This document shows, in pieces, positions 1-64,000 of a stretch of 64,000 nucleotides of DNA. A program made the position numbers and the translations under genes. This DNA comes from Phycisphaerales bacterium (GTDB lineage Bacteria > Planctomycetota > Phycisphaerae > Phycisphaerales > UBA1924). The stretch is from positions 1 to 64,000 of the forward strand of contig RECY01000030.1 of the NCBI GenBank assembly GCA_007693785.1, written 5' to 3'. The notes beneath the pieces were generated by a model that had not been told where the DNA came from, did not search any database, and saw only the letters and a program-made list of their open reading frames with translations. Each line of letters begins with the position of its first letter. Position 1 is the stretch's first letter.

Positions 1-150
1 GTGGCGGTCGGGGGGCGGCGTGGCCGATGGTGTGTGTTGTTACGGGTGGGCTTGGGCGGGAGATCGCCCCGGTTGTGACGTGGGTAGGGGGATGGGGCGA
101 TGCGGGCGGGTGGACGCTACGCTGTGGGCCTGACTCGGAGGAGGCGTGCG

Positions 151-1317
151 ATGACTCAAGGCGGAACGGATCGGCGGATGGCGGATGTGTGCGAACCCGG
201 TCGATCGGGGCGTGCACGCATCACGTGCAAGGTTGGACATCCCGCGAGCGGTGGATGTGCTGGGCTGGGCCGCCTCGGCGCGGGGTTGTTCGGGCTGGCG
301 GCTGCGTCTTGCATGGTTTTCCCCGGGGCGGCGTTCGGGCAGCAGGGCGGCTTCGGGGCGGGGATCGGTTTTGGTGAGGCGTTGTGGACGCCGGAAAACG
401 GGGCGGAGGGTTCGGAGCCGGAGCGGGCCCGTCGGGCGGACCCGCTCGCGCGTTCGCTGGACGAGATTTCTGAGCCGTCGATGGGCCCGCCGAGCTTGTT
501 TTACCGCGTTCGCGCGGGGACCGACTACGCGATGCACGCGGGGTTCTCCGATCGTGGGAACAACGGCTCGATCACCTTCGTCCGCGCTCGTGCGGGCGTG
601 GACGTCATCAAGCCGTTCGAGGATCGCAGCTCGCTGACGGTCGGGTTCAACACCGAGATCTCGTTCTACGACTGGACGGATAACAGCGCCTTCTTCGGCA
701 CGAGCAGCCCGGCGTTTGACCGCGTCCACATCTACAACCTCAGCGCGACGTACGCCAAGCCGCTGGACGCGGACTGGACGGTCTTCGGCGGCGCCCGCGT
801 CCGCAGCGCGTTCCAGGACGGCGCCCGGTTCGGCGACACGCTCGCCTACGGCGGGCTCCTGGGGGCGAGCTATCGCGTGAACGACGACTTCCGCGTCGGG
901 TTCGGCTTCGCGGGCACCACGCGTCTGGAAAACACCGGCTGGATCGTCCCGATCGTGACCGTGGACTGGCAGATCGATGACCGCTGGCGCCTCCGCAACG
1001 ACACGGGCTTCGGCTTCACGCTGAGCTACGACGTTGACGCGCAGCTCAAGCTGCTGGGCGCGATCGGGTTCGAGCGGCGCGAGTTCCGCCTCGACGATAA
1101 CGAGGCCCTGCCTCGCGGGGTTGTTCGTGACACGTCGATCCCCGCGGGGCTCGGGGTGGACTGGACGAGCGAGAACCGCAAGTTCGAGGTGCGCGCGTTG
1201 GCGGGGATCATGGCGTATCAGGAATACCGCTTCTTCGACCGCAACGGGAACTTTGCGGAAAAGAGCGATACGAAGATCACCCCGGTCTTCCGCCTCGAGG
1301 TCGGGTACAACTTCTGA
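151..1317 (+). CDS. Outer-membrane beta-barrel-like protein, unknown function
   Basis: Predicted exported protein of 388 residues. The start at 151 is preceded by GGAGGAG about 8 bases upstream; a later ATG at 178 is possible. A hydrophobic stretch at residues 40-60, ending in an A-x-G type cleavage region before QQGG, looks like a signal sequence with an unusually long N-region. The rest consists of short alternating strands rich in Tyr, Trp, Phe, Gly and Asp, and it ends in Tyr-Asn-Phe, the aromatic C-terminus typical of outer-membrane barrels. Full barrels of this size usually have 12-16 strands. A hairpin terminator lies 47 bases downstream. No specific family is recognised. An outer-membrane location is inferred from composition and the C-terminal Phe. 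Confidence 0.7.
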   Translation: MTQGGTDRRMADVCEPGRSGRARITCKVGHPASGGCAGLGRLGAGLFGLAAASCMVFPGAAFGQQGGFGAGIGFGEALWTPENGAEGSEPERARRADPLARSLDEISEPSMGPPSLFYRVRAGTDYAMHAGFSDRGNNGSITFVRARAGVDVIKPFEDRSSLTVGFNTEISFYDWTDNSAFFGTSSPAFDRVHIYNLSATYAKPLDADWTVFGGARVRSAFQDGARFGDTLAYGGLLGASYRVNDDFRVGFGFAGTTRLENTGWIVPIVTVDWQIDDRWRLRNDTGFGFTLSYDVDAQLKLLGAIGFERREFRLDDNEALPRGVVRDTSIPAGLGVDWTSENRKFEVRALAGIMAYQEYRFFDRNGNFAEKSDTKITPVFRLEVGYNF

Positions 1318-1363
1318 TCCTCGCGAGTTGCCCGCGCGGAGACGGCGCGGGATGATGGATCGA

Positions 1364-1408
1364 AAAGCCGCGAGCAACCGTTCTGCGGTCGCTCGCGGCT
1401 TGTTTTTT
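1364..1408 (+). terminator. Rho-independent terminator after the beta-barrel gene
   Basis: An 11-base perfect stem, AAGCCGCGAGC pairing with GCTCGCGGCTT, has a 15-base loop and is followed by G and a run of six T on the plus strand. It lies between the plus-strand barrel gene and the convergent cyclophilin gene that ends at 1474. Confidence 0.85.
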
Positions 1409-1473
1409 CGCGGCTTGTGTCGGGTGTTCCAGCGCTGTGCCGCCGCCGTGTTTGCACAGGTGACGGCGCGGGC

Positions 1474-2505
1474 TCAGTCGCGGCGCTGCGGGGCGGGAGT
1501 GGGGCGTTCAAGCTTGGCGGGTCGGTTCGGGTAGGGCGGGGCGTCGGCGAGGTACGCGCGGATGATCCGCGGGGGCTCGCCGGTGGGGCGGTCGCCCGCG
1601 CCGACGGGGACGGCGGCGATGTCGAGGATCACCTGTGCGCCGTCGACGGCTTCGCCGAAGGCGGTGTAGTTGCCGTCGAGGAAGCTGGTGCCCTCTCGGC
1701 TGAGGCAGAGGAAGACCTGGGAGCCGTTGGAGTCGGGCATCTGACTCCGGGCCATGCTCAGGACGCCGAAGTCGTGGCGGAGGCTGCTTTGTTCGAGATC
1801 AATCATGTAGCCGGGGCCGCCGGTGCCGGTGCCGGTCGGGTCGCCGACCTGGATGACGAAGGGTGGGCGCCCGGGTCGGTCGTTGATGATGCGGTGGAAG
1901 ATGACGTCGGTGTAGAAGCCGCCTTCGGCGAGGTGGCGGAAGTTCCACGCCATGTTGGGGGCTTCGTCCGGTCGGAGTCGGATGACGATGTCGCCGGCGG
2001 AGGTTTCGAGCACGACGTGCTGATCGACGTAGGCTCGGATGCCGCTGTAGGTGTTGCCCATCGCTTGCCAGCTGATGCCCTGCCCGGTGGACTGCGCGAC
2101 TTGGGGCGAGACCATGGGCTGGAGAACAAGGGCGGGCCCGACCGGCTCGTCGCCGACGAACAGCTGCGCGTAGCGCAGACTGGGCGACGCGCCCGCGCCG
2201 GCGGCCCAGAGCTGGGGGAAGAGGGCCGCGAGGTCGGCACGGCCCTCGCTTACCGCGGCCCGGGCGGCGACGCGGGCGCTGTTGGGCTCGAGCAGGCGGA
2301 CCTCGGCGTCGCCCTCGACCCCTCCGGGGACGTCGATCGTGACGGGGATCGGGCGGTCGATGCCGTAGTAAAGGCGTTCGGGCGTCACCTGTGCGCCGGC
2401 GCCCGCGCCGAAGGCGGCAAGCGCGAGGACGGCGGCGGCGAGGCGGGGACGGGCGACGCGGGCGCGAGGCCCGCCCGGTGTGGTGGTGCTGGTGTAATGC
2501 TGCAT
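1474..2505 (-). CDS. Secreted cyclophilin-type peptidyl-prolyl isomerase
   Basis: A 343-residue protein that catalyses cis-trans isomerisation of prolyl bonds, predicted to act outside the cytoplasm. Residues 1-38 form a signal peptide (Arg-rich start, Ala/Leu core, AGA before QVTP). Residues 39-150 are an unassigned N-terminal region. The cyclophilin domain covers about 153-325, with the family landmarks FHRI, an FVIQ-GDP stretch, SMAR and SQVFLCLS. The longer open frame upstream lacks any cyclophilin or signal features, so the ATG at 2505 directly before the signal peptide is chosen. It lies 46 bases downstream of the N-formylglutamate amidohydrolase-like gene on the same strand, so it may be the last gene of that operon, although the gap is larger than those between the other members. 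Confidence 0.88.
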   Translation of the reverse strand: MQHYTSTTTPGGPRARVARPRLAAAVLALAAFGAGAGAQVTPERLYYGIDRPIPVTIDVPGGVEGDAEVRLLEPNSARVAARAAVSEGRADLAALFPQLWAAGAGASPSLRYAQLFVGDEPVGPALVLQPMVSPQVAQSTGQGISWQAMGNTYSGIRAYVDQHVVLETSAGDIVIRLRPDEAPNMAWNFRHLAEGGFYTDVIFHRIINDRPGRPPFVIQVGDPTGTGTGGPGYMIDLEQSSLRHDFGVLSMARSQMPDSNGSQVFLCLSREGTSFLDGNYTAFGEAVDGAQVILDIAAVPVGAGDRPTGEPPRIIRAYLADAPPYPNRPAKLERPTPAPQRRD

Positions 2506-2551
2506 GATGCCCGAGTGTACCGGCTCGCGCTCCGCCGGGCCGCAGGTCGGG

Positions 2552-3298
2552 TTACGGGCCCGGCTCGGGGGAACTGAGCTCGAATCGGGTGGCGTCGAGC
2601 AGAGCCGCGGTGAGCCGGTCGGCCAGTCCGCGCTGGGCGGCTCGCGAGCGGACATAGCCCTGGCGGGCTTCCAGCTCGATGCCGGCGTAGAGCGGCGCGG
2701 GCAATCGGGCGCGGAGGGCGGTGGTGAGCCCGTCGTCGGTGCCGAGGTACGGGCGGTTGAACGGGGCGCGGATCGCGGGGTGGGCCGCGAGGAGCGCGTC
2801 GCGCCATCGGGCGCAGAGCTCGTGTTCGTGCGCACGGGCGGGGTCAAAGAGGAACGCGCAGTCCAGCTCGCGCCGCTGGTTGTGGAGCTCGTCCACGCAG
2901 GTGTGGACCCCGACGTGGAGCACGCGCCGCCCGGCGTCGGTGTGCGCACGGATCGTGCGCTCGACGCCCGCGCGGTGGGGCGTGTGGTATCGCGCGAGAA
3001 TCTCGGCACGATCGCACTCCCCCAGCCCGCGTGTGAACTCGCTGAACAGGTCGGGCTGGTCCTCGGATCGGTTCGGATCGACGAGCAGGCGCGTCGCGGT
3101 GGTCACGTGCAGCGGTGCGCCGAGGTTCGCGGCGAGTTGCAGAGCGATGCCGAGCGAGCCGGGGTCCCACCCGCGGTGGGAGCGGAGCGTCTCTCCTGCG
3201 CCGCGGAAGCGCGGCCGATACTCGGGCGGCACGTCACGCCCCGCGTGCTCGCACGAGAGCACGATCGCGTCGGGTCGCCATGGGTTGGACGTCATCAT
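2552..3298 (-). CDS. N-formylglutamate amidohydrolase-family protein
   Basis: A 248-residue cytosolic protein of the N-formylglutamate amidohydrolase (HutG-like) family. These are metal-dependent hydrolases of N-acyl amide bonds. Visible family features are the N-terminal SCEHAGRDVPPEYR segment, an HRGWDPGSLGIA segment, LLVDPNRSED and a GVHTCVDE stretch with candidate metal-binding His and Asp residues. Two adjacent ATG codons (3298 and 3295) could start it; both fit the first conserved strand. Its start is only 4 bases after the GCS2 ligase stop, so the two are surely co-transcribed. In this setting, hydrolysis of an amide or acyl group on the product of the neighbouring ligases is more likely than histidine degradation, because no hut genes are present. 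The true substrate is unknown. Confidence 0.85.
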   Translation of the reverse strand: MMTSNPWRPDAIVLSCEHAGRDVPPEYRPRFRGAGETLRSHRGWDPGSLGIALQLAANLGAPLHVTTATRLLVDPNRSEDQPDLFSEFTRGLGECDRAEILARYHTPHRAGVERTIRAHTDAGRRVLHVGVHTCVDELHNQRRELDCAFLFDPARAHEHELCARWRDALLAAHPAIRAPFNRPYLGTDDGLTTALRARLPAPLYAGIELEARQGYVRSRAAQRGLADRLTAALLDATRFELSSPEPGP

Positions 3299-3302
3299 GC
3301 GT

Positions 3303-4568
3303 TCACTCGGCCCGGAAGAGCTCGCCCTCGTGCAAGCAGCCCGCGAGCTCGGCGTAGACGACGCGGAACGCCTCGGGCGCGGGTGAATCGCCCAGCGCAC
3401 GCACGAGACGCGACGCGAGCGAGCCGGCGCGGAGCATCCGGCGCAGCGTCGGCGTGAACTCGCGATCGCTCGGCATGAGCTCGTCGAGCAGCCACGACCA
3501 GAGCTCGCCCGCGGGGAGCGGGCGTCGTTGCCCGAAAGCCGCGAGCAGGGACGGCTCGCGCACCATCGCGCCCTCGGCGTCGCGGACGCACTCCATCAGC
3601 GCCGCCAGCAGCGGCTCGGGCTCGATCGCCTGCTGCGCCGTCAGGGCGAGCCAGCGCTCTTCGGTCAGCGCGCGCACGGCTTCGGTGACGAGCGCGACGG
3701 CGGCGAGGTCGGCAGCCGGGCATTCCTGCGTGTCGATCAGGCGGAGCTCGATCGCGCCGCGGTCGAACCGCGCCATCGCCCCTCGAGCGTTGGCGAACTC
3801 GTGGCGCAGCACGCCCTCCGGGTCGTGCGGCGACAGGTCGGCGTACAGGCGACCGAGCACGTCGCGCTCGAACGCCTCACGCGTGAACACGCGCTCCGGC
3901 ACGACGTGCCCGACCATGCTCGGCACGCGGTCCGCGTTGTGGCGGTACACCTTCAGCCGCTGGTCCAGATTCGGGGCACGCTTCCCGTCGGCGTACGGGC
4001 TGCTCGCGGTGAGCGCGGGGATCAGCGGGAGCACAAGGCGGCAGGCCGCGTGCAGACGCCCGAACTCCGCGTCGCTCGCGAACGGCAGGTTCACGTGCGT
4101 GCTCTGCAGGTTGCCCCACCCGTGCCCCCGGCAGCCGAAGATGCGGTCGTAGGTCGCGTAGATCTCGTTGTTCTCGTGCGGCCAGAGCTTTGTTTCGCGG
4201 TCCGGGTTCATCCACGGGTGCATACCGGTGGGGAGCAGGCGCGCGCCCATCGGCGCGAGGTGGGCGTTGATGCGGCGCACGTGGTCCTGGAAGTGGTGCG
4301 CGAGCCCGGCGAGCTGCGGCGCGGGGCGATGGGTCTTCAGTTCCGCGACGTGCAGCGCCAGCTCGTTGGACCAGCTGATGACGCCGCCCGGGCCGTCGGG
4401 CTCGACGTCGGTCGCGTCCCCGCCGCCCGCGGCTCGGAAGAGCGCATCGGCGAGTGGGCGGACGTCGAGCGTCTCGGCGTCGGCGATCATGTACTCGATC
4501 TCGACGCCGAAGGCCTCGAAGAGCCCGATCGGATAGCGGTAGTCGGCGTGCTCTGGGGTGTTGCTCAT
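3303..4568 (-). CDS. GCS2-family carboxylate-amine ligase (glutamate-cysteine ligase-like)
   Basis: A 421-residue cytosolic ligase of the GCS2 / YbdK family, which uses ATP to join a carboxylate (often glutamate) to an amine. The N-terminus has FGVEIEYMI, the usual metal and substrate strand of the family, followed by NELALHVAELKT, LLPTGMHPWMNP, the STHVNLPF segment and RAPNLDQRLKVYR. Its ATG overlaps the RimK-like gene stop by 4 bases (ATGA), which suggests translational coupling. The downstream hydrolase begins 4 bases after its stop. Classic glutathione synthesis would need a glutathione synthetase; the RimK-like ATP-grasp next door could fill a similar second-ligase role, but its extra N-terminal domain argues for another product. 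The class is secure and the substrate unknown. Confidence 0.88.
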   Translation of the reverse strand: MSNTPEHADYRYPIGLFEAFGVEIEYMIADAETLDVRPLADALFRAAGGGDATDVEPDGPGGVISWSNELALHVAELKTHRPAPQLAGLAHHFQDHVRRINAHLAPMGARLLPTGMHPWMNPDRETKLWPHENNEIYATYDRIFGCRGHGWGNLQSTHVNLPFASDAEFGRLHAACRLVLPLIPALTASSPYADGKRAPNLDQRLKVYRHNADRVPSMVGHVVPERVFTREAFERDVLGRLYADLSPHDPEGVLRHEFANARGAMARFDRGAIELRLIDTQECPAADLAAVALVTEAVRALTEERWLALTAQQAIEPEPLLAALMECVRDAEGAMVREPSLLAAFGQRRPLPAGELWSWLLDELMPSDREFTPTLRRMLRAGSLASRLVRALGDSPAPEAFRVVYAELAGCLHEGELFRAE

Positions 4569-6010
4569 CGCGCTTCGAGCTTCCAGAAGAAGTGTTGCAT
4601 GACGCGTAGGTAGAGCGCGTCCCCGAGGGCCGCGTCTTCGACGCCCGCGTCGATGTTGGGGTTGTCGTTGACCTCGATGACGACGGGCTTGCCGCGGACG
4701 ACCTTGAGATCGACGCCGTAGAGCCCGTCGCCCATCAGGTTCGCCGCTCGCACCGCCAGCTTGAGCACGCGCGGCTCGACCTGGTCGAGCGGGAGAGTCT
4801 CGAACCCGCCCTCGTGCGTGCCCTCGTGGTCGCGCTTGACGATCTGCCAGTGCCCCTCGGCCATGCCGTAGCGGCAGGCGTAGAGCGGCTTGCCCCCGAG
4901 CACGCCGATGCGCCAGTCAAAATCGGTCGGGACGTATTCCTGCGCGATGAGCAGGTCCGAGCCTTCGAAGAGCTTGTTGAGCGTGGGCGTGAGCTCGGAT
5001 TCTTCGTCGAGGCGGAGCACCCCGGCGGAGAAGGCGCTGTCGGGCTGCTTGACGACGCAGGGCAAGCCGAGCGAGCGGATGCCCTCGGCGGCGTTCTCCT
5101 TGGCGAGGATTAGCGTTTTGGGCGTTGCCACGCGGTGGCGCGCGAGCGTCTCGGCGAGGAAGACCTTGTTCGTGCAACGGACGATGGACTTGGGGTCGTC
5201 AATCACGACCATGCCCTCGGCGGCCGCGCGACGAGAAAACCGGTAGGTGTAGTGGTTGACGTACGTCGTGTCACGGATAAAGAGCGCGTCGTACTCCGCG
5301 ACGCGCCCGTAGGCGTCCTTCTCGATCAGCTCGCAGCGGATGCCCAGCTCCGCACCGGCCTTGATGAACTTCTTCAACGCTTTTGGGCTCGACGGCGGCA
5401 TCGGGTCCGACGGGCTGTGCAGAATCGCCAAGTCGTACTTGGCCGGGGGCACGGCCTTGTTGCGCCGCGGGGCGCGCTTCAGGTATCGCTCGGCCTGCTG
5501 GGCGACGAAGTCGCGGTGCGAGTCGGGCACGTCGGCGAGGCCCAGGAACCGGATGCCCGCGAGGCGCCAGCGTGTTTCCCGCTCGAATCGGACGCGGAGC
5601 AGCGGCGCGGGGAAGGCGTTGAAGACCGCCAGGGCGAGGCGGTCGTGGGCCGAGGCGAGGTTGCGCCCGAAGTAGACGCTGAGCTCGAAGGTGTCCGAGC
5701 GGATGCGCCGGAGGCTGGTCTGCATCAGCTCGTCGAGATCCTGCGAGGCGAGCTTGAGCACCGGCGCGAGCTTCAGGTCCTGAATCGAGGCGACCGAGGG
5801 GAGCGGGCGGTGCCCGCGCGCCTCGGCCAGCAGCGAGACGTAATACCCCGACGCCTGATAGCGGAAGCTGCGGCAGAGGTTGAATACCTTGCGCCCCGGG
5901 CCCTGCGCCAGCGCATCGTCCGAGAGGTATCGGTACGCGCTGACCAGCTCCGCACCCTGAACGTGCAGCTCCCAACGCTTCGGCGAATCGACGACCAGCA
6001 GCGGCTTCAT
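4565..6010 (-). CDS. RimK-like ATP-grasp ligase with RLAN-type N-terminal domain
   Basis: A 481-residue cytosolic ligase. Residues 1 to about 230 resemble the RimK-like ATP-grasp N-terminal (RLAN) domain, recognised by the WELHVQGAELVSAYRYL start and the conserved LCRSFRYQ segment. The ATP-grasp domain follows (about 260-475), with a nucleotide-binding Lys in VVKQPDSAFSAGV and the Mg-binding Glu446 and Asn448 in VIEVNDNPNID. ATP-grasp ligases of this group form amide bonds, typically adding amino acids to a carboxylate through an acyl-phosphate. The ATG at 6010 overlaps the stop of the upstream peptidase gene (TGATG), which fixes the start; the open frame extending further upstream is only the antisense-like shadow of that gene. 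The partner GCS2 ligase overlaps its 3' end. Confidence 0.88.
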   Translation of the reverse strand: MKPLLVVDSPKRWELHVQGAELVSAYRYLSDDALAQGPGRKVFNLCRSFRYQASGYYVSLLAEARGHRPLPSVASIQDLKLAPVLKLASQDLDELMQTSLRRIRSDTFELSVYFGRNLASAHDRLALAVFNAFPAPLLRVRFERETRWRLAGIRFLGLADVPDSHRDFVAQQAERYLKRAPRRNKAVPPAKYDLAILHSPSDPMPPSSPKALKKFIKAGAELGIRCELIEKDAYGRVAEYDALFIRDTTYVNHYTYRFSRRAAAEGMVVIDDPKSIVRCTNKVFLAETLARHRVATPKTLILAKENAAEGIRSLGLPCVVKQPDSAFSAGVLRLDEESELTPTLNKLFEGSDLLIAQEYVPTDFDWRIGVLGGKPLYACRYGMAEGHWQIVKRDHEGTHEGGFETLPLDQVEPRVLKLAVRAANLMGDGLYGVDLKVVRGKPVVIEVNDNPNIDAGVEDAALGDALYLRVMQHFFWKLEAR

Positions 6011-6963
6011 CACGTTTGTCCGTCCTCTTGCGTGCGCCGTACGCCGTCGGTCCCGTCGCCCTCGCCGGCGGCGGAGCCCGGCTCGCCCGGGGGCTCGATC
6101 ACGAGCAGGTTGGCGTCGTGGGAGAGGACGCCGAGCATGATCGCGGGGACCAGGCGAGACATCTTGACCGTGTAGCGCTGGGTTTCGAAGCCGGGGTTGT
6201 CCGAGAGCGGGTCGGCGATGGTCACGCGCCGCCCCTTTTTTTCGTACCCGTGCAGCACGACGAAGTGCCCGGCCGGGGCGCCGCGGACGTCGTCGTAGTC
6301 GTCGTTGGGCCCGAACTCGCGGGCGCAGCGGTAGAGATAGGTCGCGCTCACCCCGGTCAGCACGGGCCGCCCGGCGCGGATGAAGCCGGAGATGAGGCGG
6401 CTGGTCAGGTCCCGCAGGCGGACCTGCCCGCCGAGGCGCAGGAACTCGAGGTAGGCGGCGGTGGTGGTGAGGAAGCGCTGGTCCGTCTCGCGCCGTTCGC
6501 CGGTGATGGGGCGCGCCAGGGCCTGCGCCTGGAGCTTGGCGGCCAGCTCGGTCGGGTCCGAGCGCCCGCCGCGGGTGAACCAGGTCGGGTCGAACATGTG
6601 CAGGTTGAAGGTGTAGAGCGTGGCGCGGTAGCCGCGGGCGAGGGCGTGGGCCCCGAGCATGGAGGCGATCGTTCCCCGCCCGACGCCGGCGGTGTTCAGG
6701 CTGGTCGCGGACTGGATGATCTCCGCGAGCGAGGCGTCGTCCCCCCAGTAGCGGTAGACGGCGTGGAGGCAGGTCGGCCCGCACGTCTCGTCGTCCGGCT
6801 GGGCGAGGATCTCGACCGGCAGGATCTCCGCGAGCGGGCCCGGCGGGCGGGACGGGCGACGGGCGTGCGCGGGGTACTGCTGCGCGTGCGTGTCGGGCGA
6901 TCGCTTGCCGCCGGCGGGCCCGTCGGGATTCGTCTTCGGCTTGGGGGGGACGGGCCTGGGCAT
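6010..6963 (-). CDS. C39-like papain-fold peptidase, first gene of the amidoligase operon
   Basis: A 317-residue protein with a C39-like cysteine protease core. Gln55 and Cys61 sit in AQPDDETCGPTC, the typical oxyanion-hole and nucleophile arrangement. His233 lies in AGHFVVLHGY and Asp251 in IADPLSDNPG, completing a plausible catalytic triad. Residues 1-50 are Pro/Lys/Arg-rich and look disordered; there is no signal peptide or ABC transporter fusion, so it is probably cytosolic, unlike bacteriocin-exporter C39 domains. Its stop overlaps the RimK-like start by one base. The likely job is trimming a peptide or removing an isopeptide or amide-linked product of the two downstream ligases. The ATG at 6963 is chosen because upstream residues lose any family resemblance. 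Confidence 0.82.
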   Translation of the reverse strand: MPRPVPPKPKTNPDGPAGGKRSPDTHAQQYPAHARRPSRPPGPLAEILPVEILAQPDDETCGPTCLHAVYRYWGDDASLAEIIQSATSLNTAGVGRGTIASMLGAHALARGYRATLYTFNLHMFDPTWFTRGGRSDPTELAAKLQAQALARPITGERRETDQRFLTTTAAYLEFLRLGGQVRLRDLTSRLISGFIRAGRPVLTGVSATYLYRCAREFGPNDDYDDVRGAPAGHFVVLHGYEKKGRRVTIADPLSDNPGFETQRYTVKMSRLVPAIMLGVLSHDANLLVIEPPGEPGSAAGEGDGTDGVRRTQEDGQT

Positions 6964-7172
6964 GCGGGGTCTGGCGTCCTTGCCGTCATCATGAGGCGCG
7001 GCCGGAACGACCGACCCGTGGCATGATTCTATTACCGAACGCGAGCGCCCATGCGCCCGCGAGCCGATGTGTTCATCGGCAGACCACCCGCGCGACCCGC
7101 AGCCTCGCCGTCGAGGCGACCGAGCTATGCCGACCCAAGACCAGACCGACCCAAGAAAGGCAGCGAGACCCG

Positions 7173-8285
7173 ATGACCACCCCCTCAGGCCCCGGCGGCG
7201 CGGTTGGCGGGCACGTTCTCGTGCTGTTCGCGTTCGACGTCGGGTTTCAGGTGGACCTGGACGCCGCGGGGCGGGCGGTGCAGGAGTCGCGACGGCTCGA
7301 GGTCGTCCGGGCGCGTCGCCCCGCGCCGGTCTGGTTCGACTACAGCCCCGCGCCGCTGCGGTTCCAGTCTCAGGGTCCGTCGGTGAGTGTGGGCGAGTCG
7401 CGGGCGGAGGAGGCGGTCGATGTCTTGCTCTACGATTTCGGGGCGGTGCTGCTGACCTATCGCCTGCCGCTGCCGGCAACGATCGGCGAGTTGCCGGCGC
7501 TGAGCGCGCGCCTCTCGGCCGACCGCGGGCTCGTCGCCGACGCGCGAACACGGGTCGAGCGCATCATGGCGGCGATCGGCCCGGCGATCGAGCGCCCACG
7601 CCTGCACGAGGCGGTCGAGGACTACGTCATCTTCGCGGTGACCGACTGGCCCGAGGGCCAGACGCCCGAATCGCTCGCGGTCGCGCACGCCTCGACGCTC
7701 ACCAGCGCGATCGAGGGCGAGACGATCGAGCTCGCGCCGGAGCAGCAGGACCGCCTGATGCAGAGCCGCATCGCCTACGCCCCGACGGACGTCGCGGTGA
7801 TCGACTGGAACGCGGCGGTGCTTTTTGATCGGGAGCCGGAGGACGTCGTCGCGGTGCTCCAGCACGCGAACGTGGAGCTGCTTGAGCTGCGCGTGCTGGA
7901 CGACGAGCTCGACGCGATCCTGGACCACGCCGACGAGACGCTCAACGCGATCATCGGGCGGCGCATCTGGCCGGCGCTCGGCAGCGGTCGGCTGCTGGCG
8001 CGGTTCGCGGGCGTGCAGACCGACGCGGCCGTCATGTTCGAGGGCGTCAACAACGCGATCAAGCTCGTGGGCAACCAGTACCTCGCCCGCCTCTACCGCC
8101 TCGCGGCCCAACGCCTCGACCTGCAGGCGTGGCAGACCAGCGTGCAGCGCAAGCTGGAGGCGGCCGACAACCTCTACGACAAGATGTCCGACACCACCAG
8201 CGTGCGCCGGCTCGAAACGCTGGAGTGGGTCATCATCATCCTGATCGCGATCTCCATCCTGCTGATGATCTTCCCGGTGTATTGA
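7173..8285 (+). CDS. DUF155 / RMND1-Sif2-like membrane-anchored protein
   Basis: A 370-residue protein resembling the DUF155 family (yeast Rmd1/Sif2, human RMND1), whose biochemical role is not settled. The evidence is FAFDVGFQVDL near the N-terminus, a LLYDFGAVLLTY strand, the long helical AVMFEGVNNAIKLVGNQYLARLYRLA region, and the family-typical C-terminal anchor LETLEWVIIILIAISILLMI after about residue 345. The membrane anchor is at the extreme C-terminus with about three residues beyond, so most of the protein is cytosolic. The start ATG at 7173 has AGAAAGG 12 bases upstream. It is divergent from the amidoligase operon with 209 bases between them and is followed by the subtilase gene on the same strand. 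Confidence 0.65.
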   Translation: MTTPSGPGGAVGGHVLVLFAFDVGFQVDLDAAGRAVQESRRLEVVRARRPAPVWFDYSPAPLRFQSQGPSVSVGESRAEEAVDVLLYDFGAVLLTYRLPLPATIGELPALSARLSADRGLVADARTRVERIMAAIGPAIERPRLHEAVEDYVIFAVTDWPEGQTPESLAVAHASTLTSAIEGETIELAPEQQDRLMQSRIAYAPTDVAVIDWNAAVLFDREPEDVVAVLQHANVELLELRVLDDELDAILDHADETLNAIIGRRIWPALGSGRLLARFAGVQTDAAVMFEGVNNAIKLVGNQYLARLYRLAAQRLDLQAWQTSVQRKLEAADNLYDKMSDTTSVRRLETLEWVIIILIAISILLMIFPVY

Positions 8286-8286
8286 T

Positions 8287-8312
8287 CGCCAACCCGCCAA
8301 CCCGCCAACCCG
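8287..8312. repeat. Short tandem repeat, AACCCGCC x3
   Basis: Three direct copies of the octamer AACCCGCC lie immediately after the stop of the DUF155-like gene. The array is too short to be a minisatellite of note and has no apparent function. Confidence 0.6.
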
Positions 8313-8478
8313 CCGATCCCGGGCTCGCGGGCCCCGCCCGTGCCGACATCGCTTTGAGGCGGGGGGCGCCCTCCGGGCGTGCGAATCGGCCCGGGGTGTC
8401 TGCCCCGTCGGCAACCCGGCGGGCGTTCAGCCGGTAGGCTGCACCACGCGCCGGTGTTCGGCGCAGGAGGTGCACCGC

Positions 8479-11400
8479 ATGCGCAATCGGGGTTTGTCGG
8501 ATCGGGTGTTGTCGGGGTTGGGGCGTGGCCGTCCGCGTGCTCGCCGCGGGGCGTGGGTTGCGGGGACGCTGGCGCTTGCGATGGTGGCGGGGACGCTCCT
8601 GGCGGCCAGCGGCGGGGGCGAGGCGCTCCGTCACGCCGAGCATCCGGTGCGCGTCTCGGCGAGCGACGTGCCCGCGTTCGACCCGACCCACCTGCTGCCG
8701 AAGGCGCAGACGGGCGTGCCCGAGTTCCTGGAGGCGAACCCGGAGGCCGACGGACGCGGGATCGTTGTCGCGATCTTCGACACCGGCGTCGATCCCGGCG
8801 CGCCCGGGCTCCAGGTGACGACCGACGGCAAGCCCAAGATCGTGGATCTCGTCGACGCCTCCGGTTCCGGCGACGTGGACACCACGACCGAGGCCACGCC
8901 GAGCGACGACGGCACGATCACCGGGCTCAGCGGGCGCACGCTCACGCCCGACCCTTCGTGGACCAACCCGACCGGAAAGTTCCGCCTCGGGCTCAAGCCC
9001 GCGTACGAGCTGTTCCCTCGCCCCGCGGTCAACCGCGTTCGGCGGGAGCGCGGGGACGATTTCGCCGAGACGCAACGCCCGGTCCTCGCGAGCGCCCGCC
9101 AGGCCTTGGCGGATTTTGACCGCGACCATGCCCGCCCGACGCGCGCCCAACTCGACGAGCGCGAGGAGCTCGCCGCCCGCGTCGAACTGCTCGAGTCCAA
9201 GCTCGCGAGCGAGCTGCCCGACCCCGGCCCGGTCTACGACTGCCTCGTGTGGCACGACGGCGAGCGGTGGATGGCCGCCGTCGATACCGATCAGGACGGC
9301 GACTTCACCAACGAACAAGCCCTGACCAACTTCCGCGACGGTCTCGGCTACGCCACCTTCGCCGGCGACACGCTGGTCAACTTCGCGGTGAACATCTACG
9401 ACGACGGCGACACGCTCAGCATCGTGGTCGATTGCGGGAGCCACGGCACCCACGTCGCCGGGATCGTCGCCGCCCACCACCCCGACCGCCCCGAAATCAA
9501 CGGCGTCGCGCCCGGGGCCCAGATCGTCGGCGTCAAGATTGGCGACACGCGGCTCGGCTCCAGCAGCCACAACACCAGCGAGATCCGGGCCCTCGTCGCC
9601 ACGCTCGAGAACAACGCGACCGTCATCAACAAGAGCTACGGCGGCTCCAGCCCGTTCCCCAACGTCGGACGCATCGTCGAACTCCAAGAACGCGTCATCC
9701 GCGACCACGGCGTCGTGTACGTCGCCAGCGCCGGCAACAGCGGGCCCGCGATGACCACCGCCGGCTCCCCCGGCGGCACCACCAGCGCCATCATCGGCGT
9801 CGGCGCCACCGTCGACGAGGACATGGCCCGCGCCCAATACGGCCTCCGACGCGCGGGCGCGACCACGCAGTTCACATGGTCCAGCCGAGGCCCCACGATC
9901 GACGGCGACTTCGGCGTCGACGTCACCGCGCCCGGCGGCGCCTACGCCCCGGTCCCCAACTGGTCGCTCCAGGGCGTCACGCAGATGAACGGCACCAGCA
10001 TGTCCAGCCCGCACGTCGCGGGCGCGGTCGCGCTGCTGCAATCTGCCGCGAAGCAGCACGAGATCAACCCCTCCCCCGAAGCGATCAAGCGCGCTCTCCA
10101 GGCGACCGCCAACCCCATCGAGCGCATGACCGCCTTCGACGTCGGTGCGGGCATGATCGACGTCCCCGGCGCGTGGGCGCACCTCAAGGATCACGCCGGA
10201 CTCGATGACGACGCGGCCCACTATGACCTGCGCGTCGGGAGCAACCGCGGGGTCTACCTCCGTGAGCCGCACGAGACCGACCGTGCCCACGAGCTGCGCG
10301 TCAGCATCACCCCGCGCTTCCCGGAGAAGCACGACCGCGATGCGCTCGTGGGCTATGACCGGCGCGTCACGCTCCGCACCGACGCCGACTGGATCGAGAC
10401 CGCCGCCAGCGCCCTGCTGACGGCCGGCGGCGGGGGCTTCGGGCTCCGCGTCGATCCGCGTGGGCTCGAGCCGGGCGTGCACGTCGCGACCGTGGACGGC
10501 TTCGACGCCGACCGCCCCGAGCGCGGCCCCATCTTCCGCCTGCCCGTCACCGTCATCCGCCCGATGCACCTCACACGCGACGACCGCTGGCGACACCGCG
10601 AGACGCTCGAGATGACCGAGGGCGAGATCGTGCGTCGGTTCTACGCCGTGCCGACCGGCGCGACGTGGGCCGACGTCACGCTCCGGCGTCTCGACAGCGA
10701 GACCGGGCAGACGCTGGTTCTCCAGACTGTCCAGCTCCTCGCGGGCGAGAGCTTCGACACGCGCGAGTCCCGCGGGTGGATCGGCTTCGAGGACGGCGAC
10801 GAGACGCTGCGGTCGATCGCCGTCGAGGGCGGGCGCACGCTGGAGGTCGCGATCGCCCGCAACTGGTCCGGCCTGGAAGACGTCGAATTTGAGTACGAGA
10901 TCCGCTTCCGCGGGCTCCGCCCGTCGAGCTCCACGATCGCCATGATGGGCGGCGCGGGCGTCGTCCCGATCGATGTCACCGCACCCTTCCGGCGCGAGCA
11001 CATGGAGCCCCGCGGCTCGCTCACGCACCACCGGCGCGTCATCCGCCCCAGCGACTGGCGCGAACGACCGCTCGACAGCCCGCGCGAGATCCTTCCCGAA
11101 GGACGCATCCCGCACGAGATCGTCGTCGAGTTCCCCCTCAAAATCAGCGATGACGGCACCTACGCGATCAACCCCGCCGCCGCGATGCAGCCCTTCGCCT
11201 GGGCGAGCTACGAGGGCTTCCTCTGGATGATCGTGGACGAGGACGGACGCCAGGAGCACTTCGGCGGCTACTACGGGCGCGACCTCGAACTGAAAAAGGG
11301 CGACTACACCGTCAAGCTCCAGTTCCGGCACGAGGACGCCTCCGCCCTCGAGCCGATGCGCACGATGCCGCTGTTCGTTGATCGGCGCCTGCCCAGCGCG

Positions 11401-12393
11401 ATCCGGCTTTCGGGCTCGGATTCGCCCGAGGCGGCTCAGGGCGGGCGCGCGATGCGATCCACGGTCGTCGGCGCGGGCGATACGGCCCGCGTCTGGATCA
11501 AGGCGCCCGACGGCGGCACCATCCCGCGCGACGCCGAGCCGGGCGACGTGCTGATGGGCTCGATGACCTTCGGCGGCTCGGGCGGCGATCTTGTCGGTGC
11601 AACGTCGCGTCCCGGCGGCTGGCCGGTGATCGTGACGGTCCCGCCGAAGGTGAACGAGAAGCGCCCGCCGAGCGCGTCGGACGCGGAGGCGAAGGACGAG
11701 CGCGGCGTGCTGGACAAGGTGGCCGAAGCGGTGCGCGATCTCAAGGTCGAGCGACTTCGCGCGATGGGCCGGGACGATCAGGAAGCGTTCGAGAGCCTCA
11801 AGCGTGAAATCCTGCGAGATTGGCCGGCGCATCTGCCGGTGCTCTCGGCCGTGCTCGACCGTCGCGTGAAGGCGCGCGACGCCGACACGCCGGAAGGGCG
11901 AGCCGCGATCGTCGCGGCGGCCGACGAGGTGATCAACGCGATCGACCGCGGCGACCTGGCGGCCCACTTCGGCCTCTCGATCGATGACAACGACCCCGAG
12001 CAGAAGCGCGAACGCGCCGAGATGACCAAAAAACGCGACGCGCTCATCGAGGCGTTGCATCAGAAGGCCAAGGCGAAGCTTGCGCAGGCCCGCGAGAGTG
12101 GGGAGGCGTCGGACCGCGAAGCGTTCGAGGCCGCGCAGCGCGAGCTCGCCCGGTGGGCCGAGCTGAACGGAAAGGATTACTTTGACCTGCGCCTGGGCAA
12201 GACACTGCTGGACGGGCGGCACGCCGTGGCGCTCGGCATGATCCACACGCGTCTCGCCGAGCGCCCGAGCGACCGCAAGGCGCTGCGCACGCAGTGTGTG
12301 GAGCTGTTGCAGGAGCTGGGCTGGTCGCACTGGGCCGAGCGTGCGGAGGCGTGGCGCGTGCTGCACGAGCCAACGACCACGCCGCGGTTCTGA
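8479..12393 (+). CDS. Secreted subtilisin-like protease of tripeptidyl-peptidase II type
   Basis: A 1304-residue serine protease of the S8 family, predicted to remove tripeptides or act as an endoprotease outside the cytoplasm. Residues 1-45 are an Arg-rich signal peptide. The catalytic triad is Asp101 (VAIFDTGVDPG), His325 (SHGTHVAG) and Ser507 (NGTSMSSPHVAG), with the oxyanion Asn420 in SAGNSGP. The roughly 220-residue insertion between Asp and His and the sequence QVTTDGKPKIVD are hallmarks of tripeptidyl-peptidase II, as is the length (about 1250 in animals). The long C-terminal part holds beta-rich domains, then a charged helical tail from about residue 1065. The ATG at 8479 has AGGAGG at an 8-base spacing and is preferred over the GTG at 8470. 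Cytosolic TPPII is the eukaryotic norm, so the signal peptide is notable. Confidence 0.9.
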   Translation: MRNRGLSDRVLSGLGRGRPRARRGAWVAGTLALAMVAGTLLAASGGGEALRHAEHPVRVSASDVPAFDPTHLLPKAQTGVPEFLEANPEADGRGIVVAIFDTGVDPGAPGLQVTTDGKPKIVDLVDASGSGDVDTTTEATPSDDGTITGLSGRTLTPDPSWTNPTGKFRLGLKPAYELFPRPAVNRVRRERGDDFAETQRPVLASARQALADFDRDHARPTRAQLDEREELAARVELLESKLASELPDPGPVYDCLVWHDGERWMAAVDTDQDGDFTNEQALTNFRDGLGYATFAGDTLVNFAVNIYDDGDTLSIVVDCGSHGTHVAGIVAAHHPDRPEINGVAPGAQIVGVKIGDTRLGSSSHNTSEIRALVATLENNATVINKSYGGSSPFPNVGRIVELQERVIRDHGVVYVASAGNSGPAMTTAGSPGGTTSAIIGVGATVDEDMARAQYGLRRAGATTQFTWSSRGPTIDGDFGVDVTAPGGAYAPVPNWSLQGVTQMNGTSMSSPHVAGAVALLQSAAKQHEINPSPEAIKRALQATANPIERMTAFDVGAGMIDVPGAWAHLKDHAGLDDDAAHYDLRVGSNRGVYLREPHETDRAHELRVSITPRFPEKHDRDALVGYDRRVTLRTDADWIETAASALLTAGGGGFGLRVDPRGLEPGVHVATVDGFDADRPERGPIFRLPVTVIRPMHLTRDDRWRHRETLEMTEGEIVRRFYAVPTGATWADVTLRRLDSETGQTLVLQTVQLLAGESFDTRESRGWIGFEDGDETLRSIAVEGGRTLEVAIARNWSGLEDVEFEYEIRFRGLRPSSSTIAMMGGAGVVPIDVTAPFRREHMEPRGSLTHHRRVIRPSDWRERPLDSPREILPEGRIPHEIVVEFPLKISDDGTYAINPAAAMQPFAWASYEGFLWMIVDEDGRQEHFGGYYGRDLELKKGDYTVKLQFRHEDASALEPMRTMPLFVDRRLPSAIRLSGSDSPEAAQGGRAMRSTVVGAGDTARVWIKAPDGGTIPRDAEPGDVLMGSMTFGGSGGDLVGATSRPGGWPVIVTVPPKVNEKRPPSASDAEAKDERGVLDKVAEAVRDLKVERLRAMGRDDQEAFESLKREILRDWPAHLPVLSAVLDRRVKARDADTPEGRAAIVAAADEVINAIDRGDLAAHFGLSIDDNDPEQKRERAEMTKKRDALIEALHQKAKAKLAQARESGEASDREAFEAAQRELARWAELNGKDYFDLRLGKTLLDGRHAVALGMIHTRLAERPSDRKALRTQCVELLQELGWSHWAERAEAWRVLHEPTTTPRF

Positions 12394-12415
12394 GTCGATC
12401 CCTCGGCTGATCCGG

Positions 12416-12457
12416 GAAACGCCGCCGGCTTTGCTCGCAAAGCCGGCGGCGTTTTTA
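12416..12457. terminator. Bidirectional terminator between convergent genes
   Basis: A perfect 13-base stem, GCCGCCGGCTTTG pairing with CAAAGCCGGCGGC, has a four-base loop. It is flanked by a T run on the plus side (GTTTTTA) and by A residues on the other. It sits between the subtilase stop and the response-regulator stop and could serve both. Confidence 0.9.
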
Positions 12458-13138
12458 CGCGCGGGCCAGGCCCTCGCTGATCGCCAGGCGTGCGAGCTGG
12501 ACGCGGTCGTGGACGTCCAGCTTGGCCATGAGATTGGTCGTGTGTTTCTCGATGGTCTTGACCGAGACGCCCATGATCGATGCGATCTCGCGTTTAGCCA
12601 TCCCGCGCGCGAGGTAGCGGAGCGTCTCGAATTCTCGCGGGGTCAAGTCGGCGAACAGGCCATCGTCGTGCCCGCGCAGGTGCGGGCCGTCGTCGCGGAA
12701 CTCGATCCGCGCCTCCAGGTCCGGGCTGAACCAGAGCCGCCCGCTCGCGACGGTCCGGATCGCGTCCACCACGGTGCTCGGCGGCTCGCTCTTGACGACG
12801 TACCCCCTCGCCCCCGCCCGGAGCGCGTTCTGCACGTCGTGATCGCTGGTGAAGGCGGTGAGGAACAGGACCCGCGTGCCCGGCGAGACCTCCAGCACAG
12901 CCCGCGCCGACTGAAACGCGTCCTGCCCGGGCATGTCGATGTCGATGACGAGCACGTCCGGGCGGAGCTCGCGAGCCGCCGCCACCGCGTCGTGCCCGGT
13001 CGGGAGCGAGCCGATCAATTCGAAGCCTTCGGTTTCGCCCAAGATCGAGCCAAGGCTGACACGCAACAGCGTGTGGTCATCGGCAAGCATGATGCGTGTC
13101 GGCGTTGCGGTTCCGAGTTGGGGCGGGGTGCATGTCAT
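12455..13138 (-). CDS. NarL/FixJ-type response regulator with LuxR HTH
   Basis: A 227-residue two-component response regulator that binds DNA. The receiver domain covers about residues 14-130, with the acidic pocket in MLADDH, the phospho-acceptor Asp66 in VIDIDMPG, Thr in FLTAF and Lys in VVKSE. The LuxR-type helix-turn-helix covers about 160-222 (LTPREFETLRYLARGMAKREIASIMGVS, split here only by convention). The start is uncertain: ATG at 13138 has no clear Shine-Dalgarno, and a GTG at 13195 is in frame. A TATATT hexamer lies only two bases before the ATG at 13138, so that hexamer is unlikely to be the -10 box if this start is right. The hybrid histidine kinase gene lies upstream on the same strand with a 280-base gap; the two probably belong to one signalling pathway. 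Confidence 0.88.
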   Translation of the reverse strand: MTCTPPQLGTATPTRIMLADDHTLLRVSLGSILGETEGFELIGSLPTGHDAVAAARELRPDVLVIDIDMPGQDAFQSARAVLEVSPGTRVLFLTAFTSDHDVQNALRAGARGYVVKSEPPSTVVDAIRTVASGRLWFSPDLEARIEFRDDGPHLRGHDDGLFADLTPREFETLRYLARGMAKREIASIMGVSVKTIEKHTTNLMAKLDVHDRVQLARLAISEGLARA

Positions 13139-13418
13139 CGAATATACAAAAACCGAACGCTTGTGCCCGCGATCGATAGAACATTCATGTCCCACGTTTC
13201 AGGGGTTTGCCAGATACTTTGACAAGGAGTTCGCGAACCAAGACGCCGCGGACGTTGTTGCTACACCCGGTCAGAGACAACCCCCCAGCGGCCCCGAACG
13301 TTCCAGTGATCACGCTGATTGTCGAAATGTATACCACACTTCGGGGGTATTCGCGACGCCGTGCGGGTGGATTCCCTGTCCGTTGTTCCCATTAGAGAGC
13401 CCCCCGGCTCCCGGGCGT
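13139..13418. other. Gap between the two signalling genes
   Basis: This 280-base stretch between the histidine kinase stop and the response-regulator start has lower GC than its surroundings. On the minus strand it includes a GC-rich hairpin, GAGCC-GGGG-GGCTC (about 13394-13410), without a T run, and AT-rich sequence just before the regulator start that probably holds its promoter. No coding sequence is supported. Confidence 0.5.
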
Positions 13419-15596
13419 TCACGCGGCCTGTCGCCTGGTGTCCCCGCGCGGGGTGGGGTGCGGGTGCCCCGATGGCCCCTCGGCGGGTTTCGGGCGGTGG
13501 AGCCAGTCCCGGACGAGGTTGAGGAAGGGGTCCTTCCGGATGGGCTTGGTGGCGTAATCGCTGCACCCGGCGTCGAGGCAGGCCTCGCGATCGCCCGCGA
13601 GGGCGTGAGCCGTGATCGCGAGGATCGGGCGGTCGTACCCCTCGGCCCGGAGGCGACGCGTCGCGTCGTACCCGTCCATGATGGGCATCTGCATGTCCAT
13701 GAGCACCAAGTCGAACGGGCGTTCAGCCCGCTTGGCGTGATCGATCGCCTCGATCGCTTCCCGACCGTTTTCCGCGAGCTCGACCTCGACGCCCGCTTTC
13801 TGCAGCAGCGTCGCGATCAGGCGTCGGCTGTCCGGGCTGTCCTCGACCAGCAGGATCCGCCCGACCATCGACGGGTTCTTCGGGCGGTTCGGGGCGGCGC
13901 TCGCGCGGCTTGTCGTCCGGGCCTCGCTCGCCGACGCGGGCGCGAGGTCCAGCTCCAGCGTGAACGTCGAGCCGCGCCCCGGCTCACTCGCGACGCGGAT
14001 CGACCCCCCGAGCTGGCGAGCCAAACGCTGGCTGATCGCCAGCCCCAGCCCGGTGCCGCCCGCCCGGCGGCTCATCGAGGCGTCCCCCTGCTCGAACGGC
14101 TCGAAAATCTTGTCGAGGAACTTCGGCTCCACGCCCATCCCCGTGTCCGTTACCGAGCATCGCAGACGCACACGCCCGAGATCGGTCGGGATCGCCTCGG
14201 CCCGGACCTCCACCGAGCCCGACGTCGTGAACTTGATCGCGTTCGACACCAGGTTCACCACGATCTGACGCAGACGCCCCGCGTCGGTCGTCGCGTGCAC
14301 CGGCGACGGCCGTTCCGGGATCGAGATGCGGAAGTCCAGCCCCGCGCCCGTCGCCTGCGCCTCGAGCAACGACGCCGCCTCGCGCACCGCGCCGAGCGGG
14401 TCGCACGGCATCGGGTCCAGGTGCAAACGCCCGACCTCCATCTTCGACAGGTCCAGCACGTCGCTCAGGATCGTCAGCAGGTGCTCCCCGTTCCGGCGGG
14501 CCGCGCGCAGCAGCTCCGGCGCCTCCGGCGAGGCGGGGTCCTCAAGCACGACGTCGGTGTAGCCCAGGATCGCCGTCAGCGGCGTCCGGACTTCGTGGCT
14601 CATGTTCGCGAGGAAGGCCGACTTGGCCCGGCTCGCCGCCTCGGCCGCCAGCTTCGCCTGCTCGAGCTCCTCACGCGAACGCTTCCGCTCGGTGATGTCC
14701 AGCTCGATCGCCATGAAGTTCGTCAGCTCGCCGCCCTCGTTGAACAGCGGCTGGATCTGCACCTGCAACCAGTACGGCTTCCCGCTCTTGCTGTAGTTCA
14801 GGATCTCCACGTCCACCGCCTCGCGGTTCTGGATCCCGCGACGCATCGACTCCACCGCCGCCGGGTCCGTCTCCGTGCCCTGGAGAAAGTCACCGGGGCG
14901 GCGCCCCATGACATCCGTCAGGGTGTACTCGGTCATCCGCGTGAACGCATCGTTCACCCATTCGATCCGACCCTTCGCGTCGGTGATGACGACCGCATTG
15001 ACCGTGTGCCGAGCGATCATTGCCAGACGCTCGGCCTCGGCCCGCATCGACGCCATCTCCGCCGCCAGCGCCCGGAACTCCTCCGCCCGACGGTCCGCGT
15101 CGCGGGCCTTTTGCAGCAGCTGGAGGCGGAACTCGACCTGGCGCGCGATGATCTTCAACGCCGACATCGCGGACTCGGAGATCTGACGCGCCTTGGTATC
15201 GATCACGCACAGCGTCCCGAAGGCGTGCCCGCTCAGCCCCATGAGCGGGATCCCCGCGTAGAACCGGATCCCCGGCTCGCCCGTCACGAGCGGGTTGTCC
15301 GCGAAGCGGGGGTCCTGGGTCGCGTCTTCGACGATCAGCGGCTCGGGGCTCAGGATCGTGTAGGAGCAGAACGCCGAGTCCCGGCTCGTCCCGCGCGCCT
15401 CGAACCCGACGCTCGCGATGAAGGTCTGCTCAAGACACCCGACCAAGCTCACCAGCACGATCGGGGTGCCGATCACGGACGAGGTCAGGCGGGCGAGGTC
15501 GTCGAGCTGCGAGTCTGCCGCGAGGTCGAGCAACCCGCTGGCGTCCAAGGCCGCCAAGCGATCCGGCTCGTCATGTGGCAGGGGCGCCCGCGGCAT
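13419..15596 (-). CDS. Hybrid sensor histidine kinase (GAF-PAS-HisKA-HATPase-REC)
   Basis: A 725-residue soluble sensor kinase with no membrane segment, so it senses a cytosolic or diffusible signal. A GAF domain lies at about residues 20-165 (FCSYTILSPEPLIVEDA). A short coiled coil follows at 165-195, then PAS/PAC at about 190-303 (AVVITDAKGRIEWVN). HisKA carries phospho-acceptor His334 in NMSHEVRTP. The HATPase domain (about 440-555) has the N box NLVSNAIKF, DTGMG and GGTGLGLAIS. A receiver at about 579-700 has Asp634 in LMDMQMP and Lys in ATKPI. The start at 15596 has GAGGGGA about 5-6 bases upstream; the frame stays open to 15845, but that stretch looks non-coding. It is divergent from the MarR operon. 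Its likely partner is the LuxR-type regulator downstream. Confidence 0.92.
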   Translation of the reverse strand: MPRAPLPHDEPDRLAALDASGLLDLAADSQLDDLARLTSSVIGTPIVLVSLVGCLEQTFIASVGFEARGTSRDSAFCSYTILSPEPLIVEDATQDPRFADNPLVTGEPGIRFYAGIPLMGLSGHAFGTLCVIDTKARQISESAMSALKIIARQVEFRLQLLQKARDADRRAEEFRALAAEMASMRAEAERLAMIARHTVNAVVITDAKGRIEWVNDAFTRMTEYTLTDVMGRRPGDFLQGTETDPAAVESMRRGIQNREAVDVEILNYSKSGKPYWLQVQIQPLFNEGGELTNFMAIELDITERKRSREELEQAKLAAEAASRAKSAFLANMSHEVRTPLTAILGYTDVVLEDPASPEAPELLRAARRNGEHLLTILSDVLDLSKMEVGRLHLDPMPCDPLGAVREAASLLEAQATGAGLDFRISIPERPSPVHATTDAGRLRQIVVNLVSNAIKFTTSGSVEVRAEAIPTDLGRVRLRCSVTDTGMGVEPKFLDKIFEPFEQGDASMSRRAGGTGLGLAISQRLARQLGGSIRVASEPGRGSTFTLELDLAPASASEARTTSRASAAPNRPKNPSMVGRILLVEDSPDSRRLIATLLQKAGVEVELAENGREAIEAIDHAKRAERPFDLVLMDMQMPIMDGYDATRRLRAEGYDRPILAITAHALAGDREACLDAGCSDYATKPIRKDPFLNLVRDWLHRPKPAEGPSGHPHPTPRGDTRRQAA

Positions 15597-15870
15597 CGTG
15601 ATCCCCTCAAAGCCCAGGGAAACCAAGGGCATCCATGCCCCCGTCAGAGAAAATCGGCTCCAACGCTGTTCGAGTTCAGCGTGGGGCGTCGTTTCAGCGT
15701 CTAACTCTCGAATCATCCAAAGTTTGGGTCGTTTACGTCCCCCAGGAAGAGTGGTTATGGACGGCCTGAATCGGTGATCCTTGCCCAAACCAGGGTAGGG
15801 GGGTAGGGTGAATCGCCTACCCAAAATCTCAAGGCTGCACCGCACGGATTCATACCTGAGGTGATTGCCT
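15597..15870. other. Leader region upstream of the histidine kinase, with CCCTACCC motifs
   Basis: A relatively AT-richer intergenic stretch between divergent genes. Read on the minus strand it carries GGGTAGG, then CCCTACCCCCCTACCC (rc of 15785-15800 region), so alternative hairpins between the G- and C-rich copies at about 15788-15823 are possible. It is open in frame with the kinase, but the residues match no domain and the Shine-Dalgarno favours the later ATG. It probably contains the kinase promoter and an untranslated leader. Confidence 0.4.
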
Positions 15871-15893
15871 CACTCGACAAGAGTTGTTCAGTG
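15871..15893. promoter_or_regulatory. Candidate MarR operator
   Basis: An imperfect palindrome whose half-sites CACTCGACAA and TTGTTCAGTG (8 of 10 pairs match) flank a GAG centre. It overlaps the candidate -35 box and spacer of the promoter for the adjacent MarR-family gene. MarR proteins typically repress their own operon by binding such sites, so autoregulation is inferred. Confidence 0.5.
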
Positions 15894-15902
15894 GTTTACT
15901 AT
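15874..15902 (+). promoter_or_regulatory. Candidate sigma-70 promoter of the MarR-RND operon
   Basis: A -35-like TCGACA (15874-15879) and a -10-like TACTAT (15897-15902) are separated by 17 bases. The ATG of the regulator begins five bases after the -10 box, so transcription would start at or next to the start codon, giving a leaderless mRNA. No Shine-Dalgarno is seen, which fits. Confidence 0.45.
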
Positions 15903-15907
15903 TTTGC

Positions 15908-16558
15908 ATGGGCGAGCGATTCCTTCTCCGTGACCTCCCGAAATACGAATCGATTGAGGCCCACGCTGCCCAGTGCCCGGAGCTGCGCCCGCGTGCGGCC
16001 CAAGCGTGGCTCGAACTGCTCCGCACCGGCAGCGACCTGCTCGCGGTCTATGACGATATGGTCCGTGGGTACGGGTTGAGTCAGGGTCGGTTCACTGTCC
16101 TGATGCTGCTGAGCTGCGACGGGGAGGACGGCGCCTTGCCGAGCGCCCTCGCCGAGCGGGCCGGGCTGAGCCGGGCGGCGATGACCGGCATCATCGACGC
16201 CCTCCAGAGCGACGGCTGGATCGCGAGCGAGCCCAACCCCGAGGACCGGCGCAGCACCCGCGTCTGGATGACACCCGAGGGCGTCACCCGCCTGGACGAG
16301 CTCCTGCCCGGGCATTTTTGTCGTGTGGCGGAGGTGATGAGCGGGCTCTCCGCTTCCGAGCAGGCGTCGCTGGCCGAACTGCTCGGCAAGCTCCGCCTCC
16401 ACCTGGAATCCACGCAGCCGGAACCGAACCGTTTTGATGCGAACCAGTTTGATGCGACCCGGGCGGAAACGAGCCGCCCGGTTTCCGAATCGGATCCATC
16501 CGGCGGCACGCCCGCCGACACCACCAGCGCCGCGGCGCACAAGGGAGACCCGCGATGA
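15908..16558 (+). CDS. MarR-family transcriptional regulator of an RND efflux operon
   Basis: A 216-residue DNA-binding repressor or regulator. The core at residues 25-150 is a MarR winged helix: LLAVYDDMVRGYGLSQGRFTVLMLL is the dimer and first HTH helix region, LAERAGLSRAAMTGIIDALQSDGWI is the recognition helix, and EDRRSTRVWMTPEG is the wing. Residues from about 170 on are an unstructured tail rich in Pro, Thr and Ser, unusual for this family, which normally ends near 150. The ATG at 15908 follows the promoter directly; a TTG at 15884 is less likely. Its stop overlaps the adaptor start by four bases (ATGA). The genes it controls are most likely the adjacent adaptor and pump, with a small-molecule inducer. 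Confidence 0.88.
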   Translation: MGERFLLRDLPKYESIEAHAAQCPELRPRAAQAWLELLRTGSDLLAVYDDMVRGYGLSQGRFTVLMLLSCDGEDGALPSALAERAGLSRAAMTGIIDALQSDGWIASEPNPEDRRSTRVWMTPEGVTRLDELLPGHFCRVAEVMSGLSASEQASLAELLGKLRLHLESTQPEPNRFDANQFDATRAETSRPVSESDPSGGTPADTTSAAAHKGDPR

Positions 16559-17733
16559 ACGCCAAAGAACACCTGTGGGCCCGCGCACTGGCGGCGTGCG
16601 CGCTCGTGCTGATCCCCGTCGCTCAGGTCCGGGCGCAGAACGGGCCCCCGCCGCAGACCGTGCGCGTGGATCTTGTGCGTGTCGAGCCTGTGGAGCAGTG
16701 GCGCCCGGTGACGGGCGAGCTGCGCCCGGCCCGTCGCGCGTTGCTCGCCGCCGAGGAGGAGGGGCTGATCGTCGAGCTCGGCGTCCGCGAGGGGGAGACG
16801 GTGGCGGCCGGTTCGATCATCGCGAGCCTGCGCGACGATCAGGCGCGGATCGAGGTCTTGCGGACGCGAGCGCGTGCGGCCGCGGCTTCAGGGCTGATCG
16901 TGCAGCGCGAGGCCGAGCTCGCCGAGTTCCGCCTCGACCTGGAACGCCTGAAGGAATTGCTGGAGCGCGGTTCGGCGGCTCAGACGGAGCTGGACCGTGC
17001 CTCGACCCTTGTGAAGTCGGCCGAGGCGATGCTGGTGCAGGCGCAGGCGGGTTTGGAGGCCGATCAGGCCGAGCTCGCCCAGGCCGAGCGTCGCCTGAGC
17101 GACATGCGCCTGCGTGCGCCGTTCGACGGGGTGGTGGTCTCGCGTCGGACCGAGCTCGGGCAGTGGATCAGCCGGGGCGACGCGGTGGTCGAGCTGGTCT
17201 CGCTGACCGACATCGAGGCGTGGATCGACGTGCCGGAACGGTACATCGATCGCTTGCGGGACGAGTCGGTTCAGGTGCGTGTGCGTGTGACCGCTCTCGG
17301 TGTCGAGGTGGAGGCGCCGGTGACGGGTGTGGTGCCGGAGGTGGACGCGCTGAGCCGCCTGTTCCCGGTGCGTGTCGCAATGGCAAACGAGGACGGGCGT
17401 CTGAAGCCCGGGATGAGCGTGACGGGGATGGTCCCGACGGGCGAGCGTGGCGAGAGCATGCTCTTGCACAAGGACGCAATCATGCGCGACGACGTCGGCG
17501 CGTACGTGTACTTCGCCGCGGGGATGCCCGGTGAAGAGGTCGCGGCGGTCGCGCGGGTCGAGGTGCTCTTCGCGGTCGGTGCAGAGTACGTCGCCGTCCG
17601 CGCCCCGCAACTCGAGCACGGGGTGCGGGTCGTGGTCGAGGGCAACGAGCGGATGGGTTTCCCGGGGCGCCCGCTGATCATCCAGAACCCGCCCGCCGGC
17701 GGCGCGGGCGGGCGGGTCGACCAGCCGGGCTGA
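16555..17733 (+). CDS. RND efflux periplasmic adaptor (membrane fusion protein)
   Basis: A 392-residue adaptor that links an inner-membrane RND pump to an outer-membrane channel. Residues 1-27 form a signal peptide ending in VRAQ; no lipobox Cys is present, unlike AcrA. The order is a beta-barrel and lipoyl half (about 45-100: AAEEEGLIVELGVREGETV), a coiled-coil hairpin rich in Glu, Ala, Leu and Arg (about 105-190), the second lipoyl half (LRAPFDGVVVSRRTELGQWI split over 195-220), then the beta-barrel and membrane-proximal domains up to about 360. It overlaps the MarR gene by four bases and precedes the pump by 111 bases, so the three form one operon. Confidence 0.93.
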   Translation: MNAKEHLWARALAACALVLIPVAQVRAQNGPPPQTVRVDLVRVEPVEQWRPVTGELRPARRALLAAEEEGLIVELGVREGETVAAGSIIASLRDDQARIEVLRTRARAAAASGLIVQREAELAEFRLDLERLKELLERGSAAQTELDRASTLVKSAEAMLVQAQAGLEADQAELAQAERRLSDMRLRAPFDGVVVSRRTELGQWISRGDAVVELVSLTDIEAWIDVPERYIDRLRDESVQVRVRVTALGVEVEAPVTGVVPEVDALSRLFPVRVAMANEDGRLKPGMSVTGMVPTGERGESMLLHKDAIMRDDVGAYVYFAAGMPGEEVAAVARVEVLFAVGAEYVAVRAPQLEHGVRVVVEGNERMGFPGRPLIIQNPPAGGAGGRVDQPG

Positions 17734-17844
17734 ACGCCGGGACGGATGACGGACCGCTCGTGAGGGTCTGTGCATGAGGGGCGGGGTTTCGCGTGAGGGT
17801 TGGGCGGGCACGGGGGCGTGCCGCGACGTGAAAGGTTGACGCGT

Positions 17845-20800
17845 ATGGACGTTGTGAAGCTGTCGATCTCCAAGCCCGTGGGCGTGACGGTCGGCGTGCT
17901 GCTGCTGGTGATGTTCGGGCTGATCGGGCTCACCGCGATCCCGATCCAGCTCACCCCGACGGTCGATCGCCCGATCATCACCGTCGAGACCGACTGGCCC
18001 GGGCGCACGCCCGAAGAGGTCGTCGACGAGATCACCAAGGAGCAGGAAAAGCAGATCAAAAACGTCAGCAACCTGAAGCGGATGGTCTCCACCAGCCGCG
18101 ACGGCGGTGTCACGATCACGCTCGAGTTCACGCTCGGGACCAATATCAACCGCGCGCTGCAGGAAGTCGGCGACGCGCTCCGCCAGGTGCCCGACTATCC
18201 CGAAGAGGTGACCGAGCCGAGGATCAAGGCCGCCGACGGCGCCAGCGAGAACGCGATCGCGTGGATCATCCTCGACATCGCGCCCGAGGCACGCGAGAAG
18301 CACGCCGGCTTCGACCTCACCACCCTCTTCGACGCCCTCGACCGCGAGGTCAAGCCCTTCCTCGAGCGTGTGGACGGCGTCGCGGAGATCAACATCTACG
18401 GCGGGCGCGAACGCGAGGTCCGCGTCTACGTCGATCCGACCAAGCTCGCCAACCGCGGCCTCAACCACCTCGACATGATCGAGGCGCTCCGCAACGAGAA
18501 CCGCAACATCACCGGCGGCACGATCGCCGAGGGCAAACGCGACTACCGCGTCCGCGTGACCGGGCAGTACGAGGAGCCGCGGGAGATCCTCGACACCATC
18601 ATCGCCTATCGCGACGGGCGCCCCGTGTTCGTCCGTGACGTCGCGACCGTCGAGCTCGGGCACCAGAAACGACGCGGCTTTGTACGCACCCAGGGCGTCC
18701 CCGCGATCGCGATCAACGCCATCCGCCAGCAGAACGCCAACGTTGTGCAGGTCATGGAGGAGCTCCGCGAGCGTCTCGACGAGGTCCGCGCCGACATCCT
18801 GCCCAACATCGCCCCCGGCGTCGGGCCCGATCTCCGCCTCACCCAGGTCTACGACGAAACGATCTACATCGATTCCTCGATCAGGCTCGTGACGCAGAAC
18901 CTCTGGGTCGGCGGCACGATTGCCGCGATCGTGCTGCTCATCTTTTTGCGATCCTTCGTCAGCACGGGCATCGTCGCGATCGCGATCCCCGTCTCGGTCA
19001 TCGGCACGTTCCTCGTCCTGCTCGCCTTCGGGCGAACGCTGAACGTCATCAGCCTCGCCGGGCTCGCCTTCGCCGTCGGCATGGTCGTGGACAACGCGAT
19101 CGTCGTGCTCGAGAACATCTACCGCAGGCTCCAGAGCGGCGAGCCGCCGATGGTCGCGGCCTACCGCGGGGGCAAGGAGGTCTGGGGCGCGATCCTCGCC
19201 TCCACGCTCACGACCGTCGCGGTCTTCGTCCCGGTCATCACGATCCAGGAAGAAGCCGGGCAGCTCTTTCGCGACATCACCCTCGCGATCGTCGCGAGCG
19301 TCTCGCTGAGCCTGTTTGTCTCGATCACCGTCATCCCCGCCGCCTGCTCGCGCTGGTTCAAGCCTGTCCGCAAAGAACGCCACGGGCGGATCCGCACGCT
19401 CTGGGAGGATCTGTTCGGCCTCGGCCCGCTCTGCGCCAGGCTCGTCCATGGGCTCGGCTCGGGCATCAAGTGGATGATCACCGGCTGGCGAGGCTGGACG
19501 ATCCGCCCGGCCGTCATCGTCACCATGATGACCGCCAGCATCACCGCCGCGATCGTCCTCGCACCGCCTCTTGACTATCTGCCCGCCGGCAACCGCAACC
19601 TCGTCTTCGGCGGCATGCTCATCCCCCCGGGGCTCAGCATCGAGCAGCAGGAGCTGCTCGCCGAGCGGGTTGAGGCGGTCATCGCGCCCTACCAGCTCCA
19701 CGGCGGGCGCACGATGGAGGAGGTCCTCCGAGACGCCCCGCCGATCAGCAACATCTTCGACCCCACCGCGCCCACCTTCGACCCCGTTCCCATCGACAAC
19801 TTCTTCATCGCCGGCTTCCAGGGCGGCATGTTCGCCGGCGCCACCAGCGCCATCGACGAGGTCGTCATCCCCGTTGGCACCATCCTCAGCAACGCGATGA
19901 GCGGCACCAGCCCCGACGTCTTCGGCGGCGCACGACAGACCTCCCTCTTCGGCATGGGCGCCGGCGGCGGCAACACCATCGATATCGAGATCTCCGGGCC
20001 CAACCTCGCCAACGTCATCGCCGCGACCGAGATGATGTACGGCATCGCCGGGCAGAAGTACGGCTTCGGCGTCGGCGTCGCCGCCGAGCCTTCCAACTTC
20101 AACCTCCAGCAGCCCGAATACCGCGTCCGCGTCAACGACGCCGGCAGAAGACTCGGGCTCTCCACCAGCGCCGTCGGCACGGGCGTCCGCGCGCTCTTCG
20201 ACGGCGCGTTCGCCGGCGAGTTCCGACTCCCCGACGACAGCGTCGATCTCGTCCTCGTCCCCACCGGCGGCCGGCTCGAATACAAGGAGCAACTCGCTTC
20301 AATCCCCATCTGGACCCCCGGCGGGCGCATCGTCCCGATGGACTCGGTCGTGGACGTGATCCCCGGGCTCGCGCCGCAGCAGATCCAGCGCGTCGAAGAG
20401 CTCCCCAGCGTGATCCTGAAGGTCACCCCGCCGCAGGGGCGCGCGCTCGAGGACGTCATGCGTGAGATCCGGCGCGAGATCATCGAGCCCGCGCGCCAGG
20501 CCGGGCTGATCGACCGCACGATGCGCGTCCGCCTCGAAGGCACGGCCGCCAAGCTCGACGAGGTGAACTCCGCCCTCTTCGGCGCCAACCCGAACCCGCC
20601 CGACGGGAGCAACGGGACCGCGGGCGGGCGAGGGGCCGCCGGGCTCTTCGGACGCGTCGCGGGCTTTGGGCTCATCGCCCTGGGCATCGGCGTTGCGGTC
20701 TACGCCGGCGTCAAGGCCGTGCGCCAGAAGAAGGTTTCGCTCGCGTACGGCGCCGCCGGCGCGATCCTGCTCGGGGGCGTTCTCGCGACGCTCACCATCA

Positions 20801-21495
20801 CCTTCGGCGACAACCCGCAGTTCATCACCGCCCGCTTCATCTGGGCGCTGGCCGTGACGTACCTGCTGATGTGCGCACTGTTCGAGAGCTTCGCCTACCC
20901 GTTCGTGATTATGTTCAGCGTGCCGCTCGCGGTCGTGGGCGGGTTTGTCGGGCTCAAGATCGTGCACGAGCTGAGTATGCGCGATCCGACCATCGCCCCG
21001 CAGCAGCTCGACGTGCTCACGATGCTCGGCTTCGTCATCCTGATCGGCGTCGTGGTGAACAACTCGATCCTGCTCGTGGACCGGGCGTTGCAACAGATGC
21101 GAGGGCACGACGGCGAGGTCGTGGGGCGGTACGACGCGATCGCCTACGCCGTGCGCACCCGGGCGCGCCCGATTCTCATGGGCACGATGACCTCGGTCGG
21201 CGGGATGTCGCCGCTGGTGCTGTTCCCGGGCGCGGGGAGCGAGATGTACCGCGGGCTCGGGTCGGTGGTGATCGGCGGCCTGCTGTGCGCGGCCGTCTTC
21301 ACGCTCGTGCTGGTCCCGCTGATGTTCAGCCTGATGCTGGACATGATCAGCGGCCTCCGCCAGGCGCTCGGCATGTCGACCGACGCCGTCAGCCGACCGG
21401 AGGACGACTGGTCGCACCCGCCGACCCAGGACGCGAAGCGAACCCCCAAGCCCGACCCGAGGCCCGAGAACGGCCGAACCCCCCTCCCCGCCTGA
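17845..21495 (+). CDS. RND-family efflux pump, inner-membrane subunit
   Basis: A 1216-residue proton-driven RND transporter (AcrB/MexF/SwrC-like) expected to export toxic small molecules. TM1 (about 10-30) is followed by the first porter domain, then TM2-6. The TM4 motif GMVVDNAIVVLENIYR has one Asp, with Asn at the second position, as in SwrC-type pumps. TM10 has VVVNNSILLVDRAL, also of that type. About 75 extra residues lie between the second porter domain and TM8. They include a Gly/Asn/Pro-rich linker and two added hydrophobic segments (FGLIALGIGVAVYAG and GAAGAILLGGVLATLTITF), making it longer than the usual 1030-1050. The ATG at 17845 has GAAAGG nine bases upstream. No outer-membrane TolC-type gene is present in the window. 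Confidence 0.94.
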   Translation: MDVVKLSISKPVGVTVGVLLLVMFGLIGLTAIPIQLTPTVDRPIITVETDWPGRTPEEVVDEITKEQEKQIKNVSNLKRMVSTSRDGGVTITLEFTLGTNINRALQEVGDALRQVPDYPEEVTEPRIKAADGASENAIAWIILDIAPEAREKHAGFDLTTLFDALDREVKPFLERVDGVAEINIYGGREREVRVYVDPTKLANRGLNHLDMIEALRNENRNITGGTIAEGKRDYRVRVTGQYEEPREILDTIIAYRDGRPVFVRDVATVELGHQKRRGFVRTQGVPAIAINAIRQQNANVVQVMEELRERLDEVRADILPNIAPGVGPDLRLTQVYDETIYIDSSIRLVTQNLWVGGTIAAIVLLIFLRSFVSTGIVAIAIPVSVIGTFLVLLAFGRTLNVISLAGLAFAVGMVVDNAIVVLENIYRRLQSGEPPMVAAYRGGKEVWGAILASTLTTVAVFVPVITIQEEAGQLFRDITLAIVASVSLSLFVSITVIPAACSRWFKPVRKERHGRIRTLWEDLFGLGPLCARLVHGLGSGIKWMITGWRGWTIRPAVIVTMMTASITAAIVLAPPLDYLPAGNRNLVFGGMLIPPGLSIEQQELLAERVEAVIAPYQLHGGRTMEEVLRDAPPISNIFDPTAPTFDPVPIDNFFIAGFQGGMFAGATSAIDEVVIPVGTILSNAMSGTSPDVFGGARQTSLFGMGAGGGNTIDIEISGPNLANVIAATEMMYGIAGQKYGFGVGVAAEPSNFNLQQPEYRVRVNDAGRRLGLSTSAVGTGVRALFDGAFAGEFRLPDDSVDLVLVPTGGRLEYKEQLASIPIWTPGGRIVPMDSVVDVIPGLAPQQIQRVEELPSVILKVTPPQGRALEDVMREIRREIIEPARQAGLIDRTMRVRLEGTAAKLDEVNSALFGANPNPPDGSNGTAGGRGAAGLFGRVAGFGLIALGIGVAVYAGVKAVRQKKVSLAYGAAGAILLGGVLATLTITFGDNPQFITARFIWALAVTYLLMCALFESFAYPFVIMFSVPLAVVGGFVGLKIVHELSMRDPTIAPQQLDVLTMLGFVILIGVVVNNSILLVDRALQQMRGHDGEVVGRYDAIAYAVRTRARPILMGTMTSVGGMSPLVLFPGAGSEMYRGLGSVVIGGLLCAAVFTLVLVPLMFSLMLDMISGLRQALGMSTDAVSRPEDDWSHPPTQDAKRTPKPDPRPENGRTPLPA

Positions 21496-21533
21496 GCACT
21501 CCCGTCCGAGCATTCAAGGCGCCATCCATCCTG

Positions 21534-21590
21534 CCCTCCCCCGCCCCAGCGGGGGAGGTGCCGAGCGCAGCGAGGCGGAGGGGGCTCTCC
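21534..21590. repeat. Dispersed GC-rich repeat, copy 1 (intergenic)
   Basis: A 57-base unit starts with the hairpin CCTCCCCCGC / GCGGGGGAGG, continues with a GC-rich middle and ends with GGAGGGGGCTCTCC. A closely matching inverted copy lies at 27515-27569 inside the VanZ-MurJ gene. This copy sits in the gap between the convergent pump and decarboxylase genes and could act as their transcription stop. Confidence 0.8.
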
Positions 21591-21612
21591 CCGCATGCCG
21601 ACATCTCGCCCC

Positions 21613-23121
21613 TTACCCCGCCGCGTCATCGATCAGCGCCCACAAGTGATCCACGTCCGCCGCCTCGGTCGTCGTCGCCCCGATCGCGACCCGCGCCAGG
21701 TACGACGGCGTGCGCACGCCCCCCGCGCCCGCGACCGGCGCAACGGTGTGGGTCAGGAACGCCTCGCCGCCCGCATTGATCCGCTCGACCAGCGCCCGCG
21801 TCGCGTCATCCCCCGCGCGGCATCGGAACGTCACCAGGCTCAGCGACCGCGCCAGCGGCAGCTCGAACCGCGCATCCGCGCGCAGCCTCGCCTCCAGCCC
21901 GCGTGCGAGTTCAACGTGGTTCGCGATGTACGCCCGCAGCCCGCTCAGCCCGTAGTGGCGCAGCACGAACCAGAGCTTGAGCGCCCGGAACCGTCGCCCC
22001 AGCGGCACGTGCCAGTCTCGGTAGTCGATGACCTGCCCGCTTTCGCTCGCGGCGTTGCGCAGGTACTCGGGCGTGATCGACATCGCCTCGGTCAGCGAGC
22101 GCCGGTCGCGCGTCCAGAACAGGTCGCAGTCGAAGTTGGTCAGCAGCCACTTGTGCGGGTTGACGCAGAGGCTGTCGGCGTGCTCGATGCCGTCGAGCAT
22201 CCCGCGGTGCTCGGGGCAGACCAGGGCCGCCCCGCCCCACGCGGCGTCCGCGTGCAGCCAGGCCGGGCCGGCCGCCGGGTGCGCGTGCGTGCGCACGGCC
22301 TCGGCGATCGCCGGCACCGGGTCGAACGCGCCCGTCCCCGTCGTCCCCAGCGTCGCCGCGACAAAGACGGGCACGCGCCCGCGCGCGACGTCTTCGGCGA
22401 GCATCGAAGCGAGGGCCGACGCGTCCAGGCGCAGCCCGTCGTCGGTCGGCACGAGGCGCACCCGCGCCCGATCGCTTGCCGACCGCGCGATCCCCGCGAC
22501 CATCGCGGCCTTCACGATCGAGCTGTGGCTCTGCTCGGACGTATAGCACGTGAAGACCGGGTCAGGCCCGTCGTCGTGCTCCACGCCCATCGCGCGACGG
22601 CAGCGCGCGCGCCCCGCGACCATCGCCGCGAGCGCCCCCTCGCTCGCGGTCCCCTGGATCACGCCCCCGCCGAGGCGCCCGTCGTTGTCCGCGTCTGAGC
22701 GGAAGCAGGGCGGCAGCCCAAAGGCCTCGGCCAGCCAGTCCAGCATCCGCGTCTCGATCTCCGTGACGGCCGGCCCGGTCGACCAGAGCATGCCCTGCGC
22801 CCCGAGCCCCGCGGAGACGAGCTCGGCGAGGATCGCCGGACCGCTCGCGTTGCACGGGAAATACCCGAAAAAACGCGGGTGCTGCCAGTGCGTGAGCCCC
22901 GGGAGCACGATCGCGTCGAGGTCGCGCACGATCGCGTCCCAGTCGCCCTCAGGGGCCGCGGGCGGGGAGAGCGGGAGCTTGGCGGCCGTCTCGCCCGGCG
23001 AAACGCTCGGCGTCACCGGGCGACGCCCGACGCTCGCCATGTACGACGCCGCCCAATCGATCAGCTCGCGACCGACGCGGCGAAACTCCTCCGGCGACAT
23101 GTGCGGCACAGGCTCAGGCAT
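21613..23121 (-). CDS. Aromatic-L-amino-acid / group II PLP-dependent decarboxylase
   Basis: A 502-residue cytosolic pyridoxal-phosphate enzyme that decarboxylates an aromatic or related amino acid to an amine. Lys324 in NPHKWLLTNFDC is the PLP-binding lysine. His199 (SEQSHSSI) would stack on the cofactor and Asp292 in LHADAAWGG binds the pyridine nitrogen. The HPRFFGYFP and GGGVIQGTASEG segments are typical of the DOPA/tryptophan decarboxylase branch, and the length fits (about 480-510). The start at 23121 is chosen because the frame upstream runs into the palindromic repeat at 23155-23190. Substrate choice (Phe, Tyr, Trp, DOPA) cannot be read from the sequence with certainty. It stands alone, with no transporter gene next to it. 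Confidence 0.92.
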   Translation of the reverse strand: MPEPVPHMSPEEFRRVGRELIDWAASYMASVGRRPVTPSVSPGETAAKLPLSPPAAPEGDWDAIVRDLDAIVLPGLTHWQHPRFFGYFPCNASGPAILAELVSAGLGAQGMLWSTGPAVTEIETRMLDWLAEAFGLPPCFRSDADNDGRLGGGVIQGTASEGALAAMVAGRARCRRAMGVEHDDGPDPVFTCYTSEQSHSSIVKAAMVAGIARSASDRARVRLVPTDDGLRLDASALASMLAEDVARGRVPVFVAATLGTTGTGAFDPVPAIAEAVRTHAHPAAGPAWLHADAAWGGAALVCPEHRGMLDGIEHADSLCVNPHKWLLTNFDCDLFWTRDRRSLTEAMSITPEYLRNAASESGQVIDYRDWHVPLGRRFRALKLWFVLRHYGLSGLRAYIANHVELARGLEARLRADARFELPLARSLSLVTFRCRAGDDATRALVERINAGGEAFLTHTVAPVAGAGGVRTPSYLARVAIGATTTEAADVDHLWALIDDAAG

Positions 23122-23154
23122 CGCCCAAGCGTAGCGGGAATACGGATGAGGACG

Positions 23155-23190
23155 CCGGAGCACTGACCTTGCGGACAAGGTCAGTGGCAC
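23155..23190. repeat. Single arm of the TGACCTTG palindromic element
   Basis: A 36-base palindromic arm contains ACTGACCTTG and CAAGGTCAGT around a CGGA centre and ends in GTGGCAC. It is identical in its core to the arms at 25826-25861 and (inverted) 52391-52426, but here the second arm of the composite is absent. It lies just upstream of the decarboxylase start. Confidence 0.85.
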
Positions 23191-23217
23191 ATGCGGAGGG
23201 CGTGATCTTCCCTGTCC

Positions 23218-23359
23218 GGTGCCCCGGAAACGCGGAGCCGCTGCGGCGCAGCTTTTCCGGGCTTCCCGTTCTTTGCCTGTTCTTGGTGGAGTTCAGCACC
23301 GTCCGCGCCCGGCATGGAAAAGCTTCGGCCGCGGACGGCCTGCGCGTTTCCATGGCACC
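23218..23359. repeat. Composite palindromic element, CCGGAAA/CATGGAAA family, copy 1
   Basis: A 142-base element bounded by inverted GGTGCC (23218) and GGCACC (ending 23359). It has two hairpin arms: arm A pairs CCGGAAA with TTTTCCGG (23224-23260), and arm B pairs CATGGAAA with TTTCCATG (23313-23354). About 50 bases of non-palindromic spacer lie between them. The other copies are at 24669-24815 and, inverted, at 56615-56762. No open frame or transposase lies inside. Confidence 0.85.
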
Positions 23360-23389
23360 GATCGCGGGAGGATTGGAAGAACACCGACC

Positions 23390-23839
23390 TCAGCCCGCGC
23401 TGGCGGCCGTCGGCTCCATCGGGCGGTACTCCGGCCCGGGGCGGAGGTGGACGTCGATCCGGCGCGCCTCGGCCGGGGGGACCAGCAGCGTGTTGTTCTT
23501 CCGACCGAAGAACGTCTTTGCCTCGTACATGTCCCACCGCATCATCGCGGGCGTCTCCGGGTTCTCCCGCTCCCGGTTCTCGTAGAACCGGAACGTCAGC
23601 TGCTGCCCGACCGGGATGTCCACGGCCCAGACGATCTCGCCCGTCCGCGTGTCGACGAGCTCGACGGTCTTCGGCGTGTGCGGCTGGGAGAGGTAGGTGT
23701 ACTGATCGAGCGAGTGCAGCGAGCCGCCCGTGCGGTAGGGGCCGGCGAAGCAGCCCGCGAGCGTCGACGCCAACGCGGCCGCGATAAGGGCGGCGGCGAT
23801 CGGGGCGGTGCGGGCACGAAGGGGTCGGCGGGTCGTCAT
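23390..23839 (-). CDS. Predicted small lipoprotein, unknown function
   Basis: A 149-residue protein with a lipoprotein signal: an Arg-rich start (MTTRRPLRAR), a hydrophobic core, then the lipobox LAGC with Cys30 as the lipidated residue. The mature part of about 120 residues is mostly beta and is recognisable only by short stretches (VELVDTRTGEIVWAVDIPVGQQL and a RENPETPAMMRWDMYEAKTF region). This makes it look like a membrane-bound lipoprotein conserved in planctomycetes, but no family is assigned. The ATG at 23839 has GGAGA seven bases upstream; the much longer open frame upstream overlaps the divergent ispF promoter region and is not supported. A composite palindromic element lies just downstream of its stop. 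Confidence 0.8.
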   Translation of the reverse strand: MTTRRPLRARTAPIAAALIAAALASTLAGCFAGPYRTGGSLHSLDQYTYLSQPHTPKTVELVDTRTGEIVWAVDIPVGQQLTFRFYENRERENPETPAMMRWDMYEAKTFFGRKNNTLLVPPAEARRIDVHLRPGPEYRPMEPTAASAG

Positions 23840-24089
23840 GCGTGGTCTCCGGTCATCTCGTCGCCGGGGCATCGCCCGGGGGTTCAGGCAGAGTGTATCG
23901 GCCCGGCGGGGCGGGGCGCGTGAGGCGGGCCCGCCGGTTCGCGGGCGTGGATTTCGGGCCGTATGCTCGCACCCGGCCAGCCAACGGGCCAGAGTCGCGG
24001 GCGTGCCGGGGTGGTACGCCCGAGAACACGCCCCGGATCGCGCCGAGCCGCCGCCCCGGAAGACTCGGCACCCCGCGAGGACCCGCCCC

Positions 24090-24638
24090 ATGACCGACGC
24101 CCCGCCGATCCGCATCGGGCACGGCTACGACCTGCACCGCCTCGAACCCCTGGACGCCCCGCCCGCGCCGTCCGCCGCGGGGAAGCCCTCGTCGGACGCG
24201 CAACCCGTGCGCCCGCTGATCCTGGGGGGTGTGCGGCTCGAGCACGACCGCGGGCCGATCGGGCATTCCGACGGGGACGCGCTCTACCACGCCGTGACGG
24301 ACGCGCTGCTCGGGGCGATCGCCGAGCCGGACATCGGGCAGCTCTTTCCGGACACGGACCCGCGCCACGACGGGGCGGAGTCCCGGGTGTTCGTGGCGGA
24401 GGCGCTGCGACGCGTGCGGGCGGCCGGGTACGCGGTGGGGAACCTCGACGCGACGGTGATCCTGGAACGCCCGAAGCTCGGCGCGCACAAAGCGGCGATG
24501 CGGGTGAACCTCGCCGAGTTGCTGGGGGTGGACATCTCGCGCGTCAACGTCAAGGGCAAGACGCACGAGCGTGTTGACGCGGTAGGAGAGGGGCGAGCGG
24601 TCGAGGTGCACGCGGTGGTGGTGCTGCAGCGGGAGTGA
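24090..24638 (+). CDS. ispF: 2-C-methyl-D-erythritol 2,4-cyclodiphosphate synthase
   Basis: A 182-residue enzyme of the MEP isoprenoid pathway. It cyclises 4-diphosphocytidyl-2-C-methyl-erythritol 2-phosphate to MEcPP with release of CMP. Metal ligands Asp14 and His16 (GHGYDLHRL) and His59 (GHSDGDALYHAVTDALLGA, here split over 58-75) match the family, as do the FPDTDPR and KLGAHKAAM stretches. An insertion of about 11 residues, PAPSAAGKPSS and neighbours, separates the first strand from LILGGVRL and makes it longer than the usual 157. The ATG at 24090 has GAGGA nine bases upstream. No ispD is seen nearby. Confidence 0.96.
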   Translation: MTDAPPIRIGHGYDLHRLEPLDAPPAPSAAGKPSSDAQPVRPLILGGVRLEHDRGPIGHSDGDALYHAVTDALLGAIAEPDIGQLFPDTDPRHDGAESRVFVAEALRRVRAAGYAVGNLDATVILERPKLGAHKAAMRVNLAELLGVDISRVNVKGKTHERVDAVGEGRAVEVHAVVVLQRE

Positions 24639-24668
24639 AGGCGGAGGGCGATTGGCGTGCGCACCTTT

Positions 24669-24815
24669 GGTGCCCCGGAAACGCGGAGCCGCCGCGGCGG
24701 AGCTTTTCCGGGTCTTACCTTCTTCATTCGCTCGATGTGTCAGTGATCGCGGTCCGTATGCCGGCATGGAAACGCTGCGCCGCCGCGGCGGTCGGCTCCG
24801 CGTTTCCATGGCACC
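24669..24815. repeat. Composite palindromic element, CCGGAAA/CATGGAAA family, copy 2
   Basis: A 147-base element with the same layout and orientation as the copy at 23218: GGTGCC start, arm A (CCGGAAA to TTTTCCGG), spacer, arm B (CATGGAAA to TTTCCATG), GGCACC end. It fills most of the gap between the convergent ispF and SDR genes. Confidence 0.85.
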
Positions 24816-24836
24816 GGACATGGTGGGCTTCTTCGC

Positions 24837-25670
24837 TCAGCGTTCGGCCTTTTTCAGTCCCTTTCGCACGGCCGTCCGCAGCACGCGGTCGGTCATGCCG
24901 GGCATCGCGTTCGCCATCGCGAACATCGTGCGCGCGCCGAGGCTTGTCCAGACCTCGCCGCCGCGGGGGTGGCGGAGGCGGCGGACGATCGCTCGGGCGA
25001 CCTTCTCCGGCGGCTGTCGCACGGCGTCGGGCGTCGGGAACGCGAGCTTGCCGCTGCTCGAGCGCGTGGCGGCCGTGTCGAAAAACTCAGTCTTCGTCCC
25101 GATCGGGTGGACGGTGCTCACGGCGATCTTCTCGCTGGCGAGTTCGGCGCGGAGGGCGCGCCCGAGGTGGTCTTGGGCCGCTTTGGTGGCGCAGTATGGC
25201 CCGTAGTACGGCACGCCGAGCTTGCTGAGGCAGCTCGAACACATCAGCACGTGCCCGCCGCTGTTGTGCGCGCGCAGTCGCTCGATCGCGGGGCGAACGA
25301 TGTGGAGCGATCCCCAGACATTGGTCTCGAAGATGTCGCGGAGGGCTTGATCTTCGTCGTCGGTGAGCACGGAGCCCTCGTAGCCGTACCCGGCGTTGGC
25401 GAAGGCGGCGAAGAGCGGGCCGAAGGCGCGTTCGGTCTTGTCGATCAGGCGTCGGCACGCGTCGGGGTCGGTCACGTCGCACTCGATGGCGATCGCGCGC
25501 CCGCCGCTAGCTTGGATCTCGGCGGCGAGGGCTTGCAGGCGGTCGGTGCGTCGGGCGCCGAGGGCGACGGGCATCCCCGCTCGCGCGCACGCGCGGGCCG
25601 TCGCGGCCCCGATCCCGCTCGAAGCGCCGGCGATCGCGATCGGCTTGTTCGTCAGGTCGATTCTGGGCAT
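24837..25670 (-). CDS. Short-chain dehydrogenase/reductase
   Basis: A 277-residue NAD(P)-dependent oxidoreductase of the classical SDR family. The cofactor motif is GASSGIG near residue 13. GARRTDRL follows the second strand, where the Arg suggests NADPH preference. The NAG motif is in FANAGYGYEG. The active site has Ser in CSSCLSKLG and the YxxxK pair in PYCATKAA. The C-terminal part from about 220 (KVARAIVRRLRHPRGG) extends past the fold, as in many membrane-lipid SDRs. Two in-frame ATGs (25676 and 25670) lie close together; GAAGA sits six bases before the second. The substrate is unknown. It is flanked by repeats on both sides, so it is probably transcribed alone. Confidence 0.88.
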   Translation of the reverse strand: MPRIDLTNKPIAIAGASSGIGAATARACARAGMPVALGARRTDRLQALAAEIQASGGRAIAIECDVTDPDACRRLIDKTERAFGPLFAAFANAGYGYEGSVLTDDEDQALRDIFETNVWGSLHIVRPAIERLRAHNSGGHVLMCSSCLSKLGVPYYGPYCATKAAQDHLGRALRAELASEKIAVSTVHPIGTKTEFFDTAATRSSSGKLAFPTPDAVRQPPEKVARAIVRRLRHPRGGEVWTSLGARTMFAMANAMPGMTDRVLRTAVRKGLKKAER

Positions 25671-25714
25671 GACCATTCTTCGCAGGTCATGGCTTCGATG
25701 GATGCGAGCTCCCT

Positions 25715-25861
25715 GTGCCACGGACCTCTTCCGAGAGGTCAGTGCTCCGTGTCCTTCTCTCTTCTTCAACGCTCGCCTGGGTTTGAGTTGTCAGAACTCG
25801 GGGTGGGGAGAGAGGGAAAGGCGGGCCGGAGCACTGACCTTGCGGACAAGGTCAGTGGCAC
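25715..25861. repeat. Composite palindromic element, TGACCTTG family, copy 1
   Basis: A 147-base element bounded by GTGCCAC and GTGGCAC. The left arm (25715-25749) pairs GACCTCT with AGAGGTC, and the right arm (25826-25861) pairs ACTGACCTTG with CAAGGTCAGT. The spacer includes AGAACTCGGGGTGGGGAGAG. A homologous inverted copy is at 52391-52539. It lies between the MurJ stop and the SDR start. Confidence 0.85.
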
Positions 25862-25892
25862 ATCCGGATCGAGCCGAGCGATTGGTCTGGCG

Positions 25893-28055
25893 CTACTTGC
25901 GGACGAGTTGGCGCAGCTCCGGCTGGCGGAAGGCGGCCGAGGCGAGGGCGTAGGTCATCAGCCCAACGACCACGCCGCCCGTCAGGCGCAGCGCCCACGT
26001 CGCCCACGTGTCCTCGCCCCATGGCACCAGACGCTGCACGCCCAGCACCGCGACCGCGAGCAGCGCGCTGCACGCGAGCGTGCGCGCGCCGGAAGCGAAG
26101 ACGCCGCCGGACCACGGGCTCCACCCGGCTTTGCGCTGCAGGAGGACGCTGAGCGCCACCGTCTGCCCCATCGCGACGAGGGCCGTCGCGAGCGCGAGCC
26201 CGGCCTCGGCGAGCGGCCAGATCAGGATCAGGTTCAGCAGGAGGTTCGCGACCAGCGTCCAGAGCGCCACACGCAGCGGCGTCCGCGTATCGCCCTGCGC
26301 GTAGAAGGCGCGGGTCCAGAGCTGGTTCAGGCTGTAGACCCAGACCGCCAGCCCGTAGCAGACGAGCACGAGCGTCGCGCGACGCGCGCCCGCGGCGCTG
26401 AAGCCTAGGTCTGAGCCCTCGGGCGCGCGGAAGAGGACGCGGACGAGGTCCGGCGCGACGAGCAGGAGACCGACGGTCGCGGGGACGCCGATGAAGAGGC
26501 TAAGGCGGACGCCGCGTCGGAGTGTGTCGGCGAACGCGCCCGTGCCCGTGCGCACGTCGGCGGCGCTGCGCGCGAGCATGGGGAAGACGACGGTCGCGAC
26601 GGCGATGCCGAAGACGCCGAGCGGGAACTGGTAGAGGCGTTGCGCGTAGAAGAGGATCGCGTTGCTCTCCGGGTCGAGCGGGTAGTCGGTGCCGAAGACG
26701 GTCGGCCCGACCCAGACGGGGTACATCGCGACGAGGGTGTCGAGCAGGGCGGAGAGCTGGACGGTGCCCATGCCGAGGACGACGGGGCCGAAGCGTCGGA
26801 GCGTGCGCCGGACGGGGTCGCGCAGCTCGGCGAGCGCGGGCGCGTCGGGGCGCTGCCAGCGGACGTGGCGACGGAGGGCGAGCAGCGCGAGGGCGATCTG
26901 GAGGAGCCCGGAGACGAGGGCCGCGATCCCGATCGCGTAGGCGGCGGTGACGGGCGCGGGGTCTGTGCGCACGAGGAAGGGGATAGCTGCGGCGATGATG
27001 CAGAGGTTGAGCAGCACGGGCATCGCGGCTGAGGGCGCGAAGCGGTGGTGCGTCTGGAGGATCCCGCCGAGCAGCGCCGCGACGCAGACCATCGGCATAA
27101 ACGGGATGAGGAGCATGATGAGGCGCAGGCTGAGCGCACGATCCGGGTCGTCGCCAGCGATGAGGAGAACGGCGAGCAAGGCGAGCTCGATGACCACCGT
27201 GAGCGCGCCGGTGAAGAGGGCGAGGGCGGCGACGGTGAGGCTGGCGAAGGCCTGGGCGCGTCTCGGGTCGTTCTTGTCGAGGGCGGCGTACTCGGGGATG
27301 AAGGCGGCGGCGAGTGCGCCCTCGCCGAAGAGGCGTCGGAAGAGGTTGGGGATCGCGAACGCCGCGGCGAACGCGGAGCCGACGGCGGTGTCGCCGAAGA
27401 TGCGCACGGTGACCAGGTCGCGTGCGAGCCCGAGGACGCGGCTGACGAGGGTGATGAGGCCGAACGTGCGCACGCTGGCGGCGAGGGAGGGGGTGGGCGT
27501 TGTGGCTGGATCGAGGAGAGCCCCCTCCGCCCGCTGCGCGGGCACCTCCCCCGCCGGGGCGGGGGAGGGCGGAGGCGTGGCGCTCGCGGGCTCGGGGGAG
27601 AGGGCGGCGGTGAGTTGTTTGCCGAAGGGGATGGTGATCGCGAGGACGGCGGCTGTGGCGAGGGCGATGCCGAGGAGGTTGGCGAGGTAGTCGTCGAGCG
27701 CGACGGTGCGCCCGAGGGCGGGGATGCCCTGCGTGCTCTCGTTGATCGCGGCGAAGACGGCGGCGACAAAGAACGCGCGGACGACCGTCCTCGGTCGCAG
27801 CCAGTCGCCGAGCAGGTTGCTCGCGATGAGCAGGATGGTGAACCCGCCGAAGGCGGTGAGGTGGAGCGCGAGGTCGGGGCGGTGGAAGTCGCCGATGTCG
27901 ATGGTCAGGCGGGGCCAGTGCGTGCCGAGGCAGAGGGCGACGGTGTAGAGGATGAAGGCCGCGAGGCGGAGCTTGGGCGCGGTCAGCGTGCGCGCGATGC
28001 GGGTGATGCGCGACACACGGGTCGTGCGCGAGCTCGGCCCGGGCTCTGGGCTCAC
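25893..28055 (-). CDS. VanZ-like domain fused to MurJ/MviN lipid II flippase
   Basis: A 720-residue membrane protein. Residues 28-140 are VanZ-like: four hydrophobic helices with DLALHLTAFGGF, AAINESTQGIP, then ALDDYLANLLG, the Glu-Gln and Asp-Asn-Gly pattern of that family. Residues 181-720 are MurJ, the flippase that carries peptidoglycan lipid II across the inner membrane. Evidence is VSRVLGLARDL at the start, FRRLFGEGALAAAFIPEY, and 13-14 predicted helices in the usual length of about 520. The linker (about 150-180) contains PSPAPAGEVPAQRAEGA, encoded by the dispersed GC-rich repeat. The start is a GTG at 28055, overlapping the ParA stop by four bases (GTGA). VanZ proteins are linked to glycopeptide tolerance, but the role of this domain here is unknown. 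Confidence 0.9.
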   Translation of the reverse strand: MSPEPGPSSRTTRVSRITRIARTLTAPKLRLAAFILYTVALCLGTHWPRLTIDIGDFHRPDLALHLTAFGGFTILLIASNLLGDWLRPRTVVRAFFVAAVFAAINESTQGIPALGRTVALDDYLANLLGIALATAAVLAITIPFGKQLTAALSPEPASATPPPSPAPAGEVPAQRAEGALLDPATTPTPSLAASVRTFGLITLVSRVLGLARDLVTVRIFGDTAVGSAFAAAFAIPNLFRRLFGEGALAAAFIPEYAALDKNDPRRAQAFASLTVAALALFTGALTVVIELALLAVLLIAGDDPDRALSLRLIMLLIPFMPMVCVAALLGGILQTHHRFAPSAAMPVLLNLCIIAAAIPFLVRTDPAPVTAAYAIGIAALVSGLLQIALALLALRRHVRWQRPDAPALAELRDPVRRTLRRFGPVVLGMGTVQLSALLDTLVAMYPVWVGPTVFGTDYPLDPESNAILFYAQRLYQFPLGVFGIAVATVVFPMLARSAADVRTGTGAFADTLRRGVRLSLFIGVPATVGLLLVAPDLVRVLFRAPEGSDLGFSAAGARRATLVLVCYGLAVWVYSLNQLWTRAFYAQGDTRTPLRVALWTLVANLLLNLILIWPLAEAGLALATALVAMGQTVALSVLLQRKAGWSPWSGGVFASGARTLACSALLAVAVLGVQRLVPWGEDTWATWALRLTGGVVVGLMTYALASAAFRQPELRQLVRK
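27515..27569. repeat. Dispersed GC-rich repeat, copy 2 (inside VanZ-MurJ)
   Basis: An inverted counterpart of the repeat at 21534-21590, matching over nearly its full length. It is translated in frame on the minus strand as part of the VanZ-MurJ linker. The hairpin CCTCCCCCGCC / GGCGGGGGAGG is intact. Confidence 0.8.
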
Positions 28056-28984
28056 GCCGAAGGCTCGTCCTGGGGCGTGCGTGAAGTCGCGACGACGTGG
28101 ACCGTCGGCGGCTCGGGGGCGTTGTCGGTCGCGTTGTCGGCGTCGAGTGCGGCGAAGGACTCGGCGAGCTTGCGGTAGTCGTTCGCGCCCGGGGCCCACG
28201 GGGCGTACTGGAAGATCGTCTGCCCGAAGCTCGGGCACTCGGCGAGCTTGACGTTGCGCCGGATGTGCGGGTCGAGCACGCGGGCGTCGGCCCAGGGGGC
28301 GTCGGAGCCGCGTTGGGATTCGAGGAACTCGGTCAGGTCGGCGAGGACTTCCTGGGCGTGGGTCGCCTGCGTGTCGTGGGCGCAGAGGACGACGCCGGCG
28401 ACGGTGAGGCGCGGGTTCAGGTTTGTGCGCACGAGCTGGACGGTCTCGAGCAGCTTGCCGACGCCCTGGAGCGCGAGGAAGTGGCTCTGCATCGGGATCA
28501 GCACGCGGTCGGCGGCGGCGAGTGCGTTCAGCGTGAGCAGGCCGAGCGATGGGGGGCAGTCGAAGAAGACGTGGTCGAACCAGCCGTCGATCTTGTTGAG
28601 GGCGGTTCGGAGGCGCTGGTTGCGGTCGGGCTGCCCGGCGAGGTCGCTCTCGGCGGCGGCGAGGTCGGTCTCGGCGGGGAGCAGGCCGAGGTGCTCGTGG
28701 ATGCGCACGATCGCGTCCGGCGTGGCGGCGGGGTCTTCGAAGCAGTCGTAGACGGAGGCGTCGAGGGACGAGGGGTCGACGCCGAGGTGGAGCGTGGCGT
28801 GGGCCTGCGGGTCGAGGTCGACGACGAGGACGCTGTGCCCGGCCTCGGCGAGGGCGGCGGCGAGGTTGACGGTGGTGGTGGTCTTGCCGACGCCGCCTTT
28901 TTGGTTCATCAGGGCGGTGGCGCGGGTCCGGCGCGGGGGCTGGGGGGGATGGACGGGTTTGGCGTTCGATCCTTCTAAGGCCAT
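28052..28984 (-). CDS. ParA/Soj-family ATPase
   Basis: A 310-residue ATPase of the ParA/MinD group, which positions DNA or other cell cargo. The deviant Walker A motif is NQKGGVGKTTTT (signature Lys29, catalytic-site Lys34). Walker A' is LVVDLDPQAH and Walker B is VFFDCPPSLG. The C-terminal half contains LTEFLE and FGQTIFQYAPWAPGANDYRKLA, typical of the Soj branch. There is no N-terminal HTH, so it is not a plasmid repressor-type ParA. No ParB gene is nearby. The stop overlaps the GTG start of VanZ-MurJ by four bases. The ATG at 28984 follows a TATACT hexamer by 8 bases, so the mRNA may have almost no leader; the longer frame upstream crosses the palindromic repeat. Confidence 0.93.
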   Translation of the reverse strand: MALEGSNAKPVHPPQPPRRTRATALMNQKGGVGKTTTTVNLAAALAEAGHSVLVVDLDPQAHATLHLGVDPSSLDASVYDCFEDPAATPDAIVRIHEHLGLLPAETDLAAAESDLAGQPDRNQRLRTALNKIDGWFDHVFFDCPPSLGLLTLNALAAADRVLIPMQSHFLALQGVGKLLETVQLVRTNLNPRLTVAGVVLCAHDTQATHAQEVLADLTEFLESQRGSDAPWADARVLDPHIRRNVKLAECPSFGQTIFQYAPWAPGANDYRKLAESFAALDADNATDNAPEPPTVHVVATSRTPQDEPSA

Positions 28985-28988
28985 GGGC

Positions 28989-28998
28989 GGAGTATACG
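28989..28998 (-). promoter_or_regulatory. Candidate -10 box of the parA-murJ operon
   Basis: TATACT lies on the minus strand about 8 bases before the parA start codon. No convincing -35 box is visible, because the upstream sequence is the palindromic repeat at 29008. The call rests on the -10 match alone. Confidence 0.3.
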
Positions 28999-29007
28999 AG
29001 GTGGCAT

Positions 29008-29097
29008 GGTGGCACAGGTCTCTGAGGTGGCATAGGTCCCCGACCTGTGTCTCTGAAGGCCTGAAGGGGAGGACACAGGTCGGAGACCTGTGCCACC
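29008..29097. repeat. Nested palindromic element upstream of parA
   Basis: A 90-base element bounded by GGTGGCACAGGTCTC (29008) and its complement GAGACCTGTGCCACC (ending 29097). Nested inside is a second inverted pair, CCGACCTGTGTC and GACACAGGTCGG. The whole could fold into one long arm or two smaller hairpins. The GTGGCAC/GTGCCAC ends resemble those of the 147-base elements elsewhere in the window. Confidence 0.85.
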
Positions 29098-29114
29098 AGG
29101 TGGCGGAGGTCAAC

Positions 29115-29150
29115 GAAAAACGGGCGTCCCCGGCTGGGGACGCCCGTCGT
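29115..29150 (-). terminator. Terminator of the giant repeat-protein gene
   Basis: Read on the minus strand, ACGGGCGTCCCC pairs with GGGGACGCCCGT around an AGCC loop and is followed by a T run (TTTTT). It sits 21 bases after the stop of the 2054-residue gene. Confidence 0.9.
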
Positions 29151-29170
29151 GTGTGGGGTTGGGTTGAGGT

Positions 29171-32100
29171 TTAGAGGAGGGTGAAGGGTGTGGGGATGCC
29201 GATGTTGCTGCCGGCGATGCTCCAGCCGCCGGAGAGGAACAGGTCGTAGTGGGTGAGCGTGGCGACGATGGGGAGCGGGGCGGAGACGACAATCGAGAAG
29301 TAGCTCAGCGGGTCGGCCCGGTTGAGGATCTCGGGGGCCTGGTGAAGGAGGAGCTCGGCGAAACCGCCGGCGGCGAGGTCGATGGTGATGGTCTCGACAT
29401 CGCTGTTGAGGAAGAGCAGCTCGACGGTGACGGTGGTGTCCGTGTCGGTGGGGTTGTAGAAGGCGAGGGTCTCGAAGTAGTTCTCGCCGGCGAGGAGGCT
29501 GTTAATGAAGGCGTCGCCGAAGAACCAGCGCTCGTTGGCGATGCTGACGCCGGCGTTGGCGTTGGCTTCGCCGAGCTGGAACTCGGCGGCGGCGACGGCG
29601 ACGGGGATGTCGCTGGTGTAGGTGAGCCCGACGGGCTGGTTGTTGGCGAAGCCGATGCCCGCGCCGCGGAGGACGACGGTCTGCCCGGCGGGGACGTTGA
29701 CCACTCGGAAGTAGTCGGGGAGGTTGACGCGGATGTAGTCGCCGTTGAGGGTGACGACGGCGTCGGTGTCGCCGGGGTTGTGGATGGTGATCTCGGCGGT
29801 GACGCCGCCGCCGTTGATCAGGCGTGTGATGGCGCCGGTGGTGGCGCCGCCGGTGTGATCGCCGAGGATGGCGAAGCCGGCGGCCTCGGCCTGGTTGTAG
29901 TGCGTGAGCGAGGCGACGATGCCCTGGAACGCCGCGTCGTTGGCGGCGTCGGTCGCCTGGGCGGCGATCGTCGCGCCGAAGATGCCGACGGGGAGGCCGG
30001 CGGTCTGGTCGATGTTCCACCCGCCGCGGCGCTCGGCGCCGACGGTGCGGGTCTCGGTGAAGAACCCGCCGTCGGGCAGGGCGACGGTCAGGGTGACGTC
30101 GACCTCGAAGGGGCTGGGGTTGTAGTAGACGAGGAAGTCGAAGACCGAGCCGGGCTGGCGTTCGACGCGTGCGAAGGTCCAGGTGTCGCCGGTGACGTCG
30201 GTGAGCGCGTCGCCGACGGCCGAGTCAAAGTCGTAGCGGGAGAGCGTGCCGGCGAGCGGCCCGTCGCTCTCGAGGATGATGGCGTAGGGGACGTCGGGGG
30301 TGAGCCCGTCGATGATGAAGCCCGCGCCGTCGCTGAGCGTGATCCCGCCGCGAGCGCCCGCGCCGAGGGTAACGTTGCTGACGATGGTGGCGCCGGCGGC
30401 GTCGCCCTCGTACTGGACGCGGAGGGTGTAGGTGACCTCGTAGTCGTTGGGGTTGGCGAGGCTGATGAACTCGCGGATGTCGCTGCTGGCGAAGCCCTCG
30501 GGGTAGTAGAGGGTGAAGACCTCGGGCTCGGCGTTGAAGAAGATCTCGAAGTCGCCGACGGACTCATCGATGCCGGCGATGATGACCCAGAGCTGCTGCC
30601 CGGCGGCGGCCTGGAACTCGAGCGTGGCGGCGGAGCCGGGCACGGGGCCGGCGCTCTCCGCGATGAGGTTCTGCGGGAGCTCGTTGGGCGCGCCGAAGAC
30701 GCTGATGGTCGCGTCGAGGGCGGAGCCGTCGGTGCGGAAGACCTTGATGTAGACGTCGGTGAGGCGTGTGCGTCCCTCGGCATCGGGGACGACAAACGTG
30801 TAGAGGGCGCGGTCGCCGGGCTCGTTGATGGAGCCGTCGGCGCGGGCGTTGCCGGTATTCTGGTTGATGGGGGGGACGGCGGGGTTCTCGAAATCGACCT
30901 CGCCGGGGTCGCCGCCGGGCCCGCCAGGCGAGCCGGGAACGGGCCCGTCGATGAACAGGCGGTACTCGCCGGTGCCGGTGCCGCCGACGAGGACGTAGAG
31001 GCGGTCGCCGATCGCGAAATCTTCGGTGGTGAAGGTGACGACGCCGCCGGCGGCCGCGGAGGCGGTGCCGATGACGCTGCGGCTCTGGTTGAAGATGGTG
31101 AGCGTGGGCGCGTACCCGGGCGCCCCGACGGGGGTCACGGAGATGATGTAGCCGCCTTCTTCGATCGCGACGAAGGTGAACAGGTCGGTGTCGCCCTCGT
31201 AGTCGATCTGCGGGTTGCCGGGGTTGCCCGGCGTGGTCGCGCCGATAAAGGCGTTGCCGGTGATGGTGCTGAACGTCAGCGTCGTGGCGAAGTCGAACGC
31301 GCCGGCGTTGGCGTGGTCGTCGGGCGCGACGGTCAGGACGTCGATGTCGTAGGCGCCCGTCTCGGTCGAGCCGGCGCCGGCGTCGACAACGATGTAGTAG
31401 TCGGTGCCCTGGGCGAAGATCGAGTCGATGACGACGACGCTCGAGCCGGGGTCGAAGGTGGCGACGGGGTCGGTCTCGCCCTCGAAGAAGATCCGCACGC
31501 GCGGGTTGAAGCCCTCGGCGCCGGTGACGGTGATGGTGCCGTCGCCCTGGGCCTTGGGGGTGAAGACAAAGATGTCGCTATCGGTCAACTTCTCGATGAC
31601 GCCGCTCTCGGCGCCCGCGCCGGTCTCGGCATCGATCGGGATCCTCGTGGCGAGGTCGAACTCGCCCTCGTCGGCGTGGTCGTCGGTGGGGTCGAAGGTG
31701 ACGTCGAGGCGGTAGGTGCCGGTCGCGAGGTCGGTCTCGCCACGGACAACGATGTAGTAGTTCGGGAGTTCGAGATCCCCGGTGACGCGCTGGTCGGCGG
31801 GCGTGGGGTTGAAGGTGAACGAACGGCTGGTGCCGGTCGCGGTGTCCACGAAGCCGATGCGTCGGAGGACGACGTTGCCGACGGGATCGACGGTGGACTC
31901 GTAGATCTCGAAGATCGCCTGGGGCGTGTCCACGAGGTCGGTGACGGTGACGGTGACGCCGCCGAAACCGACGGGCTGGATGCTGAAGACGTCGGAGTCG
32001 CCGAAGCTCTCGAACTGCCCGGTGACCGAGGCGGCGCCGAGGAAGTCGTTGAGCGGGATGGGCGTGGCGTTGCCCCAGTCGCCGAAGCGTGCGTGGTCGT

Positions 32101-35100
32101 CGGTGAACGCGGGGGCGTCGACGGCGATGTTGTACGCGCCGGTGGTCCCGTCGGCGCCGGCCATGATGAGGAAGACGTCGTCGCCCTGGATCACGTTGAA
32201 GGTGAAGGTGAACGCCTGGCCCTGGGCGGCGGCTTCGCTTCGGAAGACCGCGCCGTCGTTGTCGGCCAGGGAGACCACGGGCGCGAGGCCCGGGCCGGGG
32301 GTGACGGTGATGGTGACCTCGCCGGAGGCGATCGCGCGGAACCGGAACAGGTCGGTATCGACGGGGTTGGGGCGGATGGCGTTGGGCTGGATGGTGCCGG
32401 CGATCGTGCCGTTGCCGTTCGGGTTGATGCCGATGTGGGCGGCGATGTTGCGTGTGAACTCGCCGATCACGCCCGGGATGACGCCGTTGATGTCGGCGTC
32501 GGGGAAGTCGTCGCCGTCGATGATGGCGCTGAGCGAGGGCTCGGTGACGGTGGTGATGAGCACGTCGTAAGCGCCGATGAGGCGCATCCAGTCGACGGGG
32601 ACGGTCGGGTCGGCCCGGTTGGCGAGATAGGCCTCGCGCTGCCCGCTCTCGACCTGGATGAAGTAGACCTCGCCCTGGACGACGTTGAACGTGACGCGGG
32701 CGTCGCGGTCGTTGAAATCGACCTCGGCGAGCGTGCCGACGTTGCGCGTCTCGGTGGCGCCCACCATCGCGGTGTTGTTGTTGTTGTACGCGATCTGCTG
32801 GAAGTCGTTGTTGAAGATGCGCAGCGCCGAGTCCAGCGGGCTGTCGAAGTTGCGGTTCCGGTTGTTGACGGTGATCGTCGGGTCCGGCGGCGGCGCGTCG
32901 GGGTCGTCCGGGTCGGGCTCGAAGGTCGAGAACGCGGTGTCGTCCACGATGATTTCGGAGTAGGTGTCGTCGAGGTCGTTGGTCTGGATGCGGATCTCGA
33001 CCGCGCCGGTCTTGGGGGCGCGGAAGAAATAGACGTCGGTGTCGAGCGGGTGCATGATCCGGGGGAGCAGGTGCTCCTCGAGGATGACGATGCCGCCGTC
33101 GGCCGCGGCGATCGCGCCGTCGATCGTGTTGAGCGGATCCGGCGCGATGACGCTGGGGCGCGGGTGCTGCGGGTTCGGGGGATCGGGGTCGTCCTCGTAG
33201 TCCTCGCGTCCGTCGGTAAAGATGAACGAGCGTGCGATGCCCGAGGAGCGGTCGAAGAAGCCGTTGGTGGTCAGGGTGTCGCTGAGGCGTCGGTCGAAGA
33301 ACGGCCCGGGCAGCGTGATCTCGCGGGCGGCGGTGAAGTTGCCGGCTCGCGGCTGATCCTGGATCAGGCTGATCTGATCGACGAGCTCGCCGCCGTCCGG
33401 GTCGAGGTTGGCGGGGTTGGTCGGGTCGGACACGGCATCGACGATGACCTCGAGGTTGTAACGCCCGGTCGCCTGCTGGCTGCGCACCTCGATGAAGTAC
33501 GCCTCGCCGCCCCAGACCTCGAAGCTGAACACGCCGTCGTCGCTGAAGGTCCACCCTGCTTCCTGCGCGTCGACCTCCGGGGGCCAGCGGGCAGGGTTGA
33601 GCGAGCCCGCGGGGTCGTTGCCCACGGGCACGCCGGGGGGGAAGAGGCCGGTGAAGACGTTGGTGTTGTCGACGTAGACGGTGTTGCCGCGGGAGTCGAG
33701 CACGCGGATCTCGGTGCTCAGGAAGCTGATCGCCGGGGTCGCGATGTCCCCGCTGTTGGACAGGAAGTCGGGCAGGTTGACCAGCAGCTCGACGCGCGTG
33801 GAGGGGCGGTTGCCCTCGGCCCAGATGATCCTGTCGTCGTTATCTTCGTCGGTGTCCGTGATGCCGTCGAACCCGCCGAGCATGCTTATTGGGGGCACGA
33901 AGACGAACAGGTCGCTGTCGTTGGTGCTTTCGATGCGTCCCCAGCCCTGCCCGACCTGGACGAGGCGGTGGTCGACCAACTCGGGCCCGGCCTGCAGCCC
34001 GGAGACGTCGTTGAGCAGGACGGGGTCGCTCCAGACGATCGGCGTGGCGCGCTGGAGGCTGGAGGGGTCGCTCGGATCGTAGTTGGCGTGGTCGTCGGGC
34101 AGGCCCGGGGCGAAGGGGTTGGTGTTGCCGGTGATAGCGGATTCGACCTGGATGCTGAACGAGCCGCTGAATGCCTGGTCGAAGCCGGCGATCACGACGA
34201 AGTAGCGTTCGCCGCCGGTGAGGACGGTGCTGAGCTTGGGGATGTCGCCGAAGAAGGTGTCGTTGAAGGCGAGCAGGGTGCCGTTCTCGTTGTAGAGAGA
34301 GATGGTGCCGTCGATGAGGGGGATGAACCCGGCGGGGGCGATGTTGATGATCGCGACGCCGGACGCCTGGGCGGTGAACTCGAACTGATCGGTCGCGGTC
34401 CCGCCCGCGCCACCGCCGGCGTTGCCGATGCGTGTGACCGGGTCGAGGTTGATGATGGTGCTGATCGCGTCGATCGCGATGTCGTACTCGCCGACGGCGT
34501 TGGGCCCGGCGAGCTCGTCGCTCCGGATGCGGATGTAGAAGGTTTCGCCGGCGCGGGAGGCGCTGACGCCGAAGGCGTCGTTGAAGAAGCCGGCCTGACT
34601 GTTGGTGAACAGCCGGATGCCGTTGCGGTCGAAGACGTCGAGCTTGGTGTCGAGGGTGTCGAGCCCGATGGCGTTGAAGGTGGCGATGCCGTTGAAGTCG
34701 TCGTTGTCGGGGATATCGACGCGGTAGATGGTGTCCTGCCCGGGCGTGGTGATCTCGCCGAAGATGTTGAGCACGCCGCTTGTATCGTCAGGGGTGCCGC
34801 CGGCGACGGTGTTGGTGTCGAGATTGAGGCTGAACTCGCCGTTGGTCTCGTTCTCGCTGATGACCAGGACGAAGTAGGTCCCGGGGTTGAGCACGGCCCC
34901 GAGCCAGGCGTCGGTGATGACCCCGGGCCCGGTGAGGATGCCGTCGTTGCTCGACGCGAGCGGCTGGTTGTTCGCGTTGGTGACCGGCATCGGGGTGCCG
35001 GGCATGAGGGTGCTGTCTCGGTAGAGCTCGATGCGCGTGTCGAGATCGCCGCTGGTGGCCTCGGCCTGGATCGCGATCCAGGTCCGGTTGGTGAGGACGA

Positions 35101-35335
35101 AGTTGAACAGCTCGTCCTCGCCCACGCCGAGCTCGCTCGCGACCGAGCCGAGCCCGCCCGCGATCGGCACGCCGGTGGAGGCGGGGAAATTGTCGAGCGC
35201 GCTGAGGAGGACGCGGTTTTCGAGCTGCTCGAAAGCCGCCCGCTCCCGCTCGGGGGCGCTCGTGCCCCGGGCACGCAGGCCCGACGCACGACCGGCCAGA
35301 CCAGAGATCCACGCGCCCAGCTCCACGTTCTTCAT
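29171..35335 (-). CDS. Giant secreted multi-domain repeat protein (PPC-like repeats)
   Basis: A 2054-residue protein, probably exported or cell-surface. Near the N-terminus, residues 35-46 (FEQLENRVLLSA) match the planctomycete extracellular-protein motif. The body consists of at least ten beta-sandwich units of about 110-150 residues resembling bacterial pre-peptidase C-terminal domains. Each has an opening such as DDHANAGAFDFATTL or DDHARFGDWGNATPI, then a D-x-D-x-F strand and YxIxVxAPxxxD-like closing strands. From about residue 1560, a different C-terminal module with YYPEGFASSDIREFISLANP repeats follows, resembling other secreted-protein beta-domains. No catalytic domain is recognised, so adhesion, matrix or ligand binding is a guess. 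The ATG at 35335 has GGAG at a six-base spacing. Calcium binding through the many DxD motifs is plausible. Confidence 0.88.
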   Translation of the reverse strand: MKNVELGAWISGLAGRASGLRARGTSAPERERAAFEQLENRVLLSALDNFPASTGVPIAGGLGSVASELGVGEDELFNFVLTNRTWIAIQAEATSGDLDTRIELYRDSTLMPGTPMPVTNANNQPLASSNDGILTGPGVITDAWLGAVLNPGTYFVLVISENETNGEFSLNLDTNTVAGGTPDDTSGVLNIFGEITTPGQDTIYRVDIPDNDDFNGIATFNAIGLDTLDTKLDVFDRNGIRLFTNSQAGFFNDAFGVSASRAGETFYIRIRSDELAGPNAVGEYDIAIDAISTIINLDPVTRIGNAGGGAGGTATDQFEFTAQASGVAIINIAPAGFIPLIDGTISLYNENGTLLAFNDTFFGDIPKLSTVLTGGERYFVVIAGFDQAFSGSFSIQVESAITGNTNPFAPGLPDDHANYDPSDPSSLQRATPIVWSDPVLLNDVSGLQAGPELVDHRLVQVGQGWGRIESTNDSDLFVFVPPISMLGGFDGITDTDEDNDDRIIWAEGNRPSTRVELLVNLPDFLSNSGDIATPAISFLSTEIRVLDSRGNTVYVDNTNVFTGLFPPGVPVGNDPAGSLNPARWPPEVDAQEAGWTFSDDGVFSFEVWGGEAYFIEVRSQQATGRYNLEVIVDAVSDPTNPANLDPDGGELVDQISLIQDQPRAGNFTAAREITLPGPFFDRRLSDTLTTNGFFDRSSGIARSFIFTDGREDYEDDPDPPNPQHPRPSVIAPDPLNTIDGAIAAADGGIVILEEHLLPRIMHPLDTDVYFFRAPKTGAVEIRIQTNDLDDTYSEIIVDDTAFSTFEPDPDDPDAPPPDPTITVNNRNRNFDSPLDSALRIFNNDFQQIAYNNNNTAMVGATETRNVGTLAEVDFNDRDARVTFNVVQGEVYFIQVESGQREAYLANRADPTVPVDWMRLIGAYDVLITTVTEPSLSAIIDGDDFPDADINGVIPGVIGEFTRNIAAHIGINPNGNGTIAGTIQPNAIRPNPVDTDLFRFRAIASGEVTITVTPGPGLAPVVSLADNDGAVFRSEAAAQGQAFTFTFNVIQGDDVFLIMAGADGTTGAYNIAVDAPAFTDDHARFGDWGNATPIPLNDFLGAASVTGQFESFGDSDVFSIQPVGFGGVTVTVTDLVDTPQAIFEIYESTVDPVGNVVLRRIGFVDTATGTSRSFTFNPTPADQRVTGDLELPNYYIVVRGETDLATGTYRLDVTFDPTDDHADEGEFDLATRIPIDAETGAGAESGVIEKLTDSDIFVFTPKAQGDGTITVTGAEGFNPRVRIFFEGETDPVATFDPGSSVVVIDSIFAQGTDYYIVVDAGAGSTETGAYDIDVLTVAPDDHANAGAFDFATTLTFSTITGNAFIGATTPGNPGNPQIDYEGDTDLFTFVAIEEGGYIISVTPVGAPGYAPTLTIFNQSRSVIGTASAAAGGVVTFTTEDFAIGDRLYVLVGGTGTGEYRLFIDGPVPGSPGGPGGDPGEVDFENPAVPPINQNTGNARADGSINEPGDRALYTFVVPDAEGRTRLTDVYIKVFRTDGSALDATISVFGAPNELPQNLIAESAGPVPGSAATLEFQAAAGQQLWVIIAGIDESVGDFEIFFNAEPEVFTLYYPEGFASSDIREFISLANPNDYEVTYTLRVQYEGDAAGATIVSNVTLGAGARGGITLSDGAGFIIDGLTPDVPYAIILESDGPLAGTLSRYDFDSAVGDALTDVTGDTWTFARVERQPGSVFDFLVYYNPSPFEVDVTLTVALPDGGFFTETRTVGAERRGGWNIDQTAGLPVGIFGATIAAQATDAANDAAFQGIVASLTHYNQAEAAGFAILGDHTGGATTGAITRLINGGGVTAEITIHNPGDTDAVVTLNGDYIRVNLPDYFRVVNVPAGQTVVLRGAGIGFANNQPVGLTYTSDIPVAVAAAEFQLGEANANAGVSIANERWFFGDAFINSLLAGENYFETLAFYNPTDTDTTVTVELLFLNSDVETITIDLAAGGFAELLLHQAPEILNRADPLSYFSIVVSAPLPIVATLTHYDLFLSGGWSIAGSNIGIPTPFTLL

Positions 35336-35856
35336 CGCCGGCTCCACTCTCATTGGGCGGGGTCGGGTCCCGTCCTCGCCCGGTCTTTCGCTCGCTCGAA
35401 CCGCCTGACCCGCGGTCCGGGCCGAATCTTTCCCACCTCGCCCCGTCCGTGACGGGCCGTGCTCTCCACGCTTCGCCTCGGCGCCCGGGCTCCCGGCCAC
35501 CCTGACCGGTCAACCCCGACCGGTCCATCGCCCCACGAACCCGCACTGCTCGTGCTACTGAGAGCGCGCCTCGCGCCCCGGGCGTCCGTCAACGGGCCGA
35601 CGCGGCACACGCCCGCCCGACCCCCCGGACCGCTCCCGAGCCCGCCGACCGACCCCGCCCCCGCGTTGCACGGCGGCACAGGCCCGCGAGCCCTCCTCGC
35701 CCGGAACCAACGTCCCCCCGGCACACGCCGAGACGACACCGCTCCGGACCGACACAGAATAACCCAACCGCACGCCCCGTGTCGAGCCCGCTCCATCGCT
35801 TCGCTCCCCGCGACAAGGGGTTCCAATCCCGATCCTGGGGCTTCTACCCTCTCCAT
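35336..35856. other. 521-base gap with paired GACCGGTC sites
   Basis: A divergent intergenic region between the giant gene and hscB. No coding sequence is convincing on either strand. It contains two identical 8-base palindromes, GACCGGTC, at 35504-35511 and 35518-35525, a possible operator pair. The 5' part must hold the promoter of the giant gene, but no clear -10/-35 pair is visible in this very GC-rich stretch. Confidence 0.5.
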
Positions 35857-36399
35857 ATGAGCACCGAGCCCGACCCCTTCGCCCAACTCGCCCTCCGCCC
35901 GACCTTCGACCTCGAGCCCGCGGCTCTCCGAAAGGCCTATCTCGCCCGGGTCGCCCAGCTTCATCCGGATCTCCAAGGCGAGCGGAACGACGAGCCCGAC
36001 CCTCAGGCCGCCGCTCTCAACCGGGCCCGTCGCGTGCTGGAAGACCCGGAATCGAGGGCCAACGCCCTGCTGATCCGCCTCGGCGGGGCGGCGAGCGCCG
36101 AAGACAAAGCCCTGCCCCCGGGCTTCCTGATGGAGATTCTCGATCTCCGCGAGCGGATCGAGGCGACGCTCGCGGGGGGCTCTCCGGCGGATCGGGCGTT
36201 GTGCCAGGAGGAGGCCGACGAGCGACGGGCGGCCCACATCGCCCGCATCGAGGCCCTGTTCCGGGCTCTCGGCGACCCGCCCGCTCCTTCGGACCTGGCG
36301 GCGATCCGGACCGAGCTCAACGCGTGGCGGTACACCGAGCGCCTGATCGAGCAACTCGATCCGGGGTACGACCCCGTGCGGGCTGATTTCAAGGGCTGA
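35857..36399 (+). CDS. hscB: Fe-S assembly J-domain co-chaperone
   Basis: A 180-residue co-chaperone that delivers the scaffold protein IscU to the Hsp70-type chaperone HscA during iron-sulfur cluster assembly. The J-domain covers about residues 5-75: FDLEPAALRKAYLARVAQLHPD contains the required HPD motif, followed by LNRARRVLEDPESRANALL. The second half (about 95-175) is the HscB C-terminal three-helix bundle (LPPGFLMEILDLRERIE). The length fits the 170-residue norm. The ATG at 35857 follows the promoter region; the open frame upstream has no homologous features. It stands without iscS, iscU or hscA next to it, which is uncommon. Confidence 0.92.
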   Translation: MSTEPDPFAQLALRPTFDLEPAALRKAYLARVAQLHPDLQGERNDEPDPQAAALNRARRVLEDPESRANALLIRLGGAASAEDKALPPGFLMEILDLRERIEATLAGGSPADRALCQEEADERRAAHIARIEALFRALGDPPAPSDLAAIRTELNAWRYTERLIEQLDPGYDPVRADFKG

Positions 36400-36522
36400 C
36401 CGCCCAGAGGCGCCTCCAAGCAGCGTGTCCCGAGCATGGACGGGGCAACGGGTGCGGTGGTGTCGGAATATGTTGTGCGCGGCGCGTTGTACGCGCCGGA
36501 GTGCGCCTTCGATCTGCCGCCT

Positions 36523-37887
36523 ATGTCGCCCGACGTCGTGTTTTTGCTGTTGCTCCCGGTGCTCGTGCTGCTGAGCGGGCTGTGCTCCGGTTCGGAGACG
36601 GCGTTGTTCGGCCTGACGCACGCGGACCGCATCCGCCTGCGGGCCGAGCGCCCCGCGGCGTCGCGCGTGGTGGCGCGCCTGCTCAGCGAGCCCCGGAAGC
36701 TGCTGCTGACGGTGCTGCTCCTGAACATGAGCGTGAACGTGAGCTACTTCGTGCTCTCGAGCGCGCTGGCGCTGCGCGCGAGCACGCCGCTGATCGCGGT
36801 GGGGATCAGCGTGGGCACGCTGGCGGTGATCATCCTGTTCGGCGAGATCCTCGCGAAGCTGCTGGCGAACGCCGACCGTGTGCGTGCGGCCGGGCTGGTG
36901 GCCCGCCCGATCGCGGCGGCACAAACGACGGTGGCGCCGCTGCTGGGCGCGATGGAGCGGGCGCTGGTCGCGCCGCTGGCGCGGGTGCTCGCCCCGCACA
37001 GGCATCGCAGCCGTGCGCCGGGCGCGGACGAGCTGACGGCGTTGCTCGCCGAGGCGAGCCGCCTGGGCGCGATCGACAGCCACGAGCAGCGTCTGCTCGC
37101 GGAGGTGGTGGAGCTCGGGCGCAAGCGCGTGCGCGACGTGATGACGCCGCGGGTGGATATCGAGTGGATCGACGAGCGCAAGCTGTCGCCCGGGCTGGTG
37201 CTGGAGACGTTGCGCAAGATCCGTCACAACACGGTGCCGATCGCGCGTGGGGAGCTCGAGGGCCCGACGATCCTCGGGTTGCTGGACGCGCGTCGGTACC
37301 TGGCGGCTTCGAGAGCCGCCCCCGTGCGCACGCTCACGCCTTATCTCACGCCCGCACGGTTTGTGCCGGAGAACGTGCGGCTCGATCAGCTCCTGGAGCA
37401 CTTCCGGGCGACCGGTTCGCACACCGCGCTCGGCGTGGACGAACTCGGCGGGGTCAGCGGGCTCGTGCAGGTCGAGGACGTCGTGCGGACGCTCGTGGAG
37501 GCGGTGGGGGATGAGCCGGAGGACGATCGGGAGACCGCGCACCTGGTGGGCCTCGGCACGTGGTCGGTCCCGGGGCGTCTGCCGCTGCACGACCTGATCG
37601 ACGACTTCGGGCTCGATCCGGCGTTGTTGGATCGTCGCGTCTCGACGGTTGCGGGGCTCGTGCAGCTCCGCCTGGGGCGACTGCCGGAGGCGGGCGATCT
37701 CGTCCGGCTCGGGCATGTGGAGATCGAGGTCGAGCACGTTTCGGGCCGGACGGTGGATCGCCTCTTGCTGCGCGACGCGGAGCCGCAGGCGGGCGAGGGC
37801 TCGGACCCGTCGTCGCCGTGGTCTTCGCCGGATGAGCCGCCGGAGGACGACCGTCCGGTAGCGCCCCCGTCCGGAGGCCGCCCATGA
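36523..37887 (+). CDS. CNNM/CorC-type membrane protein with CBS domains (first of a pair)
   Basis: A 454-residue protein of the CNNM/HlyC-CorC family, linked to Mg2+ and other cation export. A DUF21 membrane domain (residues 1-190) has four hydrophobic segments and the conserved SGLCSGSETALFGL loop. Two CBS modules (about 200-330: VMTPRVDIEWI, then VDELGGVSGLVQVEDVVR) and a CorC_HlyC C-terminal domain (about 340-420) follow, ending in a Pro/Glu-rich tail. The start is ambiguous: ATG at 36523 fits the first membrane segment but has no clear Shine-Dalgarno, and ATG at 36436 would add 29 residues. The stop overlaps the start of a second DUF21 gene, so the two proteins are translated together and may form a heteromer. 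Confidence 0.9.
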   Translation: MSPDVVFLLLLPVLVLLSGLCSGSETALFGLTHADRIRLRAERPAASRVVARLLSEPRKLLLTVLLLNMSVNVSYFVLSSALALRASTPLIAVGISVGTLAVIILFGEILAKLLANADRVRAAGLVARPIAAAQTTVAPLLGAMERALVAPLARVLAPHRHRSRAPGADELTALLAEASRLGAIDSHEQRLLAEVVELGRKRVRDVMTPRVDIEWIDERKLSPGLVLETLRKIRHNTVPIARGELEGPTILGLLDARRYLAASRAAPVRTLTPYLTPARFVPENVRLDQLLEHFRATGSHTALGVDELGGVSGLVQVEDVVRTLVEAVGDEPEDDRETAHLVGLGTWSVPGRLPLHDLIDDFGLDPALLDRRVSTVAGLVQLRLGRLPEAGDLVRLGHVEIEVEHVSGRTVDRLLLRDAEPQAGEGSDPSSPWSSPDEPPEDDRPVAPPSGGRP

Positions 37888-38876
37888 GCACGACCGAGAC
37901 CGTGATGTGGCTGCTGCTCGCGCTGGTCGGTTTCGCCGGCTCGGCGCTCTGCTCGGGGCTCGAGACCGGGCTCTACCGGATCAACCGGGTGCGACTGGCG
38001 GTCCGGGCGGCCGGCGAGCCGCCCGACGTTCGCGCCCGATCCCTGCAGCGCGAGCTGGAGCGCCCGGACCGCCTGCTGGCAAGCCTGCTGATCGGCAACA
38101 ACCTGTTCAACTACTTCGGCACCGTGGGGGTGACGGCCCTGCTCGGGGTGTTCGGGTTCGGCGAGATCGCGGTGATCGTGCTGTCGGCGCTGGTCATCAC
38201 GCCGCTGCTGCTGATCTTTGCCGAGAGCCTGCCGAAGGAGGTGTTCCGCCTTTCGAGCGACCGCCTGACGCCGCGTCTGACGCCGTTCCTGGTGTGGAGC
38301 CGTCGCCTGTACACGGGTGTGGGGGCGCTCCCGCTGGTGGTCGGCTTCGGGCGTTGGGCGTCGCGGGTCGTGGGGGCGGACCCCTCGGCGACGGTGAGTG
38401 ACAGCCCGCGCGAGCGGGTTGCGGCTCTGCTCCAAGAATCGGCGGGGGACGGCTCGATCACGGCCGCCCAGTCCACGCTCGCCGACCGCGCGCTGCGGAT
38501 GGGGCGGCTGACGGTGGAGGAAGAGATGGTCGCGTGGCGTCGTGTGCGGACGGTGCCGGCGGGGCTGGATCGCGAGCGTCTGCTCGATCGCTTGGCGTCG
38601 ATGCCCTATGCGCGGGCGCCCGTGCTGGACCGTCGCGGGCGCGTGGTGGGCGTGCTGCGCCACGCGGACCTCTGGCTCTTCCCGGACGAGCCGATCGAGG
38701 CGTTGATCCGCGAGCCGGCGCGACTTAACGGGAGCGAGCCGCTGCGGGTCGCGCTGTTGCAGACGGTCGCGAGCCCCGCACGGTGCGCGATCATCGAACG
38801 GGGGCGGGTGCCCCTGGGCTTCGCGACGCCGAAAGATCTTGTTGAGCCGCTGACCGGTGAACTTCCGGCCTGGTAA
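37884..38876 (+). CDS. CNNM/CorC-type membrane protein, second of the pair
   Basis: A 330-residue protein with a DUF21 membrane domain (residues 1-165: GSALCSGLETGLYRINRVRL is the signature loop) and a shortened CBS region (about 200-330: EEEMVAWRRV, LDRRGRVVGVLRHADLWLF). It lacks the C-terminal CorC_HlyC domain present in its partner upstream. It begins inside the stop of that gene (ATGA overlap), and the pairing of full-length and short CNNM genes is a recurrent arrangement. A role in divalent cation transport is inferred from the family. Confidence 0.9.
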   Translation: MSTTETVMWLLLALVGFAGSALCSGLETGLYRINRVRLAVRAAGEPPDVRARSLQRELERPDRLLASLLIGNNLFNYFGTVGVTALLGVFGFGEIAVIVLSALVITPLLLIFAESLPKEVFRLSSDRLTPRLTPFLVWSRRLYTGVGALPLVVGFGRWASRVVGADPSATVSDSPRERVAALLQESAGDGSITAAQSTLADRALRMGRLTVEEEMVAWRRVRTVPAGLDRERLLDRLASMPYARAPVLDRRGRVVGVLRHADLWLFPDEPIEALIREPARLNGSEPLRVALLQTVASPARCAIIERGRVPLGFATPKDLVEPLTGELPAW

Positions 38877-39020
38877 ACACGAACATAGCGTGTGGCGTTC
38901 GCGCCGAGTTTTCCTCCCATCCCTCCGCAACGCGAGCGGGAAGGCCCGCACAGAGGAATACGCGGGGGGACGCGGTGGTTTTCATGTGCGCCCTTGTCCA
39001 GCCGCGGAGTGACGACTTTC

Positions 39021-39506
39021 ATGAAGCCGATGAACAACCCCACGCCCAAGCCGCGATCCAGAGCGCTCGCGAACACGCTCGTGTTTACGGTGGTGATCGC
39101 GTTGCTCTTGGTCGGGCAGTTTTTTCTATTCCGCGCGAGCCCGGTGCCGACGCCTGAGCTCTTCGGCGGGCGGACGAGCCTGCAGCAGGCGATGGCTGAC
39201 GGCGCGCAGGCCGGCAAGCCTGTTTTTGCGATGGCGACCGCCGACTGGTGCGGCCCATGCCAGCAACTCAAGGCCGGGGCCCTGCAGGACGAGCGGCTTG
39301 TCGCCTTCCTCACCGAGCACACCGTGCCGGTGTACATCGACGTCGATGTCAACGGGAGCGACGCGAACACGCTCGGCGTCCGCGGCATCCCGGCGCTCTA
39401 CCTCATCGGGCCCGACGGCGAACCCCTCGCCCAAACCGTCGGCAGCGCCAGCGCCGAAGCCCTTCTGCACTGGGCCCAGACCGCGATCAACAACAACGAG
39501 CCCTGA
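39021..39506 (+). CDS. Membrane-anchored thioredoxin-fold protein
   Basis: A 161-residue protein with an N-terminal membrane anchor (about 18-38: TLVFTVVIALLLVGQFFLF). A periplasm-facing thioredoxin domain follows with the redox motif W76-C77-G78-P79-C80 in the ADWCGPC segment, the cis-Pro loop RGIPALYLIG and the fold-typical KAGALQDERLVAFL. It would reduce or isomerise disulfides of exported proteins or deliver electrons to them. A start at 39021 is preceded by GGAG 11 bases upstream; a second ATG at 39030 is equally possible. The next gene is convergent. No DsbD-like partner is seen nearby. Confidence 0.9.
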   Translation: MKPMNNPTPKPRSRALANTLVFTVVIALLLVGQFFLFRASPVPTPELFGGRTSLQQAMADGAQAGKPVFAMATADWCGPCQQLKAGALQDERLVAFLTEHTVPVYIDVDVNGSDANTLGVRGIPALYLIGPDGEPLAQTVGSASAEALLHWAQTAINNNEP

Positions 39507-39625
39507 TCCCACCCACTCCGCTGCACAGGGCCAGACGGCAAAAATGCCAGAAGGCCACACCGGAGACCGCCTTGGGGCTGGCTTCGGATCTGGCCCTCCG
39601 GCCCTTTGCGCGTTTGGATGTTGCC

Positions 39626-40975
39626 CTACGCCAGCGGGTTGATGAACAGGCCGGTCGCGAGCTTCGGGTAGAAGAACGTCGACTTCTGCGGCATCAGCTC
39701 GTTCGCCTTGCAGATATCCCGTACGGCGTCCAGCGGCGTCGGGCGGACGATGATCGCGACCTGCGCGCGCCCGCCGCCGGAGATCGCGGCCCCGGTTTCC
39801 TCACCCTTGCCGATCGCGAGCACCTCGGGCATCGAGTGCGGGAAGGCCCACTTGACCGGCTCGCCCCGGTTCATCTCCGGCTCGCAGATCTCCTCGACGA
39901 TCAGGTGCTGCGCGAGCGCGACGTCGAGCGTGCGCCAAGCCTCGGGCTTCTCCGGGAAGCGGTCGCTGAGCGGGTCGTTGCCCGCGGGGGTCGCGGTGAA
40001 GCAGAGCCCGGTCGCGAAGTCGTAGATCCCGAAGACGTTGGGCGTGTCGGAGCGGTCGGCCCGCTTGTCCATCGCGTCCTCGATCTTCAGGGGGTCGTTG
40101 TCGCAGGCCTCGATGTTCAGATGGGCCCCGGCGGCCTCTTCGAAGCGCTCGATGGTGTAGTCCTGCATCCCGCCCAGCACGCGGTGCGTCGGGCCGATCG
40201 CCAGGCCGGGGTCGCTCATGCTGACCATGACGAACATGCAGCGACGGGCCGGGTGGTCGGTGGGGACTTGGCCCTCGGATTCCAGGTGCTGCAGATAGTT
40301 GACGGCCGTGTTGTAGCGGTGGTGCCCGTCGGCGATGAAGATGTCCTCGCCCGCGAGGGCCTCGGCGTACTTGGCGATGGTCGCCTCGTCGTCGACGGTC
40401 CAGACCTCGTGGGTGACGCCGTCGCCCATGTCGGCGGTCATGTCCGCCTTGCGGCTGTCCATGATCTCGCGGACGAGGGCGGTCGCGGCGCCGTCCTCAT
40501 CGGGGTGCATCCCGAAGATGGGGCTGAACTGGGCTTGGGCGGCCTTCATGAGGGCGAGCCGGTCTTCCTTGGGCCCGCTGAAGGTCTGTTCGTGGGGGAG
40601 AACGCCGCCGCCCTCGCGCGGGCCGAGGGGCTGGGTCTCGACGCAGCAGGCCATGCCGCAGCGCTGGTATTTTTCGCCTCGGAAGCTGAAGTTCTGGCGG
40701 TAGGCGAAGATGGCGGGTTTTTCGCAGCGTTCGAGCGTGCCGCTGAGGAGCATGGCTCGGTAGCTGTCGGCGGCCTTGGCGTAGGCCTCAGGCGGGCCGA
40801 GTTCTTTGGCGGGGACGTGGGGGAGGTCGATGCCGACGACGTTGGCGTCGTTTTTGGCGAGCAGGGCGGCGCGGCTCTTGGCGTCGAGCACGTCGTAGGG
40901 CGGGGCGACAACGGCGCTCACGTCGCCCGAACCACCTTGGTACTGCACCGCCCGAAAGGGATACACAGCCGGCAT
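39626..40975 (-). CDS. DUF1015-family protein
   Basis: A 449-residue cytosolic protein of the DUF1015 family, of unknown biochemistry, often encoded near serine biosynthesis genes in other bacteria. Landmarks are YPFRAVQYQ, VVAPPYDVL at the N-terminus and the central IFIADGHHRYNTAVNYL, in which a pair of His residues may bind metal. The ATG at 40975 has GCAGGAGG nine bases upstream, a strong match to the 16S anti-SD. No serA or other serine gene lies in this window. It is convergent with the thioredoxin gene and divergent from purQ. Confidence 0.9.
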   Translation of the reverse strand: MPAVYPFRAVQYQGGSGDVSAVVAPPYDVLDAKSRAALLAKNDANVVGIDLPHVPAKELGPPEAYAKAADSYRAMLLSGTLERCEKPAIFAYRQNFSFRGEKYQRCGMACCVETQPLGPREGGGVLPHEQTFSGPKEDRLALMKAAQAQFSPIFGMHPDEDGAATALVREIMDSRKADMTADMGDGVTHEVWTVDDEATIAKYAEALAGEDIFIADGHHRYNTAVNYLQHLESEGQVPTDHPARRCMFVMVSMSDPGLAIGPTHRVLGGMQDYTIERFEEAAGAHLNIEACDNDPLKIEDAMDKRADRSDTPNVFGIYDFATGLCFTATPAGNDPLSDRFPEKPEAWRTLDVALAQHLIVEEICEPEMNRGEPVKWAFPHSMPEVLAIGKGEETGAAISGGGRAQVAIIVRPTPLDAVRDICKANELMPQKSTFFYPKLATGLFINPLA

Positions 40976-41047
40976 CGCGGAACCTCCTGCGGAAATGAGA
41001 AGCGAACGCCCGGATCGGCCGGGCGATGGTCGAGACTATAGGGGGAA

Positions 41048-41145
41048 GGGATCAGCGATTAGCCATCAGCCATCAGGGATCAGGATTGGGGATCGCGTGC
41101 CTGCCCGAGCTCTGATGGCTGATCCCGGATCGCTGACGGCTATCC
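41048..41145. repeat. Composite element of CCATCAG / CTGATGG arms upstream of purQ
   Basis: Left arm (41048-41084) is built from iterated ATCAGCGATTAGCCATCAGC units, and right arm (41112-41145) from the complement, GATGGCTGATCCCGGATCGC. The two arms can pair over more than 20 bases with mismatches across a 27-base loop. The right arm ends six bases before the purQ start codon. Confidence 0.8.
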
Positions 41146-41151
41146 TCTCCC

Positions 41152-41949
41152 ATGCCGACCGCGCTCATCCTCCGCACGGCGGGGACCAACTGCGATGAAG
41201 AACTCGCCCGGGCGTTTGAGCTTGCCGGTGCGCAGGCCGACCGTCGCCACGTCGACGCCCTCGCGACCGATCCGTCCCCGATCCGCGACGCCGACCTGAT
41301 CGCGTTTCCGGGCGGGTTCAGCTACGGGGATGACGTGGCGAGCGGGCGTCTGTTGGCGTTGCGTTGCCGGGAGCGGTTGTGGCCCGCGTTGCGCGAGGCC
41401 GCGGCCCGGGGGACGCCCATGATCGGCGTCTGCAACGGGTTCCAGGTGATGACCCAGGCGGGCCTGCTCCCCGGGCCCGAAGCCGGTCGCGCCTGGCCCG
41501 AGGACGCGCCGGAGCCGACAGTCGCGCTCGCCGACAACGCCTCGGCCCGTTTTGTCGATCGCTGGGTGCGCCTGCGTGTCGAGCCGGGGAGCTCGTGCCT
41601 CTGGACGCGTCCGCTGGTGGATCTCCCGCCGGAGCGTTGCCTGCTCCCGATCGCGCACGCCGAGGGTCGCTTCGTGGCCCCGCGCGAGGTGCTGGACGGT
41701 CTGGAGGCGTCTGGCCGGGTGGCGTTGCGCTACGCCGAGCCCGTCAACGGCTCGGCCCGCGACATCGCGGGCATCTGCGACGCGAGCGGACGCATCTTCG
41801 GGCTGATGCCCCACCCCGAGCGGTACACCGACCACACGCGTCACCCGTGCTTCACGCGATTGGGCGAGCGCGAGCGTTCGGGCGACACGCCCGGGCTGGC
41901 GATGTTCCGCGCGGCCGTGGAGGCCGTCCGCGCCGGCGCGGCGGTCTGA
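41152..41949 (+). CDS. purQ: Phosphoribosylformylglycinamidine synthase, glutaminase subunit
   Basis: A 265-residue class I glutamine amidotransferase subunit of FGAM synthase. It supplies ammonia to PurL in step four of purine synthesis. The N-terminus LILRTAGTNCDEE is typical of PurQ. Nucleophile Cys94 lies in IGVCNGFQVM, and the His/Glu pair is in GLMPHPERYTD. The length is within the family's 220-265 range. No Shine-Dalgarno is visible, because a palindromic element fills the leader to within six bases of the ATG. PurS and PurL are not in this window. Confidence 0.95.
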   Translation: MPTALILRTAGTNCDEELARAFELAGAQADRRHVDALATDPSPIRDADLIAFPGGFSYGDDVASGRLLALRCRERLWPALREAAARGTPMIGVCNGFQVMTQAGLLPGPEAGRAWPEDAPEPTVALADNASARFVDRWVRLRVEPGSSCLWTRPLVDLPPERCLLPIAHAEGRFVAPREVLDGLEASGRVALRYAEPVNGSARDIAGICDASGRIFGLMPHPERYTDHTRHPCFTRLGERERSGDTPGLAMFRAAVEAVRAGAAV

Positions 41950-42034
41950 GCGTGACGCGGCGTCGAAGCGCGGCGGTTGAGGCCTGTTTTCGGCTCGGGA
42001 TCGCCAGGGCGGATCTCGGTAGGCTGCACGGCGC

Positions 42035-43135
42035 ATGAGCCCCTACCAGCCCAGCCCGTCGGCGAATCTGAAGCCCGTGCCGGTCGCGGGGGACCTCCCG
42101 TGCGTGTCCTGCGGGTACAACCTGACGGGGCTGAACTATGGGGACCGCTGCCCGGAGTGCGGCACGCCGATCCGCCGGCGAAACCGCGTCGATGACGAGC
42201 CGATGACCGCGGCGCCGCTGCCGTACCTGCGCGTGCTCAACGGCGCCGCGCTGGGGGCGGCGCTCGGGGCGTTGCTGGCGCCGGTGAGCGTGTTCTACGC
42301 GGTGGGGTGGAGCAGCCCGTTCGCGGCGTTGGTCGCGGGGGGGTCTTCGGCGCTCTGGGCCGCGTCGATCTACGTGCTGACGCAGCCGCGACCCGTGCTG
42401 CAGGAGCGGGCGGCCCACGTCCCGACGCGCGTGGACAAGCTGCGCCTCGCGACGCGGGTGACGCAGGGCGCGTGGCCCGTGTTCAGCGTCGCCGTGCTCT
42501 TGAGCTACCTGCTGCCGGCGGCTCTGGTCACGCCGATGAGCGTCGTCGCGTGGCTGCTTGCGCTCGTGGGCGTCGCGGGCTTTGTCCCGACCTCGATCTG
42601 CCTGGCCGACCTGGCCGATTGGGCGCGCGACACCAACCTCAGCGGGCGGCTGCGCGGGTGCGCGTGGTTCATCACCTTCGCGATGGTGTACCAGCTCCTG
42701 GTCTTTGCGCTCAGCCCGCTGGGGAACATCCTGGCCGGGGTGCTGGCGATCGGGCAGTTCTTCGTCAATTTCGCGTTGTTCGGGGCGCTCGTGGTCTTCC
42801 TCTTCGGGGTGTTGCAGCTCGCGAGCAACACGAGCTGGGCGATCCGGAATCACAAGGCGGCGAAAGCGAAGGAGGAGCGCGACCTGGCGCGTCGCGACGC
42901 GGAGGCGCAGCGTCGGGCGACCGAACTCGACCGTCTCGCGCCCGGTCCCACGCCCGCTCCCGGAGCGACGGGCGGGCGGCCGAGCCCCTTCGGCGACGAC
43001 CCGATCCCGCTGGACGGCGACGACGCGTCCGCTCCCGGCGCTCGCAAGCCTCGCCCGGGCGACCGGACGATGCGGCTGGATCGCCCGGATGGCGGGGCCG
43101 ACGCGTACGACCTCGAACCCGACGAAGACCGCTAA
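42035..43135 (+). CDS. Zinc-ribbon membrane protein, planctomycete type
   Basis: A 366-residue protein. Residues 20-45 form a zinc ribbon with two Cys pairs, CVSCGYNLTGL and RCPECGTPI, a signature common in planctomycete membrane proteins. Five or six hydrophobic segments follow (about residues 65-265: LRVLNGAALGAALGALL, ALVAGGSSALWAA, VFSVAVLLSYLLPAAL, AWLLALVGVAGFVP, LLVFALSPLGNILAG, FNFALFGALVVF-like). The C-terminal 90 residues are charged and Pro-rich, so cytosolic and disordered. The function is unknown. It has a start at 42035, 85 bases after purQ, and a terminator hairpin for the convergent clpX gene lies just beyond its stop. Confidence 0.78.
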   Translation: MSPYQPSPSANLKPVPVAGDLPCVSCGYNLTGLNYGDRCPECGTPIRRRNRVDDEPMTAAPLPYLRVLNGAALGAALGALLAPVSVFYAVGWSSPFAALVAGGSSALWAASIYVLTQPRPVLQERAAHVPTRVDKLRLATRVTQGAWPVFSVAVLLSYLLPAALVTPMSVVAWLLALVGVAGFVPTSICLADLADWARDTNLSGRLRGCAWFITFAMVYQLLVFALSPLGNILAGVLAIGQFFVNFALFGALVVFLFGVLQLASNTSWAIRNHKAAKAKEERDLARRDAEAQRRATELDRLAPGPTPAPGATGGRPSPFGDDPIPLDGDDASAPGARKPRPGDRTMRLDRPDGGADAYDLEPDEDR

Positions 43136-43154
43136 TATCCCCGCGCGGCGGCGA

Positions 43155-43184
43155 ACAAAAAACGCCCCCGCCGAGGCGGGGGCG
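43155..43184 (-). terminator. Terminator of clpX
   Basis: Read on the minus strand, CGCCCCCGCC pairs with GGCGGGGGCG around a TC centre and is followed by six T residues. It sits between the convergent zinc-ribbon and clpX genes, 34 bases after the clpX stop. Confidence 0.88.
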
Positions 43185-43218
43185 CGGTTGCGGTTTGGGT
43201 GTCGGATCGCGCGGGGGC

Positions 43219-44565
43219 TTAGGCCGAGCGGCTGCGCTTCACGCGCAGGTCCGCCAGCTTGGGCTTGCCGCTGAGCGCGCCCTCGTCCATGACATACTCG
43301 GCGCCCTCCTCGGCCTGCTCGGGCAGGTCGAAGAGCAGGTCCAGCATGACCTCCTCGGTCACGGCGCGCAGAGCGCGGGCGCCCGTCTTCCGCTTGAGCG
43401 CACGCTTGGCGATCTCGCGCATCGCGCCCTCGGTGAACGTCAGCTTCGCCCCCTCGAGCGCGAAGAAGTGCTGGTACTGCTTCACCAGCGCGTTCTTCGG
43501 CTTGGTCATGATCTCGATCAGCGCCTCGACCGTCAGCGGCATCAGCGGGGTCACCACCGGCAGACGACCCACCAGCTCAGGGATCATCCCGAAGTGGACG
43601 ATGTCCTCGGCCGTCACCTGCTCGAGCAGCTGCTCACGCTCCAGCTCCCGCGCGTGCGTGCCCTTGCCGTCGCCGCCGTGGAAGCCGATGCGGCTCTTGC
43701 CCACGCGACGACGGATCACGTCCTCCAGCCCGACGAACGTCCCGCCCACGATGAAAAGGATGTTCGTCGTGTCGATCTGGATGTACTGCTGCTCCGGGTG
43801 CTTGCGCCCGCCCTGCGGCGGGACGTTCGCGGTCGTCCCCTCGAGCAGCTTCAGCAGCGACTGCTGCACGCCCTCGCCCGAGACGTCGCGCGTGATCGAG
43901 ACGTTGTTGCTCGTCTTCCCGACCTTGTCGATCTCATCGATATAGATGATCCCCCGCTGGGCCGCCTCGACGTCGTAGTCCGCCGCCTGGAGCAGACGCA
44001 GGACCAGGTTCTCCACGTCCTCGCCCACATACCCGGCCTCGGTCAGCGTCGTCGCGTCGCCGATCGCGAACGGCACCTTGAGCATCCGCGCCAGCGTCTT
44101 CGCCAGCAGCGTCTTGCCCGAGCCCGTCGAGCCGATCATCAGGATGTTGCTCTTGTCCAGCTCGATCTCGTCGGCCTTCTCGCTCTCGAGGTGCAGCAGA
44201 CGCTTGTAGTGATTATGCACCGCGACCGAGAGCGCCCGCTTGGCGCCCTGTTGCCCGATCACGTACTGATCGAGGAACGTCTTGATCTCGCTCGGGGTCG
44301 GGATCTCGGTCAGCGTCGTCGAGACGCCCGAGACGCGCCGGCGCTCCTGGCGGAAAATGTTCTGGCACAGGTCCACGCAGTTGCTGCAGACGTAGACCTC
44401 GTTGGGGCCCTCGACCATCGGCCCGACCTCGCGGCTGGTCTTGCCGCAGAACGAGCACGTCGTGACCTTCCGCCCGCGGAAGCCCCCGCCCTCGCCGCTG
44501 CTGGTGCCGCTGCCGCTGCCGCCTTCGGTGGAACCGCCGCTCCCGCTGCCTGAATCTCGTGCCAT
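43219..44565 (-). CDS. clpX: ATP-dependent Clp protease ATP-binding subunit
   Basis: A 448-residue AAA+ unfoldase that feeds tagged proteins to the ClpP peptidase. An N-terminal zinc finger has four Cys (C37, C40, C60, C63). The AAA+ core has Walker A in [15 protein letters not shown], Walker B in [11 protein letters not shown], the pore GYVGED loop and the sensor-2 GARALRAV region. The IGF loop needed to dock on ClpP is present in RIGFHGG. An unusual Gly/Ser-rich stretch (residues 5-29) precedes the zinc finger. The ATG at 44565 has GGGGC nearby; upstream frame residues have no similarity. clpP is not in this window. Confidence 0.97.
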
Positions 44566-44877
44566 CAGAGCCCCATACGTCCGGACTTGGTGTTCGCGAG
44601 CGGCGAGCCACATCGGCGTGCCAGGTGACTGCGCCCGCTCTCTATCGACCCGCGCCGGGCACGCCTCAAGGCGAACACGACGCACAACCCCCCGACAACC
44701 TGTCGCCCATCCCAAGGGCCGGTCCGGTGCCCCGATCCGCCCGTCACGCGGCAAGATCGGATCACAGAACATCGGCCTTGGCCTACACGCTACGCCACAA
44801 CACCGCCCGCGGCTGCGAACCGCGACCGCCTTCCCACGTCCACCCAACTGTTATATTTTGACCCCCACGAACAGGGT
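44566..44877. other. 312-base gap upstream of clpX
   Basis: No gene is supported. On the minus strand it includes TATAAC at about 44850-44855, a fair -10 box, but no good -35 partner is seen and it lies far (about 285 bases) from the clpX start. The rest is GC-rich with no evident structure. Confidence 0.4.
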
Positions 44878-45333
44878 CTATGAACCGGGACGGGACCCGC
44901 CCTTTTTCGGGCCCGGGCCTTCGCGCGTCCCGCCCGGGTTCTCATCTGATGACGGGGGCAACCCCTCGGGAGGCCTCGGTCTCGGCATGGGAGGCTTCGG
45001 GATTTCCCGCGAGGGGCCCTCGCCGCGGAGGCGCATCGCCATCGCCCGCTTGGCGGCCTCGAACTCCTCCGTCGTCATTCGCCCCTCCCGCACCGCCTGG
45101 CGCAGGTCCTCCAACAGCCCGCCCGTCACGTCGCGCCCGGTCTCCTCGCGGAAGACCCGTCGCCGATAGGCCAGCAGCCCCAGCCCCGCGATGACCGCGA
45201 CCCCGATGAGCACGCCGGCCCAGACAAGGGTCGAGACGACCGCGCCCCCCGAGGCCTGCCCGCCCGTCGCGCCGCTCGCGCCGAGGACCAGGCCCGGCGC
45301 GTGGCTCCAGTCGATGGCTCCAAAGGGCGGCAC
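44878..45333 (-). CDS. Small membrane protein with SHOCT-like domain
   Basis: A 151-residue protein with one membrane helix (about residues 33-56: VVSTLVWAGVLIGVAVIAGLGLL) and a short SHOCT-like helical hairpin at about 70-100 (LLEDLRQAVREGRMTTEEFEAAKRAM). It ends in a Pro/Gly/Arg-rich cytosolic tail of about 50 residues. SHOCT segments are short oligomerisation motifs. The start is a GTG at 45333, three bases after the stop of the upstream conserved gene, so the two are co-translated. Function unknown. Confidence 0.75.
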   Translation of the reverse strand: MPPFGAIDWSHAPGLVLGASGATGGQASGGAVVSTLVWAGVLIGVAVIAGLGLLAYRRRVFREETGRDVTGGLLEDLRQAVREGRMTTEEFEAAKRAMAMRLRGEGPSREIPKPPMPRPRPPEGLPPSSDENPGGTREGPGPKKGGSRPGS

Positions 45334-45336
45334 GCG

Positions 45337-46077
45337 TCAGAACCCTTCCGCAGCGATCGCCTCGCGGATCGGGCCGAGCAGGGAGGGGACAAGCCGGTCC
45401 TCGACGAGGCGTTCGCCGCGTCGGGCGAGGTCGTCGATGACGTCGGGGAGCTCTTTCAAGTCGCCCACGGGCCCGTACTTGCGGACGGTGAGGTAGACGC
45501 TGATCGGCTCGGGCCCGTCGCCGTCGGCGTGCTCGTGGGTGCGGGTCTTGACCTCGAAGTGGGCTTCGAGATCGCCCGTGTCGCTGAGGGCGAGTCCGAG
45601 CAGGGGCTGGCAATCGACGGCCCGCGCGCCGGGGAGAGCGATCAGGTCCCCCAGGGGCGTCCCGTCGTAGAGGGCGCGGTGGACGATCGGGTCGTGCGGG
45701 CGGCTGGTGAGCAGGTCGAAGCCGAAGAGGAGCTCGACGAAATCGATATCGAGCGGGCTGATGGAGAGGAAGAAGGGGGCGGTCTCGACCACGGCGCGGT
45801 GGAGCCCGTAGGCCGACGGGGCGGACTGGGGGTTGACCGAGCCGGAGCGGATGTTGCTGCTCCGGACGGCGAGCCACTGGTGAGGTGTGGAGCCGGGGGC
45901 GGACTCGAGCGCCAGCTCGTCCTTGTAGCGTCGGAACTGGGTCATGCTCACGAACTGGCGTCGGAGGCGCTCGAACATCTCCAGCACGGTCTCGCGGCTC
46001 TTGGGCAGGTCGAGCTTCACGCTCAGCTTCTGGTTGATGTAGAAGTCCGAGCACAGGGCCCGGTAGCTGTCGGTCAT
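45337..46077 (-). CDS. Conserved planctomycete protein, unknown function
   Basis: A 246-residue cytosolic protein starting MTDSYRALCSDFYINQKLSV, a pattern I associate with a conserved uncharacterised planctomycete family. It is mostly alpha/beta, with a long helix at 25-45 and DFVELLFGFDLLTSRPHDPI in the middle, and has no recognisable catalytic motif. Two nearby ATGs (46086 and 46077) are possible. AAGGAG lies two bases before the first and eleven before the second; 46077 is chosen by the conserved N-terminus. It is followed by the small SHOCT-domain protein and preceded by the DUF418 gene, all on one strand. Confidence 0.72.
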   Translation of the reverse strand: MTDSYRALCSDFYINQKLSVKLDLPKSRETVLEMFERLRRQFVSMTQFRRYKDELALESAPGSTPHQWLAVRSSNIRSGSVNPQSAPSAYGLHRAVVETAPFFLSISPLDIDFVELLFGFDLLTSRPHDPIVHRALYDGTPLGDLIALPGARAVDCQPLLGLALSDTGDLEAHFEVKTRTHEHADGDGPEPISVYLTVRKYGPVGDLKELPDVIDDLARRGERLVEDRLVPSLLGPIREAIAAEGF

Positions 46078-46127
46078 CGCACGCATCGCTCCTTACGCCG
46101 TGCGCCCGAGCGGCGCACGGGTGGAGT

Positions 46128-47423
46128 CTACCCCGCGGGAGGGGTTTCGCGCGCCGGGAGCGTCGCGCCGCCGGCCCGGACGATCCGCCCGTAGGTAAGG
46201 GTGCGCCACGCCCACTCCGCCGGGCCGAACGGGAGCTTCAGGACTCGGAGCCAGACCAGGCTGAACACGACGCAGACCGCCCAGACGCCGAGCACGACAA
46301 CGAAGAGCGCGGGGTATTCGAGCTCGGCGTAATACCCGAAGCCGTACCCGTAGAAGATGGTGGTGCAGATGATCGAGGTGAGCAGGTAGTTGGAAAGGGC
46401 CATCCGCCCGACCGCGCCCAGCGCGACGCCCACCGGCCCGAGCGCCCCCAGCTTCCACAGCCCCAGCAGCAGCCCCGCCCAGCCGAGCCCGCCGAGGGGC
46501 CCGGTGACCAGCGGCGTCAGCACCGAGACGAGCCCCCCGCTCGCGAACTCATCCGCCTCGGCCCGCGCGAGCACCAGCCCCGCGATCCCCGCCCCGAGCC
46601 CGAGCCCCCCCACACCGAACGCGAAGTACGTCCCCGTGCGCCACTTGCCCGTCAGGAACCCGTTCTTCACCAGCCCCATCCCCAGGCACATCACCCCCCC
46701 GATGAACGGCCCATACATAAACGGCACCGCGATCAGGTACATGAACGACAGCATGATCAGGCGGTGGAAGACGATCCCGAGATACCCGCCTTGGAACACG
46801 CCGATCTCGTGAGCGGGATCGGTCGGGTCGTACATAGGCTGAGCCATCGGCTCGGCCGTGTTCTGATTCATCGTCTCGAGCGCCTGGAGCCCGGACATGA
46901 TCAGCACGGTCGCCGACGCGCCGAGCACCATCAGCCCGACGCCGAGCGGGATCAGCGCCCGCGCGGGCCACTTGCGGACCCACCAGATAAAGGTCATCCC
47001 GACCACGGCGTACCAAACGAGGATGTCCCCGTACCAGATGAAGACCGCGTGGATCAGCCCGATCAGCAGCAGCCACGCCATCCGCCGGTACCACAGCCCC
47101 GCCCCGGCCCCGAGCCCGCCAGACTCGAACTTCCGCGCGTAGAAGATGACGCCGGCCCCGAAGAGCAGGCTGAACAGGAACATCATCTTGCCGAAGGCGA
47201 AGAGGTTGGTGATCCAGACGCCGGCGCGGTTCCAGGCGTCGGTGTAGTCGATCAGAGCCCCGGGGTTCTCAGGGAAGAGCATCGGGAACGCGAACATCTG
47301 GATGTTGACGACGAGGATCCCCAGCAGCGCGAAGCCGCGAAGGACGTCGATCGAGCTCTCGCGTTCGCCCGCGAGCACTGGGGCCGCCGTCATGGGCCCC
47401 GCACCGGTCACCGCTCGGCTCAT
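46128..47423 (-). CDS. DUF418-family multi-pass membrane protein
   Basis: A 431-residue inner-membrane protein of the DUF418/YeiB family, of unknown transport or enzymatic role. Landmarks are RESSIDVLRGFALLGILVVN at the N-terminus and SLLFGAGVIFYARK, then AWLLLIGLIHAVFIWYGDIL. The C-terminal half has FGPAEWAWRTLTYGR before a short cytosolic tail. About ten hydrophobic segments can be counted. The ATG at 47423 has AGGAG seven bases upstream. The family is often linked to acyltransferase-3-type folds, but no substrate can be inferred. Confidence 0.88.
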   Translation of the reverse strand: MSRAVTGAGPMTAAPVLAGERESSIDVLRGFALLGILVVNIQMFAFPMLFPENPGALIDYTDAWNRAGVWITNLFAFGKMMFLFSLLFGAGVIFYARKFESGGLGAGAGLWYRRMAWLLLIGLIHAVFIWYGDILVWYAVVGMTFIWWVRKWPARALIPLGVGLMVLGASATVLIMSGLQALETMNQNTAEPMAQPMYDPTDPAHEIGVFQGGYLGIVFHRLIMLSFMYLIAVPFMYGPFIGGVMCLGMGLVKNGFLTGKWRTGTYFAFGVGGLGLGAGIAGLVLARAEADEFASGGLVSVLTPLVTGPLGGLGWAGLLLGLWKLGALGPVGVALGAVGRMALSNYLLTSIICTTIFYGYGFGYYAELEYPALFVVVLGVWAVCVVFSLVWLRVLKLPFGPAEWAWRTLTYGRIVRAGGATLPARETPPAG

Positions 47424-47444
47424 GGGATGCTCCTGAAGGAGGAA

Positions 47445-47599
47445 GGCACTAGGGACTAGGCATTAGGCATTAGGTGCGTGGGCGCGGGTATTTCACCGTG
47501 GCACCATTGCACCAGCAAGGGCCCGTTGCCGAGAGAGACTCCCAACCCAAAGCCCCCTCGCCCCTCCCCCCTAGTGCCCAATGCCTAGTGCCTGCTGCC
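47445..47599. repeat. Composite element with TAGGCAC/TAGTGCC arms, copy 1
   Basis: Left arm (47445-47475) is a run of 7-8-base units of the type GGCACTAGG and GGCATTAGG, and the right arm (47570-47599) carries the complement (CCTAGTGCC, CAATGCC). The arms are separated by about 95 bases and can pair. The element fills nearly all of the 178-base gap between the acylphosphatase stop and the DUF418 start. A second copy is at 59787-59931. Confidence 0.85.
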
Positions 47600-47601
47600 T
47601 T

Positions 47602-47871
47602 TCAGTCCCGCACCTCAAACCCCGTCTCCCCTTCGATCACCGGCGCATCGTCGGCACACTCGCCGCGGATGAACCCGCTCATGCGTTCGCGGAGGTCGAT
47701 GAGGTACAACTCGATGACCGCCGGGTCGCCCTGGCACTCCAGACAGACTGTGCTCCCGGGCTCGTTGGTCACCCACCCGGTGATGTCGTGCTCGCGGGCG
47801 ACCTCGCGGGCGGCCGCCCGGAAGCCCACGCCCTGCACGTGCCCCGAGAACAGAATTCGACGTCGGATCAT
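47602..47871 (-). CDS. acyP: Acylphosphatase
   Basis: An 89-residue cytosolic enzyme that hydrolyses the carboxyl-phosphate bond of acylphosphates. Catalytic Arg18 lies in GHVQGVGFRAAA and Asn36 in GWVTNEPGSTV. The fold (beta-alpha-beta twice) fits the size. A GGGAG about nine bases before the ATG acts as Shine-Dalgarno. It is a housekeeping gene and stands alone with intergenic repeat on the 3' side. Confidence 0.93.
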   Translation of the reverse strand: MIRRRILFSGHVQGVGFRAAAREVAREHDITGWVTNEPGSTVCLECQGDPAVIELYLIDLRERMSGFIRGECADDAPVIEGETGFEVRD

Positions 47872-48397
47872 GGTTCAAGTCTCCCGAAACCCCCGTTGCC
47901 CCGCAAGGGGGCGGGCACACCCGCCCGGACGCCTCCGAACCCCGGCGACGAACCGCTTGGCCGCCGCCGGGCTTCCGTGCCTATGGCCCGCGTAGAACGC
48001 AAACAGGATATCGGACATAAGGCGACGGGTGGCGCGGGATCGGGCAGGGGGTGAGAATCTGGGGTGTCGTTCGGGGGTGGTGGGGTCCGAAAAGGGCGTG
48101 GTGGGGCGGCAAATCCCGTGCTTGGGTGGATCGCTTCGGGGGGTGGTGTACCGTTTTAGGTGTGCGTCGCCCGCGCAGCCGCGTCCCCGGCCCCGCCCTC
48201 TTCGGAGCGGCCCGATGCCGGACGAGACGAACCCGATCCGCGCGGGGCACGCCGAGGGGTGATCGGCCCGTGTTCATGGGCCGACACGCCAACGATGCGC
48301 CCGGCGCTCGCCGGGGCTTGCTTTGACGTGCTTGCAAACGAGCTGTGTTCCAGTCACCCGCCGATGGACCGGGGTGACGCGACGGAGAGCCGATCGG
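47872..48397. other. 526-base divergent gap, G-rich on the plus strand
   Basis: No gene is supported. Around 48071-48150 the plus strand is strongly G-rich (runs GGGGG, GGGG, GGGG separated by short loops), which could form a G-quadruplex. A TTGACG hexamer at 48323-48328 could be the -35 of the dnaG promoter, but no matching -10 is clear. Confidence 0.4.
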
Positions 48398-50347
48398 GTG
48401 ACCGCACGACGCGACAACACGCACGCCCCGGGCGATGATCGCGACCGCGTGCGCGACGCGTCGGACATCGTCGACGTCGTCGGCGAGCACCTGTCGCTGC
48501 GCCAGAAGGGTCGGGAATACCTCGGCGTCTGCCCGTTCCACGACGACCACAAGCCGTCGATGTACGTCGTGCCGGACAAGCAGATTTTCCATTGCTTCAG
48601 TTGCGGCGCGGGCGGGGACGTGTTCACGTTCATCCAGAAGTACCACTCGATGGACTTCGTGGAGGCGTTGAAGTTCCTCGCCGAGCGGGCGGGGATCGAA
48701 CTGACCCCGCGGAAGCGCGCGCCGGGGGGCGAGGGCGCGGGCGGTGAGCCGGGGGGCGAGGGGGAGGTCTCGCGCGGGGAACTGGCCGAGGCGTGCGCGT
48801 TCGCGGACGGTTTCTTCCGCGCGATCCTGCGTCACCCGGAGCACGGGGCGCCGGCGCGTGCGGTGGCCGAGCGTCGCGGGCTGACCGGTGAGATCGCGGA
48901 GCGTTTCGGCATCGGCGCCGCTCCGGACCGGTGGGACGGGCTGCTGATGGCGATCGAGAAGAAGGGGTTGCCGCGCCGTCCGTTCATCGCGGCCGGCCTG
49001 CTCAAGCAGCGCGAGGGCGGCGACGGCTGCTACGACGCGCTCCGCAACCGACTGATCTTCCCGATCCGCGACCAGCTCGGGCGTGCGATCGCCTTCGGCG
49101 GGCGGCGCATCAACGACGAGGAAGAGCCGAAGTATCTCAACAGCCCCGAGAGCGCGCTGTTCAACAAGTCGGCGACGCTCTACGGGCTCGACCTGGCGGC
49201 CCGCAACTTCACCAAGCAGAAAGACCGCAAACGCCTGATCGTGGTCGAGGGCTACACCGACGCGATCGCGTGCCACCGGGGCGGTTTTGACACGGCCGTC
49301 GCGACGCTCGGCACCGCGCTGACCGCCCAGCACGCCCGCGTGCTGCGCCGGTACCCGGACGTGAGCGTGATCCTGCTGTTCGACGGTGACGAGGCGGGGC
49401 GCCGGGCGGCCGACCGCGCGGTCGAGGTCTTCTTCGCCGAGCCGATCGACGTCCGCGTCGCGACCATGACGGTCGCGGGCGGCGCGAAGGACCCGGACGA
49501 GCTGCTCGCGCAGGCGGACGGGCGGGCGCGGTTCGAGGCGGTTTTGGAGAACGCCGAGGAAGTGCTGGCGTGGCGATTCGCGCAGTTCCGGGAGGAGCTT
49601 TCGAGCCGCGGGGTGAATGGGCGGGCGGTGCTGGTGGAGCGGTATCTGCAGCGTCTGAGCGAGCTGGGTCTGGGGACGCTGGACCCGATCCGCCGGAAGT
49701 TCGTGCTGGAGCAGCTCGCGACGATCACGGGGCTGAGCTGGACGGACCTGACGCGTCTGTCGCCGGCGGGTCGGAAGCCGAAGCAGCGGGCCGAGGCTCG
49801 CCTGGCGGAGGAGCGGGCGCTCGCCGCAGGCTCATCGACGGAACCGAAGCCGACCTCGCGGCGTCAGACGCCGGCGGGGGGCGTGGTGGGCGCGTTGATG
49901 GCGTTCCCGTCGCTGTCGGGCTCGCTGACGCCGGCGGATGTTCGCGTGCTGGGCGAAGCCGAGGCCGGGGCGACGCTGGCGCAGGTCCGCGAGGTGGTGC
50001 TGGGGCTGATCGATGCCGGCACGCCTCCGGAGCTGGGGCGCGTGCTGCCGGGGCTGGAGGCGACGTCGGCGCAGTCGTCGGCGACGTCGGCGGCGCGGGC
50101 GGTGGAGCGTGCGGCCGAGGGCGACGCGTCGCGCGCCCGGGCGTTCTTTGCGGATTGCCTCCGCCGCTTGCACGCCGACGCGGCGGCCCGCGCCCGGGCC
50201 GAGGGCGAGCCGGCGGATCCGCTGGAGCGACTTGCGGAGCTCCGCGCGGGGGGGGTCAGCGGTGGTGGTGGCGCGGGGGCGAACGGGGGAGCGGGCGTCG
50301 TCCGCCGGGCGGCGTACCCTCGCGTAGCGGACGACGGGTCGCGATAG
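48398..50347 (+). CDS. dnaG: DNA primase
   Basis: A 649-residue primase that makes RNA primers at the replication fork. The N-terminal CHC2 zinc finger has Cys45, His48, Cys66 and Cys69 (CPFHDDHK...HCFSCGAGG). The catalytic TOPRIM domain follows, with [12 protein letters not shown] and the acidic [18 protein letters not shown] motif; residues after about 400 form the C-terminal helicase-binding part. The start is a GTG at 48398 with GGAGAG seven bases upstream. It is followed 70 bases later by rpoD, as in the ancient dnaG-rpoD macromolecular-synthesis operon; rpsU is not adjacent here. Confidence 0.96.
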
Positions 50348-50417
50348 GGCAGGGCGAGAGGCGTCGGGGTTTGGGACGGTTTTCTTCCAGGGGCGCAGAG
50401 GCGCAAGGAACGCACCA

Positions 50418-52334
50418 ATGCAGGAGTCGCGCGTGATCAACGACCTTCATCCAGCCGTCCGCCGCCTGATCGAGATCGCCCGTGAGCGTTCGTGGCTGAG
50501 CTACGAGGAGCTGAACAACACGCTCCCGGACGAGATGGTGGACCCGATCCGCGTGGACACGCTGCTGGTGCTGCTGGACAAGCTGGGCGTGGAGCTGATC
50601 GACGAGATGGAGTATCGGGCGCGTTTGCACCGGGAGCGACTGAAGCGCGGCGAGGAGGCGGGGCACAACGCGCTGGCGCAGACGCCGCTGGGCAAGGCGG
50701 CGCACACGCCGTCGAAGCCGCTGCGTGCGATGTCGGTCGCGGGCGGTGAGCGTGCGTGCGAGGAGGCGGAGCTCCGCGCCGAGATCCGCCAGGAGATGAC
50801 CGAGGCGGAGCGGGACGTCGCCGAGGCCGAGGCCCTGGACACCGAGGCGTTGCAGAAGGAGCTCGAGGCGGTCGTTCCGGAAGCGAAGCGGATCGACGAC
50901 CCGGTGCGGATGTACCTGACGCAGATGGGCTCGATCCCGTTGCTGACGCGCGAGGAGGAGATCCGCCTCGCGAAGAAGATCGAGACGACGCGGATGATCT
51001 TCCGTCGCCGCTGTTTGGAGAGCGATTACGTCGTGCAGCAGGCGGCCGACACGCTGCGGAAGGTCCACGCGGGCGAGCTGCCGTTCGACCGGACGATGCG
51101 CGTCTCGACGGCCGAGCCGAACGCGAAGGAAAAGGTGGCGAAGCGCATCCCGGCGAACCTGCCGACGATGGAGCGCCTGCTGGAGATGAACGCGGACGAC
51201 TGGGAGAGCCTGTGCGAGGCCGTGCGCACGCGGAAGCACGCCCGGGCTCAGGAGATCCGCGACCGGATCGTCGCGCGTCGCCGGCGCCTGGCCGCCCTGA
51301 CCGAGGAGTGCAACCTGCGCACCGGTCGCGTCGTCCCGCTGATGCGCAAGCTGCGATCGATCAGCAAGAAGATGACCGAGCTGCGCGAGCTGATCTCACG
51401 CTTCCCGAAGGACGGCGACCCGGACGACCTGGCGGTGATGAAGGAGGAACTCGAGGGCCTCCGCTCGCTCGTGCTCGAGGAGCCCGACGAGCTCGCCGAC
51501 CGTGTCAAGGACGTCAACACCGTCTTCTGGGAGTACGAGCAGGCGAAGCGCGACCTCTCCGGCGGCAACCTCCGCCTGGTCGTCTCCATCGCCAAGAAGT
51601 ACCGCAACCGCGGGCTCAGCTTCCTCGACATCATCCAGGAGGGCAACACCGGGCTCATGCGCGCGGTCGACAAGTACGAGTACAAGCGCGGCTACAAGTT
51701 CAGCACCTACGCGACGTGGTGGATCCGCCAGGCGATCACCCGCGCCATCGCCGACCACGCGCGCACGATCCGCGTCCCGGTCCACATGATCGAGACGATG
51801 ACCAAACTGCGGAACATCCAGAAGTCGATCCTGCAGGCGACGGGGCAGGAGCCGACGATCGAGGAGCTGGCCGAGAAGGGCGGGCTGAGCGTCGCCGAGA
51901 CGCGGCGTGTCATGAAGATCTCGCGTCATCCCGTCAGCCTCGACCGCCCCGTGGGCGAGAGCGAGGACAGCTACTTCGGCGACTTCATCGAGGACGACCG
52001 CCAGCAGGCCCCGGCCGACACCGCCGCCCAGGAGATGCTCAAGCAGCGCATCGAGCAGGTGCTCAAGACCCTGACCTACCGCGAGCGCGAGATCATCAAG
52101 CTCCGCTACGGCATCGGCGACGGGTACACCTACACGCTGGAAGAGGTCGGACGCATCTTCAAGGTCACCCGCGAACGCGTGCGACAGGTCGAAGCGAAGG
52201 CGATCCGCAAGCTCCAGCACCCGGTCCGAGCGCGCAAGCTCCAGGGCTTTGTCGACGGGAGCGTCTACAAGGAAGTCCGCCCCGAGCCGGCGATCGTCGA
52301 AGCGAGCCAAGCGAGCGAGCCAGTGAGTGAGTGA
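50418..52334 (+). CDS. rpoD: Primary RNA polymerase sigma factor
   Basis: A 638-residue housekeeping sigma-70 factor. Region 1.1 is at the N-terminus. Region 1.2 is marked by [21 protein letters not shown], and a charged nonconserved insert lies at about 200-330. Region 2 contains [27 protein letters not shown], here spanning about 390-420, and the promoter -10 helix [14 protein letters not shown]. Region 3 and region 4 follow; region 4 has the [23 protein letters not shown]. It is the second gene of the dnaG-rpoD pair. The Shine-Dalgarno AAGGA precedes the ATG by about eight bases. A palindromic element and a terminator for the next, convergent gene lie downstream. Confidence 0.97.
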
Positions 52335-52390
52335 ACGCGCGTCCCCCGCGCTCCCCCGTGGCACGGGCGTCCCGCCCCTCCATCTCTCCG

Positions 52391-52539
52391 GTGCCACTGA
52401 CCTTGTCCGCAAGGTCAGTGCTCCGGGCCGCCCTTCCTTCTCTCCCCTGCCCCGAGTTCTTTCGCTCAGACCCTATACGAGCGATGGCGGGAAGAAAGAA
52501 CACATGGAACTCTGACCTCTCAGAAGAGGCGAATGGCAC
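52391..52539. repeat. Composite palindromic element, TGACCTTG family, copy 2 (inverted)
   Basis: A 149-base element starts with GTGCCACTGACC (52391-52426 arm, pairing ACTGACCTTG with CAAGGTCAGT), passes through a spacer containing CCCCGAGTTCTTTCGCTCAG, and ends in an arm with GACCTCT and AGAGGC before TGGCAC (52539). It matches the copy at 25715-25861 read backwards, with the second arm more decayed. It lies between rpoD and the convergent DUF2934 gene. Confidence 0.82.
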
Positions 52540-52554
52540 GCCGAACGCACCTGC

Positions 52555-52583
52555 AAAAAACCGACCCCCAAAATGGGGTCGGC
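52555..52583 (-). terminator. Terminator of the DUF2934 gene
   Basis: Read on the minus strand, CCGACCCC pairs with GGGGTCGG around a short AT-rich loop and is followed by six T residues. It lies 52 bases after the stop of the DUF2934 gene. Confidence 0.85.
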
Positions 52584-52634
52584 TTCAGCATTCGTCAATC
52601 GATGCACGGGCGGCAACGACGCCGCGGGCTCGCC

Positions 52635-53030
52635 TCAGCGGCTCAGCAGCTCGCGCTCCGCCCGGACCCAGTCTTCCTGGGCGTGCCCGTCCTCGCACCC
52701 GCGTTCGAGGTAGAGCTCGTACGCGCGGGCCGCGATCTGTTCGTGGGTCGGCACCTTCAACTCGACCGAGCCGAAGGGCACCGCACGGTCCAAGGCTTCG
52801 GCCTCGGGCGCGTGGGCCTCGACCTTGCGGCTGCCGCCCCGACGCGCCGGCTTCTCTGTCGTCTTTAACGTCGCGGCCGCCTGCGGCGCGGGTGACCGCG
52901 CCTCCGCCGAGGGCTTCCGCGTGCGTTTCGGGGCCGGGCTCACTTTCGCACCACGCGGCATAGCCGCGGCACGAGACTCCGCGAGCCCACCACTCACAGT
53001 TTCATGTTGCTCAGTTATTCCGCGGCCCAT
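52635..53030 (-). CDS. DUF2934-domain protein
   Basis: A 131-residue protein. Residues 1-85 are Arg/Lys/Pro/Ala-rich and probably disordered. Residues about 95-131 form the DUF2934 helix pair (IAARAYELYLERG, GHAQEDWVRAERELL), a short motif of unknown role found in many soil and aquatic bacteria. The positively charged N-terminus suggests nucleic-acid contact, but this is a guess. The ATG at 53030 has GAGGGGA at a nine-base spacing; the frame upstream starts with a TTG and is less likely. The gene is followed by a strong terminator. Confidence 0.75.
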   Translation of the reverse strand: MGRGITEQHETVSGGLAESRAAAMPRGAKVSPAPKRTRKPSAEARSPAPQAAATLKTTEKPARRGGSRKVEAHAPEAEALDRAVPFGSVELKVPTHEQIAARAYELYLERGCEDGHAQEDWVRAERELLSR

Positions 53031-53365
53031 GGCTCGTCCCCTCTTCGGCAATCACCACACGCGTCGTATCAACACCCCAAACCGCCGTTTTCTTCCCGCC
53101 GAATCACACCCGTTCGCGCGGATGCACAACCCAAACCCACACCAGCCCGCAGGCAGGTCTCGGCCCGCGATCGCGCCCGCCAGCCCTAAAAAGCCGACGC
53201 CCCAACGAACATATGATCGGACACACACACCCGCCGCCTGAGACACAAAACGCGGTTCATGACCAGAATTCACGGCCAACCGCGAGGCGACGGGAGCACC
53301 TTCAGCTTAGGCCCTTCCGAACGCAAACGACAGCCCCCGGAGCAGGGGCTCCGACGGGTCCCGCG
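53031..53365. other. 335-base gap between putA and the DUF2934 gene
   Basis: No gene is supported. On the minus strand near the putA stop there is a hairpin, AGCCCC pairing with GGGGGCT (about 53332-53350), followed by GTCGTTT, a weak terminator for putA. The remainder is moderately AT-rich and contains a likely promoter for the DUF2934 gene with no convincing boxes. Confidence 0.5.
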
Positions 53366-56300
53366 CTACAGCTCCGGCGCAAACCCGCGCCGCATCGTGT
53401 TCTCGCAGCACGCCCGCGGCTCCACAAACTGCAGCAGGTAGTCCGCCCCGCCGGCCTTGCTCCCGACGCCGCTCATCCCGAACCCGCCGAACGGCTGGCG
53501 ACCCACCAGCGCCCCGGTGATCCCCCGGTTGATGTAGAGGTTCCCGACACGGAACTCGCGCTTGGCCTGCTCGATGTGCGAGGGCTTCCGCGTGAAGACG
53601 CCGCCGGTCAGCTTGTAGGGGCTGCTGTTCGCGATCGCGAGCGCCTCCTCAAAGCTCGACGCGTGCAGGATCGCGACGACCGGGCCGAAGATCTCTTCTT
53701 TCGCGATCGTGTGCTCCGGGCGAACGCCCGTGAAGACGTGCGGGCCGACGTACGGCTTGCCCACGCGCTCCGCCAGCCCCGCCGGCGCTTCCATCCCCAG
53801 CGCCAGCGTGCAGCCTTCCTGCTTCGCGACCTCGATGAAGCGGCGCATCTTCTCCGCGGCTTCCTCGTCGATCACCGGCCCGACGTCCGTCCCCGGTTCC
53901 ATCGGGTCGCCGATCACCAGCCCGCGGGTCGACTCGACGAACCGCTCGGTGAACAGACGAATCCCAGGCCCGTCGGGGCCCTCGGGGTCGACGACGATGA
54001 TGCGGCTCGCGGCCGAGCATTTCTGTCCCTGGAACCCGAACGCGCTCGCCCGGCAGCCGAGCACCGCCTCGTCCAGATCCGCGCTCGTGTCGATGATGAC
54101 CGCGTTCTTCCCGCCCATCTCGCACACGACCTTCTTGACGTGCAACTGCTCCTCCGGCGTCACGCCCGCCGCCTTGATGATGTCCAGCCCCACCGCCTTG
54201 GACCCCGTGAACGCCAGCACCGCGACGCGCGGGTCGCGCACGATCGCGGCGCCCGTCGTCTCGCCAGGGGCCGGGCAGAAGTGCAGGACGTCCGCGTGTG
54301 CGCCCTCGCCAAACTCGTCCGCGATCGCCCGCTGGAGGATGTCGAACATGACTTTGGCGATGCCCGGCGTCTGCTCGGCCGGCTTGACGATCACGGTGTT
54401 GCCCGTCACCAGGGCGGCCGCCGTCATCCCGCAGCAGATCGCCAGCGGGAAGTTCCACGGGCTGATGACGGCGCACACGCCGCGCGGCTGGTGCCACGTC
54501 TCGTCGAGCTCGCCGATGAACCGCCCGAGACGCTGGCGCTCGAACAGGCGGATCGCGTTCCGCGCGTAGTAGTCGCAGAAGTCGATCGTCTCGGTGACGT
54601 CCGCGTCGGCGTTGCGCCAGTCCTTGCCGTTCTCCTTGATGATGATGCCGCTGAGCTCATCGCGCCGCCGGCGCATCGCCTCGGCCGCGCGCACGAGCAC
54701 CGCCGATCGGCGCGCCGGGTCCGCGTCGCGCCACGCCGGGAAGGCGCGGCTCGCCGCGTCGAGCATCCGCGACGCGTCCTCCGGCGTCCGGTCGTTCATC
54801 ACCCGCGGCACCACCGACTTCGCGATCGCCGACGCAAACGCCTCCCGCACTGATTTTTTCGAGAAATCCCGCATCGGCTCGGTGAAGAACGCCTTGCCGT
54901 CGCCGACGCCCGGGGCCGCATCCGAAAGCTGGTGCCGCTCCGGCGCGACCAGGTACAGGTCCTGCTTCGGCGCCGACCCCGCCTTCGGCGCGGGCGGCGC
55001 CAGCAGCACGTTCCGGTCGGCGTTGTCGAGGAACCCCGCCTTCAGCCAGCTCTCGTTGCTCGTGTTCTCCAGCAAACGGCGCACGAGGTACGCCATGCCC
55101 GGGATCATCTCGCCCACGGGCACGTACTCGCGGACGCGCAGCCCCATGTCGGCCGCCGCGTGCTTGAGCTGATCGGCCATCCCGTGCAGCATCTGCAGCT
55201 CGATCGCCTCCCGCGGCAGCCCCCGCTTCTCCAGCCCCGCCAAGGCGTGCGCGATCGAGCGTACGTTGTGCGACCCGAGCGCCAGCTTCACGCCGCCGTG
55301 CCCGGGCTCACGACGCGACGGCGCCCGCGCGGCGTCCGCTGGCGAAGCGCCCTCCGCCCTCGGGCACGCATCCAGGAACACGTCCGTCATGCGCTCAAAA
55401 CACGCGTCCGTCTGCCACTTCTCGTTCCACACCGGGCAGGGCCACCCCATCTCCTCGGCATGGATCGTCTCGTAATCCCAGTACGCGCCCTTCACCAGGC
55501 GCACGGTGACGATCCGGCCGGTGCGCTTCGCCCACTCGCAGACGCGCTGCGCGTCCGACACGCCCGACTTGAGATACGCCTGCATCGCCAGGCCCATCTC
55601 CGTCTCCACCAGCTCGCAGCACCGGAAGAAGAGCTCCAGCGTCAGGTCCTTGGTCTCGAACTGCTCCATGTCGAAGTTGACAAAGACGTTCCGCTCCCGA
55701 GCCGCTTCCAGGATCGGCACGATCCGGGCCATCAGGTCCGCGATCGCGCCCTCGGTGTCGATCGGGTCGTCCTTGCACGAGAGCGCACTGATCTTGATGC
55801 TCACGTTCGTGCGCGCGATCGGCCCCAGGTGATCCCGCTCGAGCCGCTCCTGACGCGACCACCCCGCGACCGTCTCCGGCAGATTCTGCACCAGGTCGAG
55901 GTACTTCGCCTGGTACATGTCCGCCTCGGCGTCCGACACGCACGCCTCGCCGAGCAGGTCCACGCTGAACGCGATCCCGTCGCCCCAGAGCTTCTTCAGG
56001 TTCCCCAGCGCGCTCGCGGCGTCCGTCCCCGCGATGAAGTTGCCCGCCATCCCCTTGATCTGCCCGCTGATCGTCTTGGTCATCAGCCCCTTGGCGATCC
56101 CGCCGGCCTTCAGACCAAGATCCAAGCCCGGCGGCGTGCGCACGCCCGGCTGCGTCAGGTAGTCCACCAGGTGCTCGTGCACCGCGTCGCTCGTGCGCAG
56201 CATCGGGAAGGCATCGACGAAGCGGAAGAGCTGGACCTTGAAGTTGTGGTCCTGCATGGACCAGTCCATCAGCTTGTCCTGGTAGAACCGGGCGCTGAGC

Positions 56301-56497
56301 AGCCCGGACTTGTGCGCACGGGCCTTATCGAGCATCTGCGCGCCGAGCTCGGTCGTGCGCGGGTCGGGCGTGCCGGGGGCGATCGTCGGGGCGTCCGCGT
56401 CGCGGGGCATGCCCGCGACGGCGTCCTGAGCCGTGGTCGGCGTGGGGTGCGGGGCGACGGGGGCGGCGCGGGCGGCTTTGCGGGAAAAAATGGCCAT
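53366..56497 (-). CDS. putA: Bifunctional proline dehydrogenase / glutamate-semialdehyde dehydrogenase
   Basis: A 1043-residue enzyme that oxidises proline to glutamate in two linked steps. The N-terminal half is the FAD-binding proline dehydrogenase barrel. It shows VNFDMEQFETKDLTLELF, RLVKGAYWDYE and a LALGSHNVRSIAHAL segment. The C-terminal half (from about 510) is the aldehyde dehydrogenase, with SPWNFPLAICCGM, the FTGSKAVG cofactor loop and the catalytic Cys in GFQGQKCSAAS. There is no N-terminal ribbon-helix-helix domain, so it is not a self-repressing PutA. Residues 1-50 are a Pro/Ala-rich leader without signal-peptide character. The ATG at 56497 has GGA at a seven-base spacing. It is divergent from the ribF operon. 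Confidence 0.95.
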   Translation of the reverse strand: MAIFSRKAARAAPVAPHPTPTTAQDAVAGMPRDADAPTIAPGTPDPRTTELGAQMLDKARAHKSGLLSARFYQDKLMDWSMQDHNFKVQLFRFVDAFPMLRTSDAVHEHLVDYLTQPGVRTPPGLDLGLKAGGIAKGLMTKTISGQIKGMAGNFIAGTDAASALGNLKKLWGDGIAFSVDLLGEACVSDAEADMYQAKYLDLVQNLPETVAGWSRQERLERDHLGPIARTNVSIKISALSCKDDPIDTEGAIADLMARIVPILEAARERNVFVNFDMEQFETKDLTLELFFRCCELVETEMGLAMQAYLKSGVSDAQRVCEWAKRTGRIVTVRLVKGAYWDYETIHAEEMGWPCPVWNEKWQTDACFERMTDVFLDACPRAEGASPADAARAPSRREPGHGGVKLALGSHNVRSIAHALAGLEKRGLPREAIELQMLHGMADQLKHAAADMGLRVREYVPVGEMIPGMAYLVRRLLENTSNESWLKAGFLDNADRNVLLAPPAPKAGSAPKQDLYLVAPERHQLSDAAPGVGDGKAFFTEPMRDFSKKSVREAFASAIAKSVVPRVMNDRTPEDASRMLDAASRAFPAWRDADPARRSAVLVRAAEAMRRRRDELSGIIIKENGKDWRNADADVTETIDFCDYYARNAIRLFERQRLGRFIGELDETWHQPRGVCAVISPWNFPLAICCGMTAAALVTGNTVIVKPAEQTPGIAKVMFDILQRAIADEFGEGAHADVLHFCPAPGETTGAAIVRDPRVAVLAFTGSKAVGLDIIKAAGVTPEEQLHVKKVVCEMGGKNAVIIDTSADLDEAVLGCRASAFGFQGQKCSAASRIIVVDPEGPDGPGIRLFTERFVESTRGLVIGDPMEPGTDVGPVIDEEAAEKMRRFIEVAKQEGCTLALGMEAPAGLAERVGKPYVGPHVFTGVRPEHTIAKEEIFGPVVAILHASSFEEALAIANSSPYKLTGGVFTRKPSHIEQAKREFRVGNLYINRGITGALVGRQPFGGFGMSGVGSKAGGADYLLQFVEPRACCENTMRRGFAPEL

Positions 56498-56806
56498 GGT
56501 CGTTCCGTGTTCGCGGGTCGGGGGATGCCGGACGCCCCCGGCGCCGGTTGGAGCTGCGGAAGTGTAGATCCGGCTCCCCGGTGGTACAGCTCTCGGAGTT
56601 GTGTCCTACCGGTCGGTGCCATGGAAACGCGGAGCCGACCTTCCGAGGTCGGTGGAGCTTTTCCATGCCGGGTGCGGACGGTCTTGCTCCGTTCAGATGC
56701 GGGATGTGTGCCGAGACCCGGAAAAGCTGCGCCCGCGGCGGGCTCCGCGTTTCCGGGGCACCGATCGCGCCCGCCCGCGCCCCATCCCGCCTAGCGTCCC
56801 ATACCG
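56498..56806. other. Divergent gap between putA and ribF
   Basis: 309 bases, of which 148 are a composite palindromic element (56615-56762). No other gene is supported. The promoters of both operons must lie in the remaining short flanks or within the element itself. Confidence 0.55.
56615..56762. repeat. Composite palindromic element, CCGGAAA/CATGGAAA family, copy 3 (inverted)
   Basis: A 148-base element in reverse order to the copies at 23218 and 24669: GGTGCC start, arm B (CATGGAAA with TTTCCATG, nearly intact, plus an inner CCGACCTTCC/GGAGGTCGG-type stem), spacer, arm A (CCGGAAA with TTTCCGG), GGCACC end. The spacer includes CCGTCCGCACCCGG in reverse, matching copy 1. Confidence 0.85.
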
Positions 56807-57817
56807 ATGCACCCGCGTTCCGTCGTCACGGTTGGGAATTTCGATGGCGTCCACGCCGGGCACCGGGCGCTGGTCGCCCGCGCCCGTGCGCTCGCGGACG
56901 CCCACCACGCCCGCGTCGTCGTCCTGAGCTTCGACCCGCACCCATTGACCCGCCTCCGCCCGGAGGCCGCCCCGGAGCCGATCGGCGGCTTCGCCCGCCG
57001 GGCGGCCCTGCTCCGCGCGGCGGGGGCCGACGACGTCGAACGACTCGAGCCGACGCCCGAACTGCTCGCCCGAACCCCCGAAGCCTTCGTCAACTGGATC
57101 GTCGAGCGGTTCGCCCCCATCGCCTGGGTCGAGGGCCCCGACTTCCGCTTTGGCAAGGCCCGGGCAGGCGACGTGCGCACGCTCGCAGCGCTCGGGCAGG
57201 CCCGCCCCGAACACGAGCGGTTCGAGACCCACATCGTCGACCCCGTCGAGGCCATCCTGAGCGACGACACGATCGTGACCGCCTCCAGCAGCTTCGCCCG
57301 CTGGCTGATTGCTCAGGGGCGCATGCCGGACGCGGCCCGCGTCCTCACCCGCCCGCACGAGCTCGTCGGCACGATCGAGCCCGGGCACCGGCGCGGGCGC
57401 ACCATCGGCTACCCGACCGCCAACCTCCGCACCGACGACCTGCCCCCGGGCGACGGCGTCTACGCCGGCGTCGCCGAGGTCCTGCCCGCGATGCCGCCAG
57501 CGGACGGGTGGGGGCACGGGCGACGCCTTGTCGCGGCCGTCAGCGTCGGGACGAACCCGACCTTCGAAGGCAGGCGGCGCACGGTCGAGGCCTTCCTGCT
57601 CGACGTCGGCGGCGCGGGGCAGAACGAGGCGGGCTGGACGCCGATCGACGGGCTGGGCGAGTACGGCTGGGCGATGCGCCTCGAACTGCACGCCTGGGTC
57701 CGCGAGCAGGCGAAATTCCCAACGGTCGACCGGTTGCTCGCGCAGATGGACCGCGATTGTGCGCGCGTCCGACGCCTGATCGAGCGCCGCAACGAAACGG
57801 CGGAGGCGACGGCATGA
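56807..57817 (+). CDS. ribF: Bifunctional riboflavin kinase / FMN adenylyltransferase
   Basis: A 336-residue enzyme that phosphorylates riboflavin to FMN and adenylates FMN to FAD. The N-terminal FAD synthetase part has the nucleotidyl-transferase GNFDGVHAGH motif and VEGPDFRFGKARAG. The C-terminal riboflavin kinase has GRTIGYPTANL and the GVYAGVAEV strand, then SVGTNPTF. The length fits (about 310-340). The ATG at 56807 starts directly at the conserved strand SVVTVGNFDG, and the stop overlaps the next gene by four bases (ATGA). It leads a three-gene operon. Confidence 0.95.
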   Translation: MHPRSVVTVGNFDGVHAGHRALVARARALADAHHARVVVLSFDPHPLTRLRPEAAPEPIGGFARRAALLRAAGADDVERLEPTPELLARTPEAFVNWIVERFAPIAWVEGPDFRFGKARAGDVRTLAALGQARPEHERFETHIVDPVEAILSDDTIVTASSSFARWLIAQGRMPDAARVLTRPHELVGTIEPGHRRGRTIGYPTANLRTDDLPPGDGVYAGVAEVLPAMPPADGWGHGRRLVAAVSVGTNPTFEGRRRTVEAFLLDVGGAGQNEAGWTPIDGLGEYGWAMRLELHAWVREQAKFPTVDRLLAQMDRDCARVRRLIERRNETAEATA

Positions 57818-58932
57818 GCGAGGCGTGGTCGACCAACGTGAGCATCGCCGAGATCGGCGACTGGCTTCGGGGCAAGCCCCGCGTCGCGGTCCTGACCCAC
57901 GGCAAGCCCGACGGGGACGCGATCGGCTCGACCGCTGCCGTCGTGCGCGCGATCAACCACGCGAGCCACGCCCCCGGGCACGCGGCCCGCGCGTGGTACG
58001 TCGGCCCGGTACCCGGGTGGGTGAAATCCATTGCCAACGGGACGGCGTACCGCGTGGTCGAGGACAACGGGCTCCCGCAGAAGCACGAGGCCGAGGCGGT
58101 GCTGATCTGCGACACCGGCAGCCGCGCGCAGCTCGAGGGCTACGCGGATCTCCTGAAAACCGAAGGCTTCGCGCAGCGCGCCGCGATCGTGGACCACCAC
58201 CTGCAGGGCGACGCGGAACTGGCCGAGCGTCGGCACGTGGACAGCTCCGCAGCGGCCGCGTGCGAGCCGGTCGCCGAGCTGTGCGCGCACATCATGGGCC
58301 TTGCCGGCGTGCGCGAGCTGCCGAAGGACGTCGCGACGCCGCTCTACCTCGGGCTCGCGACGGACACCGGCTGGTTCAAGCACTCGAACGTGCGCCCGCG
58401 GACGCTGCGCCTCGCGGCGGACCTGCTTGAGGCCGGGGCCGACCACGCGTGGCTGTATCGCGTCGTGGAGCAGCGGGACCGCGTGAGCCGCCTGCGCCTG
58501 CTGGGGCGTGCGTTCGAGAAGATGACGCTGCACTGCGACGGGCGTGTCGCGGTGCTCCCCCTGAGCATCGCGGATTACCACGCCGCCAGGGCGGGCCCGG
58601 GCGAGACGGGCGGCTTCGCGGACCAGGTGCTCAACGTCGCGGGCGTGCTCGTCGCGGTCGTGCTGACCGAGGTCGAGGCGAAGGGCGACCCGGCGCAGGG
58701 CGGCGAGCCGGCGCGCGTCAAGCTCAGCTTCCGCAGCAAGAGCGGGCGACCAGCGGTTGACGTGAACGCGGTCGCCCAGACCTTCGGCGGCGGCGGGCAC
58801 GCGCAGGCCGCCGGAGCGCGGCTCGAAGGCGCGATGGACGAGGTGATCGCTCGCGTGGTCGCGGCGCTGACGCCGGCCGTGGAAGAGGCCGGCGCTGGCG
58901 AAGACCTGAACGAAAACGGGGTCGAGTCGTGA
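57814..58932 (+). CDS. DHH-family phosphoesterase, NrnA-like
   Basis: A 372-residue enzyme of the DHH/DHHA1 family; NrnA-type members degrade oligoribonucleotides, c-di-AMP-derived pApA or 3'-phosphoadenosine-5'-phosphate. The metal-binding motifs are THGKPDGDAIGS near residue 27, an Asp-Thr-Gly in CDTGSRAQ, and the DHH triad in IVDHHLQG. The DHHA1 domain ends in FGGGGHAQAAGARLEG. Its start overlaps ribF and its stop overlaps the methyltransferase, so it is translationally coupled at both ends. The length is slightly more than the NrnA norm of about 320, from a Gly/Asp-rich C-terminal tail. Confidence 0.9.
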   Translation: MSEAWSTNVSIAEIGDWLRGKPRVAVLTHGKPDGDAIGSTAAVVRAINHASHAPGHAARAWYVGPVPGWVKSIANGTAYRVVEDNGLPQKHEAEAVLICDTGSRAQLEGYADLLKTEGFAQRAAIVDHHLQGDAELAERRHVDSSAAAACEPVAELCAHIMGLAGVRELPKDVATPLYLGLATDTGWFKHSNVRPRTLRLAADLLEAGADHAWLYRVVEQRDRVSRLRLLGRAFEKMTLHCDGRVAVLPLSIADYHAARAGPGETGGFADQVLNVAGVLVAVVLTEVEAKGDPAQGGEPARVKLSFRSKSGRPAVDVNAVAQTFGGGGHAQAAGARLEGAMDEVIARVVAALTPAVEEAGAGEDLNENGVES

Positions 58933-59789
58933 GCAAAGAAGACGCCGGCTCGGCGGGCGGCGGGCGATCGCCGCACGGGCCCAAGTTCGTCCCGCGAGCC
59001 AAGCAGGACCGCATGGCCGCCGGCGCGCAGCGGGCCCGCACCTCCAAACCCCCGCTCCGTCTCCAGACCACCACGCTCTGGGAATATCCGAGCCAGCACT
59101 ACGCCCCGGGCGCGAGCGGCGGCACGCTCGACAAAGCCACCCAGGGCGACGCGGGGTACACCGGCGCGACGCCGAGCTGGGTCATCTGGCAGTTGCTCAC
59201 CCGCTACACGCGCGAGCGGGACCTGGTCGTCGACCCGATGGTCGGGAGTGGCACCACGCTCGACGTGGCGCGCGACATCGGTCGGCGCGGGCTCGGCTAC
59301 GACCTCAACCCGACGCGCGACGACGTCCTCCGCGCGGACGCGCGCAAGCTGCCGCTTGAGAACGGCAAGGCTGACTTTGTGTTCGTCGATCCGCCCTACT
59401 CCACGCACGTGGACTATTCCGACGACCCGCGGTGCATCGGCAAGCTGGACGCCGCGGGCGAGGACGGCGGGGCAGCCTACTACAACGCGATGGCGGGCGT
59501 GCTCGACGAGATCCACCGCGTGCTCAAGGACCGACGCTACATGGCGCTCTACGTCAGCGACTCGTGGAAGAAGCACAAGGGCAGGAGCGAAGCCGCGACG
59601 CCGGGCGTGTTCATGCCGATCGGCTTCGAGCTGTTCGGGATGCTGCGCGAGCGGTTCGTGCCGGTGGACATCATCACGGTGGTGCGCCACAACAAGAAGC
59701 TCGCCCGCGGCAACTGGCACAAGGCGGCCGAGGAAGGGAACTTTTTCTTGCGCGGGTTCAATTACCTGTTCATCATGAAAAAGGCGTAG
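58929..59789 (+). CDS. DNA methyltransferase (N4-cytosine/N6-adenine type), orphan
   Basis: A 286-residue S-adenosylmethionine-dependent DNA methyltransferase of the N4/N6 DNA-methylase family. The SAM-binding motif is VVDPMVGSGTTLDVA (about residues 99-113) and the catalytic motif is DPPYSTHVDYS (about 154-164). The N-terminal 60 residues are basic and Ser/Arg-rich. No restriction endonuclease gene lies near it, so it is an orphan enzyme, possibly for regulation or repair-related marking rather than restriction. The start is a GTG that overlaps the DHH gene stop (GTGA). The UAG stop at 59787-59789 is part of the palindromic element that follows. Confidence 0.88.
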   Translation: MSKEDAGSAGGGRSPHGPKFVPRAKQDRMAAGAQRARTSKPPLRLQTTTLWEYPSQHYAPGASGGTLDKATQGDAGYTGATPSWVIWQLLTRYTRERDLVVDPMVGSGTTLDVARDIGRRGLGYDLNPTRDDVLRADARKLPLENGKADFVFVDPPYSTHVDYSDDPRCIGKLDAAGEDGGAAYYNAMAGVLDEIHRVLKDRRYMALYVSDSWKKHKGRSEAATPGVFMPIGFELFGMLRERFVPVDIITVVRHNKKLARGNWHKAAEEGNFFLRGFNYLFIMKKA

Positions 59790-59931
59790 GCACTGGGCAC
59801 TGGGCAATAGGCAATAGGTCGGATGCGTAACGGAACTCGTGCGGCTTTCAAGAGTCTTTGCTGCGACGCCGGGTCTTCGCCCGCAGAAGTCGTGCTCAGG
59901 CCCTAATGCCTAGTGCCTAGTGCCTGACCTA
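59787..59931. repeat. Composite element with TAGGCAC/TAGTGCC arms, copy 2
   Basis: Left arm (59787-59819) is TAGGCACTGGGCACTGGG and AATAGGCAATAGG; right arm (59901-59931) is its complement in AATGCCTAGTGCCTAGTGCC. About 80 bases separate them. The element reaches from the methyltransferase stop codon to the mnmA stop codon, and both UAG stops are formed by its TAGGCA and TAGTGCC-derived sequence. It matches the copy at 47445-47599. Confidence 0.85.
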
Positions 59932-61119
59932 TCTCGCTTCCGCGATCCACCCGCCGCCGAGGACGCGGTCCGGGTCGCTGCCGTCGTACAGACAAACCGC
60001 CTGCCCCGGCGTCACGGCGTCCTGATCCTCGTCGAACTCGACCTCGAACCGCCCCGTGCGCCCGCTCGGCGCGAGTTCGGGCGGGACTTCGCCCGGCGGG
60101 AGCGTGCGCACGCGCGCGGGCTGCGGGGGGTGGTTGTAGCGGTGGGCCGCGAGGCAGGGGCGCCATTCGCCCGGCTCTTCGATGGCGTCATGATCCGTCG
60201 CATCGAGCCAGTTCGCCTCGGCCGCAACGAGCGTCCGCGACATCAGCGCCTCGCGCGGACCGACGGTGATCGTGTTCGACTCGGGGTTCTTCTCGACGAC
60301 GTAGATCGGGTACCCGAGCGCGACGCCGACGCCGCGCCGTTGCCCGACCGTGAACCGGTGCTGCCCGCCGTGCTCGCCGACCTTATTGCCCTTGCTGTCG
60401 AGCACGTCGCCCGTGCGCGCGCTCCCTGGCACGCGCCGCTCGACCAGCCCCGCATAGTCCTGGTCCGGCACGAAGCAGATCTCTTGGCTGTCCGGCTTAT
60501 CGAACACCGGCAGCCCGGCGCGCTCCGCGAGCTCGCGGATCTCGGGCTTGGTGTACCCGCCGACCGGGAGCAGCATGTGCGCGAGCTTCGCCCGCGGCAC
60601 GCCGAAGAGGACGTACGTCTGGTCCTTGTGCGCATCGACGCCGCGGCGCAGCTCGTGCCCGCCCGTCTCTGTGCGCACGACGCGCGCGTAGTGCCCGCTG
60701 GCGACGAAGTCGCACCCGAGCTGCTGCGCCTGCTCGTGCAGACGCCCGAACTTCAGCCAGTCGTTGCACCGCACGCACGGGTTCGGCGTGCGCCCGCGCG
60801 CATACTCCGCGACGAAATAGTCGATGATGCGGGAAAAATCCTTCTTGAAGTTCGCGACGTAAAGCGGGATGCCCAGCTCGGCCGCGACGGCCCGCGCGTC
60901 GGCCGAGTCGCCCACCGAGCAGCACCCCTGCTTCCCGATCCGGATCTTGCTCGTGTCGCAGGCGAGGGCGGCCTCGGCGGGTGTCAGCTCGTCGAGTGAT
61001 TCGCCCGGGCTCCCGAGGCGCATGAAAACGCCGACGACCTCGTGCCCGTCGTCGAGCAACAGCTTGGCGGCGACCGACGAATCGACCCCGCCCGACATGG
61101 CGAGCAGCACCCGGGCCAT
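59929..61119 (-). CDS. mnmA: tRNA-specific 2-thiouridylase
   Basis: A 396-residue enzyme that thiolates U34 of tRNA anticodons for Lys, Glu and Gln. The PP-loop ATP site is SGGVDSSVAA near the N-terminus. The catalytic cysteines are Cys115 (TPNPCVRCN) and Cys215 (SQEICFVPD). The RNA-binding region from about 285 carries LVAAEANWLDATDH and the C-terminal barrel. The length fits (about 360-390), slightly longer because of an insertion with CDTSKIRIGKQGCCS at about 54-68. The ATG at 61119 is at the conserved first strand. The sulfur-donor proteins are not in this window. Its stop codon lies in the palindromic element shared with the methyltransferase. Confidence 0.95.
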   Translation of the reverse strand: MARVLLAMSGGVDSSVAAKLLLDDGHEVVGVFMRLGSPGESLDELTPAEAALACDTSKIRIGKQGCCSVGDSADARAVAAELGIPLYVANFKKDFSRIIDYFVAEYARGRTPNPCVRCNDWLKFGRLHEQAQQLGCDFVASGHYARVVRTETGGHELRRGVDAHKDQTYVLFGVPRAKLAHMLLPVGGYTKPEIRELAERAGLPVFDKPDSQEICFVPDQDYAGLVERRVPGSARTGDVLDSKGNKVGEHGGQHRFTVGQRRGVGVALGYPIYVVEKNPESNTITVGPREALMSRTLVAAEANWLDATDHDAIEEPGEWRPCLAAHRYNHPPQPARVRTLPPGEVPPELAPSGRTGRFEVEFDEDQDAVTPGQAVCLYDGSDPDRVLGGGWIAEAR

Positions 61120-61169
61120 GCCCGAAGCCTAGGGGCGACCGGGCGCGTCCGTGCCGCGGCTTCGCGGGC

Positions 61170-62783
61170 TCAGTTGAGCGAGCGGCAGACCCAGACGCGC
61201 CGGGACGACTCGCCTTCAACGGCGACTTCGACCGCGAGATGGACGCGGATCGGCGAATCCAGCAGCCCGCGGACGCGCTTGGGCTCGTCGGTCAGCAGGT
61301 GCATGGTCGGCTGCGACGCGTCGACCTGGGCGGCGGCTCGGAGCAGGGCGGCGTTGGTCCGGGCCCAGGCCTCGGCCGCCGCCAGGTGCTGGGCCGCCGT
61401 TCCGCGATCGACCCCGGGCACCGACGACGAGGCCTCAGGCGATGTGTCGGCGTCGCCGGCGCGTTCGATCGCGATCAGGTGGAGCGAGCCGCGGGCGTCC
61501 CCCGCGAGATGCACGCCCGGCGCGACGGGGCAGGCGAGCTCCAGCAGGCGCAGGCCCGCGACCGCCGGGCCCGCGCTCGCCCGAGGCGTCGCGTTGACGC
61601 CGAGGTCGGGCGAGGCTTCGGGGCGGCCCGCGCGTGCGGCGGTCGCCTCGGGTCGCAGGGTGTCCGGGCTCTCAGGGCTCGCCTCGCGCGATCCGGGCGT
61701 GCGGCGGTCCTCGTTCGGGTCGATCGCCTGCGCGGTGAAAGCGGCGTCGATCGGTTCGGCGAGGCTCTCGTCCGCCTCGGCGCGCGTCGCCCGGGCGTCG
61801 TCGGTCGCGAGGCGGAGCCTCGGGCCCGGCGTCGGCGTCGGGGCGCCTGCGACGCCCGCTGCGACGGGCGCACGCGTCGGCTCGGCGTGGCGGAGCCAGC
61901 GGAGCAACTCGGCAGGGTCCAGCGGCGTCGATGAGCCGGCCTCGTCCTGCGTTTGGCTTGCGAGGTGGGCGAGTTCGGTGACGCGAGGGCCGCCGATGCG
62001 GCTCGCGCACGCCTCGGCCTCGATCGGGCCTCCGAGAAACGAGGCCGACGCCTTCATCAGTTTGTCCGCAGCCGCCTGAGCGCGGGCGGGGTCGGCCCCG
62101 AAGACCGCGGCCCGGATCGTCGGCGTGTGCAGCACGTCCCCGCCCCTCGCCTCGCGACGCGCCTCGATCGACTCGCCGAGACGCTTGGCGGCCCGGTACG
62201 CCGCGACCGCCGCCGCGTCGTCCGCACCGCTCAGCACGGTGACCGCATCCAGCAGGCGGGCGCCGGAGAGCGCCAGATCGATCAGCCCGGGCTCGTCGAG
62301 CTCGCCGACCTCGAGGATCGCGGCCGCCGCTCGCGAGGCCACCGCGTAGACCGCGCGACGGGCGTTCTGCGTCTCCAGCGCGCCGCGGTCCTCGTGCGCG
62401 TCGTGTTCGGCGCGGTCGCCGACGATCGAGACGGTGAGCGCGCCCTCGCGGAGGCGGAGCACGGCGACGGGCCCGCCGAGGCGTGCCGCGAGCTGGCGCG
62501 CGTACTGGTTCACCCACAGCCCGGCACGGACGGGCAGGTGCCCGAGCAGCACGCCCTCGACGTGCAGGCGCGGGTGTGCCGAGGCGCGCACCGTGCGCCG
62601 GGGCTTGGGTTCGGCGCTCAGCGGGGGGGCGACGATCACCGCGTCGGGCTCGGCGAGGCCCAGGGGGCTCTCGTCGCCGAGGAAAAGCTCGGCGAGCGCG
62701 TCGAACTCGTGCTCGTGCGGGGGCTCGTTGAGCCCCGGGAAGGCGTGCGCGGGCGGGGTCTGTCCGTTGGTGCGACCGGTCAT
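61170..62783 (-). CDS. Unrecognised 537-residue protein next to ParA-CBM48
   Basis: A 537-residue protein without a recognised family. Its N-terminal 60 residues are acidic and Pro-rich (EHEFDALAELFLGDESPLGL). Residues 70-310 look like an alpha/beta domain: VEGVLLGHLPVRAGLWVNQYARQLA, AVLRLREGALTVSIVG, then RAAVFGADPARAQAAADKLMKA, with helices rich in Ala and Arg. A low-complexity linker (about 320-430) precedes a second folded part (430-537: VHLAGDARGSLHLIAIERAG, LLTDEPKRVRGLLDSPIRV). No catalytic motif stands out. It is 111 bases downstream of the ParA-CBM48 gene on the same strand, so the two may be a functional pair. Confidence 0.68.
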   Translation of the reverse strand: MTGRTNGQTPPAHAFPGLNEPPHEHEFDALAELFLGDESPLGLAEPDAVIVAPPLSAEPKPRRTVRASAHPRLHVEGVLLGHLPVRAGLWVNQYARQLAARLGGPVAVLRLREGALTVSIVGDRAEHDAHEDRGALETQNARRAVYAVASRAAAAILEVGELDEPGLIDLALSGARLLDAVTVLSGADDAAAVAAYRAAKRLGESIEARREARGGDVLHTPTIRAAVFGADPARAQAAADKLMKASASFLGGPIEAEACASRIGGPRVTELAHLASQTQDEAGSSTPLDPAELLRWLRHAEPTRAPVAAGVAGAPTPTPGPRLRLATDDARATRAEADESLAEPIDAAFTAQAIDPNEDRRTPGSREASPESPDTLRPEATAARAGRPEASPDLGVNATPRASAGPAVAGLRLLELACPVAPGVHLAGDARGSLHLIAIERAGDADTSPEASSSVPGVDRGTAAQHLAAAEAWARTNAALLRAAAQVDASQPTMHLLTDEPKRVRGLLDSPIRVHLAVEVAVEGESSRRVWVCRSLN

Positions 62784-62894
62784 GGTGGGGGCGCTCCTGC
62801 GTTCCGGGCGCGGGCGAGGGCTCCGCCTCGTCCTGGGTCTGTGGGCTTGGAACTGGCTCTTTGTCGTGCGTGTCTGCGGTTCGGGGCGTCGGGC

Positions 62895-64000
62895 TCAGGC
62901 GCTCGCGGCTTGCGCGCCGCGCGGGGCGAGCGTCAGCAGGCTGTCCCGCTCGCCGAAGGGGTTGCTGACGGTGGTCGGGTTGTACGGGTCGGCGATCCAG
63001 CGCCCGTCGACGACGAGGCGGTATCGGTACCGCCCCGGCTCCAGGTCGATCGCCAGCTCGTGCACGCCGAGCTCGTCGTTGCGGGTCAGCGTGTGCGTCT
63101 GGGCGTCCCAGCCGTTGAAATCGCCGGCGATCGAGACGACCGCGCCGAGCCCGAGGGGCTGGATAAAGACGACGCCGCGGCTGGTCGCCCGCGCGCCGAA
63201 CAGCCGCGCGACCGCCGACGCCCGGTGCACGCCCTCAGGGCGGAGCAGGGAGGCCATCCCGCGCGGGCCCGCCTTGGGCTCGACACCCGGCGCGTGGGCG
63301 TGGGCCGCGGTCCGTTCGCCGAGGCTCTGGAGCCGATCGGCGAGCGTCGCGGCACGAGCCGCCAGCTCCTCAGCCCGCGAGCGTGAGGGGGATTCGGGGT
63401 CCGCCGGGCCGGTCTCCCCACCGTCGGCGTCGGGCTCGCGGGCTTGGGGTGGCTCGCCGGTCGCCCGGGCCTGGGCGGCTTCGATGACCCCGGCCGCGGG
63501 GTGCTGGCGCATCCGGGCCGCGAGCAATGCTCGCACGCCTTGAGCCGCCGCTTCGCCCGATTCGCCCGCGTCCTTTGGCTCGCTGGTCTGCTCGGCGCCG
63601 GGCGAAGCCGACGCGGTCGATGCGCTGGCGCTGATCGCGGGCGTGGATCGGCGGGCCGCTTCGCCCGGGTCGTACGCATCAAGGGCGGCCTGCCAGCCCT
63701 CGTCCCCGCTCCCGGCGATGTTCAGCCCGCTCTCCAGCACCAGCCAAGCCGCCAACGCCAGATAGTCCCGAGCGCCCACCGCCTCGGGCGCGTACTCGAT
63801 TACGGGTTGCCCGAAGCTCGCCGCCTCGCGCAGGCGGTCGTCCTGGCGCACCACGATCGGCACCACGCGGTGCTCGTGACGACGTCGCAGTTCCTCCAGC
63901 AGGTCGCGGGCGAGCGGGGCTGTCGGATCGTGGATCGTCCCGACCAGCCACGCCCCGGGCGTCACGCCCAGACGCTTGCCCAGGCTCCGGACCGTCTGCA
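62895..64000 (-). CDS. ParA-family ATPase fused to a CBM48 glycogen-binding domain (3' part)
   Basis: A partial gene, cut by the window edge; 368 codons are visible. The visible N-terminal part is the last third of a ParA/Soj ATPase (QTVRSLGKRLGVTPGAW, then TIHDPTAPLARDLLEELRRRHEHRVVPIVV and RLREAASFGQPVIEYAPEAVGARDYLALA), the Walker motifs being beyond the edge. A Pro/Ala/Ser-rich linker of about 160 residues follows. The C-terminal 100 residues are a CBM48/AMPK-beta-like carbohydrate-binding domain, with IAGDFNGWDAQTHTLTR, ELAIDLEPGRYRYRLVVDGRWIADPYNPT. The combination suggests ParA-type positioning linked to glycogen or another glucan. A downstream gene follows after 111 bases. Confidence 0.85.
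   Translation of the reverse strand, partial: QTVRSLGKRLGVTPGAWLVGTIHDPTAPLARDLLEELRRRHEHRVVPIVVRQDDRLREAASFGQPVIEYAPEAVGARDYLALAAWLVLESGLNIAGSGDEGWQAALDAYDPGEAARRSTPAISASASTASASPGAEQTSEPKDAGESGEAAAQGVRALLAARMRQHPAAGVIEAAQARATGEPPQAREPDADGGETGPADPESPSRSRAEELAARAATLADRLQSLGERTAAHAHAPGVEPKAGPRGMASLLRPEGVHRASAVARLFGARATSRGVVFIQPLGLGAVVSIAGDFNGWDAQTHTLTRNDELGVHELAIDLEPGRYRYRLVVDGRWIADPYNPTTVSNPFGERDSLLTLAPRGAQAASA

Follow-up and report, generated by a model that had tools for sequence, protein, structure and literature searches.

An in-frame copy of a dispersed palindromic element in the linker between VanZ-like and MurJ domains of a Phycisphaerales protein

Introduction

The best-known palindromes that code for protein are those of Rickettsia, a genus of intracellular bacteria with reduced genomes. 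The RPEs found there (Ogata et al. 2000) are 105-150 bp long and stop-free, and numerous conserved proteins of unrelated kinds carry them in frame, as reviewed in two papers (PMC2229807, PMC10969869). GTAG- and CGTC-tagged REPs are small hairpins located mostly between unidirectional or convergent genes, near 3′ ends, and sometimes within open reading frames, including uvrA of the verrucomicrobium Opitutus terrae (PMC3733652). Bacterial MITEs, among them ERIC, Correia/NEMIS and RUP, are small, non-autonomous and able to become joined to genes in frame (PMC2229807). On the protein side, direct fusions of VanZ to MviN-type flippases have already been reported in a lipocone survey, the consulted passages of which describe no repeat-derived linker (PMC12419801).

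Here we analyzed a 64,000-nucleotide stretch of a 3.06-Mb Phycisphaerales genome (hereafter, the window) containing a gene that joins a VanZ-like domain to MurJ. We consider it very probable (roughly 0.87) that the sequence between the two domains contains a copy of a ~54-bp dispersed palindromic element of Phycisphaerales, read in frame as part of the linker and belonging to a family whose insertions into genes are selected for reading frame. Among the open-access papers searched, none dealt with palindromes translated within proteins of Phycisphaerales. The same phenomenon appears here in seven genera of apparently free-living, GC-rich Planctomycetota, with hosts that include the housekeeping enzymes methionyl-tRNA synthetase, CarB and GlmM.

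A dispersed two-hairpin element

The window holds two copies of the element (Table 1), one within the fusion gene and one between an open reading frame at 17800-21495, whose sequence reads as an RND-type transporter, and a convergent frame at 21613-23190. A single 29-base pattern matches exactly at 21534-21562 (+) and 27541-27569 (-), with no match expected from 100 dinucleotide shuffles, and the arms at 21533-21562 and 27541-27570 are 97% complementary, bearing out the first-pass annotation, which had described the linker as an in-frame, inverted copy of the repeat at 21534. The similarity might instead reflect convergence of GC-rich, Pro/Ala-rich linker sequence with no repeat copy involved, and linkers in high-GC genomes are indeed often Pro/Ala-rich, those of the fused relatives among them. 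However, a 61-base query matches other copies in the same genome with E-values down to 3.5e-16 and the 29-base pattern is shared by both window copies, so that convergence is contradicted at the DNA level and can be given almost no weight. A search of Rfam returned nothing above gathering score in window positions 21300-29200.

Table 1. Features of the window discussed in the text (positions counted from its first nucleotide)
Feature	Coordinates	Strand	Remarks
VanZ-like/MurJ fusion gene	25896..28055	-	GTG start at 28055; stop-free from there to 25896, 720 codons; overlaps stop codon of upstream ParA-like gene
VanZ-like domain	27597..28055	-	weak Pfam match, 26.4 bits
Low-confidence linker holding the element	27495..27605	-	residues 151-187, pLDDT below 50
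In-frame palindromic element copy	27519..27569	-	read PSPAPAGEVPAQRAEGA, residues 163-179 of 720; covariance-model match 27522-27567
MurJ lipid II flippase domain	25896..27479	-	Pfam, TIGR01695
Intergenic copy of the same palindromic element	21534..21585	+	pattern match, blastn, covariance model

Across the genome, we counted 49 copies with a covariance model of 48 positions and ~41 by blastn. Each unit consists of a first hairpin (CTCCCCCG-loop-CGGGGGAG), a GTG, a second hairpin and GGAGGGG. The second hairpin varies widely in sequence among copies (GTCGGC GCA GCCGAC; GCCCGC GCA GCGGGC; GTCCCGAC AA GTCGGGAC; GCCCCGCC AAA GGCGGGGC), yet remains self-complementary in most. RNAalifold detected little formal covariation in the element alignment, with two-sided change in 1 of 9 pairs, probably because the arm of the second hairpin is poorly aligned. 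The consensus is stop-free in all six frames. When 39 of the copies were placed relative to genes predicted by a rough GC3-based gene finder, 14 lay between unidirectional and 9 between convergent genes, 5 between divergent genes and 2 inside genes, with 9 undecided; the copies lay a median of 66 nt from 3′ ends and 170 nt from 5′ ends. Across the family, which named relatives assign to Phycisphaerales, Planctomycetota, 27 of 81 genomes carry the element, with a maximum of 75 copies; all are draft assemblies and some of them fragmented.

Several smaller features accompany the element. Its nearly invariant core, GGGGGAGGTG (window positions 27541-27569, all copies), includes a Shine-Dalgarno-like GGAGGTG. 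Beyond the unit, many copies of this genome continue with an extra stretch plus another palindrome, GTGCCACTGACC...GGTCAGTGCTCCGG. Also dispersed is a second palindrome, GTGCCACTGACCTTGTCCGCAAGGTCAGTGCTCCGG, which comes after the first element in many genome copies; it and its variants occupy window positions 23155-23190, 25714-25749, 25827-25862 and 52391-52426.

Like RPEs, the element is dispersed, palindromic, stop-free and in frame in many unrelated proteins (11 cases here), but it is set apart from them by size (~54 bp against 105-150 bp), by its very high GC content and by its lineage, Planctomycetota. With the GTAG- and CGTC-tagged REPs it shares a mostly intergenic setting, in unidirectional or convergent arrangements near 3′ ends, and an occasional intragenic location; whereas a REP is a tag next to one stem-loop, this element comprises two hairpins, the second of which has an interchangeable stem. 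Element copies carry no fixed terminal tag: no GTAG terminus was present, and CGTC occurred in a single class, inside its variable second stem, and is lost from the other classes. We rejected an explanation as RAYT-driven REPs because element copy number does not track Y1 (RAYT) transposase genes across 81 genomes (Spearman 0.07, p 0.52); the window's own genome gave one weak Y1 match, and the element-bearing genomes G022, G035, G078 and G104 gave none. MITEs resemble the element in being small non-autonomous repeats capable of in-frame gene fusion, but are about twice its size, and no target duplication was obvious at the one empty site considered, in Kbl (below), where the relative compared is ~75% identical. 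On this comparison, the element acts like RPEs and intragenic REPs while probably carrying the defining features of neither family.

A copy within the VanZ-MurJ linker

The identity of the second domain is certain, with MurJ matched at 1.8e-91 and 307.5 bits in Pfam (curated cut-off 27.4) and at 5.6e-95 and 319 bits by TIGR01695 (cut-off 235.55). The VanZ label is weaker: taken alone, the window domain stays below the Pfam cut-off of 30.1 bits, but the VanZ profile gives 30.6 and 41 bits with the homologous upstream proteins in relatives. An AlphaFold model built from 26 aligned sequences predicted two helical domains joined by the low-confidence segment listed in Table 1, and since pLDDT there is below 50, the element probably sits entirely within a disordered linker.

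The repeat might not be translated as a linker at all, if an internal GTG serves as the MurJ start and the length of the open frame is an accident of the scarcity of stops in GC-rich sequence, and the first-pass annotation had named separate translation of MurJ from an internal start as a finding that would count against it. The element is stop-free in every frame, and ahead of the MurJ helices the frame offers just two further start codons, both GTG, one within the element (residue 171) and one at residue 195; but the Shine-Dalgarno sequence of the former is improperly spaced and the latter has none. Moreover, the VanZ-like part has no stop and shows a GC3 of 0.96 in the same frame as MurJ (0.94), so any ribosome translating VanZ must continue into MurJ. 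An internal start also fails to account for Kbl and the other enzymes described below, because conserved domain lies on both sides of their inserts. We therefore judge separate translation of MurJ very unlikely. Upstream of the ParA-like gene, at 29004-29096, lies a further inverted repeat with motifs GGCACAGGTC and GACCTGTGCCACC.

VanZ and MurJ in relatives

The first-pass annotation had asked whether relatives keep VanZ and MurJ as separate genes and had suggested that a repeat may have joined them here or inserted into an existing linker. We located 80 named MurJ loci by searching contigs with a MurJ alignment (the fusion-protein query found none); among the genomes searched, that of the window is the sole species of its genus. 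In most relatives VanZ and MurJ are separate neighbors that often overlap or nearly touch, or have a gene between them. Fusions with other linkers and no element occur in three genomes of the same family (G026, G064 and G069), and element-free fusions also occur in families f5 and f6, the genomes concerned being G040, G048, G052, G056 and G060 of f5 together with G053. Two more genomes (G045 and G067) place both domains in one open frame according to domain reports that do not include the junction sequence. 

The element may have inserted at the junction between the VanZ stop and the MurJ start and itself joined the two genes in one frame. This would fit the arrangement in most relatives, where the two genes are separate and adjacent, some of them overlapping by ATGA (in G016) or a few bases apart. 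The element also lies between a VanZ-like C-terminal tail and a Pro-rich tail resembling the N-termini of MurJ in relatives, and neither side retains a MurJ start codon; from this position, a role of the element in this particular fusion is possible. However, element-free fusions in several lineages indicate that the two genes can fuse in its absence, and the claim that the repeat caused the fusion is not supported. We regard joining by the element as a less likely alternative to the preferred reading of a copy residing in the linker. That the element inserted into this linker is suggested by the behavior of its family rather than by comparison with an unoccupied site in this gene.

In-frame copies in other proteins

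In-frame copies also occur elsewhere in the same genome and in relatives, which brings the total to 11 cases, spread over 7 genomes from as many genera: the fusion linker and one further intragenic copy in the window's own genome, and nine in six other genera. The second copy of the window genome lies in glycine C-acetyltransferase (Kbl; L002:1002-2396:-), in the same frame as the fusion copy, with the surrounding protein reading ...GRGTHEHFGMCP-PLPSPAPAGEVAAQPTEG-ASSTFNPALGQVDFFTGTLGKALGG... Kbl provides a clean empty site, a 54-nt difference between MCPGGAGFQPANGVVD in G016 and MCP, 18 residues and ASSTFNPALGQVD in the window genome. The element was absent from 22 of 22 aligned Kbl orthologues, and PDB chains of Kbl align on either side of the insert, leaving it unaligned.

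The cases in relatives comprise methionyl-tRNA synthetase (MetG) of G007, whose congener G061 has a shorter MetG loop without the element peptide; CarB of G008 (L131:3-2582:+); a metal ABC permease (ABC-3) with a DtxR-like tail and a DUF2726 protein in G016; DUF58, GlmM and MqnD in G062; and TruA in G076 and in G071, the latter with two apparent tandem copies. Conserved sequence flanks all nine inserts, the N-side part being short for DUF2726 and MqnD, and inserts occur in both element orientations. CarB of G008 also carries several low-complexity inserts beside the element.

Other intragenic candidates were set aside. Four (L029, L023, L017 and L238) lacked a conserved domain despite high GC3 on either side, two (L070 and L008) lay near the end of a doubtful open reading frame, two (L247 and L019) placed the element upstream of a probable start, and two (L114 and L132) were chance matches judged not to be the element.

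Frame bias and a proposed route to translated repeats

In 10 of the 11 in-frame cases, hairpin 1 has its 5′ arm in the frame TCC|CCC, giving Ser-Pro or Ser-Ser, a bias toward any one frame expected by chance with P ~4e-4; the remaining frames would encode Arg-rich or Gly-rich peptides. Such a bias implies selection, and we infer that insertion is not frame-specific whereas survival is.

In the route we propose, the element would fold as two GC-rich hairpins, remain mostly intergenic and now and then insert into genes. Because the consensus lacks stops in six frames, an insertion of suitable length would add only ~18 residues to a protein. Selection would then retain inserts in surface loops and linkers when translated in the Ser-Pro/Ala/Gly/Glu frame, expected to yield a flexible peptide, and the window copy would occupy an unconstrained linker between VanZ and MurJ and be translated within one protein. 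Read from sequence, the long frames are presumably translated, the host proteins presumably stay active and the element is probably mobile. A broader combined reading, in which the element repeatedly supplies in-frame peptides for loops and linkers under one-frame selection and also bridged VanZ and MurJ here, seems to us rather doubtful.

The frame bias offers a direct handle on what selection permits. Because some genera have copies and others lack them, each gain of a protein loop from selfish DNA can be assigned to a place on a tree and its tolerance tested in ordinary enzymes. The Kbl loop is itself occupied by unrelated sequences in other genera: in G016 (L141) it holds a dispersed palindrome, GGCCGGCTTCCAGCCGGCC, with 15 copies in that genome and 0 in the window genome, and in G024 (L138) a tandem repeat, GGCACGGAGGCACG; the inserts differ in all three genera, so this one loop has acquired three different repeats.
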